From Pilaira anomala (lineage: Eukaryota; Mucoromycota; Mucoromycetes; Mucorales; Mucoraceae), in contig JAIXMQ010000012.1 of the NCBI GenBank assembly GCA_025716855.1, forward strand, positions 496,001 to 560,000: 64,000 nt of DNA, read 5' to 3'. Under the pieces are notes generated by a model, which searched no databases, was not told the DNA's origin, and saw only the letters and a program-made list of their open reading frames with translations. A program made the position numbers and the translations under genes. This document shows positions 1 to 64,000 of the stretch, piece after piece; position 1 is the first letter of the stretch; every line of letters starts with the position of its first letter.

Positions 1-1467
1 GGTTAATTGGATCATCACCATCCATACCAAGCTCTTCAAGATGAGAGTCCACCACGTCTGGAGGCGCACCAAAGCTTTCTGCCAGCACTTTACAACTTAC
101 AGATCTCAATAGCATGAATGACTGACCTGCACAAGGCACAATAGGACTTAAAAAGTTATCACTGTTTGGATTAATCGGTACCAAAACAGGTATACCATAG
201 TTCTTGAAAGCTACATTGATAGTATCAAACGCGGCAGCAGTTCTAGCGGGCCCTACAGTCAATTGTTTTAAATACCTTGCGGTTGCTTGACCTAGATTTA
301 AACCTCTCAAGTAAGGCACTGGATTTGCATAGACATATCCTGCATCCCAAAACATTACGCCACCAAAGTTTTTACTTCGACGAATATCATCCAAGATGAC
401 TGTTAGTTTTTCATAACCCACATAACCTGTATCCATATGATTATTTTTACCCAAGACACCTAGATATATCTTTGTTCTTCCATTCGTTCTTTCTTGAGAC
501 CAGCGATCCCATACGTCAAAATTAAAGTTGGTTACCTTTTTAGTTATATGGTTGGCTGCAGCGCAAGCATTATTATAGAATTGTACAAAGACCATGTCGG
601 GATAAGCGTCATATTTAGGAGCAGGATGAAGGATATTGTACGCTGCATTTTTTGGATAATAATCTAAATCAGGACATTGCGGTGCAGCAGTAATTAGGAA
701 TTGACGCGGTGGATAATGTGTTTTAAATAATGTACGTAGTGTATCAATATGACGATCATACCCAACACCATCCACCACTTATAAATTTTTAAAATAAGTT
801 CTCAAGGTGATGCGAAAAAAAAAGGAAAATATCAAACTTACGTTCTGGATCATAATCTACACCATCTAAAATAATATTTCCAAATGGCCTTGAAACAGTT
901 TTATCAGTACCCGCTAAAAACTTATTCCACATCCACCAAGCAAAGAGATCTGGATCCCAAGTTTGTTTATGATATGGACCTACTGCACCGCCTACTGATA
1001 TGAGTACCTTGATGCCCTTACTTTGACAAAATTTGATATCAAGCGCGGCTTCGTCACAGTTATCTACATTATTACAGTTATCCGATAAGTTGATAATTGG
1101 TGATTTCTTGGGTCCTCCCACATAATCTACTACAAAACCAAGCATCACCATCGTAACTCCTTCTTGTTCACAATAGTATGCGAGTCTCTTTTCACCGAAA
1201 TCACCTTGTCCCCAGTATAAGACCATGTTGTCAATTTTCTATTTATTATGAGTTTAGTTTTTATTTTTGAGAAACATAAAATGCGTTTTATATAAGATAT
1301 CATACAGAGGAGGTAATGTCTGCTCTGAACTCAGGTTTTTCTATCGCCATAACCTCAAGTTCCTGTCCAATCGCCTCGTTTATCGATTGTATTGGGTCTT
1401 CATCTGCTATAGCTTGCTGCATAAATAAAGCAGATATGAAACAAATGGACCACTTTAATGATTTCAT
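1..1467 (-). CDS. GH18 class III-type secreted chitinase (3' end beyond window)
   Basis: Probable extracellular endochitinase acting on wall chitin. Exons 1467..1306, 1238..842 and 777..1, the last running off the window. The ATG at 1467 opens a signal peptide (MKSLKWSICFISALFMQQAIA). After the first intron comes the barrel start KIDNMVLYWGQG, then a mid-barrel LISVGGAVG segment, and the catalytic DxxDxDxE motif as DGVDYDPE, whose last Glu is the acid/base residue, just before intron 2. Downstream ITAAPQCP and GVMFWDAGY are typical of plant/fungal class III chitinases. The C-terminus after about residue 330 continues with a Cys-containing extension I do not recognise. Family clear; exact substrate preference unknown. 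Confidence 0.9.
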
Positions 1468-2120
1468 GTTGAATTTATGAATTTATGAATTTATGATATA
1501 ATAAAAGAAAAAAAAAAGTACGTTACAGATGGAATGAAAAAAGGTTTGTATAACAAATATATGTCAATGACTTTATATTTTGATGAATCGTTATGAAAGA
1601 GAAAATCCAGCAAGGAATGCTCATTTATTCTATTGTTTTGTTTGGGAATGCAAAAACGGATAATTGAGTATATACTACTGTTAATTTAGAAATATCGTGA
1701 AAATTGAAGTGAGTTTCATGTAAATAAAAAAAAAAAAACTTATTTTCTGATATTAGACAACTTGTTGTATATGCAGTGCATATTCTGGTCCAGTTTAACA
1801 TTAAATACACTAAGGGATGATTAAAGGGATAAAAAAAAAGCCATGTGTATGTATATGTGTAATGTGTATATGTGTCTCATATGATGTACAAACTCTTCTG
1901 AATTTGATAGGCTCGCTTAAAAGTATATAGATGGACTAGAATCATTTGTCTATAAATGAAAATGATTACATTTTCAAAACATTTATATATTGAGCTTTAT
2001 TAAGCTTTTGATTTATGAAATATGTTGGTATACTTTACAATTTTTTTTTTTTTTACAAACAAATGAATTTCTATATTTGTAATTATAAAAGTCAAAACAA
2101 TTTATTTATTTACTTTTTTA
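1468..2120. other. Intergenic, chitinase promoter and URC4 3' flank
   Basis: A+T-rich spacer of about 650 bp between two minus-strand genes. It holds the chitinase upstream region, a TG/TA-rich stretch around 1840-1880 and poly-A/T runs. A short minus-strand ORF near 1625-1810 lacks family resemblance and is not called. Confidence 0.6.
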
Positions 2121-3607
2121 TTAAAAGATAGTTCCATCACTCTATATAAATAATTTAAAAACAATTAGTTAAAATGATATCATTGCGTATTCTATTTTAC
2201 TTTTTACCTTGATTGAAATAGGTGGACCACCATCCTTGGGTCTCAATTTAGCAGCAATTTCTCTTCCAGCAACCCAAGTACCACCTTCTAAAATTTGAGC
2301 CAAGTCTAACTTTTGACCTAGTTTCTCCTCGAGTTCCTTCTTGATGATGTCCAAATAAATCACGGTCAATGCACGCCATTCAACAATAACTGGATCAGAG
2401 CCTTCAAATTCAGGCAACTCATCGTTCTTCAATTTACCACGAGCCTCTTCATTTGGCTTTAATTTTAAAAGACCATAGTCTACCAAGAGACCACCATTTC
2501 TATATTCTGGTAATCCAGTCATTAACTCGACGCCTTCTATAATGATACCCATGGAGCTTTCAATGGCTTCAATTAAGGAATACGTAAGCCATTGAGATAG
2601 TTTGTGAAAAGGTACCAAGTTTTCATAGTTGCCTAAATCAGTAAGACTAGGACAAGGCCAAACGTCACCAAGTTGAATACCATTGATTTGAACACGAGCA
2701 GGCCACATCTCCCCAAGACTCATAACAGCTTCCCAAAGCTTTTCAATACGTACCGTCTTTGCATGTTTTTCATCATGTTCAACCGAATCCAACAAATAAT
2801 CTAATATTTAAATTGTTAGTATGTAGAAAAAAAAAATAAAAACCTGAATTTATTAAATGTACAAGCTTACCGACAAGGTTACCAGGTCTACGTGGTTCTT
2901 CATTAATGGAAGGAAAGTAAGTAGATTGATTATCCAAAGCCTTGGATAAACTTTTCAAAAGATGGGAACGACCTTCTAAACCTACCATTGGATTTTCCTC
3001 ATTGATTTGAAAACCTTCGGTCATGCGTTGAACCGTTACTTGTTCCAATCCCCGAGCTTTTTTTTTTTAACACAAACAAAATTTTAATTAGTCTATAATA
3101 ATAATAATAAAAAAGTTTCTCACGCTTTATTTTTTTTTTACCATCAACGCGATCAGGAACTTCTTTTGAGCTTGAAAAGTAACCGGCTTTAAACATATCA
3201 AAGGAAGCCAAGGCAAGACCTTCAGATCTACCTACATACTCACCAGTAGAGGACTTGTATTTCCATTTTTGACCTGCACCAGCATCTACTAAGACCGAGA
3301 CAATGACTAAATCAATTAAACGACGTGTTTGTTCTACAGCATCCAGACCTTGATTTTCCCACCCTTCTTTGAGTTCTTCCATTTGTTTAGGGTCAAAATG
3401 ACGAAGTCTGGAATGAGGAGGGATTTTATCCAAGTGAGGGTATCTACGCGTAGTGGTAGATGCAACGTGTTCAACAATAGCAGGTAAAGCGCTCTCGTCT
3501 ACATCGAAACAAGTAAGCTCTCCACGTTTACCTTTTTCATATACCTGAGTACATCTTTCTCGAATAGAAGGCAATGTACGTAAATAATCTTGTGGGAATA
3601 CTGTCAT
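2121..3607 (-). CDS. URC4: URC4/URG3-type uracil catabolism protein (DUF1688)
   Basis: Member of the DUF1688 family, required in the reductive-independent (URC) pyrimidine degradation route of yeasts; its chemistry is unsettled. Exons 3607..3142, 3056..2871, 2800..2208 and a 21-nt terminal exon 2141..2121, totalling 421 aa, the usual family length. Family-typical blocks are VLVDAGAGQKWKY, RSEGLALASFDMFKAGYFS and, at the end, PPISIK joined to SDGTIF. The final microexon is needed: reading through its intron gives a tail unlike the family, while splicing at 2207/2142 yields the expected ending. Intron 2 has a good branch site (ctaac). Family assignment is from recognition of these blocks; the pathway role is inferred from yeast homologues. 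Confidence 0.85.
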
Positions 3608-3815
3608 TTTTTTAGGGAAGAAAGATAAAAAGATAAAAAGATAAAGGGGTTCTTATTTTTTTTTTTCAAAAAAAACCCTTTTTATCGTAAATGTATTTTA
3701 GTCTGCTGATAAGCATTTTTTTTTTTTTTTTTTTTTTGCATTGATAAAAACTGTACAACATAAATATTTTATTTCTATAATCTTAAATATTTATTCTCTA
3801 TTTCTTTTTACTTTT

Positions 3816-6800
3816 TTACAAGGAAGCCATGACCCAACGTGTTCCTTCTCTGCGTTGTTCAACTTGAATAGGAGGAAGTGGCCAACTCTTTGGACCGAAA
3901 CTTGGTACAACATAAACCAATTTTCTATCCTTTTTCTCTCCAATATATCTATAACGGAAGAACAAAATGTTAAAAAAAAATCATAGTTTAAACAATGCTG
4001 TGACTTACTTTGGAAGAGGGAAATCAAGAGGTCTACCATAAGAACAAAGATCTTTACCAATCTTTGCAATCCATTTTGGCTCAACGGCCGTGAGACCCTT
4101 AAGCCAATTCTTTCCACCTTTATATAATTCACTATAGACTAACATGGCAGGAGGTTCTTGACTATAAAGAATGGATCCAGGATGAATAAATGCTTCTTCA
4201 TCACTCCATAGTAATCGATAGACAACATTCTTTGCATTTTTATATCTTAAACCTTTACCTCCACCTGTATCAAGTACATCTTGTCGAATGGCTACCGAAT
4301 CAATGAAACCAGATGTGATAACTTGTCGAAGTACCTTTAATTGAACTGCAGTAGGTGGTGGCATTTTGGGATCTAAACAGATATCAATTTCTGGGAAATT
4401 TGATGATACCAAGTTAGTCAATTGACGTCTTAATTTACGAATTTCTTCCATTGCTTTTGGTCTTAAGAAATTATCTTCACAGAATTTTGTAGTGGCACCT
4501 GCATATTCGTATGCACCTACTACATTTAATAGTTTCAAAATATCACTAGAAGGATCTAAACCAGCATGTTTCTACTTAAATAGTTAGATACTGTTTTTTT
4601 TTGTGTTTGTTTTTTTTTCTTACCATTTGAGAAGAATAATACTTCTTTCGAACAAGCTTTCTTCTTTCTTTTTCAGCAAGGGATTCACTTGTAATATTTT
4701 TAATTTCACGACTATCTAATTCATCATCGCTTTCAGGTTGATCTTCATCTAAATGATAATCTTGGATAAATGGGTCGCCTACAGAAAGTGCTGAAACAAT
4801 AGCGATAACGTAAGGTAAACATCCATGCTGTTGTCCAATAATTAACCTAAAAAAAAAAAAAAAAAAAAGAGGAGGTTAGATAATTGATTTTTGATTCTGT
4901 TATTTTTTAAAAAGTTATTACATTTTTGCGAAACGAGGTGTAATAGGGAATAAAGACATTGTTCTACCGAATTCTGTAATGTGTCTATTTGTTGTACTAA
5001 TAGCACCCAAATAACCCAAAAGCTATATGAAAAAAAAGAGATGCCATTTTAGTTTTTGCATATTTTAACCTATAAAAAAACTTACCTTTTCAGCTTTTTG
5101 TAAATTCTCTCTAGGAGGAGGAGTAGGGAAAGGGAAATTAACTACATTATCAATATTCATTGCCTTCATACTAAGTACAACACCTTCAATAGGCATTCTA
5201 TGAATTTCAGGTGTTGAGAACTTTTCAAACTCGTTATCAAATACAGCTGAAGAAAAGAGACGATAACAATGACCAGGACCTGTTCTACCAGCACGACCCG
5301 CACGCTGACCAGCAGAAGCTTGAGAAGTCCAATCAATTTCGAAAGTCTGTACACCAGTTTCTACATCATATTTACGTTCCTTTGATTTACCACAATCGAC
5401 AACATAACGTACACCAGGGATCGTAACGGATGTTTCAGCTACATTAGTAGCAATCACACAAAGACGAGTTCCCTCTGGAGGAGGTTCAAATACTCTTAAT
5501 TGAGCTTCGGTGGGAAGCATAGAGTATAAAGGAAGTACATGTAAAGGAGCATCCTTGACATCATCTAATTCATCATCATCAAAGCCTTCACCGATATCAT
5601 CATCATCATCATCAGAAGATAAATCAAAATCTTCTTCTACTTGATTTTCACCGAGTTCTAATGCTTCATCTTCAATATCTACTTTTCCTGCAGGTAATTT
5701 ATCTTTCTTAGATTCCAAAGCAATTGCCTTTTCTTCCTTGACAATCTCTTTCTTTGTAGCCATAGGAGGAAGGGCAGGGTATCTTTTACGAAGTTCTTTA
5801 CATAATTGGTTGATTTCATTTTGACCTGTCAAGAAGACCAAGATACCACCTGTAGGTAATCGTTCATGAATCTTTGTGATTTTCTTGTACGCTTCACCTA
5901 CATGATCCATAGGTGTCTTCTTGTTGAAATGAATAGCGACAGGAAACTGTCTTGCGTTCACGTTAATGACAGGAGGTACGACAGGGAAAAGTGTCTTGTT
6001 CTCCGTGAAATCAGATACACGTAATGTAGCAGACATAATAATCACACGTAAAGGTTTAATCTTTTGTCGATCTTCTCTACTTAATTCGGCACGTAACTTT
6101 AAGACACGACTCACGACACCGATCAAAATATCCGTATTTAAATTACGTTCATGTGCTTCATCAATGATGATGGTTGAGTACTTTGTTAAGAGTAAATCTT
6201 GTGACATCTCACGTAAGAGGACACCATCTGTCATGAACTTAATACGTGTCTTATTGGATACAGTTGCATCGTATCTGATTTGATGAGAAACTTCCTTATC
6301 TGTCAAGTTAAGTTCGTCCGCTACACGCTTTGCCATACTGACGGTGGCAACACGACGAGGTTGAGTTACACCAATCATACCTGGGTTATCTATTAAATTT
6401 AAGGTTTTTTTTTAAGTTTAAATAGTTCTATCAGTAGATAAGGTTATCAATAAAAACTTACCACTATCGGGATGAGACCAACCAGCTTCGTACAAGAATT
6501 GAGGAACTTGAGTGGTTTTACCAGAACCTGTTTCACCACAAATGATGACAACTGTATTATTACGAATAGCTTCCATAATCACCTGTTCTTCTGCACAAAC
6601 AGGTAATTTCAAACGAGCAGCTTGAATTTCAGGTTTTCTGTTGACATTGACATAAAAAGGCTTTGCAATATCGCCAGCCAAATCACCTTCTCTATTACTC
6701 TTTAAAAGTTGAACCTTAATATCATCAAATTCCTCTTCTTCTCTTCTAACCACATCCACAGTAATTTCTTTTGCAGCCTCAGTCACAGCTTCAATTTGAG

Positions 6801-7859
6801 TAGGACCTTGTTCCTCTGGCGCTTCTAAAGGTTCAGCGATTGTTCTAGGACCTTCATCCTCACTTTCATCGTCATCATTTCCAGAATCAGAACTATCAAA
6901 AGAATCATCTGAATCCATACCCTTTCTTTGCTTATATCTCTTTTTAGCGATTTTAGGAATAGTTGAATGCTTCTTCTTTCTCTTTCGCATGGTGAGTGGT
7001 AATCCACCGTTGACGGATTGCTTTAATGCACTACCTACAACGGGTTGATCGGTAGCTGAAGTATCTGCATAGACAATTTCGGGCATAGGTGGTAATTCGT
7101 CTACATCTCTTTCAATCACAAGTGGTACGGATTCATCTGTCATGGCTACACCTGCTTTTTGTTCAAGCATGGCTTGACGTAATTGTTCACGTAAAGTTTG
7201 ACCGGATCGACCAATTAATTTGGAAGATTTTAAAAGTTCTGAAGACCAAGATGCGGTTCTATCAATCTATGTGTAAGTAAAAAAATTTCTTGTTGTTGTT
7301 GTTGTTGTTGTTGTTATGTACTTACGAAAGCTTTTCTAAAAGACCCGCACGAGCATCTTTTTTCAATTTTTGTTCCTATAAAAAATCATAAATATTTTAG
7401 TAAGTTGAAAAAGTTGGTATTATATATTTTAGGATTCTTACAATATATTTTTCCATCTTCTTTCTCTTCTTTTTGGACATATACTTGATTGGCTGTAAAA
7501 TAGTTTCTGTTAAAAAAAAATTTGATTGCATTATTTTTTTTTTTTTTTTTTGTTTAGTTACCTCTTTATAGGAAGGTGTTGTCTTTTTATCAGTTTCTGC
7601 TTCCTCGGTTTTCTTTTCTCCAGGAACAATCATGAGTTCGTTAGAGTCAGTTCTAGATAGATAGCAGAGTTTAGAAGTGAAGCTCAAGATACATCTGTCA
7701 AGATACTTACTGTTGGTTTGATTTATTATCTGTTTGAACTTCGGCTTCAAAAGTTGCTTTACCAAGACCGCCATCTCTTGCTTTTAAATGAGGTCTTTGG
7801 TTAGGTCTACGTGAAGAAGCACGAGCCTTTTCGTTGAATCTAGGTCTTGATTTACCCAT
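3816..7859 (-). CDS. ECM16: DEAH-box rRNA helicase DHR1/ECM16 (DHX37)
   Basis: Nucleolar DEAH helicase that releases U3 snoRNA from pre-18S rRNA. Ten exons: 7859..7711, 7652..7562, 7492..7442, 7375..7326, 7258..6462, 6389..5086, 5022..4922, 4846..4624, 4571..4009, 3948..3816; total 1153 aa, matching the family (human DHX37 about 1,157). A basic N-terminus ([18 protein letters not shown]) and an acidic Ser/Asp stretch precede Walker [11 protein letters not shown] (about residue 355), DEAH (about 455), SAT (about 500) and [12 protein letters not shown] (about 742). A long acidic insert ([18 protein letters not shown]) sits between the RecA lobes, as in DHX37. HA2 and OB regions follow, ending in WVMASL. 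Exon 3-5 acceptors were chosen by frame. Intron 4 carries a (TTG)n run. Divergent from ESF2. Confidence 0.93.
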
Positions 7860-8238
7860 AGTTTTTTCTAGATCTAAAAGAACAAAAAAAAAAGATGCTT
7901 TTTTTCTCGTTTGTAATTGTTTAAAAATGCAAGTTATGAAACTCCGAATGGTTTGAAAGGATTTCTTGTCACAATAGACTAAATAAATCATGATGTTACA
8001 TTGGATCTGTCATACTATCTTTATTCCAAGAAGATTCAATTCGAATGAAACTTATAGTATACTTTCTTTCACATTTTTTTCTTTTATATCAAGTTTTTCA
8101 ATTAGCATGAATGAAAGGATGAACCCCTTTTTTTGCTCGTGACTGTTCTAAGTCTACGCCACACGAATTAGATATAAAAACCCAAAAATTGCTTTCTCTT
8201 TTTCATAAAAAAAAATTGTTTTTATAACTTGATTCAAC
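7860..8238. promoter_or_regulatory. Bidirectional promoter region ECM16/ESF2
   Basis: 379 bp separate the start codons of two divergently transcribed SSU-processome genes. The stretch is A+T-rich with poly-A/T runs beside both starts. I see no certain factor-binding motif. Shared control is inferred from geometry and common function only. Confidence 0.55.
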
Positions 8239-9380
8239 ATGTCAAATAAGAAACAAGATCTTTTCGGTTTAAATAACGATAGTGAAGAAGAAGATATCTC
8301 TTTGGATGAGGAGGAAGAGCAAGAGGATAGTCGGTTCTCAAAGACTCGTCTTCAAAAGCAATCGCTTTCTGACGACGACGACGACGATAGCGATAGCGAC
8401 CAAGAGGAAGAGGAAACAGGCACCGAGAAAAAAATAGACGAGAAGGAGGAGGAGGAGGAGGAAGAGGAAACAAATATTGAAGAAGGATTAGAAGGAGAAG
8501 GATACGATGCACCTAAAGATTTATCTGAATTTGGAGAAAGCAGAAAGAGAGTGAGAACCAAAAAGGTCAAGAGTTTATCACCGGAAGAACTTGAAAAGTT
8601 TGAAAAGGCTAGAAAGAAGACTGGTGTCTGTTATTTATCTAGTGTTCCACTTTTCATGAAACCTTCTCGAGTTCGATCCCTTTTAGAGAAACATGCGGAA
8701 ATTGGACGTATTTATTTGGTACCGGAAGGTAATGTTTTTTTTTTCATTTAGTTGGTTGCTATGGAAATTAATTAGAATTATCCATTTAGATGCCAAGGTG
8801 ACAGCACGTCGTAAAAAGTATACAAAGAATAGAAGAATGAATTTTGTTGAAGGATGGGTTGAATTTAAAGACAAAAAGGTAGCTAAGGCTTTAGCTGAAC
8901 ATTTAAATATGAAGAATATTGGTGGAAAACGTCAAAGTAAATACTATCATGATATGTGGAATATCAAGTATTTACCAAAGTTCAAATGGCATCATTTGAC
9001 AGAACATATGGGTAAGTTTTATGATCATTTAAAATGAAGAGGAAGGGCTTTTTAAAAACTAAACAATTCCCAATTAAATAGCACACGAGAATCAAGCTCG
9101 TCAACATCGTCTTCGAACTGAACTTGAGCAATCGAAACGTGAAAACAAAACATATATCCAAAATGTTGAACGTGCAAAGATGTTACAAAATATGGAACAA
9201 AAGAAACGTAAGCGTGAAGGAGAACCAGCCGTGCCTGCTAAACAAAGGATCTCAAGAACATTTGAACAAAGAGGAAAGGTTGAACGTGAAGTCGATCCTA
9301 GCAAATCTGGTAAACAATCTTTTGATAAAATGGATAATAATTTGAAGGGTGTTTTAGGAAGTATTTTCTCAAAGAAATAA
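8239..9380 (+). CDS. ESF2: ESF2/ABT1 pre-18S rRNA processing factor
   Basis: Nucleolar RRM protein of the SSU processome; in yeast it stimulates the helicase Dbp8. Exons 8239..8728, 8790..9011, 9082..9380; 336 aa. The N-terminal 100 residues are strongly acidic (runs of Asp and Glu at about 35-80). An RRM-like domain begins at TGVCYLSSVPLFM and continues across intron 1 (GRIYLVPEDAKVTARRKK) with the family signature NFVEGWVEFKDKKVAK and SKYYHDMWNIKYLPKFKW. A basic coiled C-terminus (QARQHRLRTELEQSKREN) ends in LGSIFSKK. Start chosen as the first ATG of the open frame after the promoter. Only 88 bp separate its stop from the next gene. Confidence 0.92.
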
Positions 9381-9468
9381 AAAAAAAAAAACGTCGTCTT
9401 TAAAGCTCAGTTATAAAAAAATAGCATTTTTTTTACATTTTTCTCTCTTATATTTTTCAAACTTTATC

Positions 9469-10776
9469 ATGTTACGTGTACCAAAGAGACTCTTTAGTAA
9501 TGTACCAAGAGTTGTTGTACCTATAAACCCGAATAGAGCTGGAGGAATAGGACCAAATTCTATAAATAAACCAGTTCAACTTAGTTACATTCGACCCATT
9601 CTATTTGGTTTCGCAACATCAACTAGTATATATTTCACAGCTGCTTTTATTCACGAAAAAGAAAAGGAAAGTATATGGCAAAGACTAAAAAAACGTAAAG
9701 ACGGACCCAAATGGTCAAACATACGTGACGTGATCACAGACGATCGATTATTTCTAGCTGATTTTTGGGAAGAAAAGAAAAAAATGTGGTTAGAAAAAAA
9801 GGAAAAAGTAATGGATGAATTAAAGCATAGGTTGGAACAATATCAATCTATGCCTAAAGAGTTCAAAAGGACATTTTTATCAGCTGCTCAATTGTATTTA
9901 TCTATGACAGAAGCAGAAAAGACAATGACGGTTTTTATTGGGGTCAATGTATTAATCTTCGGTTGTTGGAAATTACCGGTGATGAAACCGTTTATGCAGC
10001 GTTATTTTATTCATAACCCCGCCTCAGGACGTTTAGTGACTTTACTTACAAGCTGCTTTTCTCATAAAGAATTGATACCTTTGACTATCAATATGGTAGG
10101 TCTATGGTCTTTCGGACCAATGCTATATGATGTATTGGGAAAAGAACAATTTGTTGCAACATATTTATCACTTGGTATTGGAGCCAATGTGATTAGCCAT
10201 GTCACAAATTTAGCGCTTCGTCATTCAAGACCAATTCAATCAAGTTTAGGTGCAAGTGGTGCTCTTTATGGTTTATTATCTGGTATCATGTTGACACAAC
10301 CTGATTGGGATTTATTTATACCGTATTTACCATCTATGCCAATTAAAATCAGGTATAAAACAAGGATATTTATTCTGTGTATAGAAAGCTTTTGTATATT
10401 TATTTGATATTTTTTTAGTTATGCTGTTCCTACTCTCATGAGTTTAGATGTTGCTGGTATTTTAATGCGCTGGCGCATGTATGATCATTTTGTAAGTTGA
10501 AAAGGTTAAGAAAAAAATACGTATATTCTTTTTTAATTCTTACCATTTTTTTTTAATTTTTATAAGGCTCATTTGGGTGGTGCTTCTTTAGGAGTTGCTT
10601 ATATGACATTTGGACCAAAGTATATTTGGCCAACGATGATCAAAACAGTACGTAGCTTAAAGAAAAAAGGTAAAGGAGATGGCGGCGATGATAATTCTGG
10701 TGTTCTTATGGAGATACCAGAGAAAATCAGAGCAAGATTCTATAGGAAGAAAGTACCGGTTCCAGAAAAACCTTAA
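9469..10776 (+). CDS. PCP1: Mitochondrial rhomboid protease (PCP1/RBD1/PARL)
   Basis: Intramembrane serine protease of the mitochondrial inner membrane, which in yeast cleaves Mgm1 and Ccp1. Exons 9469..10352, 10419..10491, 10567..10776; 388 aa. The N-terminus is basic and Ser/Arg-rich like a presequence (MLRVPKRLFSNVPRVV), followed by one TM segment and a charged helix (KKKMWLEKKEKVMDELKH), the PARL '1+6' layout. The catalytic Ser lies in GASGALYG at about residue 263 and the catalytic His in AHLGGASLG at about 321, split from the rest by intron 2. The C-terminus is short and basic (RARFYRKKVPVPEKP). Convergent with the GH81 gene, whose stop lies 124 bp away. Confidence 0.92.
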
Positions 10777-10900
10777 TTTGTGTTTGTATGTGTACAATAC
10801 GAAAATGAATTTAATAATAATAATAAAAAAAAAATAGTGATATATACTTTATTCACGAATTTTGTTTTGTGTGTGTGTGAATATATATCATTATTTTATA

Positions 10901-13631
10901 CTAATGAATAAGTTTATTATTGGAGGCCTTCTTGAGTTGTTTTTTTCTTTGGTAAATATACTTTGAATATGCTAAATATTTATAAATAAAAATGTTAATG
11001 TTTATGCAGCTTTATATATATATATAAAAAAAACTTACATCGTCTCTTGAAAGTAGGTCGAGTAGCGGCGATATAAAGGGAGTAACTTCTGGTTTGACCA
11101 TCATCTACAGGTATCGTTCTAAGTATAGGGTATGCATCGGCCGGATTAATAATAGCATAGTTAAGGTAAAGAACACCAGCCCAAGGAGTTTTAATATCAG
11201 ATACAACAGGACCAAGCTTTTGATTCCATTCTTCACTGACGAATTCTGGTGTTCGAATATATTCGGCTAAAATAGGTGTCATTGGAAGTTGTTGAATACC
11301 ATGAACGTATTCCATATATCTTCCAAAGTAAGTTGTCTATAATAAATTATCTTGTTAGCCATTTTAAAATTCATCATCCTTTTTATTTCTCTTACATAGT
11401 CAATCTTTTGTTCAAAGAAAATACCGGCGACTTTATTCTTCACCATTTCTGCAGGTCTGTTCTTATTATCGTCCAAAAACCAGAAATATTCATAAGTCGT
11501 TCTCTTGGTAATAGCTAATTGGAGATTAGCTAAGTCAACCATTGCTTGATTTCCGGTAGCAAGACCCCAAAGTTTACTACCCCAATAAAAGTTGACAGAC
11601 TAGACAAAAAAAAAGGCGATTATTATTAGTTTTAGAAATTAAGAAGAGGTTTTTTTCTTCTGTATGTACCTCAGGAACTGATTCTTGATCTCTACCATCT
11701 AATGCACCATTCACTTTAATACCGCCTGCCCAACTATGACCTGCAAACCAATCCCAGCTTCTGAATTGAGCGAAATAAGGGTCGTCATCATTAGGAGTAT
11801 TTACGTCTCGGATTAATGTTTCTGTCCATTCCTTGAGTTCTTCCGGTCTCCACTCAGGGTCCAAATGATGAACAATAGCAGCTAAAAATAAAATAAAACT
11901 TCCCGGTTCAATAATCATTCTCTCTGTCGAGTTCAATATGAGAATTTACCTGTAACAACAAAATATCCTTGATGATAATGGTGATCATTATAATAAGAGT
12001 GACCAAATTCACGATAAATATCACCGGAGCCACCCATGGATTCAGGCAAACCATCTCTAGACACAATGCCTTTATAAACCGTATCATATCGATAAGGATT
12101 GATTTGTCGATTTTCTAAAAACGGAACCAAAGCCTCCTTGAGTTTATCTAATGAAAGCTTGGCTAATTCTGAATTGGAAAGTTGAGTGATATCCGGGTGG
12201 TTTAAGGTCAAAGCCAACATAGCATATTTTTGAAGTCCTTTTCCAGAAAAGTAATTATCACCTTTCATGGTGTTTTCAGCATAATTGGAATAGACATCCT
12301 TTACCATTTCTTCCATGATTTCATTGATGGTAGAAGGTTCAGGTGAAGGTTTTGCAGGAAACCATTCGGTAGAAGGGATATCAGTTTCTTTCAAAGTCCA
12401 GCTATCCCCAATCACGGCTTGCATGGTGCCCTTTGAAGAAGATTCTAAAAATAAATTGGTCTTGGAAATCTCACCGTCAAAACTTGCGTGATGATGAGGG
12501 TATGCATAAGTTAATAATTGTTTTGTCAAGTCTCCTTCACGGTTCCAAGTAATGGTATACGATTCGCTAAAAAAAGATGATAATAAGAGTTTATCAGGAT
12601 TTTATGATATACATGTGGGAATTTTTCTTTACCTATCGGCACTAGTATCCACAGTTCCTCCTGTAGCCCAAGTACCCTTATGTGCATCAAGCACTTCTTC
12701 ACTTCCTTCAGCTTTTGGTAATTTGGCGATTTGAATGACACCAGTAAATTTACTGGATGCAACTAAATTTTGGAGACCCTCTTTTTTCAGTGTTAAAGGT
12801 TGTTCACCGAGGACGTAAATAATAAAGGTACTTGAAGGGTTATTATTAAATGAGATCTTAAATTTAAAACCTGAATAAGTGTCTTCGCCCAAGTCTTGAT
12901 CTGCAGTAACGCTAATGATAGCATGTTGAGTAAAAAATTGAGGAGTTAAATTCTCGTAGATGCTAGTGATATAAGGTGTTCCCCTTGCGATCGGGAAATT
13001 GATACTGGCACCTTCTGCAGCGGATAATTCAAGATTGGTACCAAAGAGATCCCAATATGTTACAAGAGGACTGGGAGTTTCTGTGTTCCATTCTTTAGAT
13101 GTTATTCTAAGATCTACTGTAACGCCGTTGATAAAAAATCCAGCATTACTAGGTGGAATGTTATTCGTAGCAGGATATGGTCCTATAACCTATGATTTCG
13201 ATTTTTTTTTGTAAGCCAAAAAAAAAAAAAAAAAAAGATAATAATACAAATAAGTTTTGTCTTACTTTTTCATCAGGTTGAGATATAGATAGACCCGGGC
13301 TACCACCAAAATCATCCAAGAGTCTCAAGGTATATGGATCAGGGGTGGTTGGAGCCAAGTTACTGGCACTCGGGTAAAACAAATTACTTATCCAAGAACA
13401 AGTAGGCACGACTTTATCGAATTTTGAGTCAGCATAAGACGGCAAAAATGGATGAGCAATGGTTGGGAATAAGGGTGATGGTGGTGACGTTTTAGAAATA
13501 GGACTAAAGAAACGAGATAGGGTTGACATGTTACCATGTGGTTTAAAAACATGGTCTTCTTTTATAGCTGCTGCGGAGATTGTATGAGTAAAGACAAGCC
13601 CAGCTAGAACTGAACTGACTTTAATCTTCAT
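10901..13631 (-). CDS. GH81 endo-beta-1,3-glucanase, secreted
   Basis: Hydrolyses beta-1,3-glucan (ENG1/ENG2/Acf2 family). Seven exons: 13631..13266, 13189..12633, 12566..11950, 11881..11670, 11599..11396, 11336..11039, 10971..10901; 774 aa, normal for a single-domain GH81. The signal peptide is [22 protein letters not shown]81 landmarks are [23 protein letters not shown] (the Asp and His of the active site) and DQESVPESVNFYWG, where two Glu four residues apart match the catalytic QESxxE pattern; this motif is interrupted by intron 4. [20 protein letters not shown] and [12 protein letters not shown] follow. The last exon (ending [10 protein letters not shown]) rests on splice signals only and is less certain. 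Roles could be wall remodelling in spore germination or cell separation. Confidence 0.92.
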
Positions 13632-13981
13632 TTTTTTAAAAATTAGAAGAGAGGGAGAAAAGGGAACTGTATATCTATTTTTTTTTTTTCTCTGTCTCTT
13701 GTTTCCTTTTAAATATTTATTTTGGATGGCATTCTATTTTATAGATTCAGTGATTTTCAAAATTATCGGGATATGATCGATTCATTCTTATAGCAAAAAA
13801 AAAAAAAAGTAAACGATGTTATATTGTATATAGTCGGGATAGTTCAGATCACACTGTTTGTTTTGTTTACAAATCGAGTACAGTAATTTTTTTTTTTGGG
13901 CTTATTTAAATATACAAGGAATGATTTTAATTATGACTTCATTTTGAGGTTTTATCTCTCTCTATATTAACACAATATCAT
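13632..13981. other. Intergenic, GH81 promoter
   Basis: 350 bp A+T-rich spacer between the GH81 start and the 3' end of the next minus-strand gene. Poly-T and poly-A runs only; no other feature seen. Confidence 0.5.
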
Positions 13982-15343
13982 TTACTCTGGTTTAACCTCT
14001 AACATCTCTTTTAATGAGGCATTTGCTGAACCTCTCTTCTTGGGTAAAGGCGTATTTTCTGAAGGCTTCCATCCGATCTAGTATGAAGGAAGATTAGTAG
14101 AAGAAAAAGAGACAACAAAAATTAAACTAAATGTTTACCAAATAAATAATTTGAAACGTTGCGGGAATTGTACCATCTGGGTGACCATGTAACTCTGTAT
14201 TTTTTTTTTATTGTTAATTTCAAATGAAATCAGAATAGGGTTTTTTTTAATACATACCTTTATAAATTGCAGCAGCTGAAATAAGCGTATCTCTTTTTAA
14301 AAATGGACGTCTAGAATAACACGCATAAATACGTGGCAAAATAACAACAAACAAATAAACCATTGTATAAATAATAAATACCTTGTTAAAACAGCGTTGC
14401 CTTCTCCCATCGAGTGAAGATCTTGCATTAATTCAAAAGCACTAGGATAATTCACTTGAATTTCATCGACATCCACTGTAGTTAATGTGAATCCTGCACG
14501 GGTTAAGATTCTAGACATATCACTAGAGTCTATTTTTTATATTTAGTAAGGGGCATCTTTATCAAGAAGTAAAAAAAAAAAAAAGAAAAAAATGTTTACC
14601 TGCCATAGGTGATACACGGGGAGAGATACCACTTTCTCTTTCGACTTCGGCCAATTGTAATGATGTTCTCAATTCAAATAAAGTATCACCTCCAAACATT
14701 GCGCCGATAAATACGCCGTCAGGCTTGAGTGAATTTTTGATTTGAATTAAGGCACCTGGTAAATCGTTGACCCAATTTAAAGATAAACTACTAACGACAG
14801 CATCCAAAGAATTCTCTTCAAAAGGTAAATGTTCTTCATCCACTACAATTCTTTCAACTTCAACTTCATATGGTACATCAATATCTCTATTTAATGATTT
14901 TTCTACATTGAAAAACTCAATCAGAATTTATTTTCCCTCATCCATAGTAAAGTTCTTTTTTTTTTTTTTTTTTTACCTGACATATCACACATAATTAACT
15001 TTTTCATCATATCCTTTGTAGCATGCTTTACGATATGTCCACATCCAGATCCTAAATCGACTACTGTATGAAAATCACGTTTAATATCCTATACAAATAT
15101 TTATTAGAATAAGGTGTTATTCAACTCTTTTTTTTTTTAAAGCGGTACCAAAAGACGATCGGCAACTCGAGCAGCGATCTCATCCTTAAGATAGTCAACA
15201 GTACGGCTTTCTTCTGCGTTAGAAGCTGCGCGATCTTTTTGGATGAGTTTAGCGTTTCTATCAAAAATGTGGAAGGCTTGTGGTGTAGTAACGTAATGAC
15301 GTCTGGCCTGTCTTGTCAATTGACGGATCGTTGTTAAGAACAT
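13982..15343 (-). CDS. NDUFAF5: NDUFAF5-type complex I assembly methyltransferase
   Basis: Mitochondrial SAM-fold enzyme; the animal homologue hydroxylates an arginine of NDUFS7 during complex I assembly. Seven exons: 15343..15149, 15088..14977, 14902..14600, 14529..14382, 14310..14258, 14194..14139, 14077..13982; 320 aa. A basic mitochondrial-type leader ([17 protein letters not shown]) precedes the family signature [14 protein letters not shown]. The SAM-binding loop is [10 protein letters not shown], with an acidic strand end at CDMS. Further landmarks are [36 protein letters not shown] and [13 protein letters not shown]. Four introns are phase 1. Presence implies a respiratory complex I, consistent with filamentous fungi and not with budding yeasts lacking it. 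Confidence 0.9.
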
Positions 15344-16017
15344 GGTTAATAAGCGGAAAAGAGTCGAATCTTTTTTTTTTTTTTTTTTTTTGAAGCGTCG
15401 AAGATTATTAATCCCAGGGTGCGGGATTTATACACTTTAGTCCAAAAGAGAAACAAAAAAAAAAAAGTTATGTTTATCTATGGGAATAACAATGTTCCAA
15501 GAGCTGGTTACTGCTTTAAAAAAAACCCAAGAGTTTTAACTGTATAGCTTTAGTTGCCTTTCATTTATATTGCTTAAGATGCTTTAAAAACAGATGATTG
15601 ACAATTAATAGAAGCATATCTCTTTGTCGAGTAGACTCGGGACCTTTTTTTTTTTTTTTTTTTTTAGATTTGAAGGAAACTGTAATGCATTAAAACTTAT
15701 TTTAATGTTGAAGCACTATAAACTCTCTTCTTAAAAATTGAGAATAAATCAGGCAATATAAAAACGAAAGGTTAAGTTTTTATTTTATGAAATACAGTGG
15801 GTGAGACAGACTTAATTCGACCTGTGAGGAAAGCCTTTTCTTACAATTGAATAATAACTTAATAACCTCTGGGTTATTTATTGACATGGACTTGTGCGAC
15901 GTATCATGTGGTACGTCCAAATTCCAAATGGACGAAGTTGTCACACTCAAGTCACGAATAAACCCTTTCGACTTGAAATAATCAGACAATACCTTGAAAC
16001 TATTTATATTAGCATAA
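15344..16017. promoter_or_regulatory. Divergent promoter region, NDUFAF5 / DHX40-like
   Basis: 674 bp between head-to-head starts, with three long poly-T/poly-A tracts (about 15371-15390, 15456-15467, 15643-15665). A minus-strand ORF covering the second half and running into the next gene resembles no family and overlaps a well-supported first exon, so it is not called. Confidence 0.5.
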
Positions 16018-18569
16018 ATGTCAAATCGCGATCGAATCCGCGAACAAAGAGAGAGTCTTCCAACGTATGAATACAAGCATGACTTAATAGAGGCTATTAG
16101 AGAATATAATATTCTTGTTATCATTGGTGAAACAGGTATTACTCGTCGTATAAACTAGCAAACATGATCAACATTAACCTACACATTATAGGTTCTGGTA
16201 AGACTACACAGATTCCTCAATATATTTTAGAAGAAATGCCAGAGATGAAAAAGATTGGCGTGACTCAACCAAGGTAAAAACTATTCTTATATTCCTTTTA
16301 TTTTTTTCGATTGTTTAATCTTATTCTATTTAAAGACGTATTGCCGCCATAACAGGTAAAGAAAAAGCATATATATCTTGTTGCCCTGTACGATTATTCA
16401 ACACTTATATATATTTTAGTTGCTAAGAGAGTAAGCGAAGAACAAGACGTCCGATTAGGCAGGGAAGTGGGATATACTATTCGATTCGATGATCGTACAA
16501 GTGAAGCAACCCAACTCAAATATATGACTGATGGTATTTTATTACGTGAAGCAACTTTAGATCCTTACCTAAAACAGTATTCAGTTGTAATTATTGATGA
16601 AGCTCACGAACGTACATTAGAAACTGACGTTTTATTTGGATTATTGAAAGAAACACATAAACTTCGCCCTGATTTAAAGATCCTTATTATGTCAGCTACA
16701 CTTGACGTTGCCAAATTTTCTGATTTCTTTAACGAGTGTCCTATTTTTGAGATTCCAGGAAGAACATACCCTGTAGAAGTGATTTATCCTGTAGATGCAC
16801 CACGTATCAATACGTTAAAATCAGCATTTGTTGATCGTGCAGTAGAAGCAGCTTGGTCAATTCATACCACTGAACCAGAAGGTGATATTCTTGTTTTTTT
16901 AACAGGACAAAATGATATTGAACGTGCTTGTAAAGCATTTGAAGAAAAATCGAGAAAGACGAACTATAAAAGAGAGGTCAAGTATCACGAAGAGGTACAA
17001 AATGCTGTGGTGTACCCGTTACATGCTAGTCTAGAAACGTTTGATCAAAAAGCTGTTTTTGAATTACCCAGGCGAGGTGATCGAAAAGTTGTGTTTGCCA
17101 CTAATGTTGCTCAAGTAAGTATTTTACGAGGAATTTGTAAATATGTATATATCAATTGATAAAAAAAAAAATAGACATCCGTTACTATTCCAGGTATTCG
17201 CTATGTGGTAGATTCAGGTTTTGTAAAAGAGAAATCATTCGATCCAAATACAGGTATGGATGCCTTGTTGGTGACAGAAATCAGTCAAGCAGCAGCAGTA
17301 CAACGTGCAGGTCGTGCAGGTAGAACTGCACCTGGTAAAGCATATCGACTGTATAGCGAAGACAGCTTTAATCAAATGTTACCCAATACGATTCCGGAAA
17401 TTCAAAGAAGCAGTTTACTTTCTACGATTTTATCACTAAAGAAATTGAATATTGTTGATGTCTTAAATTTTGCATTTATTGATCCTCCAGAAGAAACCTT
17501 AGTTCGCAACGCTTTGAAACAATTGTATCTGTTGGGTGCGATTGATGAAGAGGGTAAAATAACTAAATTGGGAGACCAGATGAGTTATTTTCCTCTTTCT
17601 CCTTCTTTAGCTCGTGTCTTGATTGCATCAGCAGAAGAGTATCATTGTAGTTATGAAGCCGTTATTATTGTTAGTATATTAGCAGGCGATTTAGATTTAT
17701 TTAGAGCACCCCGTGTCAAAGATGGAGAAGAAGAAGCTATCAAGGCAGAATCATGCAAATTGAAATTGGCGCATCATACAGGTGACCATATGACTTACTT
17801 GAATGTTTGGAAAGAATGGAAGAGAAATGACAAGAGTAAAAAATGGTGTAAAGACAACTATATCAACCCAAAAGTATTAGATATTGCAGCCAATGTAAGG
17901 GAACAACTGATGGACGTGATGGATAAATTAAAGTTAAAGATTGTACATGGACCAGTCATGAAACGTAAGTTGAAATCATCTAGTGGTAAAACACGCCATC
18001 GCCGAGTAGGAGAAAATGATCATGGTGAAAGTACAGATCCTGTACCGATATTAGAATCATTTTTAACTGGTTATTTCACCAATATTGCAAATAAGGGAGC
18101 ACATCGTTCAGTATTTTCTCATTATGCACCTGATGAACATTTATCAAGCCAAGGCGTAAACAATATTTTATCAACCATGCTTGTTGCTTTACATTTACAT
18201 CCTTTATGTTCGCTTGCAAATAATTTGGATAGAAATAACTTGCAGTATTCAGAGTTAGACTGGGTTATGTATTCAAATATTACTTATACAAACAAAGCGG
18301 TTATGAAAGGTGTCAGTAAAATCTTGTGGGACTGGGTTAAAAATGGTAAAGGACAAGAACGTATCAAGAAATTGCCTACTACACGATTAAATGGTGAGGC
18401 TCAACCAAAAATAGAAGAATTAGATTTAGAAGCAGAGAATAAAGTCATACAACAGGAAAATGAAAAGAAAGAACAAGAGCAAGTGGAGATTGAGGACAGT
18501 AAAAAACGTAGGGCGGAGGAAATTAAATTGATTAGAGAAAGAGCCTTAGCTAGAAGAAGAGTTGCATGA
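16018..18569 (+). CDS. DHX40: DHX40-like DEAH-box RNA helicase
   Basis: DEAH helicase of the Prp-type clade; the best match by eye is DHX40 and its plant relative, whose substrate is not well defined. Exons 16018..16135, 16192..16273, a 20-nt exon 16336..16355, 16420..17114, 17175..18569; 769 aa (human DHX40 about 779). Short N-terminus, then Walker [11 protein letters not shown] spanning intron 1, GVTQPRR, DEAH (about residue 133), [14 protein letters not shown] and [13 protein letters not shown]. Motif V reads TNVAQTSVTI: the Glu usual in spliceosomal DEAH proteins is replaced, as also in DHX40, which supports the assignment. The C-terminus is charged and coiled, ending ERALARRRVA. PRP22/PRP43 are excluded by the absence of their N- and C-terminal domains. 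Confidence 0.8.
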
Positions 18570-20390
18570 TGAAAAATATATTAAAATAATACAAATTTAA
18601 TAAACTGTGTGTGCTCCTTGAGTCATCTACTCATATTATTAAGTCAGGTTGATTATAATTTGAGTGAATTATGATTACTTTAAATACTGATGACACTGTG
18701 CACCTTAAAATTTTGAAAAAAAAAAATACTGATTGAAAATCACAAAAATAAAATATTGAGTGTGGTCATAGAACTTACCCAAGATACAAACCTATTTTTA
18801 AGAAGAGAAGCGTACTGTAACGTAATAAACTTCCAAATTTCTAGCCGCACTTGAAGAAATCGCTTTGGGCGTGTAACTAGAATATCTTTGTAAATATATA
18901 TATATATATATATATGTAGCTAATTCGTCTTTTTACTTTCTTTGTTTTTAACTATAGAGGCAATGTTTCAAATTTGATTAAAAAAAAAATACGTATGCTA
19001 CAGTATATGTTTTTTTAAGTAGCTATAATAGTAAACACATAAATTAAAAATATGGGGGTGACTTCTGTGGTGATCTAGCAATAGTAAATAAAGCGGTATA
19101 AGGTTACATCCAGATACTGGGATTAAATATATCTAAAAAAATAAGAAGTTTATTATTGAATCATAAAAAAAAAACATATAAAAGAGATAAAGATGAGTTG
19201 ATTCACACACTAAATTAGTATAAAATATAGTAACAGATAACATCCTAGCATAAACCCTATTGTGATATCATTATATATTACTCAGTATTCTGTAAAATAA
19301 AGAAATATAAACACTCTCTCAGATTTTAGAATAGAAATACTCAATCTCTCTGAGACTTTTATTTTACACTTTTTACATCTAATTAAACACTTGTAAATAG
19401 CCTCAAACTACTTGTCTAGTTTTTATATCTTTTACTTTTATCGTCTATTCTATATCACAACATGACTCTTTGGTCTGTAAAAAAAAAAAAAAAAAAAAGA
19501 CTTATTTAAGATCTATATCGACCTTAATTAGGTAATCATGTGTTAAAAAAAAATAAAGTTTTTTTTTTTTTTTTTTCTCTCTCGATCTGTTATGTAGCTC
19601 AGTATTTTTGATCATTATATAATTATGGCACCACTCATAGGGTAATATTTTAAGAAATTTTACCAAAAATGACTTTTTTTCCATGTGTTGTACGTTATAT
19701 ATATATATATATATATATATTTCACAAGCATTTAATTGCTGGAGGAACTTGATAAGCTTGGTAAAAACTGAATTTAAAGCTTTCAATTACCAGTAACCAT
19801 ATTCAGCAATCATATTAGTATAAATGTACTCATGACACACGTCCTTTATTATAAAAGATAATTTAAGCTTATTTGTATGTTTAAATGACACAAAAAAAGT
19901 AATATTTTTCCATTAAAAAAAAAAAAAAGTTTATTCTAGTTTAGTCTGTGATACGACACTCTTATCAGTTTTATATTAACTGTTACAAGTTTTTTTTTTT
20001 TTTTTTTTTTTTTGTAATACAGTTACACTGCATTGATAATCCCGTAAAGAATACATTGTGAACGGTTATAACAATCGTTAATTTCATGTAATTGCACATC
20101 ATCCCGCATAAAAGTTACAAGTTAAGACATTGGTATGGTTATATACCCGGGATTAAAAAGAAACAATTTTTTTTTTTTTTATAATGGGATTCAAGATCCG
20201 TTTTTATTTACAAAAATAATGATGATGAGGGGGAAAAAAAAAAGTAAAGAGTCTCTTCGCAAAAGGCGATATAATATTAATTTTTTAAAAGTGCAAGAAA
20301 GAAAAAAGAAAAAAAAAAAAAAGGGTTGGACAACCTCTCTCTCTCTTTTTTTTTTTTTAAATATAATAAAAATAATAGTTAAATAATAAA
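18570..20390. other. Gene-free convergent intergenic region
   Basis: About 1.8 kb between the 3' ends of two convergent genes. It contains (TA)n tracts near 18896-18915 and 19697-19720 and long homopolymer runs (for example near 19990-20015). Short ORFs here are low-complexity Lys/Phe-rich translations of these runs. I see no gene, RNA or dispersed repeat. Confidence 0.6.
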
Positions 20391-21832
20391 TTAGATAAAA
20401 AATAAGGCAATAAAGATAGATGACAGGGCAAGAGAAGAGGCAGCAAGTACATTAGAAGAGCTTTCACTGACAGAAGCATTTGCTTGTTGAGAAGGTGTAG
20501 GAGAAGCAGAGGGAGCAGCAGGTACAACAACAAGAGGAGTAGCAGAAGGAATAATAGAAGAGCTCACAGTAGTAGTGTTGACAGGGACAATTAAATTACT
20601 TTCTTTATAAGAAGGAACACCTGCACATTGACCAACAGTTACGACCTTGTATGCTTTCTATTATATAGGTTAGTATTTTATTTTTATCATACTATAATAG
20701 AAAATTCTTCTTACTTGAAGTGCAGGTAAGTTTTTGATAGCTGCGTCTACTGTCACTCTTTGAATATCATGTTCTAAGGAGAGTCCACCAGTAGATGATG
20801 TATTGGCTTCAGCCACCCATTTAGTAAAGTTACCATCGATCCATTCTGATTTAAAACCAGGTGAGTTTTCAGCAAGCTATATTATTATTTGTTAGGTTAA
20901 TAAAAAAGAAGATGCAAACAAGTTTTTCTTTTTTTTTTGGGGGGAGGGGGGGGGGGGGGGGAAGGCTTACCATCCAATCATTTGTATCATGATCCCAAAT
21001 GACAGCTATAATTAATAAAGAAGTAATGAATTAAAAAAAAAAAAAATAAAAACAAATAAATAAATATAAAAACTATCTTACAAGTAAAACCAAGAGCTTC
21101 TCCGATATCTCTGACACGGTCATCAATATCACCATAGGGCTATATATACAAAAAGATAAACATGTTAGTATACATGATGCAATGTACAAAACAATTGAAC
21201 ATTACAGGTCTGAATAAACGAGGAGAGACACCAGTGGCTTCCTTGATAGCTAATTCAGTCCATTTCAATTCAGCAATGATTTGTTCATTTGAAAGGGTCG
21301 TCATGAAACTATGAGTCCAGGTATGAATAGCGAGCTCATGTCCTTCATCATATGCACGCTTTACAATCTCTGGAAATTTACGAACGTTTTTGCCAATCAT
21401 AAATAATGTAGCCTTTTGATTTGTAGACTTTAAGAAATCGTACAAGATAGGGGATACCTCAGAAGGTCCATCATCAAATGTAAGTCCCCATTGACCTTTT
21501 GGACAATCATAAATACTGGTGCCAGTACAACCGGATATAGCCCAATCACAGTATTTATCTGTACCGCTGACATTAGGTCCTATATAGATAAATATCCTTT
21601 TTTTTTTAGCATTTGATTTTTTTTTATGATTATCTATTTATGCAAAGTTACCATCACTGCCAGTACTCTTCAATATAGGTGCATTAGTGATATTGGCAGC
21701 TTTCACTATCTCAACCCATTCTGCCTTTGGGACAGGTTTAGTACCATCCGCGGGATAGGTTTCTGTGCTGTTTTGTGCTTGGATGACCGAAACAAAAGTC
21801 AATAAAGTTGCAACAGAAGTAATCAATTTCAT
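20391..21832 (-). CDS. Chitin deacetylase (CE4), GPI-anchored
   Basis: Converts chitin to chitosan at the cell surface, a hallmark of Mucoromycota walls. Six exons: 21832..21652, 21579..21206, 21139..21082, 21005..20971, 20876..20715, 20657..20391; 358 aa. Signal peptide MKLITSVATLLTFVSVIQA. All five CE4 motifs are present: TFDDGPS, HTWTHS (metal His pair), RPPYGD (across intron 2), DHDTNDW (across introns 3-4) and LEHDIQ. A Ser/Thr/Pro/Ala-rich tail ends in a hydrophobic stretch (ASSLALSSIFIALFFI), a GPI-attachment signal. The true start is the ATG at 21832; the codon just upstream is GTG. Intron 4 carries a run of about 15 C on the coding strand. Confidence 0.95.
20939..20961 (+). repeat. 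Poly-G tract in chitin deacetylase intron 4
   Basis: Nearly pure G run of about 20 bases on the + strand (C-run on the coding strand), a few bases from the 5' splice site. Conspicuous in such A+T-rich DNA and able in principle to form a G-quadruplex. Confidence 0.8.
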
Positions 21833-23477
21833 CACAGAATATGTATAAAAGGGGGGTTAAAAAAAGTTTTGTTTAAAAAAGATAAGGGGGAAGAAACAAA
21901 GATAAAAAGATAACTTCTTCAGAAAAAAGAGGGAGATTATATATAGAAAAAAAAAAAAAAAAAAAAAAAAAAAGGTCGTTTTAAATGTCGAAAATTTAAG
22001 GGGGCAATTGATGAAGTATAAGCAGAAAAAAAAAAGATATGTGAGCGCCAGATCAAGCGCTCTTTTGTCGGGATTCTCTCTCTTGTTATGACTAAGATAT
22101 AGATGGCTATAAAAAGAATTTCATATTAATAATTGTAGATTTCATAAAATCTGTTTATGTACCATTTGATTTCTATTTTTACACCACCAAGAAGGCTGTT
22201 TATTTTCGCGTAAAATTTCTAAATTTGAATGGTTTTTTATTCAATAACAATCCCGGGTGCAAGTAACACACACTCCGAATGCGTTTTTTGACAATTCATT
22301 CAAAAAGTCTTCTTTTTTTTTTTTTACCAATCCAACTCACGTGCCTTTCTTCATTGTAGAATATGAGAATGCAAAGAAAGGAATATATCTTCTCTATGAA
22401 TGATTTCTTTTTTTTTTTTTATATATTATTATATTTTTTATCGTTTTTTTTTTTTTTTGTGTTGTGTAATCTACATGGTTTTGATGTACTACTTGCAGAA
22501 ATTAACGGGTTTAACGTTCTCACACCAAAGCCTTAGTATCACTCGAAAATAAGGCTGGAGTGTCACTAAAGCTTAAATTGCTACTATGAATAAATAATTG
22601 CGTACAATGAACAAACAAAAAAATGAGGCTATGCTATCAAGTTTATTTTTATAAAAAAAAAAAAAAAAAAAAAAAAAAGAGTCACCTATTATCGTATGAA
22701 AAAAAAAAAAAAAATAGAGATACAATGATGTACAGAGTGTTATACGTCTAAATGCGGGTCTTATGGTCCCCATTCAATAAACAAATTGAATATCATTTGT
22801 AAATAATGTGTGGCTGAGTACATATAAACTCACCTGTCACTTTTTCTCTTTCTTTTTTTTTACCCTTTTTATATATATATTTATGGGTGAGTAGTTCGTT
22901 TTAAAATATCAAGCATATATGTATGAAAGATCATTTATAGAAAGAAAGAAAAGATTAGAAAAAAAAAAAAGATATTCTACATGAAATAAAAGGATCAAGT
23001 GTTAAAATCTGCAGGGTTAAATCTGTACCGAGTTGTAATACATTAGAATAACAATAACACACATCGGCAAAAAAATATTTTTTTTTTTTTTTTTGTAGAA
23101 GAGAGGAGAGAGTGAGTGAGAAAGCAGAGAAGAAGGAAGGGAAAAAGTGACATCATATAGCCATGTATAAATAGTGTACATTACAACGGCATTGATTCTT
23201 TTTTATCTCCTTTATAGACTTTATAAAATGTACCGACTCACTTCACATATCTAAAGAAAAAAAAAAAGGGTAGAAAAAAAGAAAAAAAAGAGGATTTCAT
23301 TTATTATTTTGATTTTAACCTGTCTCAAAATGTTAAATATAAGGGGAAAATAAAAAAGGAGAATTAAGGTACAAATACAATGGAACTATATACAAAATAA
23401 AAAAAAAAAAAAAGTAAAGTTGTTCAAAATAAAAAATCAAAAAAAAAAAAAGGGTATGTAATAGGATTTTGTTGGAG
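21833..23477. other. Gene-free intergenic region upstream of chitin deacetylase
   Basis: About 1.6 kb between tandem minus-strand genes, with many A/T homopolymers (longest about 21945-21973 and 22653-22678) and a GA-rich patch near 23100-23145. The ORF at 22573-22773 is a translation of poly-A/T runs. No gene seen. Confidence 0.6.
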
Positions 23478-24246
23478 TTAAACCCTAGGAATGAAATTTG
23501 AATAGTTTACATTCATTGCAGTCGCCGCTGCTACAGTAGCGACAGCCGCGGCTGGGTGATAATTTGAAGAAGACCAACTCAAGACAGAATGATGGTATTT
23601 TTTTCGACTGATACTACTTGATTTTTGCTCTACTATGAAATGATCTGCCGATCTTTTATTCACCCTAATTACTGGTACCAAAACAGGTCTAGACATCCAC
23701 TGTATCATCCATTGTTGACATTGTGAACTCCAAGAAAAGAATTGTAAATGATGAACACAGGTTCTATACTGTAAAGCGGATAAGAATTCCATTTCCATTA
23801 TATTTAATTCGTGTAATGGTACGCTAGATACTTCAGACCAAGTCTATACATATGTATAAAAAAAAAAATGCAATGCATAATTTTTTTTTTTTTTTTAGCT
23901 TATGTAAGAATTTATTTATTTGTTACATATAACATACCTTGTTGGTGAATGTATTATCATCTAAAAACTTATTAGCCAAGACAAGTGCAGTTGTAAACAA
24001 TCTAACTTCTGATCCAATGGATCCTCTAATTGATGGATAAGCGAATCGAAGTCGATAGATGTAGAATAAAGCTACCAAGATACATGAACTTGATATCTGT
24101 GTAGCCTTAATCATGTTTTGACAAAATATTCTAAATAAATTTGAACGTTCCGTTGTCATAAACGATGATCCTGTCCAAATTTTTGGGACCATATGTGCTA
24201 CGAATTCGGATAATTGAATTGGATTTGTACAGGTAAGAATAGACAT
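23478..24246 (-). CDS. PHO80/PCL-like cyclin
   Basis: Probable regulatory subunit for a Pho85-type cyclin-dependent kinase. Exons 24246..23938 and 23843..23478; 224 aa. The cyclin-box core is visible: FVAHMVPKIW, a conserved helix around YIYRLRFAYP, the signature LVLANKFLDDNTFTNKTWS (split by the single intron) and LHELNIMEMEFLSALQY. The C-terminus is Ala/Ser-rich with no clear domain. The reading frame extends upstream of this ATG through a TA-repeat 5' leader (Tyr-Ile repeats); I chose the ATG at 24246 because that extension is low complexity. Phosphate versus morphogenesis roles cannot be told apart. Head-to-head with TAD1. Confidence 0.82.
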
Positions 24247-24351
24247 ATTGATAAATAACAAATAAAAAGAAGACGAAAAAAAGAAGAAAAGAAAGAGAAA
24301 GAATGAAATTCGATTATATATATGTATATATATATATATATATATATACAC

Positions 24352-24388
<37 letters not shown>

Positions 24389-24624
24389 TTAGATATGCCA
24401 TCCTATATGCATTTACGCTTATATGTTATTGTTATTGTTGTTGCAATATTCCGAATTTGATTCCCTTTTCTTGTCTCCTTTCCGTCATTTCACCCTTTTT
24501 TATCTAACTTATTCAACTGAGTTTACATTCTTTCAAAAAAAAAAAAAAAAAAAAAAATATTATTTTCAAAACGAAAATATTTTGGCGGGCTTTTTTTTTT
24601 TTATTATTATTATTACATGCCAAA
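24247..24624. promoter_or_regulatory. Divergent promoter region, PHO80-like cyclin / TAD1
   Basis: 378 bp between start codons, with a (TA)n tract near 24316-24348 directly followed by a run of about 28 A, and a second poly-A run near 24536-24557. No specific operator recognised. Confidence 0.5.
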
Positions 24625-26320
24625 ATGAATCGACATGACGAGATTGTGAAAGCAGTATTAAAAAAATATAAAGAGTTACCAAAGAGCGGTAAACCACTTG
24701 TTCATAAAGAAAAAGCAGAGTGGACAGTATTAGCTTCTATTGTAATGAGTATGAAAAAAAAAAAAAAGTTAATTTTTTTTTTTTTTATTGTACATCTTTT
24801 TTGACGTGTTTTATAATTGTTTTTTTAGTTGATAATAAACAAGAAATTCAAGTTATATCCATCGGGTAGATATATAATTTATATATATATCTATATAAAT
24901 ATTCAAGATGTTTATTTTAATATTTTTTAATATATGCAGAACTGGACTTAAATGCTTGTCATTTAGTAAACTTTGCAAGACGGGTGATGTATTAAATGAT
25001 TGTCATGCAGAAATTATTGCTCGTAGAGGATTTATAAAGTATGTGTGATTCCTAATATATAAATTAAAAGTTTCATTCTAACTTGTTAATAGATATTTAA
25101 TAGCACAAGTCAGCATTGCTAAATCTGATCCTACTACTTGTCCTTTTACTTTAATTGATAATCGATTGATTCAACGTGAAGGATATAGTTTTCACATGTA
25201 TATTAGTCAATCCCCTTGTAAGCATTATACCTATTACCCTTTTTTTAAATAGACTAAAACACACACACACACTTAAATTTTAGGTGGTGACGCTTCCATG
25301 TCTGCATTGGCTCAAGTTCAAACACCCGAATCACTCGACAGTTTTGAATCAGGCTCCAATAAAAAGAGAAAATCAGTAGAGCCATTTTTAATCGAAAATG
25401 TTTATGCAAAAAGACAAAAAATGGATCAAACCCAACAACTATTTCAAAGAGGTCGATTTAAATTTGATGAAATTGGTATTTTAAGAACTAAACCAGGTTA
25501 GTATTTAGATGGAAAAATGTTTTGTTTAGGATCATTTTAACTTACTATTCATCATTATTTTAGGCCGACTTGATTCCGAGCCAACACTTTGTATGTCCTG
25601 CAGGTAATAAATAATAATAATATTTTTTTTTTCTTTTGTCTTTCTTTTTTGTTTTTACTTATATATACTTTTATTAATACATAAGTGATAAATTAGCAAG
25701 ATGGAATGTATTAGGTTTACAGTCTGCTTTACTCTCAAAATTATTTGATCCAATCTATCTTGAATCAATTATTGTAGGTGATTTGTTTGATAAAGAAGCA
25801 TTAGAAAGAGCACTTTATAAACGTATGGAATCTATTAAAGGTAATAATAAGAAGAAGATGAAGAAGAAGAAGAAGAAAAACAAGACAACACTATAATAAA
25901 AATTACTAATTTAAAATAGATAAATTAAGTTTACCGTACAAACTAAACGAACCAAAGATAATTCATACAGAAATCGAATTTGAATCATCAAACACAGTAT
26001 TAAAAGCTCAATTTAATTGCATCATATCATGCGCTACATCTATTTCATGGGTAACAGGTATGCCTAATAAATCAGAAGTATTCGTGAACGGTAGAAAACA
26101 AGGTGCACCAAAAGGAAAGCCAACAAATGAAAAGACTAGACCAAGTATTTGTAAAAAGAGTTTATTAGTTGAATTACAAAAGATTTCAACATTAGATACT
26201 TTAAATTATCATCAATTGAAATCAACCGCAATAGATTATCAACATGCTAAAAAGTGTTTATTAGATAATGTATTTCAGAATTGGATTCAAACACCAATTG
26301 AATATGAAGAGTTTTCTTAA
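24625..26320 (+). CDS. TAD1: tRNA-specific adenosine-37 deaminase (TAD1/ADAT1)
   Basis: Deaminates A37 of tRNA-Ala to inosine. Eight exons: 24625..24748, 24829..24865, 24940..25038, 25093..25217, 25284..25496, 25564..25603, 25686..25840, 25920..26320; 397 aa, normal for the family. The zinc site and proton-shuttling Glu are in [13 protein letters not shown]; the second ligand is in SQSPCGDASM (across intron 4) and the third in [17 protein letters not shown] (across intron 6), which is the A-deaminase-domain order. KWTVL-like text early ([11 protein letters not shown]) and SIGTGLKCL are also family-typical. The frame stays open only with all seven introns, two of them flanking exons of 37 and 40 nt. 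Confidence 0.93.
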
Positions 26321-26617
26321 CCTTTTATTTGTTTGTTGTTACGGATAAAAATTTAATTTCCCCTTAAAAAAAAAAAAGTACTCAAATCGATTGCCCTTTT
26401 TTTTTTTACCCGCCTTTTTCTCCTTAATTTCTCTTCTCTCTCTTTCTCTCTTTCTCATACGTTCTCTCCTTTTTTTTTATAAAAAGGCTATTTACAACAA
26501 CTTCTTTTTCTTCTTTTATTTCTTTAATAGAATTCATATATATAAAAGAAAAAGAGAGTAAAATCCATTCCATTCGTTCCTTTTTTTCTTCTTTTTTTTT
26601 TTTATCTTATAAATCAT

Positions 26618-29600
26618 ATGGATAGTAATTTAGATTTGGATGGTCAAACTGCACCAGAATCTACTCGTGGCTTCTTTGGTTTACCAGAGGTATATATATA
26701 TATATAAATATACTGAGATGATTTAACACTATATAAATATAGAACAAGTCAAGAAATGATTGGATGGAAAAGCAAAGACGTTCAAGTGATATACTAAGTA
26801 AAGGATTAAATAACCAACAACGTGGTCTTCATACAGTAAATGAAGAAGATTATTATCAACGAAAGAGTTTTCGTGAAATCGATAGTTGTGTTATTCAAAG
26901 AAAGCAAAGATCATCCGTCACACACTTTAATAACTTTCCTTTACAACAACAACAACAACAACAACAACAAGTTAGACCAGCAGAAGAACAAAGAAAGACA
27001 AGAGCTGATGTCTTGGCTGAAACAGAAGCTAAATTAAGTGGTCATAACAGATACGCTCAATTAGATGTTCCTATGAAAGAAAAACAATCTCGTCGATTAT
27101 CTGAACCAACACATACACGTATTCATAATCAACATCATACGAATTATTTAGATGATCATCATCGTCATCTATCTTCTTATTCAACAAAGCGTATGTCATT
27201 TCAACAACTTGAACTTGAAAAAAGGAACTCCTCTTCTGCTGCTGCTGCTTCTCGTCAACAACAACAATCAAGACCAAATTCAACTGTTGGTTTATTAAAT
27301 AATCATCGTTTTTCTACTGGATCTTCTAATTTGTTTGAGAATAATAATAATAACAACAACAATAATAATAATCAACGTAAGCCATTGTTTACTTCTCATT
27401 TACCTTTTTCTTCTGTCGTACCTCATTTGAAATCCAATCAGTTGGTGAGTGGCTTACTTCGAGTAAACAAACGAAATCGTTCTGACGCCTACGTATTTTG
27501 TGAAGATATCAATGCCGATATTTATATTTGTGGTTCTCGTGACCGAAATCGTGCATTAGAAGGTGATCATGTAGCCATTCGTTTAATTGAAGTAGATCAA
27601 GTCATGCTTGAAAAACATGAAAAAGAAGAAGCTAAATTAGCTAGAAATAATGGAAATCCCGTTCAAAGAAAACCAGATGAAGAAGATGAAAAGGAAATCA
27701 TTTTTGGAGGGGAAGAAGATGTCGATTTGGTTACACCAAGATATTGTGGTGTCGTTGTCGCTATTTTAGAGAGAGCACAAAAGCAAGTTTTTTCTGGGTA
27801 ATATATATATATATATATTTATTTATTTATTTTAAAATATATATATACATATTCACTTCTTGTTACAAACAGTACCCTAGGTTTGACTCGTCCTAGTAAT
27901 AAGAGATCAAGAGCAGGTAGTATAGCTGGAGGTGAAGATCAACGGGAGAGTCAAGTACCTCGCATCATCTGGTTCAAACCAACAGATAAACGTGTACCTT
28001 TAATTGCTATCCCTGTCGAACAAGCTCCTATAGGATTTATTGAAAACTCTGACGCATTTGAGAACCTACTCTTTTTGGTAAATGAAGATCAACCCTATAT
28101 TAATAAACAAAAAAGTATACATATATTAAAATTTTATATATATATATATATATATTTATAGGGCTCTATTAAACGTTGGCCAATCACTTCATTACATCCA
28201 TTTGGTGTACTTGAAAGTGAATTAGGACCTGCAAAAGACACCACTGTTCAATTACGTGCTATCCTAGCCGACAACAATTTCACTATGCAACCTTATCCTG
28301 ACATGTTTATCAAGAGTATTCCAAATCATTTATTAAACCCAAATTCAATTCAACGTGAAGTCAATACAAATACACGTAGAGATTTTCGATCTTGTAAAAA
28401 TTGTTTCTCGATTCTGGATGAGGATGGTGGGTTTTTAGAAAACGCAATGTCTATCACCACTTTAGATGATCAAACCTTTGAAGTAGGTCTTCATATAGCT
28501 GATATCACTGCTTTTGTGACTGCAGATTCCGCTCTAGATAAAGAAGGTAGATCAAGAGGTGTAGATGTGTATCAAACCATGCCTGTCAATGTACCTCTCT
28601 GGCCAGAGTACCTTCGAAAAGAATGTACTGATCTCGTACAAGGTGCAGATCGATTAACCTTTTCTGTAGTTTGGAAAATGTCTAAAAAAGGTGAACTCCG
28701 TGGCACTTGGTTTGGAAAGACGGTCATTCACTCAACTGCCGTCTTGTCTCTGAAGGAACTACAGACCATGCTAGAGACAGAAATCAAGCCAAGTTCAGAA
28801 CCCATTGTACAGGATGTTCACATCTTGTATAGTATATCTCAAGCATTACATCAATCTCGATCGAACCATGTCTTGTTCGTAAAGCCTCCAAGTTTAAATA
28901 TTCAATTCAGTGAAGCTTTTCATCCTTCTACCATCTCTACCAAAACCCCATGTCCATCTGAACTCCTTTTACAAGAATTTCAAATACTAGCCAACACACA
29001 GGTCGCTCAAAAGAACTCAAGTCATTTCCCCGATCACGCTCTCTTAAGATCCCAAGCACCTCCAAATGATCATAAACTACGCAACTTAACAAGGTACCTC
29101 AAGGAGCTCGGATACACTATCTGTCCTGACTCGCCTAGTCAACTACAGCACTCAATTGATCAAATTCAAAACAAGGAAGCGAAATCTGTGATTGAAACCT
29201 TGGTCATGAAATCCATGAGTCCCGAAAAATACTTTTGTACTGGCGCCTTTGATATTTCAAGATACCATCATTATTCTTTAAACACGCCACTCTATACACA
29301 TTTCACATGTCCTTCGAAACGATACGCTGATGTCATCGTCCATCGACAACTGGAAGCGGCCATTCACGGTACTCAATTCTTCTTTATGGAACCCGAGATC
29401 GTTCAAAAGACAGCTCAGAGTTGTAACGTAAAGACAAGAGCATCTGAAAACGCTAACGAACAAACCCAACATATGTTTTCTTCTTACTACCTTGCCAATA
29501 ATTCAGGTACGGCCACAAGTCGATTAGAAGATGCAATTGTAGTGGGTGTGCAAGAAGGTGCATTTGATGTCATCGTACCGGACTTGGGTCTCGAAAGACG

Positions 29601-30048
29601 TATTCATACCGTCAATTTACCTTTGAAATCAGATACTTTTAGTCCTACAGAGAACGTACTTCATTTGATTTGGATTAAAGGTCAAGCGACGGTAGATTCC
29701 AAAGTTGAAAATGAAATGAATAAAGAGGAAGAAGAAGAAGAGGAGGAGGAAGAAGAAGAAGAAGAGGATATGATCTTGGTAGATGTTGAAACGGATTTGG
29801 TCGCTGATCAAGTAAATGCTTTATCCATCCAATCCAATCATAATCCTCGCAGAAGATCGACTTCCATTCGTGCTGTTCAAGGTGAAGATGCTTGGATCAC
29901 TCAGAAAGAATGTACTTTTCCAAGTGAGTCGCGTCAATTGATACGTCCCTTTGACTTTGTCAAGGTCGTCATTACTGCAGATCCTGTTCGTAGTCCTCCT
30001 ATGATCAGAGTATTAGCTGCTAACCCATTTGTAACACTAAAGCAGTAA
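26618..30048 (+). CDS. SSD1: SSD1/Sts5-type RNA-binding protein (inactive RNB fold)
   Basis: Translational repressor of wall-related mRNAs in yeasts, working under NDR kinase Cbk1/Orb6. Exons 26618..26689, 26743..27797, 27873..28077, 28162..30048; 1072 aa. A disordered N-terminus holds poly-Q (about residues 92-101), poly-N (about 205-217) and several RRxS sites (KQRRSS, QSRRLS). A cold-shock region follows (CGSRDRNRALEGDHVAIRLI), a typical Ssd1 motif SGTLGLTRPSNKRSR, then the RNB domain. At the place where active RNase II enzymes have DPxxxxDxDD, this protein reads ILDEDGGFLENA, so the metal-binding Asp set is lost, as in Ssd1. A poly-Glu stretch lies near the C-terminus. DIS3L2 is therefore less likely. 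Confidence 0.85.
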
Positions 30049-30211
30049 ATAGTTTAACTTATATATTTTTTTTTTAAAAAAAACACAATAAAAATAAGAA
30101 AAAAAGAATATAGTTATTTTATGATATATATATATATGTATTAAAAAAAAAAATAAAAAGAGAGAGATAATCTAATATATTAAAGTTTTTTTTTTTTCTT
30201 TCTTTCTTTTT

Positions 30212-31750
30212 TTACCACCCTTCCCATTCATCATCCGAATCTTTTTTAGTTGTTGCTGTCTTTTTAACAGTAGAAGCTTCTCTTAAAGGAGTTCTTGATC
30301 TAGCAGCAGGAGAAGCAGGAGAAGCAGGACGAGGTGATTGTTGTTGTAAAGAAGAAATGGTCGAATGAAAGAAATCTTCATTAACGTCATGGTTGGTATG
30401 ATTAGAAGAGCTATAGTTACTTCTTAAACTACTACTACTATTGCTTCGACTTCCTTGATTAAATGAATCGTTGACTAATGATCGTGTTTTATCGCTAAAT
30501 GTTTGAACATAACCTGTCACATTGTTTCTAAAGTTTGGATCGTTCCATTGAGTTTGAGCAGGTTTAATGTAATTATCGTTGGTATATCGACTTAATTGTC
30601 CTGCTCCTTGAGCTGCTACCTTGACTCCTTCCGCTGCAACTTTACCTAATTCTTCCATACCCATTGATAAAAGTGACCATCCTTTAGTTAATGCTTGCAT
30701 AGGATCATTTATAATATCATCAATACCAGGTGTTGTATTTCTTGAATTAGAATGGCTCTCAACTTTTTAAAAAAAAAGGAAATTTAGCACATTTTTTTTT
30801 TTTCTGTTTGTATCATTTTTTACTTACAAGCTGGATTTCCAAAACCTGTAAATTTACCACCTTGATTAGGAGGAAGTGCACTATAAAAGAGTTTTTGAAT
30901 TAAAAAAAAAAAAAAAAAAAAAAAGAAACAAAAATGCCAAAAAAAATTACTTACGCATCTCTAGTTTCATTTGCTTGACCTAAAGTAGCAAAGTAATTCT
31001 CATTTCTTTCTTTATCACTCACTAATCCACCAGCATTAGTATCGCTACCATGTAAAGCAGGAGAACTACGTCCAGATGAGTTATTACTACGCTGACTACC
31101 TAAAGATCGAGTAGCTGCAGTTGTAGCTCTTTTAGGCGAAGCAGTAGCAGATACGGGTGTAGCAGATGGAGTCCATGTTTTACCTTCTGCCTCAGCTGCC
31201 AACTTTTTTTTTTATATATATTAGAAACGTCTTCTCCTTCTCTCTCTCTCTCTCTCTCTTTCAAAAAATGATTTTACCTTTTCACGATGTAAAGTGGCAA
31301 ATCGACTACTGTATTTTTGTGCTGGTGCCATATTAGGAGAATAATCAGGTTGTGATTCAAAAAAATCTCTTGCGTTCTTGTTACCACCAATCTTAAAAAA
31401 AAAAAAGAGGAAACTGTTTAGTGTACAAATAAAAAAATAGATGAGAAAAGAAAAAAAAAAACTTACATCCATCTTCTTTAACTGATCATCAAACCACTTA
31501 TCCATACTAATAGAACGAACAAAACTAAAAGAATAAAGTTAATAAGAATAATAACAAAAAGTCTTTGGGTTTGTTTCATCTCGTACCTAATGTGTACACC
31601 AAACGATCTATGAATACCGGAACAATCGAGACAGATAAAGATACCATGACTTACACTTGCCCATTGAGGATTAGGGGCTGAACAATCGAAACAAGTACGG
31701 TTTTCAGGTCTTCTTTGAATTTCGTATAACTTTTGTTTATACTCGGCCAT
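30212..31750 (-). CDS. GCS1: ARF GTPase-activating protein (ARFGAP1/GCS1)
   Basis: Stimulates GTP hydrolysis by Arf1 in COPI vesicle traffic at the Golgi. Six exons: 31750..31587, 31524..31467, 31391..31278, 31202..30955, 30880..30828, 30762..30212; 395 aa. The ArfGAP zinc finger is CFDC-x16-CLDC (residues about 20-43), followed by [11 protein letters not shown] with the arginine finger, then SFVRSISMD and [14 protein letters not shown] across introns 1-2. The middle is Ser/Thr/Ala-rich. The C-terminal half contains amphipathic segments ([20 protein letters not shown]) that resemble ALPS curvature sensors, and the protein ends in an acidic-aromatic DDEWEGW typical of the family. All splice sites are canonical. 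Confidence 0.93.
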
Positions 31751-32324
31751 CTCTTTTCTATTTCTTCTTCTTTTTTTCTATTGTACTTTAAAAAGAGAGA
31801 GAGAAAAAAAAAACGAATTAATCAAAAAAAAAAAAAAAATTAAATCTGAGAGTGAATAAGTAATTAGTTGCTTTAAGCAGTAATGATTTGATTTAACTCT
31901 CTCTCTCTCTCATATTCTGCAAGCATTAAGTGCGTACAAAAGCTAGCTATATTACAGTTTAAAAGAGATTTTCATTTTTCAGTTATAATAAGAGTAGATT
32001 TTAGCAAAACCATCTAAATTAATATTTGTATACATTCACGGCACAAAAAAAAAAAAAAAATCCATATATCAGACTTTGTACTTCAAATTTATATGACCAA
32101 ATGAGAGGGTGAGACGTACTGCATCAAAAGCTAAAACTCTTCACTCTGTGTAGAACTTTTTATAGTACTATATACACAGATAATTCACTTTTCATAAATC
32201 GTTTTTCATGCGATTATAATCTCTTTATAGTTTTTATAAAAAAAAAAAAAAATGTAATATATAACTATTACAGATCCCTTTTTATTTGCATGATGTTACA
32301 TTTATTTGTAATGATTTTTCTTTT
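31751..32324. other. Intergenic, ArfGAP promoter
   Basis: 574 bp between the ArfGAP start and the 3' end of the small secreted protein gene, both minus strand. GA/CT-rich microsatellite patches near 31790-31805 and 31897-31910; otherwise A+T-rich and featureless. Confidence 0.5.
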
Positions 32325-32522
32325 TTAATGATTTTTTGGTGCATCACCAGCGAATAAGAGAGCTCGATAAGGAGAACAGATTCCTTTTGCACAATAGTTT
32401 TCTCCACAACATCCAATACCGAAAGCTTCTCTATTACATGCTGCTCCCTGTAAGAGACAATCAGCTATCGCTTGGTTACATAGTGTCATAATTGTAAGTA
32501 CTGTAACTAACTGAAACTTCAT
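32325..32522 (-). CDS. Small secreted six-cysteine (knottin-pattern) protein
   Basis: Single-exon ORF of 65 aa. It starts with a clear signal peptide (MKFQLVTVLTIMTLCNQAIA); the mature part, beginning near Asp21, is about 45 residues. The mature chain has exactly six Cys in the order C-x6-C-x8-CC-x4-C-x4-C, which falls within the inhibitor-cystine-knot spacing rule (C-C-CC-C-C). A seventh Cys lies inside the signal peptide. The tail (PYRALLFAGDAPKNH) is not Cys-rich. I do not recognise a named family. Function unknown: fungal proteins of this shape include effectors, protease inhibitors and antimicrobial peptides, and nothing here decides between them. Its own promoter lies in 32523-32953. 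Confidence 0.72.
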   Translation of the reverse strand: MKFQLVTVLTIMTLCNQAIADCLLQGAACNREAFGIGCCGENYCAKGICSPYRALLFAGDAPKNH

Positions 32523-32953
32523 TTGTTAATATATTATAAAGTAAAGAAAGAGAGAAAAGAGAGAGAGAGAGAGAGAGAGAGAAATTCAATTCTAAATTAT
32601 ATAGCATAGTCATGTGATTCAATGCATACAGTGCATTTTAGGGGAACACATTTTATCTATACCAACGAAGATTATAAACATTCCTCTCCCCTTTTTTTCT
32701 TTTGTCATTTTACTCCTGAAGAAGCCTTTTTTTTTTTTCTGAGCTATCTAAAAAAGAATAACTGTGTCTTATAAGCATCTGGTTTAAAAGTAATATTTCA
32801 GCTTATAATTCGTGTTTAAGGGGGGGAAGCACACTATCTCCATTCCAACATTTAGTTACTAAAATAAATGATTCGTGAAATTATATAATATTGAAGCAAC
32901 ATTTTCAAAGGAGATTGTAATACATAAAAATACATATTTTTTATTATTATTAT
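32523..32953. other. Intergenic, promoter of the six-cysteine protein gene
   Basis: 431 bp including a (GA)n microsatellite at about 32552-32582, starting some 30 bp upstream of the small ORF, in its likely 5' leader (CU-rich in the transcript). No other feature seen. Confidence 0.55.
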
Positions 32954-35504
32954 TTAAATTCGAATAGAGCCAGTAGGTTCTCTTTTAAAAGTATTGACAA
33001 CAAGAGTCCATTTAAACAAGACGGTTGTGATCAATTCATATAAACCAACCACGAGAAGAATAGGAGAGTAAATGAGGTACCAAAGCACTTGATGTGTCTT
33101 TTCAACCCACTCAATGGATGCTTGACGTTTAAACACAACACGTGCAGTCCATTGAACGAACCCAAAAAAGAAATCAATAGGTACACTAGGAATAAATACA
33201 CCTAATCTTGGCTTCACGCCTAAACAACGTCGAATCGCCCAATCTTTCTTGACTGACTCAATACGACCTTGAATATCCAAAATTGTACTCAAGAAGGAAG
33301 CAGTTAAAAGTGCTCCAAGAATGATCACAGTCAAGAACAAGTAAACGGCTAATAAGAAACCTGCAATCGTTTTTTGATATGAGATGGTACTACCGATAGC
33401 AGGTGCATGAAGTGCACCAAATACTAAATAACGTAACATAGTAAAAGGTCGGATATCATCAAATTGTAATGCTGCAAGTGCTACCCAGAACCCAAGAAGG
33501 ATAAATAACGCAATGGAAAATACCCAGAGACTGTTCACAAAGCATTGATATAAGATAAAACTTGTCTTTGCAATACTCCAACAAAGATCCGTAGCCGATA
33601 CAAAGAGACGGAAGAACATGAGCGGTGTAGATAATACGACCAAAGCATAAGATAATGTCAAGAAATAAGCTTCTACTTCCACATTATAAATCACAATCAA
33701 GGCAAAGATACGGATGACGCATGCACTTAATAATAAGGAAGCGGTTAAAAGAGATACATAAGATGATACCTTTCGGAGATACGCAATAGGTTGTGTGAAT
33801 AAAGTGTAATACTCTAAAAGGAAATCAAATGAGACAAATGTAAAGAAAACGTATTCAAAAGCAAATGGAATATCTGATCGGTATTCTTGGTTAGTGACTG
33901 TGGCAAGATGTAACGAGAGATAGACCAACATGGTAAAGAATCCAATCAATGTTTGGTATCGGATACTAGCACAGCGTGCCAAGAAATCCTTCATAACCTC
34001 AGTGATAACATACCACCCGAAATTTTTAGGTTCTTGTTGTTGTTGTTGAGGTGGTTTTTCTAACCAAATGTTACTAGGATGGTTCGGGTCTTGACGCCAG
34101 TTAGGTCCTGATTTCCAAAGATCCTATAAATATATTGAGTTAAACTACCGATTTTTTTTTTTATTATTTGGTTTAAGTTACCTCAATCACAAGTTGAACT
34201 CTAGCATCACTTAAAATCAATTGACTGTTATTCTCAACAGCCCATTCCAAAGCTATAATACATTGTTTAGTTTAATAAAGTTTTTTGTTTTTTTGTTTTT
34301 TTTTTCACTTACCAGACTTTCCATGCATCCATTTGTTGGTAAGCATTTCATATAAAACAACATGAGAAACAGACTTATCTTGTACTTTCAAACCAAAATT
34401 CAAAGTAGAAAGTGCTAAGGTTTGTAAGGAGACATCTGTTTCAGTATTGAAACCGGATGATTGCCGACGTTCGTGTAACAATGCCAAAACGGCACAGACG
34501 GAAGCATTTTTAGCGACTTCAAAAACACTTTCGGCAGAAGAAGGAATAGGTTTATAAACTTCTTCTTGTTTCTTGACTTGTTGAATATAAGCTGCACCAC
34601 CATTTGTATGATGATGATATTGATTTTTATTATTATTACTAGGTGCATTAGCAACAGGAATAGTGGTGGTGGTAGTAGTAGTAACTGATGTTGCTGCTGG
34701 TGCTGGTGGTGGTGTAGTAGCAACTAAACTAGAAGAAGAATTATTGTTACTATTGGTAGCATACCCATGTTTCTCTTTCCAATTGCTTGTTGCAAATCTT
34801 AATGCGTCTACAGCAAAATCACGTTTTCTTAATGTCTTTTTTCCATCGGTTGATTTCTTTTTACCATGATCAATAGACCAATCAGTTAATTTTCTTTTCA
34901 AAGCAAATCTTACACTATCCTCATCACTATCGCTATCACTATCACTACTAGAACTAGAACTATTATTTAAATGACTACGAAGTACTAAATTTTCAATCTT
35001 GTAAGGCAAAGGAGGAGGAACTTGAGGTTGGTCTTCTTCTTTTGATTGATTTTGAAATTGTTGTTGAAGTTGTTGAAGATATAATTCTTGCTTTTGTTGA
35101 TACAATTGTTCTTGTTCTTGAATTTGTTCTTTTATCTTGCGTTTCTTTTCATCATGCATAGCGCGTGCTTGTTGATTTTGTTTAATTTCTGTAAAAACAA
35201 GAATATCTTGAATCTTCTCTGTCAACTGTTCTGTTGGAATTGTGGGTTGACCTGCTGCAATCACTGTTTCATATTGACGCAATGTCGTGGTAGTTAATCC
35301 ACCTCCATAAATTAACCCCGTGGTTTGAACTATCTCTTCTTCTTGTTGTTGTTGTTGTTGTTGCTCAATATTAATCACCGTTTGCTTCTTGGATATATCC
35401 CGAGCAGCATAACTAGATGCAGACGTGTCTAAAAGACGCGTATTCTCGGTTGTATTTACCTGGTTACTACTTGGAACAGGTGAAGAAGGCGTACTATCCG
35501 ACAT
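32954..35504 (-). CDS. Large polytopic membrane protein, putative cation channel (TRP/YVC1-like)
   Basis: Exons 35504..34313, 34252..34182 and 34123..32954; 810 aa. The N-terminal 290 residues are disordered: poly-Q, long Gln/Glu coiled coil (about 105-150), Ser/Asp stretch, poly-Thr. Around residue 310 a folded cytosolic part begins (SAESVFEVAKNASVCAVLALLHERR). About seven hydrophobic helices span roughly residues 470-720, including FTMLRYLVFGALHAP as a possible pore helix and a long final helix (VYLFLTVIILGALLTASFLS) running into a charged stretch (DIQGRIESVKKDWAIRR), the arrangement seen in TRP-type channels such as vacuolar Yvc1. No selectivity signature is certain, so the channel call is an inference; a membrane protein of unknown function is the alternative. 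Confidence 0.6.
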
Positions 35505-35969
35505 AATATTTTTTTTTAAAAAAAAAAAAGAATAGTATAAATAGAAAAGAAAAGAAGAAAAAGAAACTGTAAAAAATCCTTTTATAAGATGAACACTAAA
35601 CTTTAAAAAATGTCGTGCAACCTGAAAAAAGAAGAGGCGTTTGTTTAGAATTATTTAGCCCGGGTTTACAGATAGAAAAGGATAATTTGATATTTTTAAA
35701 CTGTTTCTGCTTCTTAATTGCTATTAAAAAAAAAAAAAAAACTTATTTAACGTGTGAATAAAATGTTGGGTTTATTTGTTTATCATCTTGATGCAACTTT
35801 AATCCAATCATAAACTCCATTTTTTTCGACTATTCAACTCCTCCCTCATTGCAAAACACGAAACAATTGTTGATATTATCATAAAAATATGTGGAGATGG
35901 GGAATATATATGATATTGCAACTTATTAGATGTAATAAGTACTGCCGCTTCTTATATTTTTTTGAACGC

Positions 35970-38597
35970 GTTTACTGGCCTTAACCAGTTTTATTGAGAG
36001 CGAGAAACCTTTTTCAAGCAATCAAATCACCCAAAAAAAGTTAGAAAAGATGCTTCCTTTTTCTTTACCAGAGGTGTGTATATAGGAGATTTCTTACGGG
36101 CGGATGATATTTTGTAGCCAATCAAATCATCTAAAAAAGTGAAAAAATACTTGAGTGCCAATCTTTCGACCAAAGTTTAGATCAGCAACGACTTTAAAGC
36201 GTCAATATTTTATATTTCCATATCATATCACTTCAAATATTCTAACTCACTACATAGAATTTTATTTTATTACTAAATATTTATAATTGTAATTATCATT
36301 TGTAAATGATAGGTGATAATAGGAATCACCAATTAAAGTTTTTCTCGAAAAAAAGGATGAGGTCGCGTTAAAATAAAAGTATTACCTATGTTAAATCAAA
36401 ATCCGTCGTTAAATTCATAAAAAGCCTTATTTCCTCTCACATTAACTCAAATGAACACCTTTTTTAAAGGTTCAAAGAAGAAGATTCAAATCGACTTCTA
36501 GGTATAAATAACAGCCTAAAAAAATTCGGAATCATCTTAGATAAGTCGATTTCACCAAACTCTGCTCCAGAAAGACAAATGTAATTAGTTTAATAAAATA
36601 TATCTTTTTAAATTCTAAAAGTCTTCCTGTGACTGAGTGTTTTTGTTGCTGAACTAAAGGTACCCATATAAAAATCCCGCTAGGTCCCGACCTTTTAAAT
36701 TTTTTAAGATATTTAAATGTGGATATATGTTGGGGTTATAGGAATTTTAGAGCAAAATTATTGAATGGATTATAATACAGAATTTGACGCTCTTTCGAAT
36801 GGTGTAAAAATCAAAGTAGAATAATTATAAAGATTAAAGATTAATGTTAAAAAGTCAAATTACGGTTTTTGTTAGGGCAGGTATATTTTTCATATCTAAA
36901 CTTATGAATCCAAATACATGAAAAAATGCGTCTTTAAATTCTGCATTGACTATATATCATGTTGTATATTAGAGTAATTGATTTAGGATGACTTTAATTT
37001 GACAAGAAAGAAAATTTCGTCCATATCTCGATTTTTTTTTCCATTTTAGGGGTAAAAAACGGGGCGTCCGTAGGGGGTTGTAGTGTATCTAGTCTACTTC
37101 CATAGGGTGTGTAACGTTTCACACTGCTTAAAGTCCTATAGGCACCCCGTTTGATTTTCACCCCTAAAATAAGCGCGCCTCATATAAACTACACACACCA
37201 CTTTAGTATCTACACACACCACATATTTAAGCCTAGAAAACCTTTCACGTCAAAGTAAAGTCCTTCAATATTAACTATTTTATTAAACAATACTATATCC
37301 AGAAAATTCTAAATTTATATGGGCAGATGATTGTATATTAAGATGTATCTTTTTATATGTAAAAAATATACTTTTTCTAACAAAAACTGTTTTCCTTACA
37401 TGCACTACAAATGGAGAGTGCATGTAGCATGGTCTATATACACCTCGTTTTTCAGTCCCAGAAATCAAAATTTAGACAAAAAATACCTTCTTGTCAAAGT
37501 AACGTTCCTCTAAATCAGCTATTTAATTAAACAATATGATATACAGAAAGTGTAGAATTTGAAGGCGCATCTTTCTATATAATTTGATTTATATTATTGG
37601 AAACTGAAAATATACTTGCCCTAATAAAAACTTTATTTCGTTTTCTGACAATAACCATTAATATTTGTAATTATTTTATTTTGATTTTTACATCATTCGA
37701 AAGAGTGCAAAATTCTGTATTTACCGTTAAAAGAACAAGCGTTAAACCCATTTTAATGTAAAGATATATCTATCTTTCTGATTTTTGAAAAAATCCATAG
37801 GGGGGGACTAGCAAATTTTTCTAAAAAATGGAATTTTTTTCACAGCTTAAAAAAAAATAAAAATTAGAAATGTAGATATATCTTTGTATTTAAATGGTTT
37901 TAAAGTTTAGCTTTTTATTGATGTCTAAGGTAAAATTTTATGCTCTTTATAATGATGTAAAAACCAAAACAGACTAATTATAAATATTAATAGCTTGTAT
38001 GAGAAAGTATAGGTTCTATTAGGGCATGTATATTTTTTATATACAAGATAACAAATCTAAATGCATAGAAATCTTAGTTTTTAAATTCTACATCTTTGGA
38101 ATATAACATTGTCTAACAAAATATGTCTGTATCCTGATTTGGTTTTTTTCCTGTTTTTGGACCTAAAAATTGAGATTTGGGTCCAAATTTCTTTCTTTTC
38201 AGATTAAAGTCTTTTATTTCACCTATTTTATTATAGAATATGATATACAGTCAATGCAGAATTTGAAGGCGCATCTTTCTATTGATTCAGAATTGTTATT
38301 TTTTATATAGAAAATATACTTGCTCTAACTAAAACTGCATATCGTTTTTTCATAATACCTATTAATATTTGTTACAATTTTACTTTGATTTTTACCTCAT
38401 TAAAAAGAGCGTCAAATTCTACATATATCCTTAAAAAGCCAAGCTTTAAAACCTTTTTAATGTAAAGATGTATGGATATTTCTGAATCTTGTAAAAATCC
38501 AAAGGTCGGGACCTGCTGATTTTTGCCTAAAAATACACTTTTTTCCCCTTTTCCGATGATTTGATTGGCTCAAAAAGACTAATTAAGGCCAGTAAAC
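35970..38597. mobile_element. Large non-coding fold-back element, copy A
   Basis: About 2.6 kb bounded by inverted sequences: gtttactggccttaa at 35970-35984 and its exact reverse complement at 38583-38597. Inside these, a caatcaaatcat motif on the left (36018 and again 36118) is matched on the right by ccgatgatttgattggctca at 38553-38572. Internally it is built from alternating copies of one module of about 350 bp: + at about 36690-37030, partial - at about 37210-37390, - at about 37480-37800, + at about 37860-38140, - at about 38180-38540. No transposase or other ORF of note. No target-site duplication evident. Likely a non-autonomous DNA transposon or fold-back element; origin uncertain. 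Confidence 0.75.
37043..37170. repeat. GC-rich mini inverted repeat nested in element A
   Basis: 128 bp starting attttaggggt...cggggcg and ending with the near reverse complement (caccccg...acccctaaaat). The centre holds gtgtgtaacgtttcacac, itself a hairpin around aacgtt. It differs in base composition from the surrounding module and could be a small nested MITE or the conserved loop of the larger palindrome. A copy lies at 41434-41563. Confidence 0.7.
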
Positions 38598-39351
38598 ACA
38601 GATAGTATAGAGCAAAGCTTTACTGTCGTAATAGAATGGCAGTATAAAAAGGTCTCTTTCTTTAAAATTTTTTTTTTACCATAAATTAAAAGTGAAAGAG
38701 GCAGATTTAACTATATCAAGAATTATATTACCTTGGCATATTGACCACCAAAAGTTTTAATGCAATTGTATAGTTAGTTAAACTGATATAGCTGCTTTAT
38801 TTTTGCTTAAGCAAAATGGCATATCCTCAAGGATAAAGAAAATTAACAATTATAGCAATGTACATAACTAGTGAATGGTGTTTATAAAAATCTAGTGAAT
38901 GATATTGAAAGATTTATATGTATATATATATATATATTACAAATGAACTCGAAAAACACTCTGAAATAAAATGGCAAAATGTGGTTCATTGTACATTTTT
39001 TTTAGGAACTAATGATAACTAACGATATTGGAAGAAAATTCCGTTCAAAGACAAAACAAATGATTTATGATTATACACAGAATAAAAATACAGAATAAAA
39101 AAATGAAATCTAGTAACATAAATAGTTTCAACACAAGAACTAATTTGTGTTTAATTGAAAATATAAGAAAAGAAAAAGAGTGATATTAATACACAAAGGA
39201 TTAAATTAACAATTTTTTATAAATAAGCAAGTTATACTGTATAGTAAAATCACGGATGACTTTTATCCGGATTTATAAAAAGTATAACAAGGCACATTGT
39301 CACGTGAATAAGGTTTTTTATAACTTTGCATGAAATACACCATTACATCAA

Positions 39352-39452
39352 TTTTTTTTTCACATGGCATACAAGCAGGTTTTTTTCTCATACGCCAGAC
39401 AAACAGGGGGGTTTTTTTCTCACGTACGCCAGACAAACAGGGGGGGGGGTCA
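39352..39452 (+). repeat. Short tandem repeat, unit about 35 bp
   Basis: Two to two-and-a-half copies of a unit containing acgccagacaaacagg followed by a G-run and a T-run with ctca. Copies end in G-runs of growing length (2, 6 and 10). Confidence 0.75.
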
Positions 39453-39827
39453 TTATAAATAACCTTTTTTTTTATTTTGTTTTTTTCTTTCACTTTCTTC
39501 TTTTTATATATATTCCAAAATGAATCTTCCTTCCTTACCGCTACATTTTTTAATCTCTTCTTTTGCCACACTCCTTGCCTAGAGAAGACAATGTTCCAAG
39601 GGAAAAAAGACCTGCATAAAACATATTGTTATCAATGGTAAGTCTAATAATTTTATCAAAAAATAAATGATTCATTTTGTCTAATAAATCTCAAATAGAA
39701 AATGATCCTTTTTTTTTTAACAACATAGGTTGTTCAGCAACTATATTTACAAGCAATAAGGTATGCAAATAAGATCAGAGCACAAAATGTCAGTACTATA
39801 ACTAATCAGTTTTGTTTAGAAGTACTC

Positions 39828-40425
39828 TGAATACCTTGAGAGAATCTATTGGGATTGCATCGCACCTTGATAGTAAGATTCCTAGAATCTATCCCAAGTG
39901 AAAGTGCTGGAAAGTATGAGTTGCATCGCACTCGTATAGACCTTCATTATTAGCGCTGGTTTTTCATCAAGATTATGATGCTCTATTACTTGTTTGAAAT
40001 CTGAATACCTTGAGGGATTCTATTGGGATTGCATCGCACCTTGATAGTAAGATTCCTAGAATCTATCCCAAGTGAAAGTGTTGGAAAATATGAGTTGCAT
40101 CGCACTCGTATGGACCTTCATTATTAGCGCTGGTTTTTCATCAAGATTATGATGCTCTGCTACTTGTTTGAAATCTGAATACCTTGAGGGATTCTATTGG
40201 GATTGCATCGCGTCTTGATAGTAAGATTCCTGGAATCTGTCCCAAGTGAAAGTGCTGGAAAGTATGAGTTGCATCGCACTCGTATAGACCTTCATTATTA
40301 GCGCTGGTTTTTCATCAAGATTGTTATGCTCTGCTACTTGTTTGAAATCTGAATACCTTGAGGGATTCTACTGGGATTGCATCGCACCTTAATAGTAATA
40401 TTCTTGGAATTAGCCCCAAGTCCTG
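39828..40425 (+). repeat. 174-bp tandem repeat array
   Basis: Repeat starts (tgaataccttgag) fall at 39828, 40002, 40176 and 40350, an exact 174-bp period. There are three full copies and a fourth that degenerates after about 75 bp. Copies differ at only a few positions. Each unit contains ttgcatcgcac twice (first copy about 39855-39865 and 39921-39931); the inverted segments attctattggga and gaatctatccca can pair. No ORF. Confidence 0.92.
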
Positions 40426-40507
40426 GTTTTACCCGCAAAATCTGTACTTTATCGGTCCTAGTTTTACCTGCAAATTAGATATTTCATGACATTATTTTAC
40501 CTGCAAA
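40423..40507 (+). repeat. Degenerate tandem repeat abutting the 174-bp array
   Basis: Three copies of a unit of about 33-35 bp centred on ttttacctgcaaat (starts about 40427, 40462, 40495), directly after the degenerate end of the 174-bp array. Confidence 0.7.
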
Positions 40508-41019
40508 TCTGCTAGATCTCAGTAGCTATTGGCTTTTCAATTGTATATTGCTTCATATCATTGGTCTTTATCTTATTTCAAAATGACGTTCATAATAAAG
40601 GCGTTATTGCTATTTGGTATAATATACCACTTTAAATAGCTTTTTATATATTGATTTTATTTAAAAATCGATCTTTATTCATTGATTTTTTTTTAAAAAA
40701 AAAAAACTATTGGCATACTGCCATATTATTACTTAAAACAGATGCATCATCTGAACTTCTTTCCTAAAAGAGATAAAAAGTCTTTGGGTGTGATAGCCTA
40801 AATACTCCCTGTCGGGGGAAGAAATCAGTGATAACTGTTCGGGAAGGTTTATTGTTGTTGTTATTGCTACTGCTATTGCTGTTGAAAAGCGATAGACTTA
40901 ACAGAGCCAATTGTTAGGGAAGAGCAGATGTCATGAGAGCTAAAGCCCTGTAAACTTTCAATCAATCTCAAAAAAAAAAAAAAAAAAAGTTTTTTTTCTT
41001 TGTTACAGCGAAAAAAAAA

Positions 41020-43528
41020 TGAGCCAATCAAATCATCGGAAAAAGGGGAAAAAGTGAATTTTTATGTGAAAATCAGCAGGTCCCGACCTTTGGATTTTTC
41101 AAGTGTTTTAAATGTGGATATATCTCGGATTATAAGAATTTTAGAGCAAAGATATTGAATGGTTTCTAATATAAATTTGACGCTCTTTCGAATGGTGTAA
41201 AAATCAAAGTAGAGTAATTATAAAATTAATGTTTATTGTGAAAAGTCAAATTACGGTTTTTTTTAGGGCAGGTATATTTTTCTTATCTAAAGTTATGAAT
41301 CCAAATACATGAAAAAATGCGTCTTTAAATTCTGCATTGACTGTATATCATGTTGTATATTAGAATAATTGATTTAAGATGACTTTAATTTGACAAGAAA
41401 GAAAATTTTGTCCATATCTCGATTTTTTTTTTCATTTTAGGGGTAAAAAACGGGGCGTCCATAGGGGGGTGTAGTGTATCTAGTCTACTTTCATAGTGGT
41501 GTGTAACGTTTCACACTGCTTAAAGTCCTATGGGCACCCCGTTTGTTTTTTTCCTTTAAAAATGTAAAGATATTGACAAAATTTTCTTTCTTGTCAAATT
41601 AAAGTCATCTTAAATCAAGTATTCTAATATACAATGTGATATACAGTCGATGCAAATTTGATGGACATCTGTTTATGGATTTAAAATGATATGTCTAGAA
41701 GCATAAAATATACTTGCCCTAAACAAAGACTGTAAATTCGACTTTCTTAAAAATACAATAATAGCCATTAATCTTTATAATTACTTTACTTTGATTTTTA
41801 CTTCATTCAAATTTTATACTAGAAACTATTCAATAGCTTTCCTCTAAAAGCTTTATAATACCAACATATATTATCCACATTTATGTAAACATTCAAAAAA
41901 ATCAAAAAAGCTCGGGAAACAGTTTTTGCTAGAGAAAGTATATTTTTTATATATATAAAATATATCTTTGTATGAAGATATCTGCCCATCTAAAGTTAAA
42001 ATTTTCTGGATATAATATTGTATAATATAATGGTTAGTATTGAAGGAATTTACTTTGACATGAAAGATTTCTAGGGCTTAAAATTTAAGCTGTGTTTAGT
42101 TAATTTAGAGTGGTGACTCACCCACCAATAAGCGCGCCTCATATAAACTACACACACCACATATTTAAGCCCAGAAAACCTTTCATGTCAAAGTAAAGTC
42201 CTTCAATATTAACTATTTTATTATACAATACTATATCCAGAAAATTCTAAATTTATATGGGCAGATGATTGTATATAAAGATGTATTTTTTTATATGTAA
42301 AAAATATACTTTTTCTAACAAAAACTGTTTTCCTTACATGCACTACAAATGGAGAGTGCATGTAGCATGGTCTACATACACCTCGTTTTTCAGTCCCAGA
42401 AACCTAAATTTTGACAAAAAATACCTTCTTGTCAAAGTAGAATCCCTCTATATCAACTATTTTATTAAACAATATGATATACAGAAAGTGTAGAATTTGA
42501 AGGCGCATCTTTCTAAATAATTCGATTTATATTATTAAAAACAGAAAATATACTTGCCCTAATAAAAACTTTATTTCGTTTTCTGACAATAACCATTAAT
42601 ATTTGTAATTATTTTATTTTGATTTTTACATCATTCGAAAGAGTGCAAAATTCTGTATTTACCGTTAAAAGAACAAGCGTTAAACCCATTTTAATGTAAA
42701 GATATATCTATCTTTCTGATTTTTGAAAAAATCCATAGGGGGGGACTAGCAAATTTTTCTAAAAAATGGAATTTTTTTCACAGCTTAAAAAAAAATAAAA
42801 ATTAGAAAAGTAGATATATCTTTGTATTTAAATGGTTTTAAAGTTTAGCTTTTTATTGATGTCTAAGGTAAAATTTGATGCTCTTTCTAATGATGTAAAA
42901 ATCAAAGTAACATAATTAGAAAGTTTAATAGTCATTGCGAGAAAGCACAGCTTCTATTAGGACATGTATATTTTTTATATACAAGATAATAAATCTAAAT
43001 GCATATAAATCTTAGTTTTTAAATTCTACATCTTTGGAATATAACATTGTCTAACAAAATACGTCTGTATCCTGATTTGGTTTTTTTCCTGTTTTTGGAC
43101 CTAAAAATTGAGATTTGGGTCCAAATTTCTTTCTTTTCAAATTAAAGTCTTTTATCTCACCTATTCTATTTCACTATATAATATACAATCGATGCAGAAT
43201 TTGAAGGCGCATCTTTCTATTGATTTAGAATTGTTATTTTTTATGTAGAAAATATACTTGCTCTAACAAAAACTGTATAACGTTTTTTCATAATACCTAT
43301 AAATATTTGTTATTATTTTACTTTGATTTTTACATCATTGAAAAGAGCGTCAAATTCTACATATATCCTTAAATAGCCAAGCTTCAAAACCTTTTTAATG
43401 TAAAGATGTATGGATATTTCTGAATCTTGTAAAAATCCATAGGGGGGGACTGGCTTATTTTTGCCTAAAAATACACTTTTTCCCCCTTTTCCGATGATTT
43501 GATTGGCTCAAAAAAGTTTTTCGATACA
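41020..43528. mobile_element. Large non-coding fold-back element, copy B
   Basis: About 2.5 kb in the same orientation as copy A and nearly identical to it over most of its length. Terminal inverted repeats: tgagccaatcaaatcatcgg at 41020-41039 and its reverse complement at 43491-43510, with similarity continuing inward (gtgaaaatcagcaggtccc against a matching right-end segment) and weakly outward. Module order: + (about 41100-41430), - (about 41565-41920), partial + (about 41930-42070), partial - (about 42170-42330), - (about 42410-42740), + (about 42810-43090), - (about 43120-43470). The second and third of these, roughly 530 bp, are absent from copy A. Flanked by A-rich DNA, so target-site duplication cannot be judged. 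No coding capacity. Confidence 0.8.
41434..41563. repeat. GC-rich mini inverted repeat nested in element B
   Basis: Copy of the nested repeat at 37043-37170: same gggtaaaaaacggggcgtcc left end, same gtgtgtaacgtttcacac centre; the right end has decayed (cctttaaaaatg). Confidence 0.65.
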
Positions 43529-43529
43529 A

Positions 43530-45692
43530 CAACAAAAAAAAAAAAAAAAAAAAAAAAAAGACTTGGCTGTAGTACCTTCCTTTTTTTTATTAAATGAACT
43601 AAATAAGACGAATTGCCATGTACCTCAGGATAAGGGCTTTACTTCCAGAATGTGATGATAGTTTGAAAAGGGCTCGGTTTAACTGGGTGATTTTGGAGGT
43701 AAAAAAGTATATGGATGATGGCAAATCGAAGTGACACGGAGAAGTTTGATTTTTTTTCCCCAAAACCAAACCGTATTTTTGTGTAGTTAATTATCAGATT
43801 TTTTTTTTTTTTAATGATAGGTTTCAGATAAACCATGGGAGAGTAGTAATTTTCGATTATTTATACACAAGATATTAATGACACAATTCGATTAGTTACT
43901 AAATTATATTATTCTCAAACAACATCAAATTAATAATCCTGCAAACTTTTTTTTTTCTTTATGAGAGGGGTCTCATACTATAATAAATTTGGTGGTTTCA
44001 AAATTCAAGAAAAGTTTATTAACCTCCTTTTTTTTTTTTTGCTTCCATTCTTTCAACCAAAGAACCCTTTTACCTCTAGAGTAAATAAATGTTTTTCTTC
44101 AAGTCAAGTACTTTTTAATTTGATAGAAACAAAAGCTTTTTTTATTTGCCAAAAATTGTTTATAATTGCCCATATAGATTCAGTTAGTTTATAAACTTCC
44201 TCCCCTTCTGGATCTCGGTTTATATTTTATCAATTGGAGAAGTTTCATGGAAGAATTTAAGACATTCGATCAGGGGAGCAAAAGAAAAAAAAAATATCAA
44301 CATTTTTTTTTCCAAGCATCATTCAGATCGATAGATAATCCTCTTTCTTTAGACGATTGCTAGGATATTATTTAATTACTCTTCTCCGCCGCGAATTAAA
44401 ATACATTAAAAAAGCATATTACACATTTTTCGTTCATAACACAAATACTGGTTATAAGGAAATAATCAAGCTGATCTCATGATCTTATTTATGAATTGAG
44501 TTTTCCCGTATTATTATCATATGAAAGATATTGTATCCATGGCATTCCTTTTTACTCTAAAGAAATTTGTATAGTGATGATCGTCCTTTTGCTTAAAAAA
44601 CTGTACTTAAAATTTTCGGGGTAGGAGGAGGAGGAGGAGGAGGAGAAAAGGTAGGATTTTTATGACCGTGAGAGTGTACGTATGGCCTAAGTTAATTCAA
44701 TATTACTAAACCAAGCACAATATGATAAGTAAACCTTTGATAGGAAAGATAAGGCCCTGAATTTAACTTTTTTTTTTTTTTTTTTTTTCCTGTGTGAATA
44801 AAAAAGCCCATATCTTTGCATCTATTTTTTTTTTTTTTTTTCTCGGAGAAAAAGTTTTAGCAATACTAACTATGTATATCATTAGACTATTTGGTAGATC
44901 AAACAATTAAAAACGTCTTGTAAATAAATTATACAATTTGTATGACAAAATCAGTCCTAAGCCTAATTTGCAATTACAGAAAAAAAAAAAAAAAGGTTAA
45001 AAAAAACACACAAAATGACTCATTTTTTTAAACAGAAAAGAAGAAACTTTTTCTCGAAAAAAATGAGGACAGCACAAAATCACAACATATTTTTTTTTTT
45101 TTTTTTTTACAAATTGGTTCATTGGTGCCCCCCTTTTCTTTTTGAAATACGATTGGTCCATCAGTACAAAAGAAAAACGACGGTTCTGACGTAACTTTTT
45201 GTATTTATAACTCGGGAGAAAATATATCATTTTTCCTGACAAGATCTCTTGTTTTTTTTTTACAATAGTTAGAAACGAGATCTTTTTTAAAGAAAGTCTT
45301 TTTTTTTTTTTTTTTTTGGTTATTATTTACAATTCGATAAGATAATAAATATATATATATATATATAAATAAACATTATGATTACCTTATCCGTGCCCGT
45401 GTGCTGTATGTATTACAAAACGTCATTGACTCGGTACAAGGTTCGCCCAAGTTTTATTAAGTGACGTTTTTAATGAGAGTGGAAAAAGGGCGGGGTATAC
45501 ATTCGAATCTAAAAAAAATAATTAAGTATCCGCAGACTGTTTGCATTTGAAACAAGAGAGAAAAAAAAAAAAAAAAAAAGAAAAAACGTATAAATATAAA
45601 GGACCTTATATATCACCTACAATTTTCTTTTTCTCTCTTTCTTCAATTCCCCTCCTCTATTTACAAAAAAAAAAAAAAACAGTTACACACAA
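43530..45692. other. A+T-rich intergenic DNA, kinase upstream region
   Basis: 2.1 kb with poly-A/T tracts, a (GGA)n stretch at about 44624-44645, a (TA)n tract near 45350-45366 and a pyrimidine-rich stretch (45620-45660) just before the kinase start. No gene or module copy recognised. Confidence 0.55.
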
Positions 45693-47273
45693 ATGTCTAC
45701 AGTATTAATGAAACCCACCTTAACAAAAAGTATTTCAGAAGACCATCGACTATCCAACCCAATCGATTCTACTACACCACCACTCATGACATCCATTTCA
45801 ACCGACACAAAAGCAATTCCAATCCAAAAAGAACTCCCTCCTTCTCGACTCAGTTCTTTCTTCTCAAACAACGCTACCTCCAGATCAAACATTAAACCAC
45901 AACCTTCTTCTTCCTCTACTTCAGAAAACAGTTTAAAGAGCGCCCATAGTTTCTCTTCCACCAGTTTACCTAGCTCTGCTGACGATCCTCATAAACCACA
46001 TAAATTCAGTAAATCAATTGGTAGCTTAATCAGTAGTCCTGCATCTTGGACACGAAAACACCTTCATAAGCATCACCATAGCAACAACGGATCAGGCCAT
46101 GCTTCACCTTCTGTCAATGTACCTAAATTAAATGAAAAATATGGTGATTATGTAAAACCCAATAAGAAGGCCAGTACAAAGACATCAGGTGCAACCAATA
46201 AGAATAATATAGGAAGTGGAGCCACTGCCGTAATACGTCTTGTGCAATCCAAAGATCGTATCTTGGCCGTAAAAGAATTCAGAAAACGAGAAAAGACTGA
46301 AGATGAAAAGGAGTATTTGAAACGAATGCATAATGAATACTGTATTAGTAAATCCGTGAGTGGACATCCAAATGTAGTAGAAACGATGGATTTAGTTGTA
46401 GATGAACATGATCGATGGTGTACCGTGATGGAATACGTAAGTATATACATATATATCTCTTTTTTTTTTTATTTATTTAGATCAAACAAACTAAAAATAC
46501 TATTTTTTTAGTGTGATGGCGGTGATTTATTCAGTTTACTCTCTGAAAAACCAAATATGCCAATTGAAGAAAGCAGCTGCTTATTCAAACAATTGATGCT
46601 AGGTATTCAACACCTTCACGAACTAGGTATCGCACATCGCGACATTAAGCCCGAAAACTTAATCTTGACCAAATCCGGTACATTAAAAATCGCAGATTTT
46701 GGTGTAGCCGATGTAGTTCAAACCTGTTTTGAAAAAGAATCTCATGTATGTCATAAATGGTGTGGCTCAGAACCCTTTTGGTCACCTGAACTCTGGAAAC
46801 TTCGAAATGTTCAGGATGGCTATAATGGTCAAGCCTTGGATATTTGGTCGGCTGCTGTGACCTATTTCTGTATTCGATTTCAACAGTTGCCGTTTGAAGC
46901 CGCTTTTTATCATGGTAGAGGCGCAATTACGGCCGTGTTGGGTTCGGGCAATGATGATGGTAAACTGAACAATGGATCGCCTGCTGCCATTGCGGCTGCT
47001 GCTTCGGATGGTGGTGATAAAGATTTTGGCATCTATGTTGAACAAAGAAAGAAGTTGGATCAAGTGGGTTCTTATGATCTTTGGGATAATTTTGGCACTC
47101 AGGTGAAAGGATTAACTGAACAAGAAAAGGAGTGTTTGGCTGGTATGTTGGATCCTAACCCAGAAACTCGGTGGACTGCAACTCAAGTATTAGAATCTGA
47201 ATGGATGAAATCCATTGAAGTATGTGTAAATGGTGTATTACCAAATGGGTCAAGACATTATCATACTTTATAA
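45693..47273 (+). CDS. Ser/Thr protein kinase, HAL4/HRK1/NPR1-like fungal family
   Basis: Exons 45693..46436 and 46512..47273; 501 aa. The N-terminal 170 residues are Ser/Pro-rich and disordered. The kinase domain starts with glycine loop [15 protein letters not shown]-type Lys in ILAVKEF, hinge VMEYCDGGDLF across the intron, catalytic loop [20 protein letters not shown] and the activation-segment end [11 protein letters not shown]. These features, including a Cys-containing [12 protein letters not shown] segment, fit the fungus-specific HAL/NPR group that regulates plasma-membrane transporters (K+ and nutrient uptake, H+-ATPase). A Gly/Ala-rich insert (about 375-400) lies in the C-lobe. The gene lies convergent with a K+ channel gene, 83 bp away, but this may be chance. 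Confidence 0.85.
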
Positions 47274-47356
47274 AATAATAGAATTATATGTATATCCCCC
47301 CCCCCTTTATTTTTTTTTAAATAAATAAAATAAATAAATGTTTTATTAAATAATTT

Positions 47357-49087
47357 TTATTCTTCAAATGGGTTTATATCGTCTCTATTGATATTACTTT
47401 GCATTGGTGCTTTTCCCCTTTGATTGGTATTATTATTATTATTCATGTTGTTATTTTCTAATACGTTCATGATTTTATGAATGGAGCTTTGGTTTTGTAA
47501 TGTAAGTGTTAATAATTGTTGAATTTGATTTAAAATTTCTTCTTCGTTATTGGGTAAAATCCTAAAATTAGTTTCAGGACCTAAAAAAAAAAAAAAAATG
47601 ATGAACAGAGGTAAAACCCATGGATTAAATGCTGCTGCTGTTGCTGTTTTTTTTTTACCTGGTACAGATGTTCTTGTCGCTGTTGCGGTTACAGGTGTAT
47701 CAAGTACATCTTCTCCTCCCATCGGATTTAATCCCATTCTATTTGAAAATTGTCTTCTTCTCATACTTTCCCAAACAATCGTAAAATTTCTTCCAACAAT
47801 AATTGATGGTAACGCAATAAGCTAAAAAATAGATATATAATATATATTTTTTTTTAGCTTTCCTATAATTTTTGTTACTAGCCTCCCCCCCCCCCCTCTA
47901 AAACTTTGTTACCAAGACTCCGAACATCATAGCAGGAAAAGTAATTAATTTGCCAATAAAAGTAGTAGGTACCATGTCTCCATAACCAGTCGTTGTAATT
48001 GTCACCAAGACAAACCAAAATGCAGCTGGAATACTATCAAAAGAACTAGGTGATCCATCCGAGGCTACAAACGTCTGTAGGGTTTCATCCCAAATACCTC
48101 GTTCAGCAAAGTACAAGAGAGTAGAAAATAAGACAACGCATGTCACTGTGAAAAAGAAGAGTGCGGATAATGCATCGCCTGATCTTCGAAAGGCCATCAT
48201 CATGACTTCGATTGTCATAACTATCGCGTTGGAATATTTATAGGATTTAAATAATCTCAAGAGTCGAAATAATCGTAAAATAGTAAATCTAAATTCGTAG
48301 GTCTAAAAAATATATATATATATATATATATTATATATAAGTGATATATAACAATCTTTTTTTTTGGTACTTACTGTATCATGTTTTGCAATCACTTCTA
48401 TATAAAATGGAATAATCGATATAAAATCAATAATGGAAAGTGGTGCTACATGAGACATAAATTAATAACAAACTCCAATCAAATATATATATAAATCTGG
48501 TATATACTTGCAAAGGAAAAACTTTCTCAGCATACGAAAGGAATCCGAATGAGCAAACATACGAAGTAAATACTCTAAAGTAAATAACGCCACCATCGCC
48601 GACTCTAATTGAAACCTATCATATAAAATTTTAAAATGTCTTTTCTGTAGATCCCCCCGGAGAGAGAAAGAATTTTAACTTACCAGACTTTATTACTTTT
48701 AGCAGACCGAAAAGAAGGTATGGTTTCAATCGTAGTCGTGATAGCACTAAAGAGGATCAAGAACGAAACGATCACGTTTGTCCAAAACGCGGCACGACTA
48801 CTTGCAGGTTCCTCTAATAAAAGGTACAGTTTTCTTTTAAGTTCATTATTGATTTCAGGAAGTGGAAGAATAGGATCTTCAAGGTCTAAATGAGTAGAGG
48901 GACGAGCTTGTTGTTGTTGTTGCTGTTGCTGTGGTGGTTGTGGCTGAACTATAGAGCTCCAGCCTTTTGAAAAGTCCGTGGTATTAAACCGAGAAGATGA
49001 ACTTTCTGACATCTCTATCGTTTCTCCTTGATGAAGTGGTTCGTTTTCTTCTTCATCTCGATCTTGTTTATTAAAAAACAATCCCAT
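47357..49087 (-). CDS. Voltage-gated K+ channel (Kv, six TM)
   Basis: Six exons: 49087..48684, 48615..48512, 48445..48375, 48302..47913, 47821..47659, 47580..47357; 451 aa. Cytosolic N-terminus with poly-Q; S1 around FWTNVIVSFLILFS; S2 MVALFTLEYLLRMF; S3 PLSIIDFISIIPFYIEV; S4 FTILRLFRLLRLFKSYK with Arg/Lys at every third position; pore helix and selectivity filter TTTGYGDMVP (about residue 300); S6 GVLLIALPSIIVGRNF. The C-terminus is Asn/Gln-rich with a short possible coiled coil (NQIQQLLTLTLQNQ). No T1 domain seen. Intron 2 must use a GC donor (gcaagt at 48511), because the only GT nearby shifts the frame into a stop, while GC restores FFLSPLSIIDF. Unlike TOK1 it has a single pore loop. Confidence 0.92.
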
Positions 49088-49141
49088 AACAAGAACCTTT
49101 TATATTATTTTACTCCTTTATTTTTTTTTATATTTTTCCTG

Positions 49142-49174
<33 letters not shown>

Positions 49175-49211
49175 AAAGAGGGAAATAGAATGCGGGGCTT
49201 TTATTTTTTTT

Positions 49212-51013
49212 TTAAAAATTAAATGAGAATTGACCTCCACCGAAATGATGGGCAAAAGGGTTACCACCACCGTGATGAGCAAAAGGATGTTGATGATGAT
49301 GATGATGGTGTTGTTGTTGAGCAGATTCAGGATCATAAGGATCAAAGCCATTATCAAATTGTTCTCTCTTTTCTGGATCACTCAATACTTCATAGGCTTG
49401 ATTGATATCCGCCATTTTACTTTCTACTTGCGTTTTATCTAATTCGCCACTGTATTTATCCGGATGCCATGCGTGAGCCATTTTACGGTATGCTTTTTTA
49501 ATTGTTCTAGCATCGGAGTCTCTTGAAACGTCTTTTTAAAAAATTAATAAGTATTTTTTAAAAGATAAATATTTACATTTTTTTTTTCTTTTTTACCTAA
49601 AATTTTATAATAATCTCTCTTTTTACTTTGTCGTAACAACTGTTGTGCGCGCTGCAACATCTGTCGAATACGATTATCTTGCTGTTCACTTGCCTCAAAC
49701 GCCTTTTCCAAATCAAACACAGCGCCTTCAAAATCATTTTGATTTAATTTCAACTCACCTGTACGAAACAAAGCCTCTTGATGATTTGGCTCCATCTCTA
49801 AAGTGGCTGCACACCATTTCTCGGTCTTTTCAGTATCCTTGGATTCTGCCGCCACTGTACAGGCCAATCCATATATTTTAAGTGCTAATTTACGAGGTAA
49901 TTTAGCTTTCATTTCAGTTTCCAACAAGGTATGAGGAGCTTCGATCTCATGAAGAATCCCGCTCTTTTGTCCAACTAATGCGTTCAGGGCCGTAGCAAAT
50001 CTTTGTTGAGCATGTGCTTCGGTTGCTTTCTTGAGCTCTTTTTCAATACGTTTCATGAATCGGAACAAGGATTTACATTGCTTATCGTCTGGGTCATAAT
50101 GGACGCATGATTTTACTTGGGTTAGTGCACGATCCGGTTCGTATAATGAGAAAAAGTTCAAACTGGCTACTTGTAGCAAGAGTTCCTTATTGGATGGTGT
50201 CAAAACTGCAACACGTCTATTAGATTTTTTTTTTTTTAAAAAAAAAATTAATAAATACTTGAATATATAACATGTTGTTTTGCTTTTTTTTTTTACGTTA
50301 AATCACTTGTAGCTTCTTCAATTTCACCTTTTCCAACATGACACTTGGATCGAGTTAAACGCCATTGAGGTTTTTGAGGTGCAATACGAATGACCTCTGT
50401 CATGTATCGAATACAATCATCAAATTGTTTTCGTTCATATGCTTCTAAACCGAGTAAACTTGTCTTTTCAGCATGTTGTACTGATTCCAACTAATGAAAG
50501 AAATGTCAAAAAAAAAAAAGGAGGTATGCGTTTTTGTTTACTGTATATTTTTACCAATTCTTTCACTTGTGGATCCTTACTATCTTTATGCTGTAATAAA
50601 TCTTGTTTAGCTAAAGAGAAATCACCATCACTAGCATATAATTTAGCACGTTGTAATAAAGCTTTATCAAATCCAGGTCTTAAATCAAGAATGGTAGAGA
50701 AATCGTCAATAGCAGAACTTGTTCTACCCACAGATAAGTAAGCAGTTGCTCTCTTATAATAAGATAAATAATCAGAAGGGTCTTGGGCTATAAAAAAAGC
50801 TTTCTAGATGAGTAAAGTGTTGTTTGTTATATATTTATTGAAAAGAACTTTACCAATAGCAGCATCATAACTAATAATAGCTTCATTGTATTTTCCCGTC
50901 ATTAAGAACTGACTTCCTTCGATTAAGTGTTCTTGTACTGTCTTCTCTGCATAACAAGTATTGACAAGAAAAGGTAAAACGAAAGCAAGTAATAAACGAC
51001 GATGCGACCTCAT
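49212..51013 (-). CDS. DNAJC3: ER co-chaperone DNAJC3/P58-type (TPR + J domain)
   Basis: Lumenal Hsp40 that binds unfolded clients through TPR repeats and passes them to BiP. Five exons: 51013..50854, 50787..50555, 50490..50297, 50216..49597, 49531..49212; 508 aa, close to the animal protein. Signal peptide MRSHRRLLLAFVLPFLVNTCYA. Tandem TPR helices from about residue 28 to 385 (for example LYASDGDFSLAKQDL, LKLNQNDFEGAVFDLEKAFE). The J domain begins KRDYYKILDVSRDSDARTIK (across intron 4) with HPD in AWHPDKYSG, then INQAYEVLSDPEKREQFD. A His-rich and Gly/Phe-rich tail ends the protein; no HDEL-type signal is present, as in P58. Confidence 0.93.
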
Positions 51014-51390
51014 TATTATTGTATAAAGAAGAAGAAGAAAAAAGAAAAAAAAAAAAGTTACATTTTCTTTATATAATTAATATCAACCAATAAAAAGATT
51101 GATTCTTTTCTACAAATTGACACGTAAACAACAAGGAAAGTCATGTGAAGAATTAAGTTGTTTATTAAATCCACCATGATTTCCAAGTTCTTTTCTTCTT
51201 CTTCTTCACTGGTAACAATATCTCTATTGGATAAAGATAACGCCATTAAATGAGAAGTCCATGAGACTCTACTAAAATAAGTGATTTCAGAAAATATTTA
51301 AGGTACGCGCAGATTTTATACACAAGATGGGAAGAATTGTTTTCGGTTTTTAATAAGTGGCGAAAATAAATAAAAATATATATAAAATGC
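51014..51390. other. Intergenic, DNAJC3 promoter
   Basis: 377 bp between tandem minus-strand genes. It contains a 62-codon minus-strand ORF (51058-51246) with an acidic stretch and one hydrophobic segment, without family resemblance and lying where the DNAJC3 promoter/5' leader must be, so not called. Confidence 0.5.
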
Positions 51391-51641
51391 TTAATGAATA
51401 ATTAAAGGTCTTGTTTCTTCAGTGGGTAGAGATTGTATGATGGATGATTTCTTTGGTTGTTGACCGATCAAGATAAAAAATGATGCGAATAATAGAATAA
51501 AACAGAATACTGTCAGTGATAAATAGTTTATCCATAATATAGCACATGATAAAAATATTTCCTGTTGAATTTCTAATGGTATATTTTCACTCTTGATTTT
51601 ATATATAATATGTGCACCTATAAAACATACTTGAGTAAAAG

Positions 51642-51682
<41 letters not shown>

Positions 51683-52104
51683 ACACTTTATTACTTACCA
51701 AGTATTGAAAATAAAATTTGTATTAATAAAGTAAAACAAATAATACGTATAAACCACGACTTTTTCTTGGTGATAACAGAAGAGTTATTATGACTATTAC
51801 AACTTTCTTGATCTAACATGACTTGATGACTTTTTCCTGTTTGAGCACAAGCTAAAAAAGTAGTAAATATTTCAAATAAACTTGAAACAAAAGAACCTGC
51901 CAAGAATATTAAATATATTTGGGCATCTTGATAGAACCAGTTTTCTTTTTCGAATTCAACTAATTTCAAAACTGTAAGCGTTGTCAAGTACATATTATAC
52001 ACGTTCACTGGTAATAAGGACACGATCGATAACACAAGGCCTGCCATACCAATAAAACTTAGTAATAATCCTATCCATGATATAAAACTACGCTTATTTG
52101 TCAT
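51391..52104 (-). CDS. Four-TM membrane protein, unknown function
   Basis: Exons 52104..51699 and 51617..51391; 210 aa. Four hydrophobic helices: WIGLLLSFIGMAGLVLSIVS, IYLIFLAGSFVSSLFEIFTT, WFIRIICFTLLIQILFSILG and, in exon 2, WINYLSLTVFCFILLFASFF. Both termini are short and polar, with a likely cytosolic C-terminus (GQQPKKSSIIQSLPTEE). The tetraspan layout resembles SUR7/tetraspanin-like and MARVEL proteins but I see no signature motif (no CCG), so no family is assigned. Unusual setting: the 5' leader is a (CA)n tract and the single intron begins with a long (UG)n tract. Confidence 0.7.
51644..51686 (+). repeat. (AC)n microsatellite in intron of the four-TM gene
   Basis: About 20 AC units with one TAC interruption, just downstream of the 5' splice site; read as (UG)n in the pre-mRNA of the minus-strand gene. 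Confidence 0.9.
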
Positions 52105-52105
52105 T

Positions 52106-52106
52106 A

Positions 52107-52140
<34 letters not shown>

Positions 52141-52147
52141 TGTGTGT
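52106..52147 (+). repeat. (TG)n microsatellite in 5' leader of the four-TM gene
   Basis: About 20 TG units with one interruption, ending 2 bp from the start codon; read as (CA)n in the transcript. Confidence 0.9.
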
Positions 52148-52172
52148 TTATGTATATAGAGCAAAAGAAAAT

Positions 52173-52210
<38 letters not shown>

Positions 52211-52262
52211 TTTTTTATTATTATTATTATTCTTCTTTTTGTTAGTGGGTAGGACAAGACGT

Positions 52263-55200
52263 TTATTGGGTATCCAACAAGATCTCTTTTAAATAAGCGT
52301 TGGATTGAATTTGAGGTAAATACTTTTGTTTTACACTCTTTAAATGGCTTTCGGTATCCGATGTTTGAATCGAAAGTTCTTGTACTATTTGTTTCATGAT
52401 CAATTTACCGTCCTATATATAAATACATTTTTTTTAGAATTTCAAATCTTCTCTAATATAAATATTTTTTTTTTTCCAATTACCTTGACTTCTTGCGTAT
52501 CATCAGTTTCAATACCTCGTACAAGATCAGCTTCTTGATCTAATTCAATCGCTTTACGTTTAGCTAATCGGATGACTTCTGGAGGAAATCGAGCGAGGCC
52601 AGCAACATGAATACCAAAAGACTTATCTCCAACCCCTTTATTCACTTTATATAATAATGTCACATCGCCTTCTGTACCCACATGGACAGCTACATGTAAG
52701 TTTTCAACATGCTTTACCTTTTCTGTCAAAGTAGTTAATTCATGAAAATGTGTAGCAAATAAACAAAATGCTCTTGTATGTGTAGCAATATGTCTAAATA
52801 AATATAAGTTAATTTTTTGTTTTTTTTTTTTTTTTTAATGTAACTTTACTCCGAGATTGCCCAGGCTAAACCTATACCATCTGAAGTACTTGTACCTCGA
52901 CCCAATTCATCAATAATAACAAGTGAATTACGAGTAGCCGTCTTTAAGATGGTAGCAGTTTCCAACATCTCTGCCATAAATGTAGAAACGCCCTTGAGTT
53001 GACTATCACTTGCACCTACTCTTGCCAAGATAGAATCGAATATACATAAGGTTGCCTTTGTACAAGGAACAAAACAACCAATTTGTGCCATCAATGAAAT
53101 CACACCCACCTTTATAAAAATTATTTTTAGCTTTCTCGTTTGTAAAACAAAAAAAAAAAAAAAAGTTACCTGTCGAATATATGTTGATTTGCCTCCCATA
53201 TTAGGTCCTGTAACTATTTTAAATTCGGATGTTTCTATTTTAAAATGTTAGAATTTTTGGCTTTTTTATTTTTTTTTTTTTTTTATAAATTGAGCTGTTA
53301 CCTCGAATCATATCCACATCGTTAGGAATAAATGTAACGTAATCTTGAACTTCTAAACATGGATGTCTAGCATTTTCAAGTATAACATTACCTTGACCTT
53401 TTTTTTTTAAAAAAAAAAATAAAGAAAATTAATATAATATATTTATCTAAATGATATTATATTTTACCGCATGAACTCATCATAGGTCGTACGTAAGGAA
53501 TAGGCGCCATGACAGAGACATGTGCAAAACTAATCAAAACATCCATATGAGCAATCAAAAAGCCCAAGGCTTCCAATGTAGGACAATAAGTACCTAATAT
53601 ACTCAAGCTATTTAGCGACAAGAAAACAAATATATATATATTATATATTACCAACAATACTAATGACTTCCTTTACTAAACCTCTTTGTTTATCATCATA
53701 ATCTTTTGAAAGATCTGCATATCGATTACTTGCATCTTTTAATCTTCTTGTGGTGAAAACCGTACCTGATTTTTGTGTAGTAAGTTCAACGTATTCGGAT
53801 TTATTACGGATTTTGGAAGCTTCTGTTCGACCGATAATTCGGAAACAATGACCGTATAAACTGTGTTTCTCTAATCTCAGTTTCTTTTCTTTTTCCAAGT
53901 TAAGTTGGTTTGAGACTCTTTCAAATTCTATGTTCATTTCTGCTTCAATATGTTTCATTTCCGAATGAATATCTATTATATATATATATATATAAAATTA
54001 AGTGTTTGTTTTTTTTTTTTAAAAAAAAAAAATGTATTTTATATAATTACTTTGTAATTCTTCGTTAAATTCAGCTTTAATGATATATTCATGATTCTCT
54101 GCAGCTTCAAGATCAATTGTAGTCACTACTAATTCTTCCAGCTTGGTCAATTGAGTATAACAAGCTTCAATCTTATCGGTATAAGTGACCTTGATCAACT
54201 CACCGATTTCAGCCGTAGGAGCAGCCGCATTCATTAAACAAGCAATCAAAGGAGGTAACCTGATCACAACTTGATAAATACGTAATACATCTTGAAGCGT
54301 AGCGGATCCTTTCAAGACTCGTTTGGAAATACGATGTAAATCGGGTATATGATTCAAATGAGCTTCCTGCATCATCTGTCTCAACTCAGTATCCTCTACA
54401 AAGGCCTGTACGAGATCTTGACGGCAATTGATTTCGGTTAGACTTAAAAGGGGTTGCTTTAACCATTGTGCAAATAATCGACTTCCTTGTGCTGTACAGC
54501 ATTTGTTCAATAAGCCGTATAAACTCGTGGTTTTACTAGGTCCGTCTTGTGGTGTTGGTAATAAGTTGAGGGCGGTCAGCGCAGGTCCGTCCAGTCGCAT
54601 ATATTGTGATAGGTCGTGGTTATTTAAGGTGAATTTTCCAAAGTTGTCGTCGCTTTCCATTAATTTTAAATATGAAATAATACATGCGCATGAGGATAAT
54701 GCATCTTTCATCTCAAATTCGGCTATTGTGTATAGGAGATGGAATTTATAAATTTTTTATCTTTCTTTCTTTCTTTTTTTTTTCGTTCTTTTTGAATCAC
54801 TTACGTAAAGATTCTACATTCATATCTCCTTCCAATAAACGATTTAAATCTTGCGCGATATTCTTTGCATTAAATTCAGCTATTAGGGTTGAGTCAGAAT
54901 TAATTCAAAAATCACACACACACACACACACACATGTAAAATAAAATTCTTACTCTTTTTTCTTTCGGTAAGAGCTACATTGCATCGCAAAAGAATATCC
55001 TTAATCTTTTTTCTATCGAAATCTCTTTCTTCGGAAGTTGTAGTTGGTAAGATACATTCTTTTACACCCAATTGAATAATCAAAGACTATATATACAAGA
55101 TTCATGTATATTTTTCAGTGTTTAATCTAAAAAATTTTTTTTTTGTGTGTGTGTGTTCTTTTTTACCTCTAAATTTGAATAGGATTCATTATCAATAAAT

Positions 55201-55924
55201 TCACTTAAACCTAATTGATTAATTGTAGTATCTGCAAAAGAAACACCCACTGTCTACAAAAAAAAAAGAAAGAAATAGACACTTTAGTCTCTACAACATA
55301 TATATTTTTTTTTTAAGTCATTCTAACCTTTTGTTCTTGAGATACACCATAAGTGATAGCAATCACAACCGGAGCCGAATCCATTTGAGTATTTGAAAAC
55401 AAAAACTCTTCCACTTGTTGTAAATTACCCGGTGAAGCTTTACAGATCACTTTCCAATCATTTCTATTCTGTTTCCAAATCTCAATCCGTAACTGCTTAT
55501 TCATCAAGATCTCTCGCAAGAAGTTTTTGGCCACCTTTTGAGTGAGCTTGGTAGTGGCTAGTCCAGTATGGATATCTCCAAACCAGTATTTGATCACGGT
55601 TGTTGTTTGATAGACTGTTTCAGCTACGAATTTGGCATCGTCTCCATGTACTGTGTAATAGTTTCCTCCGTTTGCTTCTCGTTCGAATAATCGAAGTGTA
55701 CCTTCTTCCGTCTAATATGTATGTTTTTAGTTTTTTTTTTTTTTTTTTGACAGGTTCATAAAGGGAAAGAGAAACTCACTGTATTCAAGTTCTTATAAAA
55801 TTGAACAAATGTTTGTTGCTCAGAATTTCCTGTTATTTTCTGTTTTATTAGTTATAAGTAAGGTATATTGTTGTTTTTTTTTTGTACCAATTTCGGGAAT
55901 CTCTTCAGTTTCTGTTGTACTCAT
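52263..55924 (-). CDS. MSH2: DNA mismatch repair protein MSH2
   Basis: Mismatch-recognition ATPase, partner of MSH6/MSH3. Fourteen exons: 55924..55888, 55829..55780, 55711..55328, 55253..55167, 55086..54954, 54879..54805, 54722..54051, 53972..53652, 53593..53468, 53397..53302, 53234..53170, 53109..52850, 52793..52484, 52412..52263; 921 aa, as expected. Domain order: N-terminal mismatch-binding domain ([14 protein letters not shown] onward), connector, lever/clamp region ([20 protein letters not shown]), then Walker [14 protein letters not shown] (about residue 675), [20 protein letters not shown], Walker [15 protein letters not shown] and the His switch FATHFHELT. The C-terminal dimerisation helix follows ([12 protein letters not shown]). 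In E2 and E9 the downstream of two nearby AG acceptors is required to keep the frame open. Confidence 0.96.
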
Positions 55925-56469
55925 AACTCGCGTATTATTTCTATGAAAAAAAAAAAAGGGAAAAGAAAGGCGCGATTGTAAAAAAAAAAAAAAAATATGT
56001 ATAAATAGGGACGCTTGTTTTGACAGTCAGTTTGGTGTGACTGAAGAAAATGGTCTCTGAAAGTAACATAAATGATATCCATATACCCAAGTGGTTCCTG
56101 TGTTTAAGTAATGTTTCCTCATCATTAAATTGAGTGTTTAGATACTAACTTTTGTGCAAACATAGTCAACAAAAAAAAAAAAATTTGTATCTCATAAAAA
56201 AAAAGCATATTTCTATGATCAATTCATCATTCATGCATACGCTTTTTTATAACTTATACCGTACCCGCTCTATTTAAGACTAAAAAAAAAAAACTTCAGA
56301 CTTTTGTGGCCTTAAATCGAACGGCCTTATAAATAGTGAGCGAATACTGTAGGTACACACAAATAAGTCAGCGATACCTATTTTTTTTTTTTTTTGCATT
56401 TATCATAGACAAAACTCAAAAAAAAAAAGTTTTATTTCGAAATATATAATTAAACACATTAGATTTTCT
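55925..56469. other. Intergenic, MSH2 promoter
   Basis: 545 bp A+T-rich spacer between tandem minus-strand genes. It contains cttaaatcgaacgg and tatttaagact-type short palindromic stretches. No clear MluI-box (acgcgt) or other cell-cycle site was found. No gene. Confidence 0.5.
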
Positions 56470-56955
56470 TCATGAAATAAAAAAAGATTTCAACTCTTCA
56501 AGTTTTTCCACCACTTTTTGATAAAATTCTGTGTCCGACTTAGTATCATCCTCATCACTATTTCCTACAGCAGAAGCCGTATCCGTTTCTGACTCACTCG
56601 TACTACTTGAAACCAGGATTACATCAGGCCCATTCTTTTCAATTCGTTCAGGATGATGCTCTTCTCGTATATGTTCGTTTAAGGATTCCAAATCATCCGA
56701 GGGAGCATGAAACCAGCAAGAAGGACAGGCGTACTCTTCAATTGTCCATGGTCCATTTTTATTTGAGACGTAGGTGTACTGTCTGTGTTCAGGTCTTTGA
56801 CCGTAACGAGGTGGAATTCGATAGCGATGTATCTTTTCTATATGGTCAATACATGTCTTTGCGTTTCTCAAGATGATACCACAAATAAAACATGCATAGT
56901 CTAGATGTACTGTAATTTTATCTAAATTTACTACTGTGTTCGATACTTCTGACAT
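56470..56955 (-). CDS. Two-finger C2H2 zinc-finger protein, unknown
   Basis: Intron-less 161-aa ORF, ATG at 56955. Two finger-like units: CFIC-x13-H-x4-H (residues about 22-43) and CPSC-x14-H-x4-H (about 77-99, in SLNEHIREEHHPE), separated by a basic/aromatic linker (RIPPRYGQRPEHRQYTYVS). The C-terminal third is acidic and Ser-rich (SESETDTAS, DEDDTKSDTEF) with a short coiled segment (YQKVVEKLEELKSFF). Pairing of distant C2H2 units is compatible with DNA or RNA binding, but I do not recognise the family. Small size and lack of introns contrast with its neighbours. Confidence 0.68.
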   Translation of the reverse strand: MSEVSNTVVNLDKITVHLDYACFICGIILRNAKTCIDHIEKIHRYRIPPRYGQRPEHRQYTYVSNKNGPWTIEEYACPSCWFHAPSDDLESLNEHIREEHHPERIEKNGPDVILVSSSTSESETDTASAVGNSDEDDTKSDTEFYQKVVEKLEELKSFFIS

Positions 56956-57410
56956 GTTGATAAGGAAAAAAAAGAGAGAGAGAGATCGAGGAAAGAAAGA
57001 AAAAAAAAAGAAAAGAAATATATTTTTGTTGGTTCCATTTTATCAATCACAATAAAAACAACAATAGTCACTGCTACTTCGTTCTTCTTTTTGATATATT
57101 TGATATGATGGGTTTTATTTTCAAATAAAGAGGACTTCCCTCGTCCTCGAAGAAAAGAACAAATTATTCGTTATATCTCTTTCTTTCTCTTTTCGTATAG
57201 TAACATGATAAGATCCATCTTTTTTCTTTTTTATGAATTGTTGGCATGACTTGTTTAATTCAAGTTATCATTGACAAAATATTATCAAAATAATAGTAGT
57301 GTATATTTTATTCATAATTGGATATATAAATAGGAATGGTAAGAAAAAAAAAAAAGAAAAGGAAGAAAGTTATAGAATAAACATAGTATGTACAATGAGA
57401 CGAAACGAAA
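56956..57410. other. Intergenic
   Basis: 455 bp between tandem minus-strand genes, including a GA-rich patch directly upstream of the zinc-finger gene (56972-57016) and poly-A. Nothing else seen. Confidence 0.5.
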
Positions 57411-59192
57411 TTAATAGCTAAAATCTTCACAATGAAGTGTGACATTAAAAGATTTATGCATAGATAAAGATGCAACTGTATTTTTAAAACTAATATTAAA
57501 TCCAGTTGGACCACAAACTATGTAAAAAAAAAAAAGGGGAGGGGGGTATTTAGTCATGATCCTTTATATAAACTTATTTATAGTCATACCATAAGCCCTA
57601 ACATCAGTTGGGTGTGATAAAATAGTTGCTGCATCAAGACGTTCTCCTTGAGTCACATCCACAGCTTTCTTTGGCGAATACGAATGATGCTTCTTGGTAA
57701 CAGATTGAGAATCTATAAATTCATTGATCATACTACTTGAGTGAGCAGTAGATTCATCTGTCGTATTTTGTCTTTCAATACTTTCCAGAGAATATTTGGC
57801 AGTAACATGAAGTTTAATATGAAGGTTAGGAAATCGAGGATTACTTTCAAACACATGATTTAAGTACTCCAATTCCTGACGAAACCATTCCAATTCAGCG
57901 AAGCGACGTACAGACCAATAAAAATAAACATCTTTTGTTTTCCAATGATTCAATTGATCCTTCTCTGACAGATCGCAATTTTCATCATAGGTAATTAAGG
58001 TATCAGTTAATTCACGTAAAAGACGCATACCAAATGTGATGCCTGCACCACCAGTAGCAATCACAACAGAACTAGCATCTGTCAGAACATCCATTGCTTT
58101 AATTTGTGTACTTCCAAATGGACCGCTGACAAATACAGGTAACCCTTTTGAAGCATCCATTTTTTCATAGACGGAACGAGTGAAATTACCTCGAGCCATC
58201 ACACAGACCTCGATTGAATTCTGATACTTTACATTTTGTTGTTGAACACTGGTGATTGTAAAAGGATGCCATTGGAAAGCGGAGATAGCAGGTATACATA
58301 AATTGATATGTTGACCAATTGCATGTGTCTTCATAGGACTTGAAAGTCGAATTGAAATCTTGGTACATCCTTCAGGAAGAAGATCAAAGTAAGCTTGTGC
58401 CATATAGGTCTTGACAAACCAAACAGCAACCAAATTTAACGCGTAGCAGAATAATCCGGAAACAAAGTAACGCATAGCATAAGGTGTATGCACTGCAATT
58501 AAGCCAATAAAGACAATACCAAGTAAATGCGTGCTAAGAAACAGCTCATAACAGTATTTACGAACGGGTAAGAAACTACCGAGGATGACTACACATAAGC
58601 AGCCATAACCTGCTAATCCATATTGAACTTTGTTGATTTGCATCTGGCTTTGCATGAATGACGGAAATTTAGCCCAGGATTGTACCATGAATGACATGTG
58701 AACTGTTGCACATACAATTAATGCTAAACCTAAAATACGATGCAAGAAATTCATACGAATAGATGAAATACCCGTCAAGAAAGAAACTGCAGAGTTCTTT
58801 CCTGTAGATGATAACAAGAACGGAACGATAGCTAAGCATAAAAATCCGGCTCGATTTGAGTTGAGTTTAAGGTCCACGTTTAATAAGAGTAGTGGTAAAA
58901 TGGCAGAAATGAGTGCACAGGTAACAAGAAATGCTCCCAAAGGAGGACACACTCCAAATGGACTGTATGAAAACTTGTTTATAAAATAATTTTCCATTTT
59001 TCTGTATTGTGTTATGAAACGTCCAATCATTGAAAGTCCAAATATGTTTTTGTAACTGTGGTGGTAGTGAATAAATAAGTGACGGACTGTAAGAAATGCA
59101 ATGATTGAGGCGATGATGGTTATCAGTTGATTTGCATAGGGTTCATTTACGTTGGCTGGAGTTGCCTGACTACTGCCATGCTCATGGTCCAT
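57411..59192 (-). CDS. Ferric/cupric reductase, FRE family transmembrane flavocytochrome
   Basis: Plasma-membrane oxidoreductase moving electrons from cytosolic NADPH via FAD and two hemes to extracellular Fe(III)/Cu(II). Exons 59192..57590 and 57517..57411; 569 aa. Bis-heme ligands are visible as H-x13-H in FLHRILGLALIVCATVHMS and H-x12-H in STHLLGIVFIGLIAVHT. FAD loop WHPFTITS, NADPH sites GPFGS, VVIATGGAGITFGMRLL and, in exon 2, YVCGPTGFN. The N-terminus has a His-containing start (MDHEHGSS) and several TM helices. No EF-hands and lacks the NOX-type sequence details, so reductase rather than superoxide-forming oxidase, though this is not fully excluded. Head-to-head with a copper-binding BIM1-like gene. 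Confidence 0.9.
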
Positions 59193-59775
59193 GATTTTTT
59201 TTTTTTATTGTTGTGTTTTAAAAGAAAAAGAAGTAAGAGCAAAAAAAAACAAAAAAACAAGATCCCCTTCTTTTTAAAATATTGAGAAGTTTGTAGCACA
59301 AAATGGTAAAGGTATGCGAGGTTTTTGCTATGTAGATTAGAATGATTGGATCGGCTTATGTCAAAAGCAGTCCATGTAATAACCCCGTTCTGATGATATA
59401 GTATAGACCTGAATTTTATCCGGCCGGCCTTTCATGATTGAACCCTGAAAAGGTGCATATAAGACCATTTTTTATTTTAAAAATCAATTTTGTGTCAATC
59501 TTAGTTAGCTCATATTAGTCCAGAAAACATGTCGACCAAACCTTTGAAACTGTTAATATATAGACGTTTTATATCTCCAATTTATACAAGGCAGTAACGA
59601 TATAGTGGACCATCTGATTTCTTTTTTTTTTTTCCTCTTCTATTTTGAGTTTTTAGATCACACAGTTTCATCACTATAAATATTTACATGTTGGTTAATT
59701 TGAATAAAAAGGCTTCTCTTTTCTATACATTTATTTAATCATATACCGTGTTATACATAAATAGTTCAATAAAAA
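59193..59775. promoter_or_regulatory. Shared upstream region of FRE reductase and BIM1-like gene
   Basis: 583 bp between divergent start codons. Two notable sites: gagcaaa at 59237-59243, i.e. TTTGCTC on the reductase strand, matching the core of the yeast Mac1 copper-response element; and ccggccggcc at about 59420-59429, a GC palindrome striking in this A+T-rich setting. Both may be chance; the short core is expected often. Confidence 0.45.
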
Positions 59776-60516
59776 ATGCTTCCTCTTATTGTTTTTTACC
59801 TTACTGCTGCTTGGACATTTCAAATTGTATCTGCTCATTTTGAATTAACCTATCCTCCTTCCCGTGGTTACGATGAGGCAAGGGAGTCTATTGCTCCTTG
59901 GTAAGAGCTCATACATATTGCTAAATGAATAGGAATATTAACCATCTTCTTTTTCCTTCTTTCTGTTAGTGGTGGGTTTAATACAGTTGGCCAGAATCGT
60001 ACTTTAGTTCCACTCAATGATTCTTTTGTTCAAATCAATTCCGATCACACTTCGTATACTTACATTGTAAACGTTCTTCGCAATGCCAATCCAACAGTTC
60101 CTGATTTCACTGGCTCTGATCTTTACACCGTCGCCTATGGCGCTCGTGATTATCCTGAAGATTCTTGTATAGCATTTGATGTATCTAATACTACTGAATT
60201 TGCTAATGGTACCAGTGCTACTATTCAAATCGTATTTAATGGTGGAGATGGTGTATTGTATCAGGTAAAAAAAAAAAATTATTCATGATAAAATAAAATT
60301 CTAATATCTGATAAATTATGCATATTTATATAGTGCACTGACGTTATGTTTGTTGATTCTGCACCAAATTTTGAAAGAAACAGGTGTTCAAATGCTGATG
60401 GCTCTCCTGCTCCAGTTTCTGGTTCGGGTTCTATCGAAAATAATGCTTCTTTGATGACTAGCTTTAGCTGTGGACTTTTAGTACTTGCTATTGCTTGTAC
60501 ATATGCTATCGTATAG
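59776..60516 (+). CDS. BIM1/X325-type LPMO-like copper-binding GPI protein
   Basis: Secreted protein of the BIM1-like (X325) family, structurally like LPMOs but used in copper acquisition (Cryptococcus Bim1) rather than polysaccharide cleavage. Exons 59776..59900, 59970..60264, 60334..60516; 200 aa. Signal peptide MLPLIVFYLTAAWTFQIVSA is followed directly by His, the N-terminal copper-brace ligand, in HFELTYPPSRGYDE. Family landmarks are APCGGFN (across intron 1), NRT, SATIQIVFNGG and LYQCTDVMFV (across intron 2), with paired Cys. A Ser-rich linker precedes a hydrophobic C-terminal tail (SCGLLVLAIACTYAIV), a GPI-attachment signal. N-glycosylation sequons are present (NRT, NDS, NTT, NGT). Divergent from a metalloreductase. 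Confidence 0.9.
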
Positions 60517-60706
60517 TTAAATAAAAAAAAAATACTTCCCTTCTTTTTTTTTCCAATAAAAATATCCTGGTCATGTTACATACTTGCATGAAAGTTATAC
60601 AGAAGACGCCACAATTTAAAGTTCTAACAATCATATGTCGTCATATGTAATTTAATGATATTTAATCAAAAATGCAAAAAATAAAGTTTGATTGACTGTA
60701 AATTAA

Positions 60707-60738
<32 letters not shown>

Positions 60739-62404
60739 TCACTGGTAATAGAATGAACTTTAAGCGGTTCGAAAAAGACATAGTTAACGGCAGTTAAGAT
60801 ATACTAGAAGCTATTTTTAGCCTTTTTATATCAAAAGGAAAACGTCAACATTTCCTTTAGTTAATATCGGGAAAATTTCTCTTAAAGCTAACTAAGGATT
60901 TCAAATATAAACAACCTAATATTTGAGTGAAGTAACTATCTAGTAGTGAACCCTATTATCGAACAATGGTATCATTCTGTCAAATAGATAATATGAACCG
61001 GTTAAACTCGAGGTCAAAAAAAACAACAACAAAATGACCGAAAAGACTTATAATGGGTCCCAAAGTCGTGGGTCGCTGGATGATTCCAAAGAATTATATT
61101 AAAAAGGACTTTAAAACAAACACTTTTTCCAATTACTTCATTATATTTTCTTGACTTTTAGTCTTATCCGGTCTCGCTTTGTCCATTTAAAAGTACTTTA
61201 GCTAATACGTGTAAAGATGGATCTAAGTACATAGGAGTTTTTTTTATTATTTAACTAGTTAAAAATTGGAAAGTTTTTTTTTTTCAAGGAAAAACTTTCT
61301 GGAAAGGCAGCAGCGCTTGATCAAAATTTCTTAGCGATTTGTGGAATTCAAAAAAAAAACAGAAAATATTGTAATCCTAATTTTTCATGCGACCTTATAC
61401 AAACCTTTCATCTTCCTATTTAACATATATACCATATTATAATAGAGTCGGATCATCTGTAATAAATATATATATAAAAATATCAGGAAGTAGTCAAGAA
61501 TATGCATCTAAGCCTTTTGACGATTTTTTTTTTTTATTATCAACTATGAAATCGTCAGGTGGTGTTCTCGGACCAGTCTTTCTCTTGATTCGGCATGACT
61601 GACTGACTAAAAGAAAAAAACCCGACTTCATTTAATTACCGCAAACAACTGTGGTATCAACAAGTATGTAAATAAGTGCATTATTAGAACAAAAAGTTTA
61701 TTCCGAGTCATTTTATTCTCTCTTTGTTGGCGTGTTGGCCACATTTTTTTTTTTGTAGTATGGCAAAATACTAAGCTTAGTTTTTGAACAAAAGAGGCTA
61801 AAAAAGTGAATGAGAGTTTTTGTCTAACTGAAAATATGGAACTGCCAGCAAATATTTTCCAAGACCGAGCCATCGGTACTAAAGTTTCACTAGAAATTTT
61901 TAATAAAAATGAGCCTAAAAAAGTGTACGGTTGTCACTAGGCTATTACTTTTTTTAAAATATTTGCATGTAAAGGAGTATTTTGGAAAGATTTGAACAAC
62001 AGGTTTAGTTTTTGTTGTAACAACATGATTTTTGATTTGTTTCGAAAGTATGCGGAAAATGAATTAAAAAAAAAATGTTGCTTTTTTTTTTTCTCTCTCC
62101 ATTCAATGTTGTACTGTGTGTCAATGAGATATCCTAAAAAAAGGAAGTATTGCAAAAAAAAAAAATAACCCTTTGTGAGAAAATATCGTGAGAAAAAGTT
62201 TAAATTGATAAACAAACCTGTTTTTTAAAATAGAAATTTTTGTTTCTTTGAAGACAAGCTTTTTCATTATTCATCCAAAAGAAACTTAGTCACAAAAGAG
62301 TTTTTCTATTAAATCCCGCTGTCTCCCGTTCTCTTTTTTTTTCTTCTTTTCTTTCGTATTCATCATTTTTCTTTTGGCCTGTCCGAATCATCTCTCTATT
62401 TCCA
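60517..62404. other. Gene-free intergenic region
   Basis: 1.9 kb between two plus-strand genes. Poly-A/T tracts (60709-60738), many short ORFs without family resemblance, and a short direct repeat (gcctaaaaaagtg-like at about 61797 and 61912). I see no gene, RNA or copy of the fold-back module. Confidence 0.55.
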
Positions 62405-62598
62405 ATGTCACCAATTAGTACCAGTGTTACCTCTGAAAAGCCTATTGAAAAGGCCGAAAAGCCTTTCATCTTTGACTTGACTAGTGACACCGCTACTATT
62501 CCTACCGATGAGATGTTTGATATCATGAAACAAGCAACTCGCGGTGATGATGTTTATCAGGTAAAGAAACGTTTTTTTTTTGACATTTTTATTGAACT

Positions 62599-62629
<31 letters not shown>

Positions 62630-63758
62630 ACATGGCTAATTTTTTTTTTTTTTTTTAAGACCGATGATGATTGTAAAGCTCTTGAAGATTATGTCGCTCA
62701 ATTGATGGGTCATGAAGCCGCTTTGTTCTGTACAAGTGGTACACTCTCGAATCAACTTGGTCTTCGCTGTCTTTTGTTTCAACCTCCTCATTCTGTTTTA
62801 TGTGACTCTCGCTCTCATGTATTCAATTATGAATGTGGTGGTATCGCTTATCATTCTCAAGCCAATGTTGTACCTGTTGTTGCCAAGGGTACTTATATGA
62901 CTGCAGAAGAAGTCGAAAGCAAGATTAACAGAGATACTTTATGCGGTGCTATCACTAAAGGTAAATTTGAACACAAAAAAATAAATATGTATATAAAAGT
63001 AAATTAATTCCTTTTTTTTTTTTACGGTTGTAGTCGTATCTCTTGAGAATACTATGAATGGTACTATCATGCCTATTGAAGAAATTCGTAAGATTTCTAA
63101 AGTTGCTCGCGATAACGATTTAAAAATGCATCTTGATGGTGCTCGTCTCTGGAATGCTAGTGAAGAAACACGTACTCCTTTAAGTGAATACGGTAAATGT
63201 TTTGATACCATTTCCATCTGTTTATCTAAGGGCGCCGGTGCACCTATTGGCTCTATGTTAACTGGTAGTCAAGAATTGATCACTCGTGCTCGTCATATTC
63301 GTAAACTTATGGGTGGTGGATGGAGACAAGCTGGTATGTTGGCTGTTGCTGCACGTCACTGTATCAAGACTATTGTTCCTACCATGCGCGATACGCATGC
63401 ACTTGCTCGTAAGCTTGGTAAAAATCTTGAAGCGTTAGGAATAAAGCTCCTTTTACCTGTAGAAACCAACATGTTGTTCATTGACACTAAACCTACCGGT
63501 ATCACAATCGCTGATTTAGCAGAAGCACTCAAGTCAAAGAACATTAAAATCTTCAGTAACAATGGTACAGTCGTTCGTCTGGTGTTCCATTATCAAATTT
63601 CTCCGGAGGCTGTTGACGACTTTACCAAGATAGCAACTCAGTTAGTTCAAATGAAGAAGAAGGCCGGTTTTGTTCCTCCTCTTCCTGGCAACCCTGAGGT
63701 TGAAACAATTGAACAGACAGCAGAGTCTGCTTATCCTAGTGCTACCGTCAAGAACTAA
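62405..63758 (+). CDS. GLY1: Low-specificity L-threonine aldolase
   Basis: PLP enzyme splitting threonine/allo-threonine into glycine and acetaldehyde, a main glycine source in fungi. Exons 62405..62560, 62660..62960, 63034..63758; 393 aa. After a short polar leader the fold starts FDLTSDTATIPTDEM, then RGDDVYQTDDDCKALED (across intron 1), FCTSGTLSNQLGLR, HVFNYECGGIAYHS (PLP-stacking His), VSLENTMNGTIMP, HLDGARLWNAS and SICLSKGAGAPIGSML, whose Lys forms the Schiff base. WRQAGMLAVAARHCI and VRLVFHYQ close the domain. The C-terminal 25 residues are a poorly conserved tail. Introns are in the first half only. Confidence 0.95.
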
Positions 63759-64000
63759 TTATAATATGTAGATTCATTTAAAGTTTTTTTTTTTCCCACA
63801 CACAAAACCTTCCCCCTTTCATATCAAATACATACTCAAACAAGCAATTCTAACTTGGAAATAGAGACTCAAAGATGATGTATATATCCATTCTCTTCTT
63901 ATATAAATCCCAAATTCATCCCTCCTAAAAATATATATATATAATTCATCAAATAAACTTATATATATATAAATATCATTCTATCCATTTATTTATAAAT
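63759..64000. other. GLY1 3' flank
   Basis: A+T-rich sequence to the window end with aataaa-like signals (63951-63956) and (TA)n. No gene. Confidence 0.5.

Follow-up and report, generated by a model that had tools for sequence, protein, structure and literature searches.

A probable decayed foldback transposon with arms of alternately inverted modules in Pilaira anomala

Galileo is a foldback element of the P superfamily. As described in the parts of the reports available to us, Tetris, a foldback element of Drosophila virilis, is built of ~220-bp tandem repeats, which also seed satellite-like arrays (PMC4079207), and Tm1, a Mutator/Foldback family of root-knot nematodes, comprises elements of 0.17–2.5 kb whose arms are tandem repeats of ~14 bp, with 8–10-bp duplications at 45 of 53 elements (PMC3169594). 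From similarly partial sources, the extra TIRs of plant MULEs with multiple long TIRs are mostly in tandem, all 61 of 61 tomato elements having duplications (PMC3310237), and the MULE-Mucorales group of Mucoromycota has a 40-bp TIR, a 10-bp duplication and a SWIM-finger MULE transposase (PMC6446971). In the literature searched, the foldback-MULE architecture was encountered in plants and animals and no fungal case was found.

We analysed a 64-kb stretch of Pilaira anomala DNA (the window), in which an initial annotation had delimited two directly oriented, near-identical elements, A and B, each made of five to seven copies of a ~350-bp module in alternating orientation. The entire window was scanned on both strands for the 33-mer module core, with up to 11 mismatches allowed. 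All nine annotated cores were recovered in place and on the annotated strands (Table 1), with no others in the window and none in five Markov-1 simulated 64-kb sequences; the five to seven modules per element are reduced to four recognisable cores in A and five in B. Self-comparison confirmed the alternating inversion as a palindromic self-match of the arms. B forms a single imperfect 2.5-kb palindrome (40990–43542 against its own reverse complement, 61% over 2,682 columns), and further self-complementary stretches lie at 41914–42333 (80%), 41081–41917 (72%) and 37860–38490 (67%). As a single strand, the first of these stretches folds 25 s.d. better than shuffles. The window modules are mutually ~60–80% alike, i.e. 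roughly 20–40% different. What characterizes a foldback element is present: long, internally repetitive inverted arms with the ability to form hairpins.

A and B are directly oriented, as annotated, 37210–38576 matching 42148–43514 at 94.5% over 1,367 bp. Near-identity holds over this length and not overall: a second alignment (36666–37545 with 41064–41877) reaches 75% with gaps, a central block of B of ~590 bp (about 41562–42147) is missing from A, and the leftmost ~0.6 kb of A is unmatched in B. Because each arm is a nested palindrome, arm ends look mutually inverted, yet A can also be aligned with B in direct orientation. The annotated limits proved too tight, since homology on the right runs to 43706 (locus L021, 87%); by eye only, the right end might lie slightly further out, at ~43761. 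The sequence separating A from B, which had been left outside the elements, consists of repeated family DNA at both its ends (segments s and l, Table 1). The window interior occupies the place of MULE-type gene 3′-side sequence seen in four other loci.

Table 1. Features of the locus (window positions)
Feature	Coordinates	Strand	Basis or remark
Putative composite foldback element in full: arm A, interior and arm B	35970..43706	.	Homologous to L010 from 36083 onward and to L021 as far as 43706
Arm A, four recognisable module cores alternating in orientation	35970..38576	+	
Module core 1 of A	36786..36818	+	33-mer scan
Module core 2 of A	37677..37709	-	33-mer scan
Module core 3 of A	37939..37971	+	33-mer scan
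Module core 4 of A	38381..38413	-	33-mer scan
Segment s, flank of arm A into the interior	38570..39238	+	Recurs at other family loci
Non-coding interior, longest frame 121 aa	39248..40790	.	Common to L029
Tandem repeat inside interior, 174-bp unit x 3.4	39826..40410	.	Present in L029 too
Segment l, inner flank of arm B	40793..41020	+	
Arm B, imperfect palindrome, five module cores	41020..43515	+	
Module core 1 of B	41179..41211	+	33-mer scan
Module core 2 of B	41787..41819	-	33-mer scan
Central hairpin of B, 80% self-complementary	41914..42333	.	DNA fold z = -25
Module core 3 of B	42615..42647	-	33-mer scan
Module core 4 of B	42877..42909	+	33-mer scan
Module core 5 of B	43319..43351	-	33-mer scan
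Outer domain flanking B	43516..43706	-	Homologous to outer domain of L021 and L016; terminal motif unrecognisable in the window

A MITE is a short (<~600 bp) non-coding TIR element, and an LTR retrotransposon has a reverse-transcriptase interior flanked by LTRs. The annotation had described the locus as neither a standard MITE nor an LTR element, and we agree: the window element measures ~7.7 kb, its arms are palindromic, and 35900–43800 contains a single frame of at least 75 aa (121 aa) and no LTR-type reverse-transcriptase interior. Between 35000 and 46000, known RNA families gave nothing above gathering score and two weak chance matches. The outer terminus of the family had no match at up to 9 mismatches within 35500–44500, and searching the right end with gaps allowed gave none either.

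The structure of the family was read from sampled loci, about 290 kb of this 34-Mb Mucorales genome: 20 stretches surrounding the higher-ranked among 45 genome matches of one module, plus smaller pieces, many of them picked for matching the end pattern. Genome-wide, the inner terminus (up to 2 mismatches) occurs at 166 sites and the outer end (up to 3 mismatches) at 44, against 0 for the reversed control in each case. The family is a dispersed repeat with defined termini. The copies form a size series, from L032 (~450 bp, MITE-sized, little but ends) through the ~0.9-kb palindrome L073 and the 2.4-kb palindrome L033 to the gene-bearing L067. Among 24 sequences, s is joined to l in 13 (a fourteenth, L012, retains no more of s than its final ~50 bp), the gene 3′ side adjoins l in four, and window-type interior is present in two. 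Segment l follows MULE-type gene pieces in L018 and L028; in L011 and L020 a short piece left over from the same 3′ flank takes their place.

The shared part of the ends starts with TTAAAC, and conservation reaches 8 bp outside it in two alternative forms. Fuzzy end matches in the fetched loci number 55, of which 19 come after a GAGAGCCA-like 8-mer, 14 after a GGTAAAAA-like one and 22 after neither; several of these 22 are plainly chance. The count excludes L001–L008, L023 (the L060 site), L068–L071, the mirrored L025 end and any match closer than 40 bases to the edge of a locus. Information content beyond the 8 terminal bases is 0.01–0.51 bit; within them it is inflated, as the end classes were chosen on those bases. 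One motif of each kind is found in four of the five copies scored at both ends (L016, L032, L033 and L073); the fifth, L067, has a clear right end and a degenerate left one. Both end regions were also in hand for L037, L072/L040 and L074/L075, which were left unscored because an end was too degenerate. By eye, both ends of L037 look GAGA-like, contrary to the one-of-each rule.

A scan for target-site duplications in five complete copies gave a 6-bp match in L033 and, in the others, the level of mismatched flank pairs; a clear duplication of 8–11 bp, the length expected for MULEs, was found in none of the five. In six copies the sequence beyond the supposed terminus is again a repeated flank. 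That beyond the left end of L067 recurs at nine places, including C135:119623, and at least six adjoin the inner terminus; two weaker places on C193 are without a terminus among the matches listed.

The annotated lack of a transposase holds for the window and not for the family, in which pieces of a MULE-type gene lie between the same arms (L067 and C101) or beside one (L028). At L067, on contig C135, the gene pieces are enclosed by inverted arms with family ends, which match each other at 83.5% over 364 bp and 79.6% over 338 bp. One gene piece scores 30.5 bits against Pfam MULE (cut-off 27.6); FAR1 (21.9 bits, cut-off 28.1) and SWIM (10.5 bits, cut-off 19.6, E = 0.48) are both sub-threshold. 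FAR1 and SWIM domains are found in some MULE groups. The annotation had suggested looking for full-length relatives that encode a transposase and have the same termini; L067 has a MULE piece above cut-off and a degenerate left end. Related gene pieces on C101 and C13 continue into the same arm: L018 and L028, which lie on different contigs, match at 96% over 3.9 kb that take in the gene end and the arm. The family gene occurs as several open pieces, which may reflect introns or frame breaks, and at L066 it is present with no arm within the 9 kb examined. At the DNA level the window interior is unmatched in L066, and in L067 only segment l is matched; the first 0.48 kb of the interior matches a C101 site away from the gene. 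Eight frames from fetched loci gave no match in a Pfam search. The MULE type of C163/C204 was ruled out as a partner, its TIR (188 bp, 99% in L062) being unrelated. MULE genes of other types are also found near arms (C189/L064 and C51/L024), so that neighbourhood alone proves little.

We propose that the window locus is probably a decayed, non-autonomous foldback DNA transposon, with A and B as its arms, mobilised by a MULE. From the sequence comparisons, the Mutator (MULE) superfamily is the most likely home of the family, because relatives have, between or beside arms, a gene in which one piece is MULE catalytic and others resemble FAR1 and SWIM below cut-off. The window copy would have been mobilised in trans by a MULE transposase acting on its ends; its modules may have increased in number and changed orientation through template switching or recombination at hairpins, and A and B would be the two long arms of one element.

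Our confidence in this reading is tempered by the missing outer termini of the window and by the unrelated MULE genes near arms, which also raise the possibility that A and B are separate, non-autonomous foldback elements belonging to one family, the result of nearby landings or a tandem duplication, with unrelated DNA at least in the mid-interior. A solo arm with outer ends on both sides does exist (L033), arm-s-l-arm runs are seen at L015, L018, L022 and L026, L029 shares the interior but has a left arm of another construction, and no recognisable outer terminus brackets A and B in the window. Against this, no terminal motif is found at the right of A or the left of B, and s and l are repeated at many loci, l in particular following MULE-type pieces in two of them and remnants in two more. 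Since the segments adjoining the inner ends, s and l, belong to the family and no family terminus lies at either of these ends, A and B are on balance better taken as the arms of one ~7.7-kb element, and we regard separate elements as possible though rather unlikely.

The head-to-tail s-l joins would also suit an origin of the arms as satellite-like arrays or as recombination products (e.g. circular DNA), in which modules are amplified by unequal exchange, as would the loci longer than one unit with variable break points and the 72-bp overlap between the ends of L014. Such an origin is improbable given the dispersed single copies, which have defined ends and unrelated flanks, and the short, ends-mostly copy L032; the dispersed copies with ends count against arrays or circular permutation as the main mode. 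A more far-reaching idea, which we consider doubtful, is that a Mutator-type lineage of Mucorales has turned its ends into kilobase nested palindromes of interchangeable modules in alternating orientation, and that the arm, not the gene-bearing transposon, is the spreading unit, the arms (with s and l) multiplying, forming tandems and swapping parts largely independently of the gene.

It is likewise improbable that the family belongs to another superfamily, e.g. of the TA-target Tc1/mariner type, with the MULE gene as a chance neighbour. A TA duplication could be hidden in TTAAAC, no 9–10-bp duplication was found, and the MULE types near arms at C189 and C51 are unrelated; the 8 bp conserved beyond TTAAAC in two forms and the position of the gene, which has arms on both sides at L067 and C101 and adjoins one at L028, argue the other way. 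Finally, sequence is mirrored around arms near the ends of contigs C51, C6 and C176 in the manner of an assembler fold-back, and is likely an assembly artefact there, but an artefactual origin of the inverted structure in the window is excluded by a module divergence beyond any assembler error and by the many copies inside contigs with differing flanks.

The series from L032 to L067 could make it possible to trace how foldback arms grew out of a simple transposon end. Long hairpin arms in a fungus would also be an evident source of double-stranded RNA, and especially prone to inversions and assembly errors.

The initial annotation knew of no described family of such design, which is in general terms shared by Foldback, Galileo, Tetris, Tm1 and multi-TIR MULEs. 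Like Galileo, the family has arms built of modules and containing internal repeats, and it includes rearranged forms and non-autonomous copies; unlike that P-superfamily element, it is linked to a MULE-like gene and its modules alternate in orientation. As far as the available part of its description goes, the same likenesses and differences apply to Tetris (PMC4079207). With MULE-Mucorales, a clade compared by its description only and from part of the source, it shares a Mucoromycota host and a MULE transposase, the SWIM-like piece here being sub-threshold, whereas kilobase arms replace the 40-bp TIR (PMC6446971). Multi-TIR plant MULEs, on the part of the report available, similarly have extra internal TIR copies and are mostly non-autonomous, in contrast to which the arms here are nested palindromes of flipped modules (PMC3310237). 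The accessible account of Tm1 shows variable-length composite inverted ends, mostly non-coding copies and one type that encodes a MULE-like transposase, as here; its two short end motifs, generally one per end, differ in sequence from those of our family, in which four of the five scored copies have one of each kind (PMC3169594). Our family differs from it in its alternately inverted ~350-bp modules, its arms of up to ~2.5 kb and the clear duplications in 0 of 5 copies; membership in Tm1 is excluded, as tandem ~14-bp repeats are lacking and the modules are long and inverted. The overall design is already known, and long arms made of alternately flipped modules are probably an unusual variant of the foldback/multi-TIR MULE.

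Two directly oriented fold-back elements, each composed of one ~350-bp module in alternating orientation, had been described here in the initial annotation. A scan of both strands across the whole window upheld the module and its alternation at all nine core positions and strands, four of the recognisable cores falling in A (35970-38576) and five in B (41020-43515); no further core matches were found in the 64-kb window, nor any in five simulated controls, both strands included. Self-comparison likewise agreed with the fold-back nature: B forms a single imperfect palindrome (40990-43542), and smaller palindromes are nested in both A and B. The hairpin at the centre of B (41914-42333) gave a fold of -121 kcal/mol, compared with -30.6 ± 3.6 for shuffled sequences. 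Direct orientation also held, A and B aligning directly at 94.5% over 1,367 bp; their left halves align more weakly, and a block of ~590 bp central in B is absent from A. Modules are ~60-80% identical by self-comparison, versus 92-95% among whole copies of B; this gap suggests an early origin of the modules, with the arms amplified afterwards.

The window copy belongs to a family of dispersed foldback elements. In the assembly searched (34.25 Mb, 225 contigs), a 351-bp module used as query gave at least 45 genome matches (40 of 341 candidates scored), and the inner terminus TGAGCCAATCAAATCATCGGAAAA occurred with up to two mismatches at 166 sites genome-wide (80 + 86), compared with none for the reversed control. 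Among 78 fetched loci (~290 kb in total), copies are mosaic, palindrome halves (L, R) and flanking segments (s and l, which in the window adjoin A at 38570-39238 and B at 40793-41020) being combined in several orders. In locus L014 (3599-7117), a 72-bp direct repeat corresponds to the overlap of the copy's two ends in circularly permuted order, for which simple cut-and-paste offers no explanation. A ~1.1-kb repeat starting TGTAACGACTGCC, read by eye as perhaps a solo LTR, lies inside or next to family arms in L067 (7197-8310), L037 and L021. Mirror symmetry of several kb surrounds arms near the contig ends at L024 (C51), L025 (C6) and L027 (C176), with reading frames identical on both sides in the first two; the probable cause is assembler fold-back, with genuine inverted duplications as a possible alternative.

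Outward of the inner terminus, copies have in common an outer domain of ~250 bp that stops near TTAAACATCACCCACCTGGATTTCC, an end found with up to three mismatches at 44 sites genome-wide (control 0). Conservation extends over the eight bases outside TTAAAC, which come in two forms: among 55 fuzzy end matches, 19 are GAGAGCCA-like, 14 GGTAAAAA-like and 22 neither, several of them plainly chance. Past these bases information is 0.01-0.51 bit; the end classes having been picked on those same eight bases, only the drop outside them is informative. In four of the five copies scored at both ends, the two motifs are of different form; L067, the remaining copy, combines a clear end with a degenerate left one. 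Three copies (L037, L072/L040 and L074/L075) are too degenerate for end scoring; by eye, both ends of L037 look GAGA-like, contrary to the one-of-each rule. Target-site duplications sought in the five scored copies gave one 6-bp match (L033), the others being at the level of mismatched flanks, which counts against a Mutator-type origin. A further repeated flank, at least 1.1 kb at its longest and containing a GC-richer conserved stretch (GGGCTTACCACGGGGAGGTACACTACTTAAGCCCC...), lies outside the supposed terminus in six family members (see table) and likewise weighs against a reading as Mutator-like elements (MULEs), under which it is unexplained; another copy is at C135:119623, and more diverged ones are on C193.

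In the window copy, the right outer domain is retained (87% homology to L021, up to 43706) and the left one partly so (homology to L010 from 36083), the left stretch from 35970 having been compared with L034 by eye. The terminal motif had no match at up to nine mismatches within 35500-44500, nor did a gapped search of the right end detect it, so that the limits of the element are only approximate. Long reading frames stand on either side of the locus, at 32954-34123 and 34305-35654, both (-), and at 45600-46511 and 46512-47273 (+). For a ferric-reductase-like protein encoded in the window, Thamnidium elegans gives the best match with a species name (77% identity), alongside a match at 97%; the other named matches are mostly from Mucorales, and the host is therefore very probably a fungus of this order.

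The case for a MULE link rests on L067 and on a gene-arm junction common to L018 and L028. L067 (C135) has gene pieces enclosed by two mutually inverted arms, with family ends outside both; the pieces score above the cut-off for the MULE domain (30.5 bits; cut-off 27.6) and below it for FAR1 (21.9; 28.1) and SWIM (10.5; 19.6). L028 and L018, on different contigs, are 96% identical over 3.9 kb across gene end and arm. A MULE-domain fragment of the gene has five genome matches, itself included. C101 carries arm sequence on both sides, on one side ~3.5 kb past the gene stretch common to C57 (L066), whose gene is ~95% identical and where no arm was found within the 9 kb fetched. Neighbourhood of arm and gene is weak evidence, because fragments of other-type MULE genes also lie near arms (L064 on C189; L024 on C51). 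Other MULE types with unrelated ends, such as L062, are present in the genome; the TIR of the L062/L063 type holds internal repeats of ATTTGGACTGATTTTT.

Between the arms, the window runs from A through s, a 1.5-kb non-coding interior (39248-40790) that contains a 174-bp tandem repeat, and l to B. In a comparison of 24 sequences, 13 have s directly adjoining l (L012, which keeps just the final ~50 bp of s, would count as a fourteenth), l is preceded by sequence from the gene's 3′ side in four (gene pieces in L018 and L028, a short remnant in L011 and L020), and the 1.5-kb interior precedes l in two, the window and L029. Two states occur at two places within one locus in L018, L020 and L029. 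The unit number of the tandem repeat differs from copy to copy. Three comparisons of the window interior speak against the MULE reading: only its l segment matches L067, L066 gave no DNA match to it, and its first 0.48 kb matches C101 at a place away from the gene.

We favour A and B as putative arms of one ~7.7-kb element, because s and l are family sequence and the inner ends (right of A, left of B) carry no family terminus. Two neighbouring or tandem elements are a serious rival, since the outer termini of the window copy are not recognisable either, solo arms occur (L033) and nothing ties the middle of the interior to the gene. The architecture suggests, as the likeliest mechanism, that gene-bearing members would make a Mutator-type transposase that would recognise the family ends and move any element bounded by them, non-coding ones included. 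Hairpin-forming ends are prone to inverted duplication, and the alternating modules probably arose within an arm in this way.

Repeats and MULE types associated with, or distinct from, the foldback family
Feature	Location	Setting or detail
Tandem repeat, 174-bp unit, 3.4 units	window 39826-40410	interior
174-bp tandem repeat, fewer units than window	L029 7708-8129	interior
Repeated flank outside terminus	C135:195000-195287	just outside one end
Repeated flank outside terminus	C135:257600	just outside one end
Repeated flank outside terminus	C79:168425	just outside one end
Repeated flank outside terminus	C24:419236	just outside one end
Repeated flank outside terminus	C24:347355	just outside one end
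Repeated flank outside terminus	C24:452958	just outside one end
Different MULE type, 188-bp TIR	L062 (C163:101800-107300)	arms 99% identical
Different MULE type	L063 (C204:437400-442900)	89.5% to L062 over 3.8 kb

The titles and abstract openings listed, from a literature mostly without subscription papers, mention no foldback MULE from a fungus. For Mucorales, a survey gives a MULE group whose TIRs are 40 bp and whose duplications are 10 bp (PMC6446971); in plants, MULEs carrying multiple TIRs are already described (PMC3310237), and Tetris (PMC4079207) and Galileo are foldback elements of other kinds. In Tm1 of nematodes, the arms are reported to be composite and the two ends to carry different 7-bp motifs (PMC3169594). 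Since Tm1, multi-TIR MULEs and other foldback elements are already described, the foldback/MULE design is a known one, and the window family is a variant of it.
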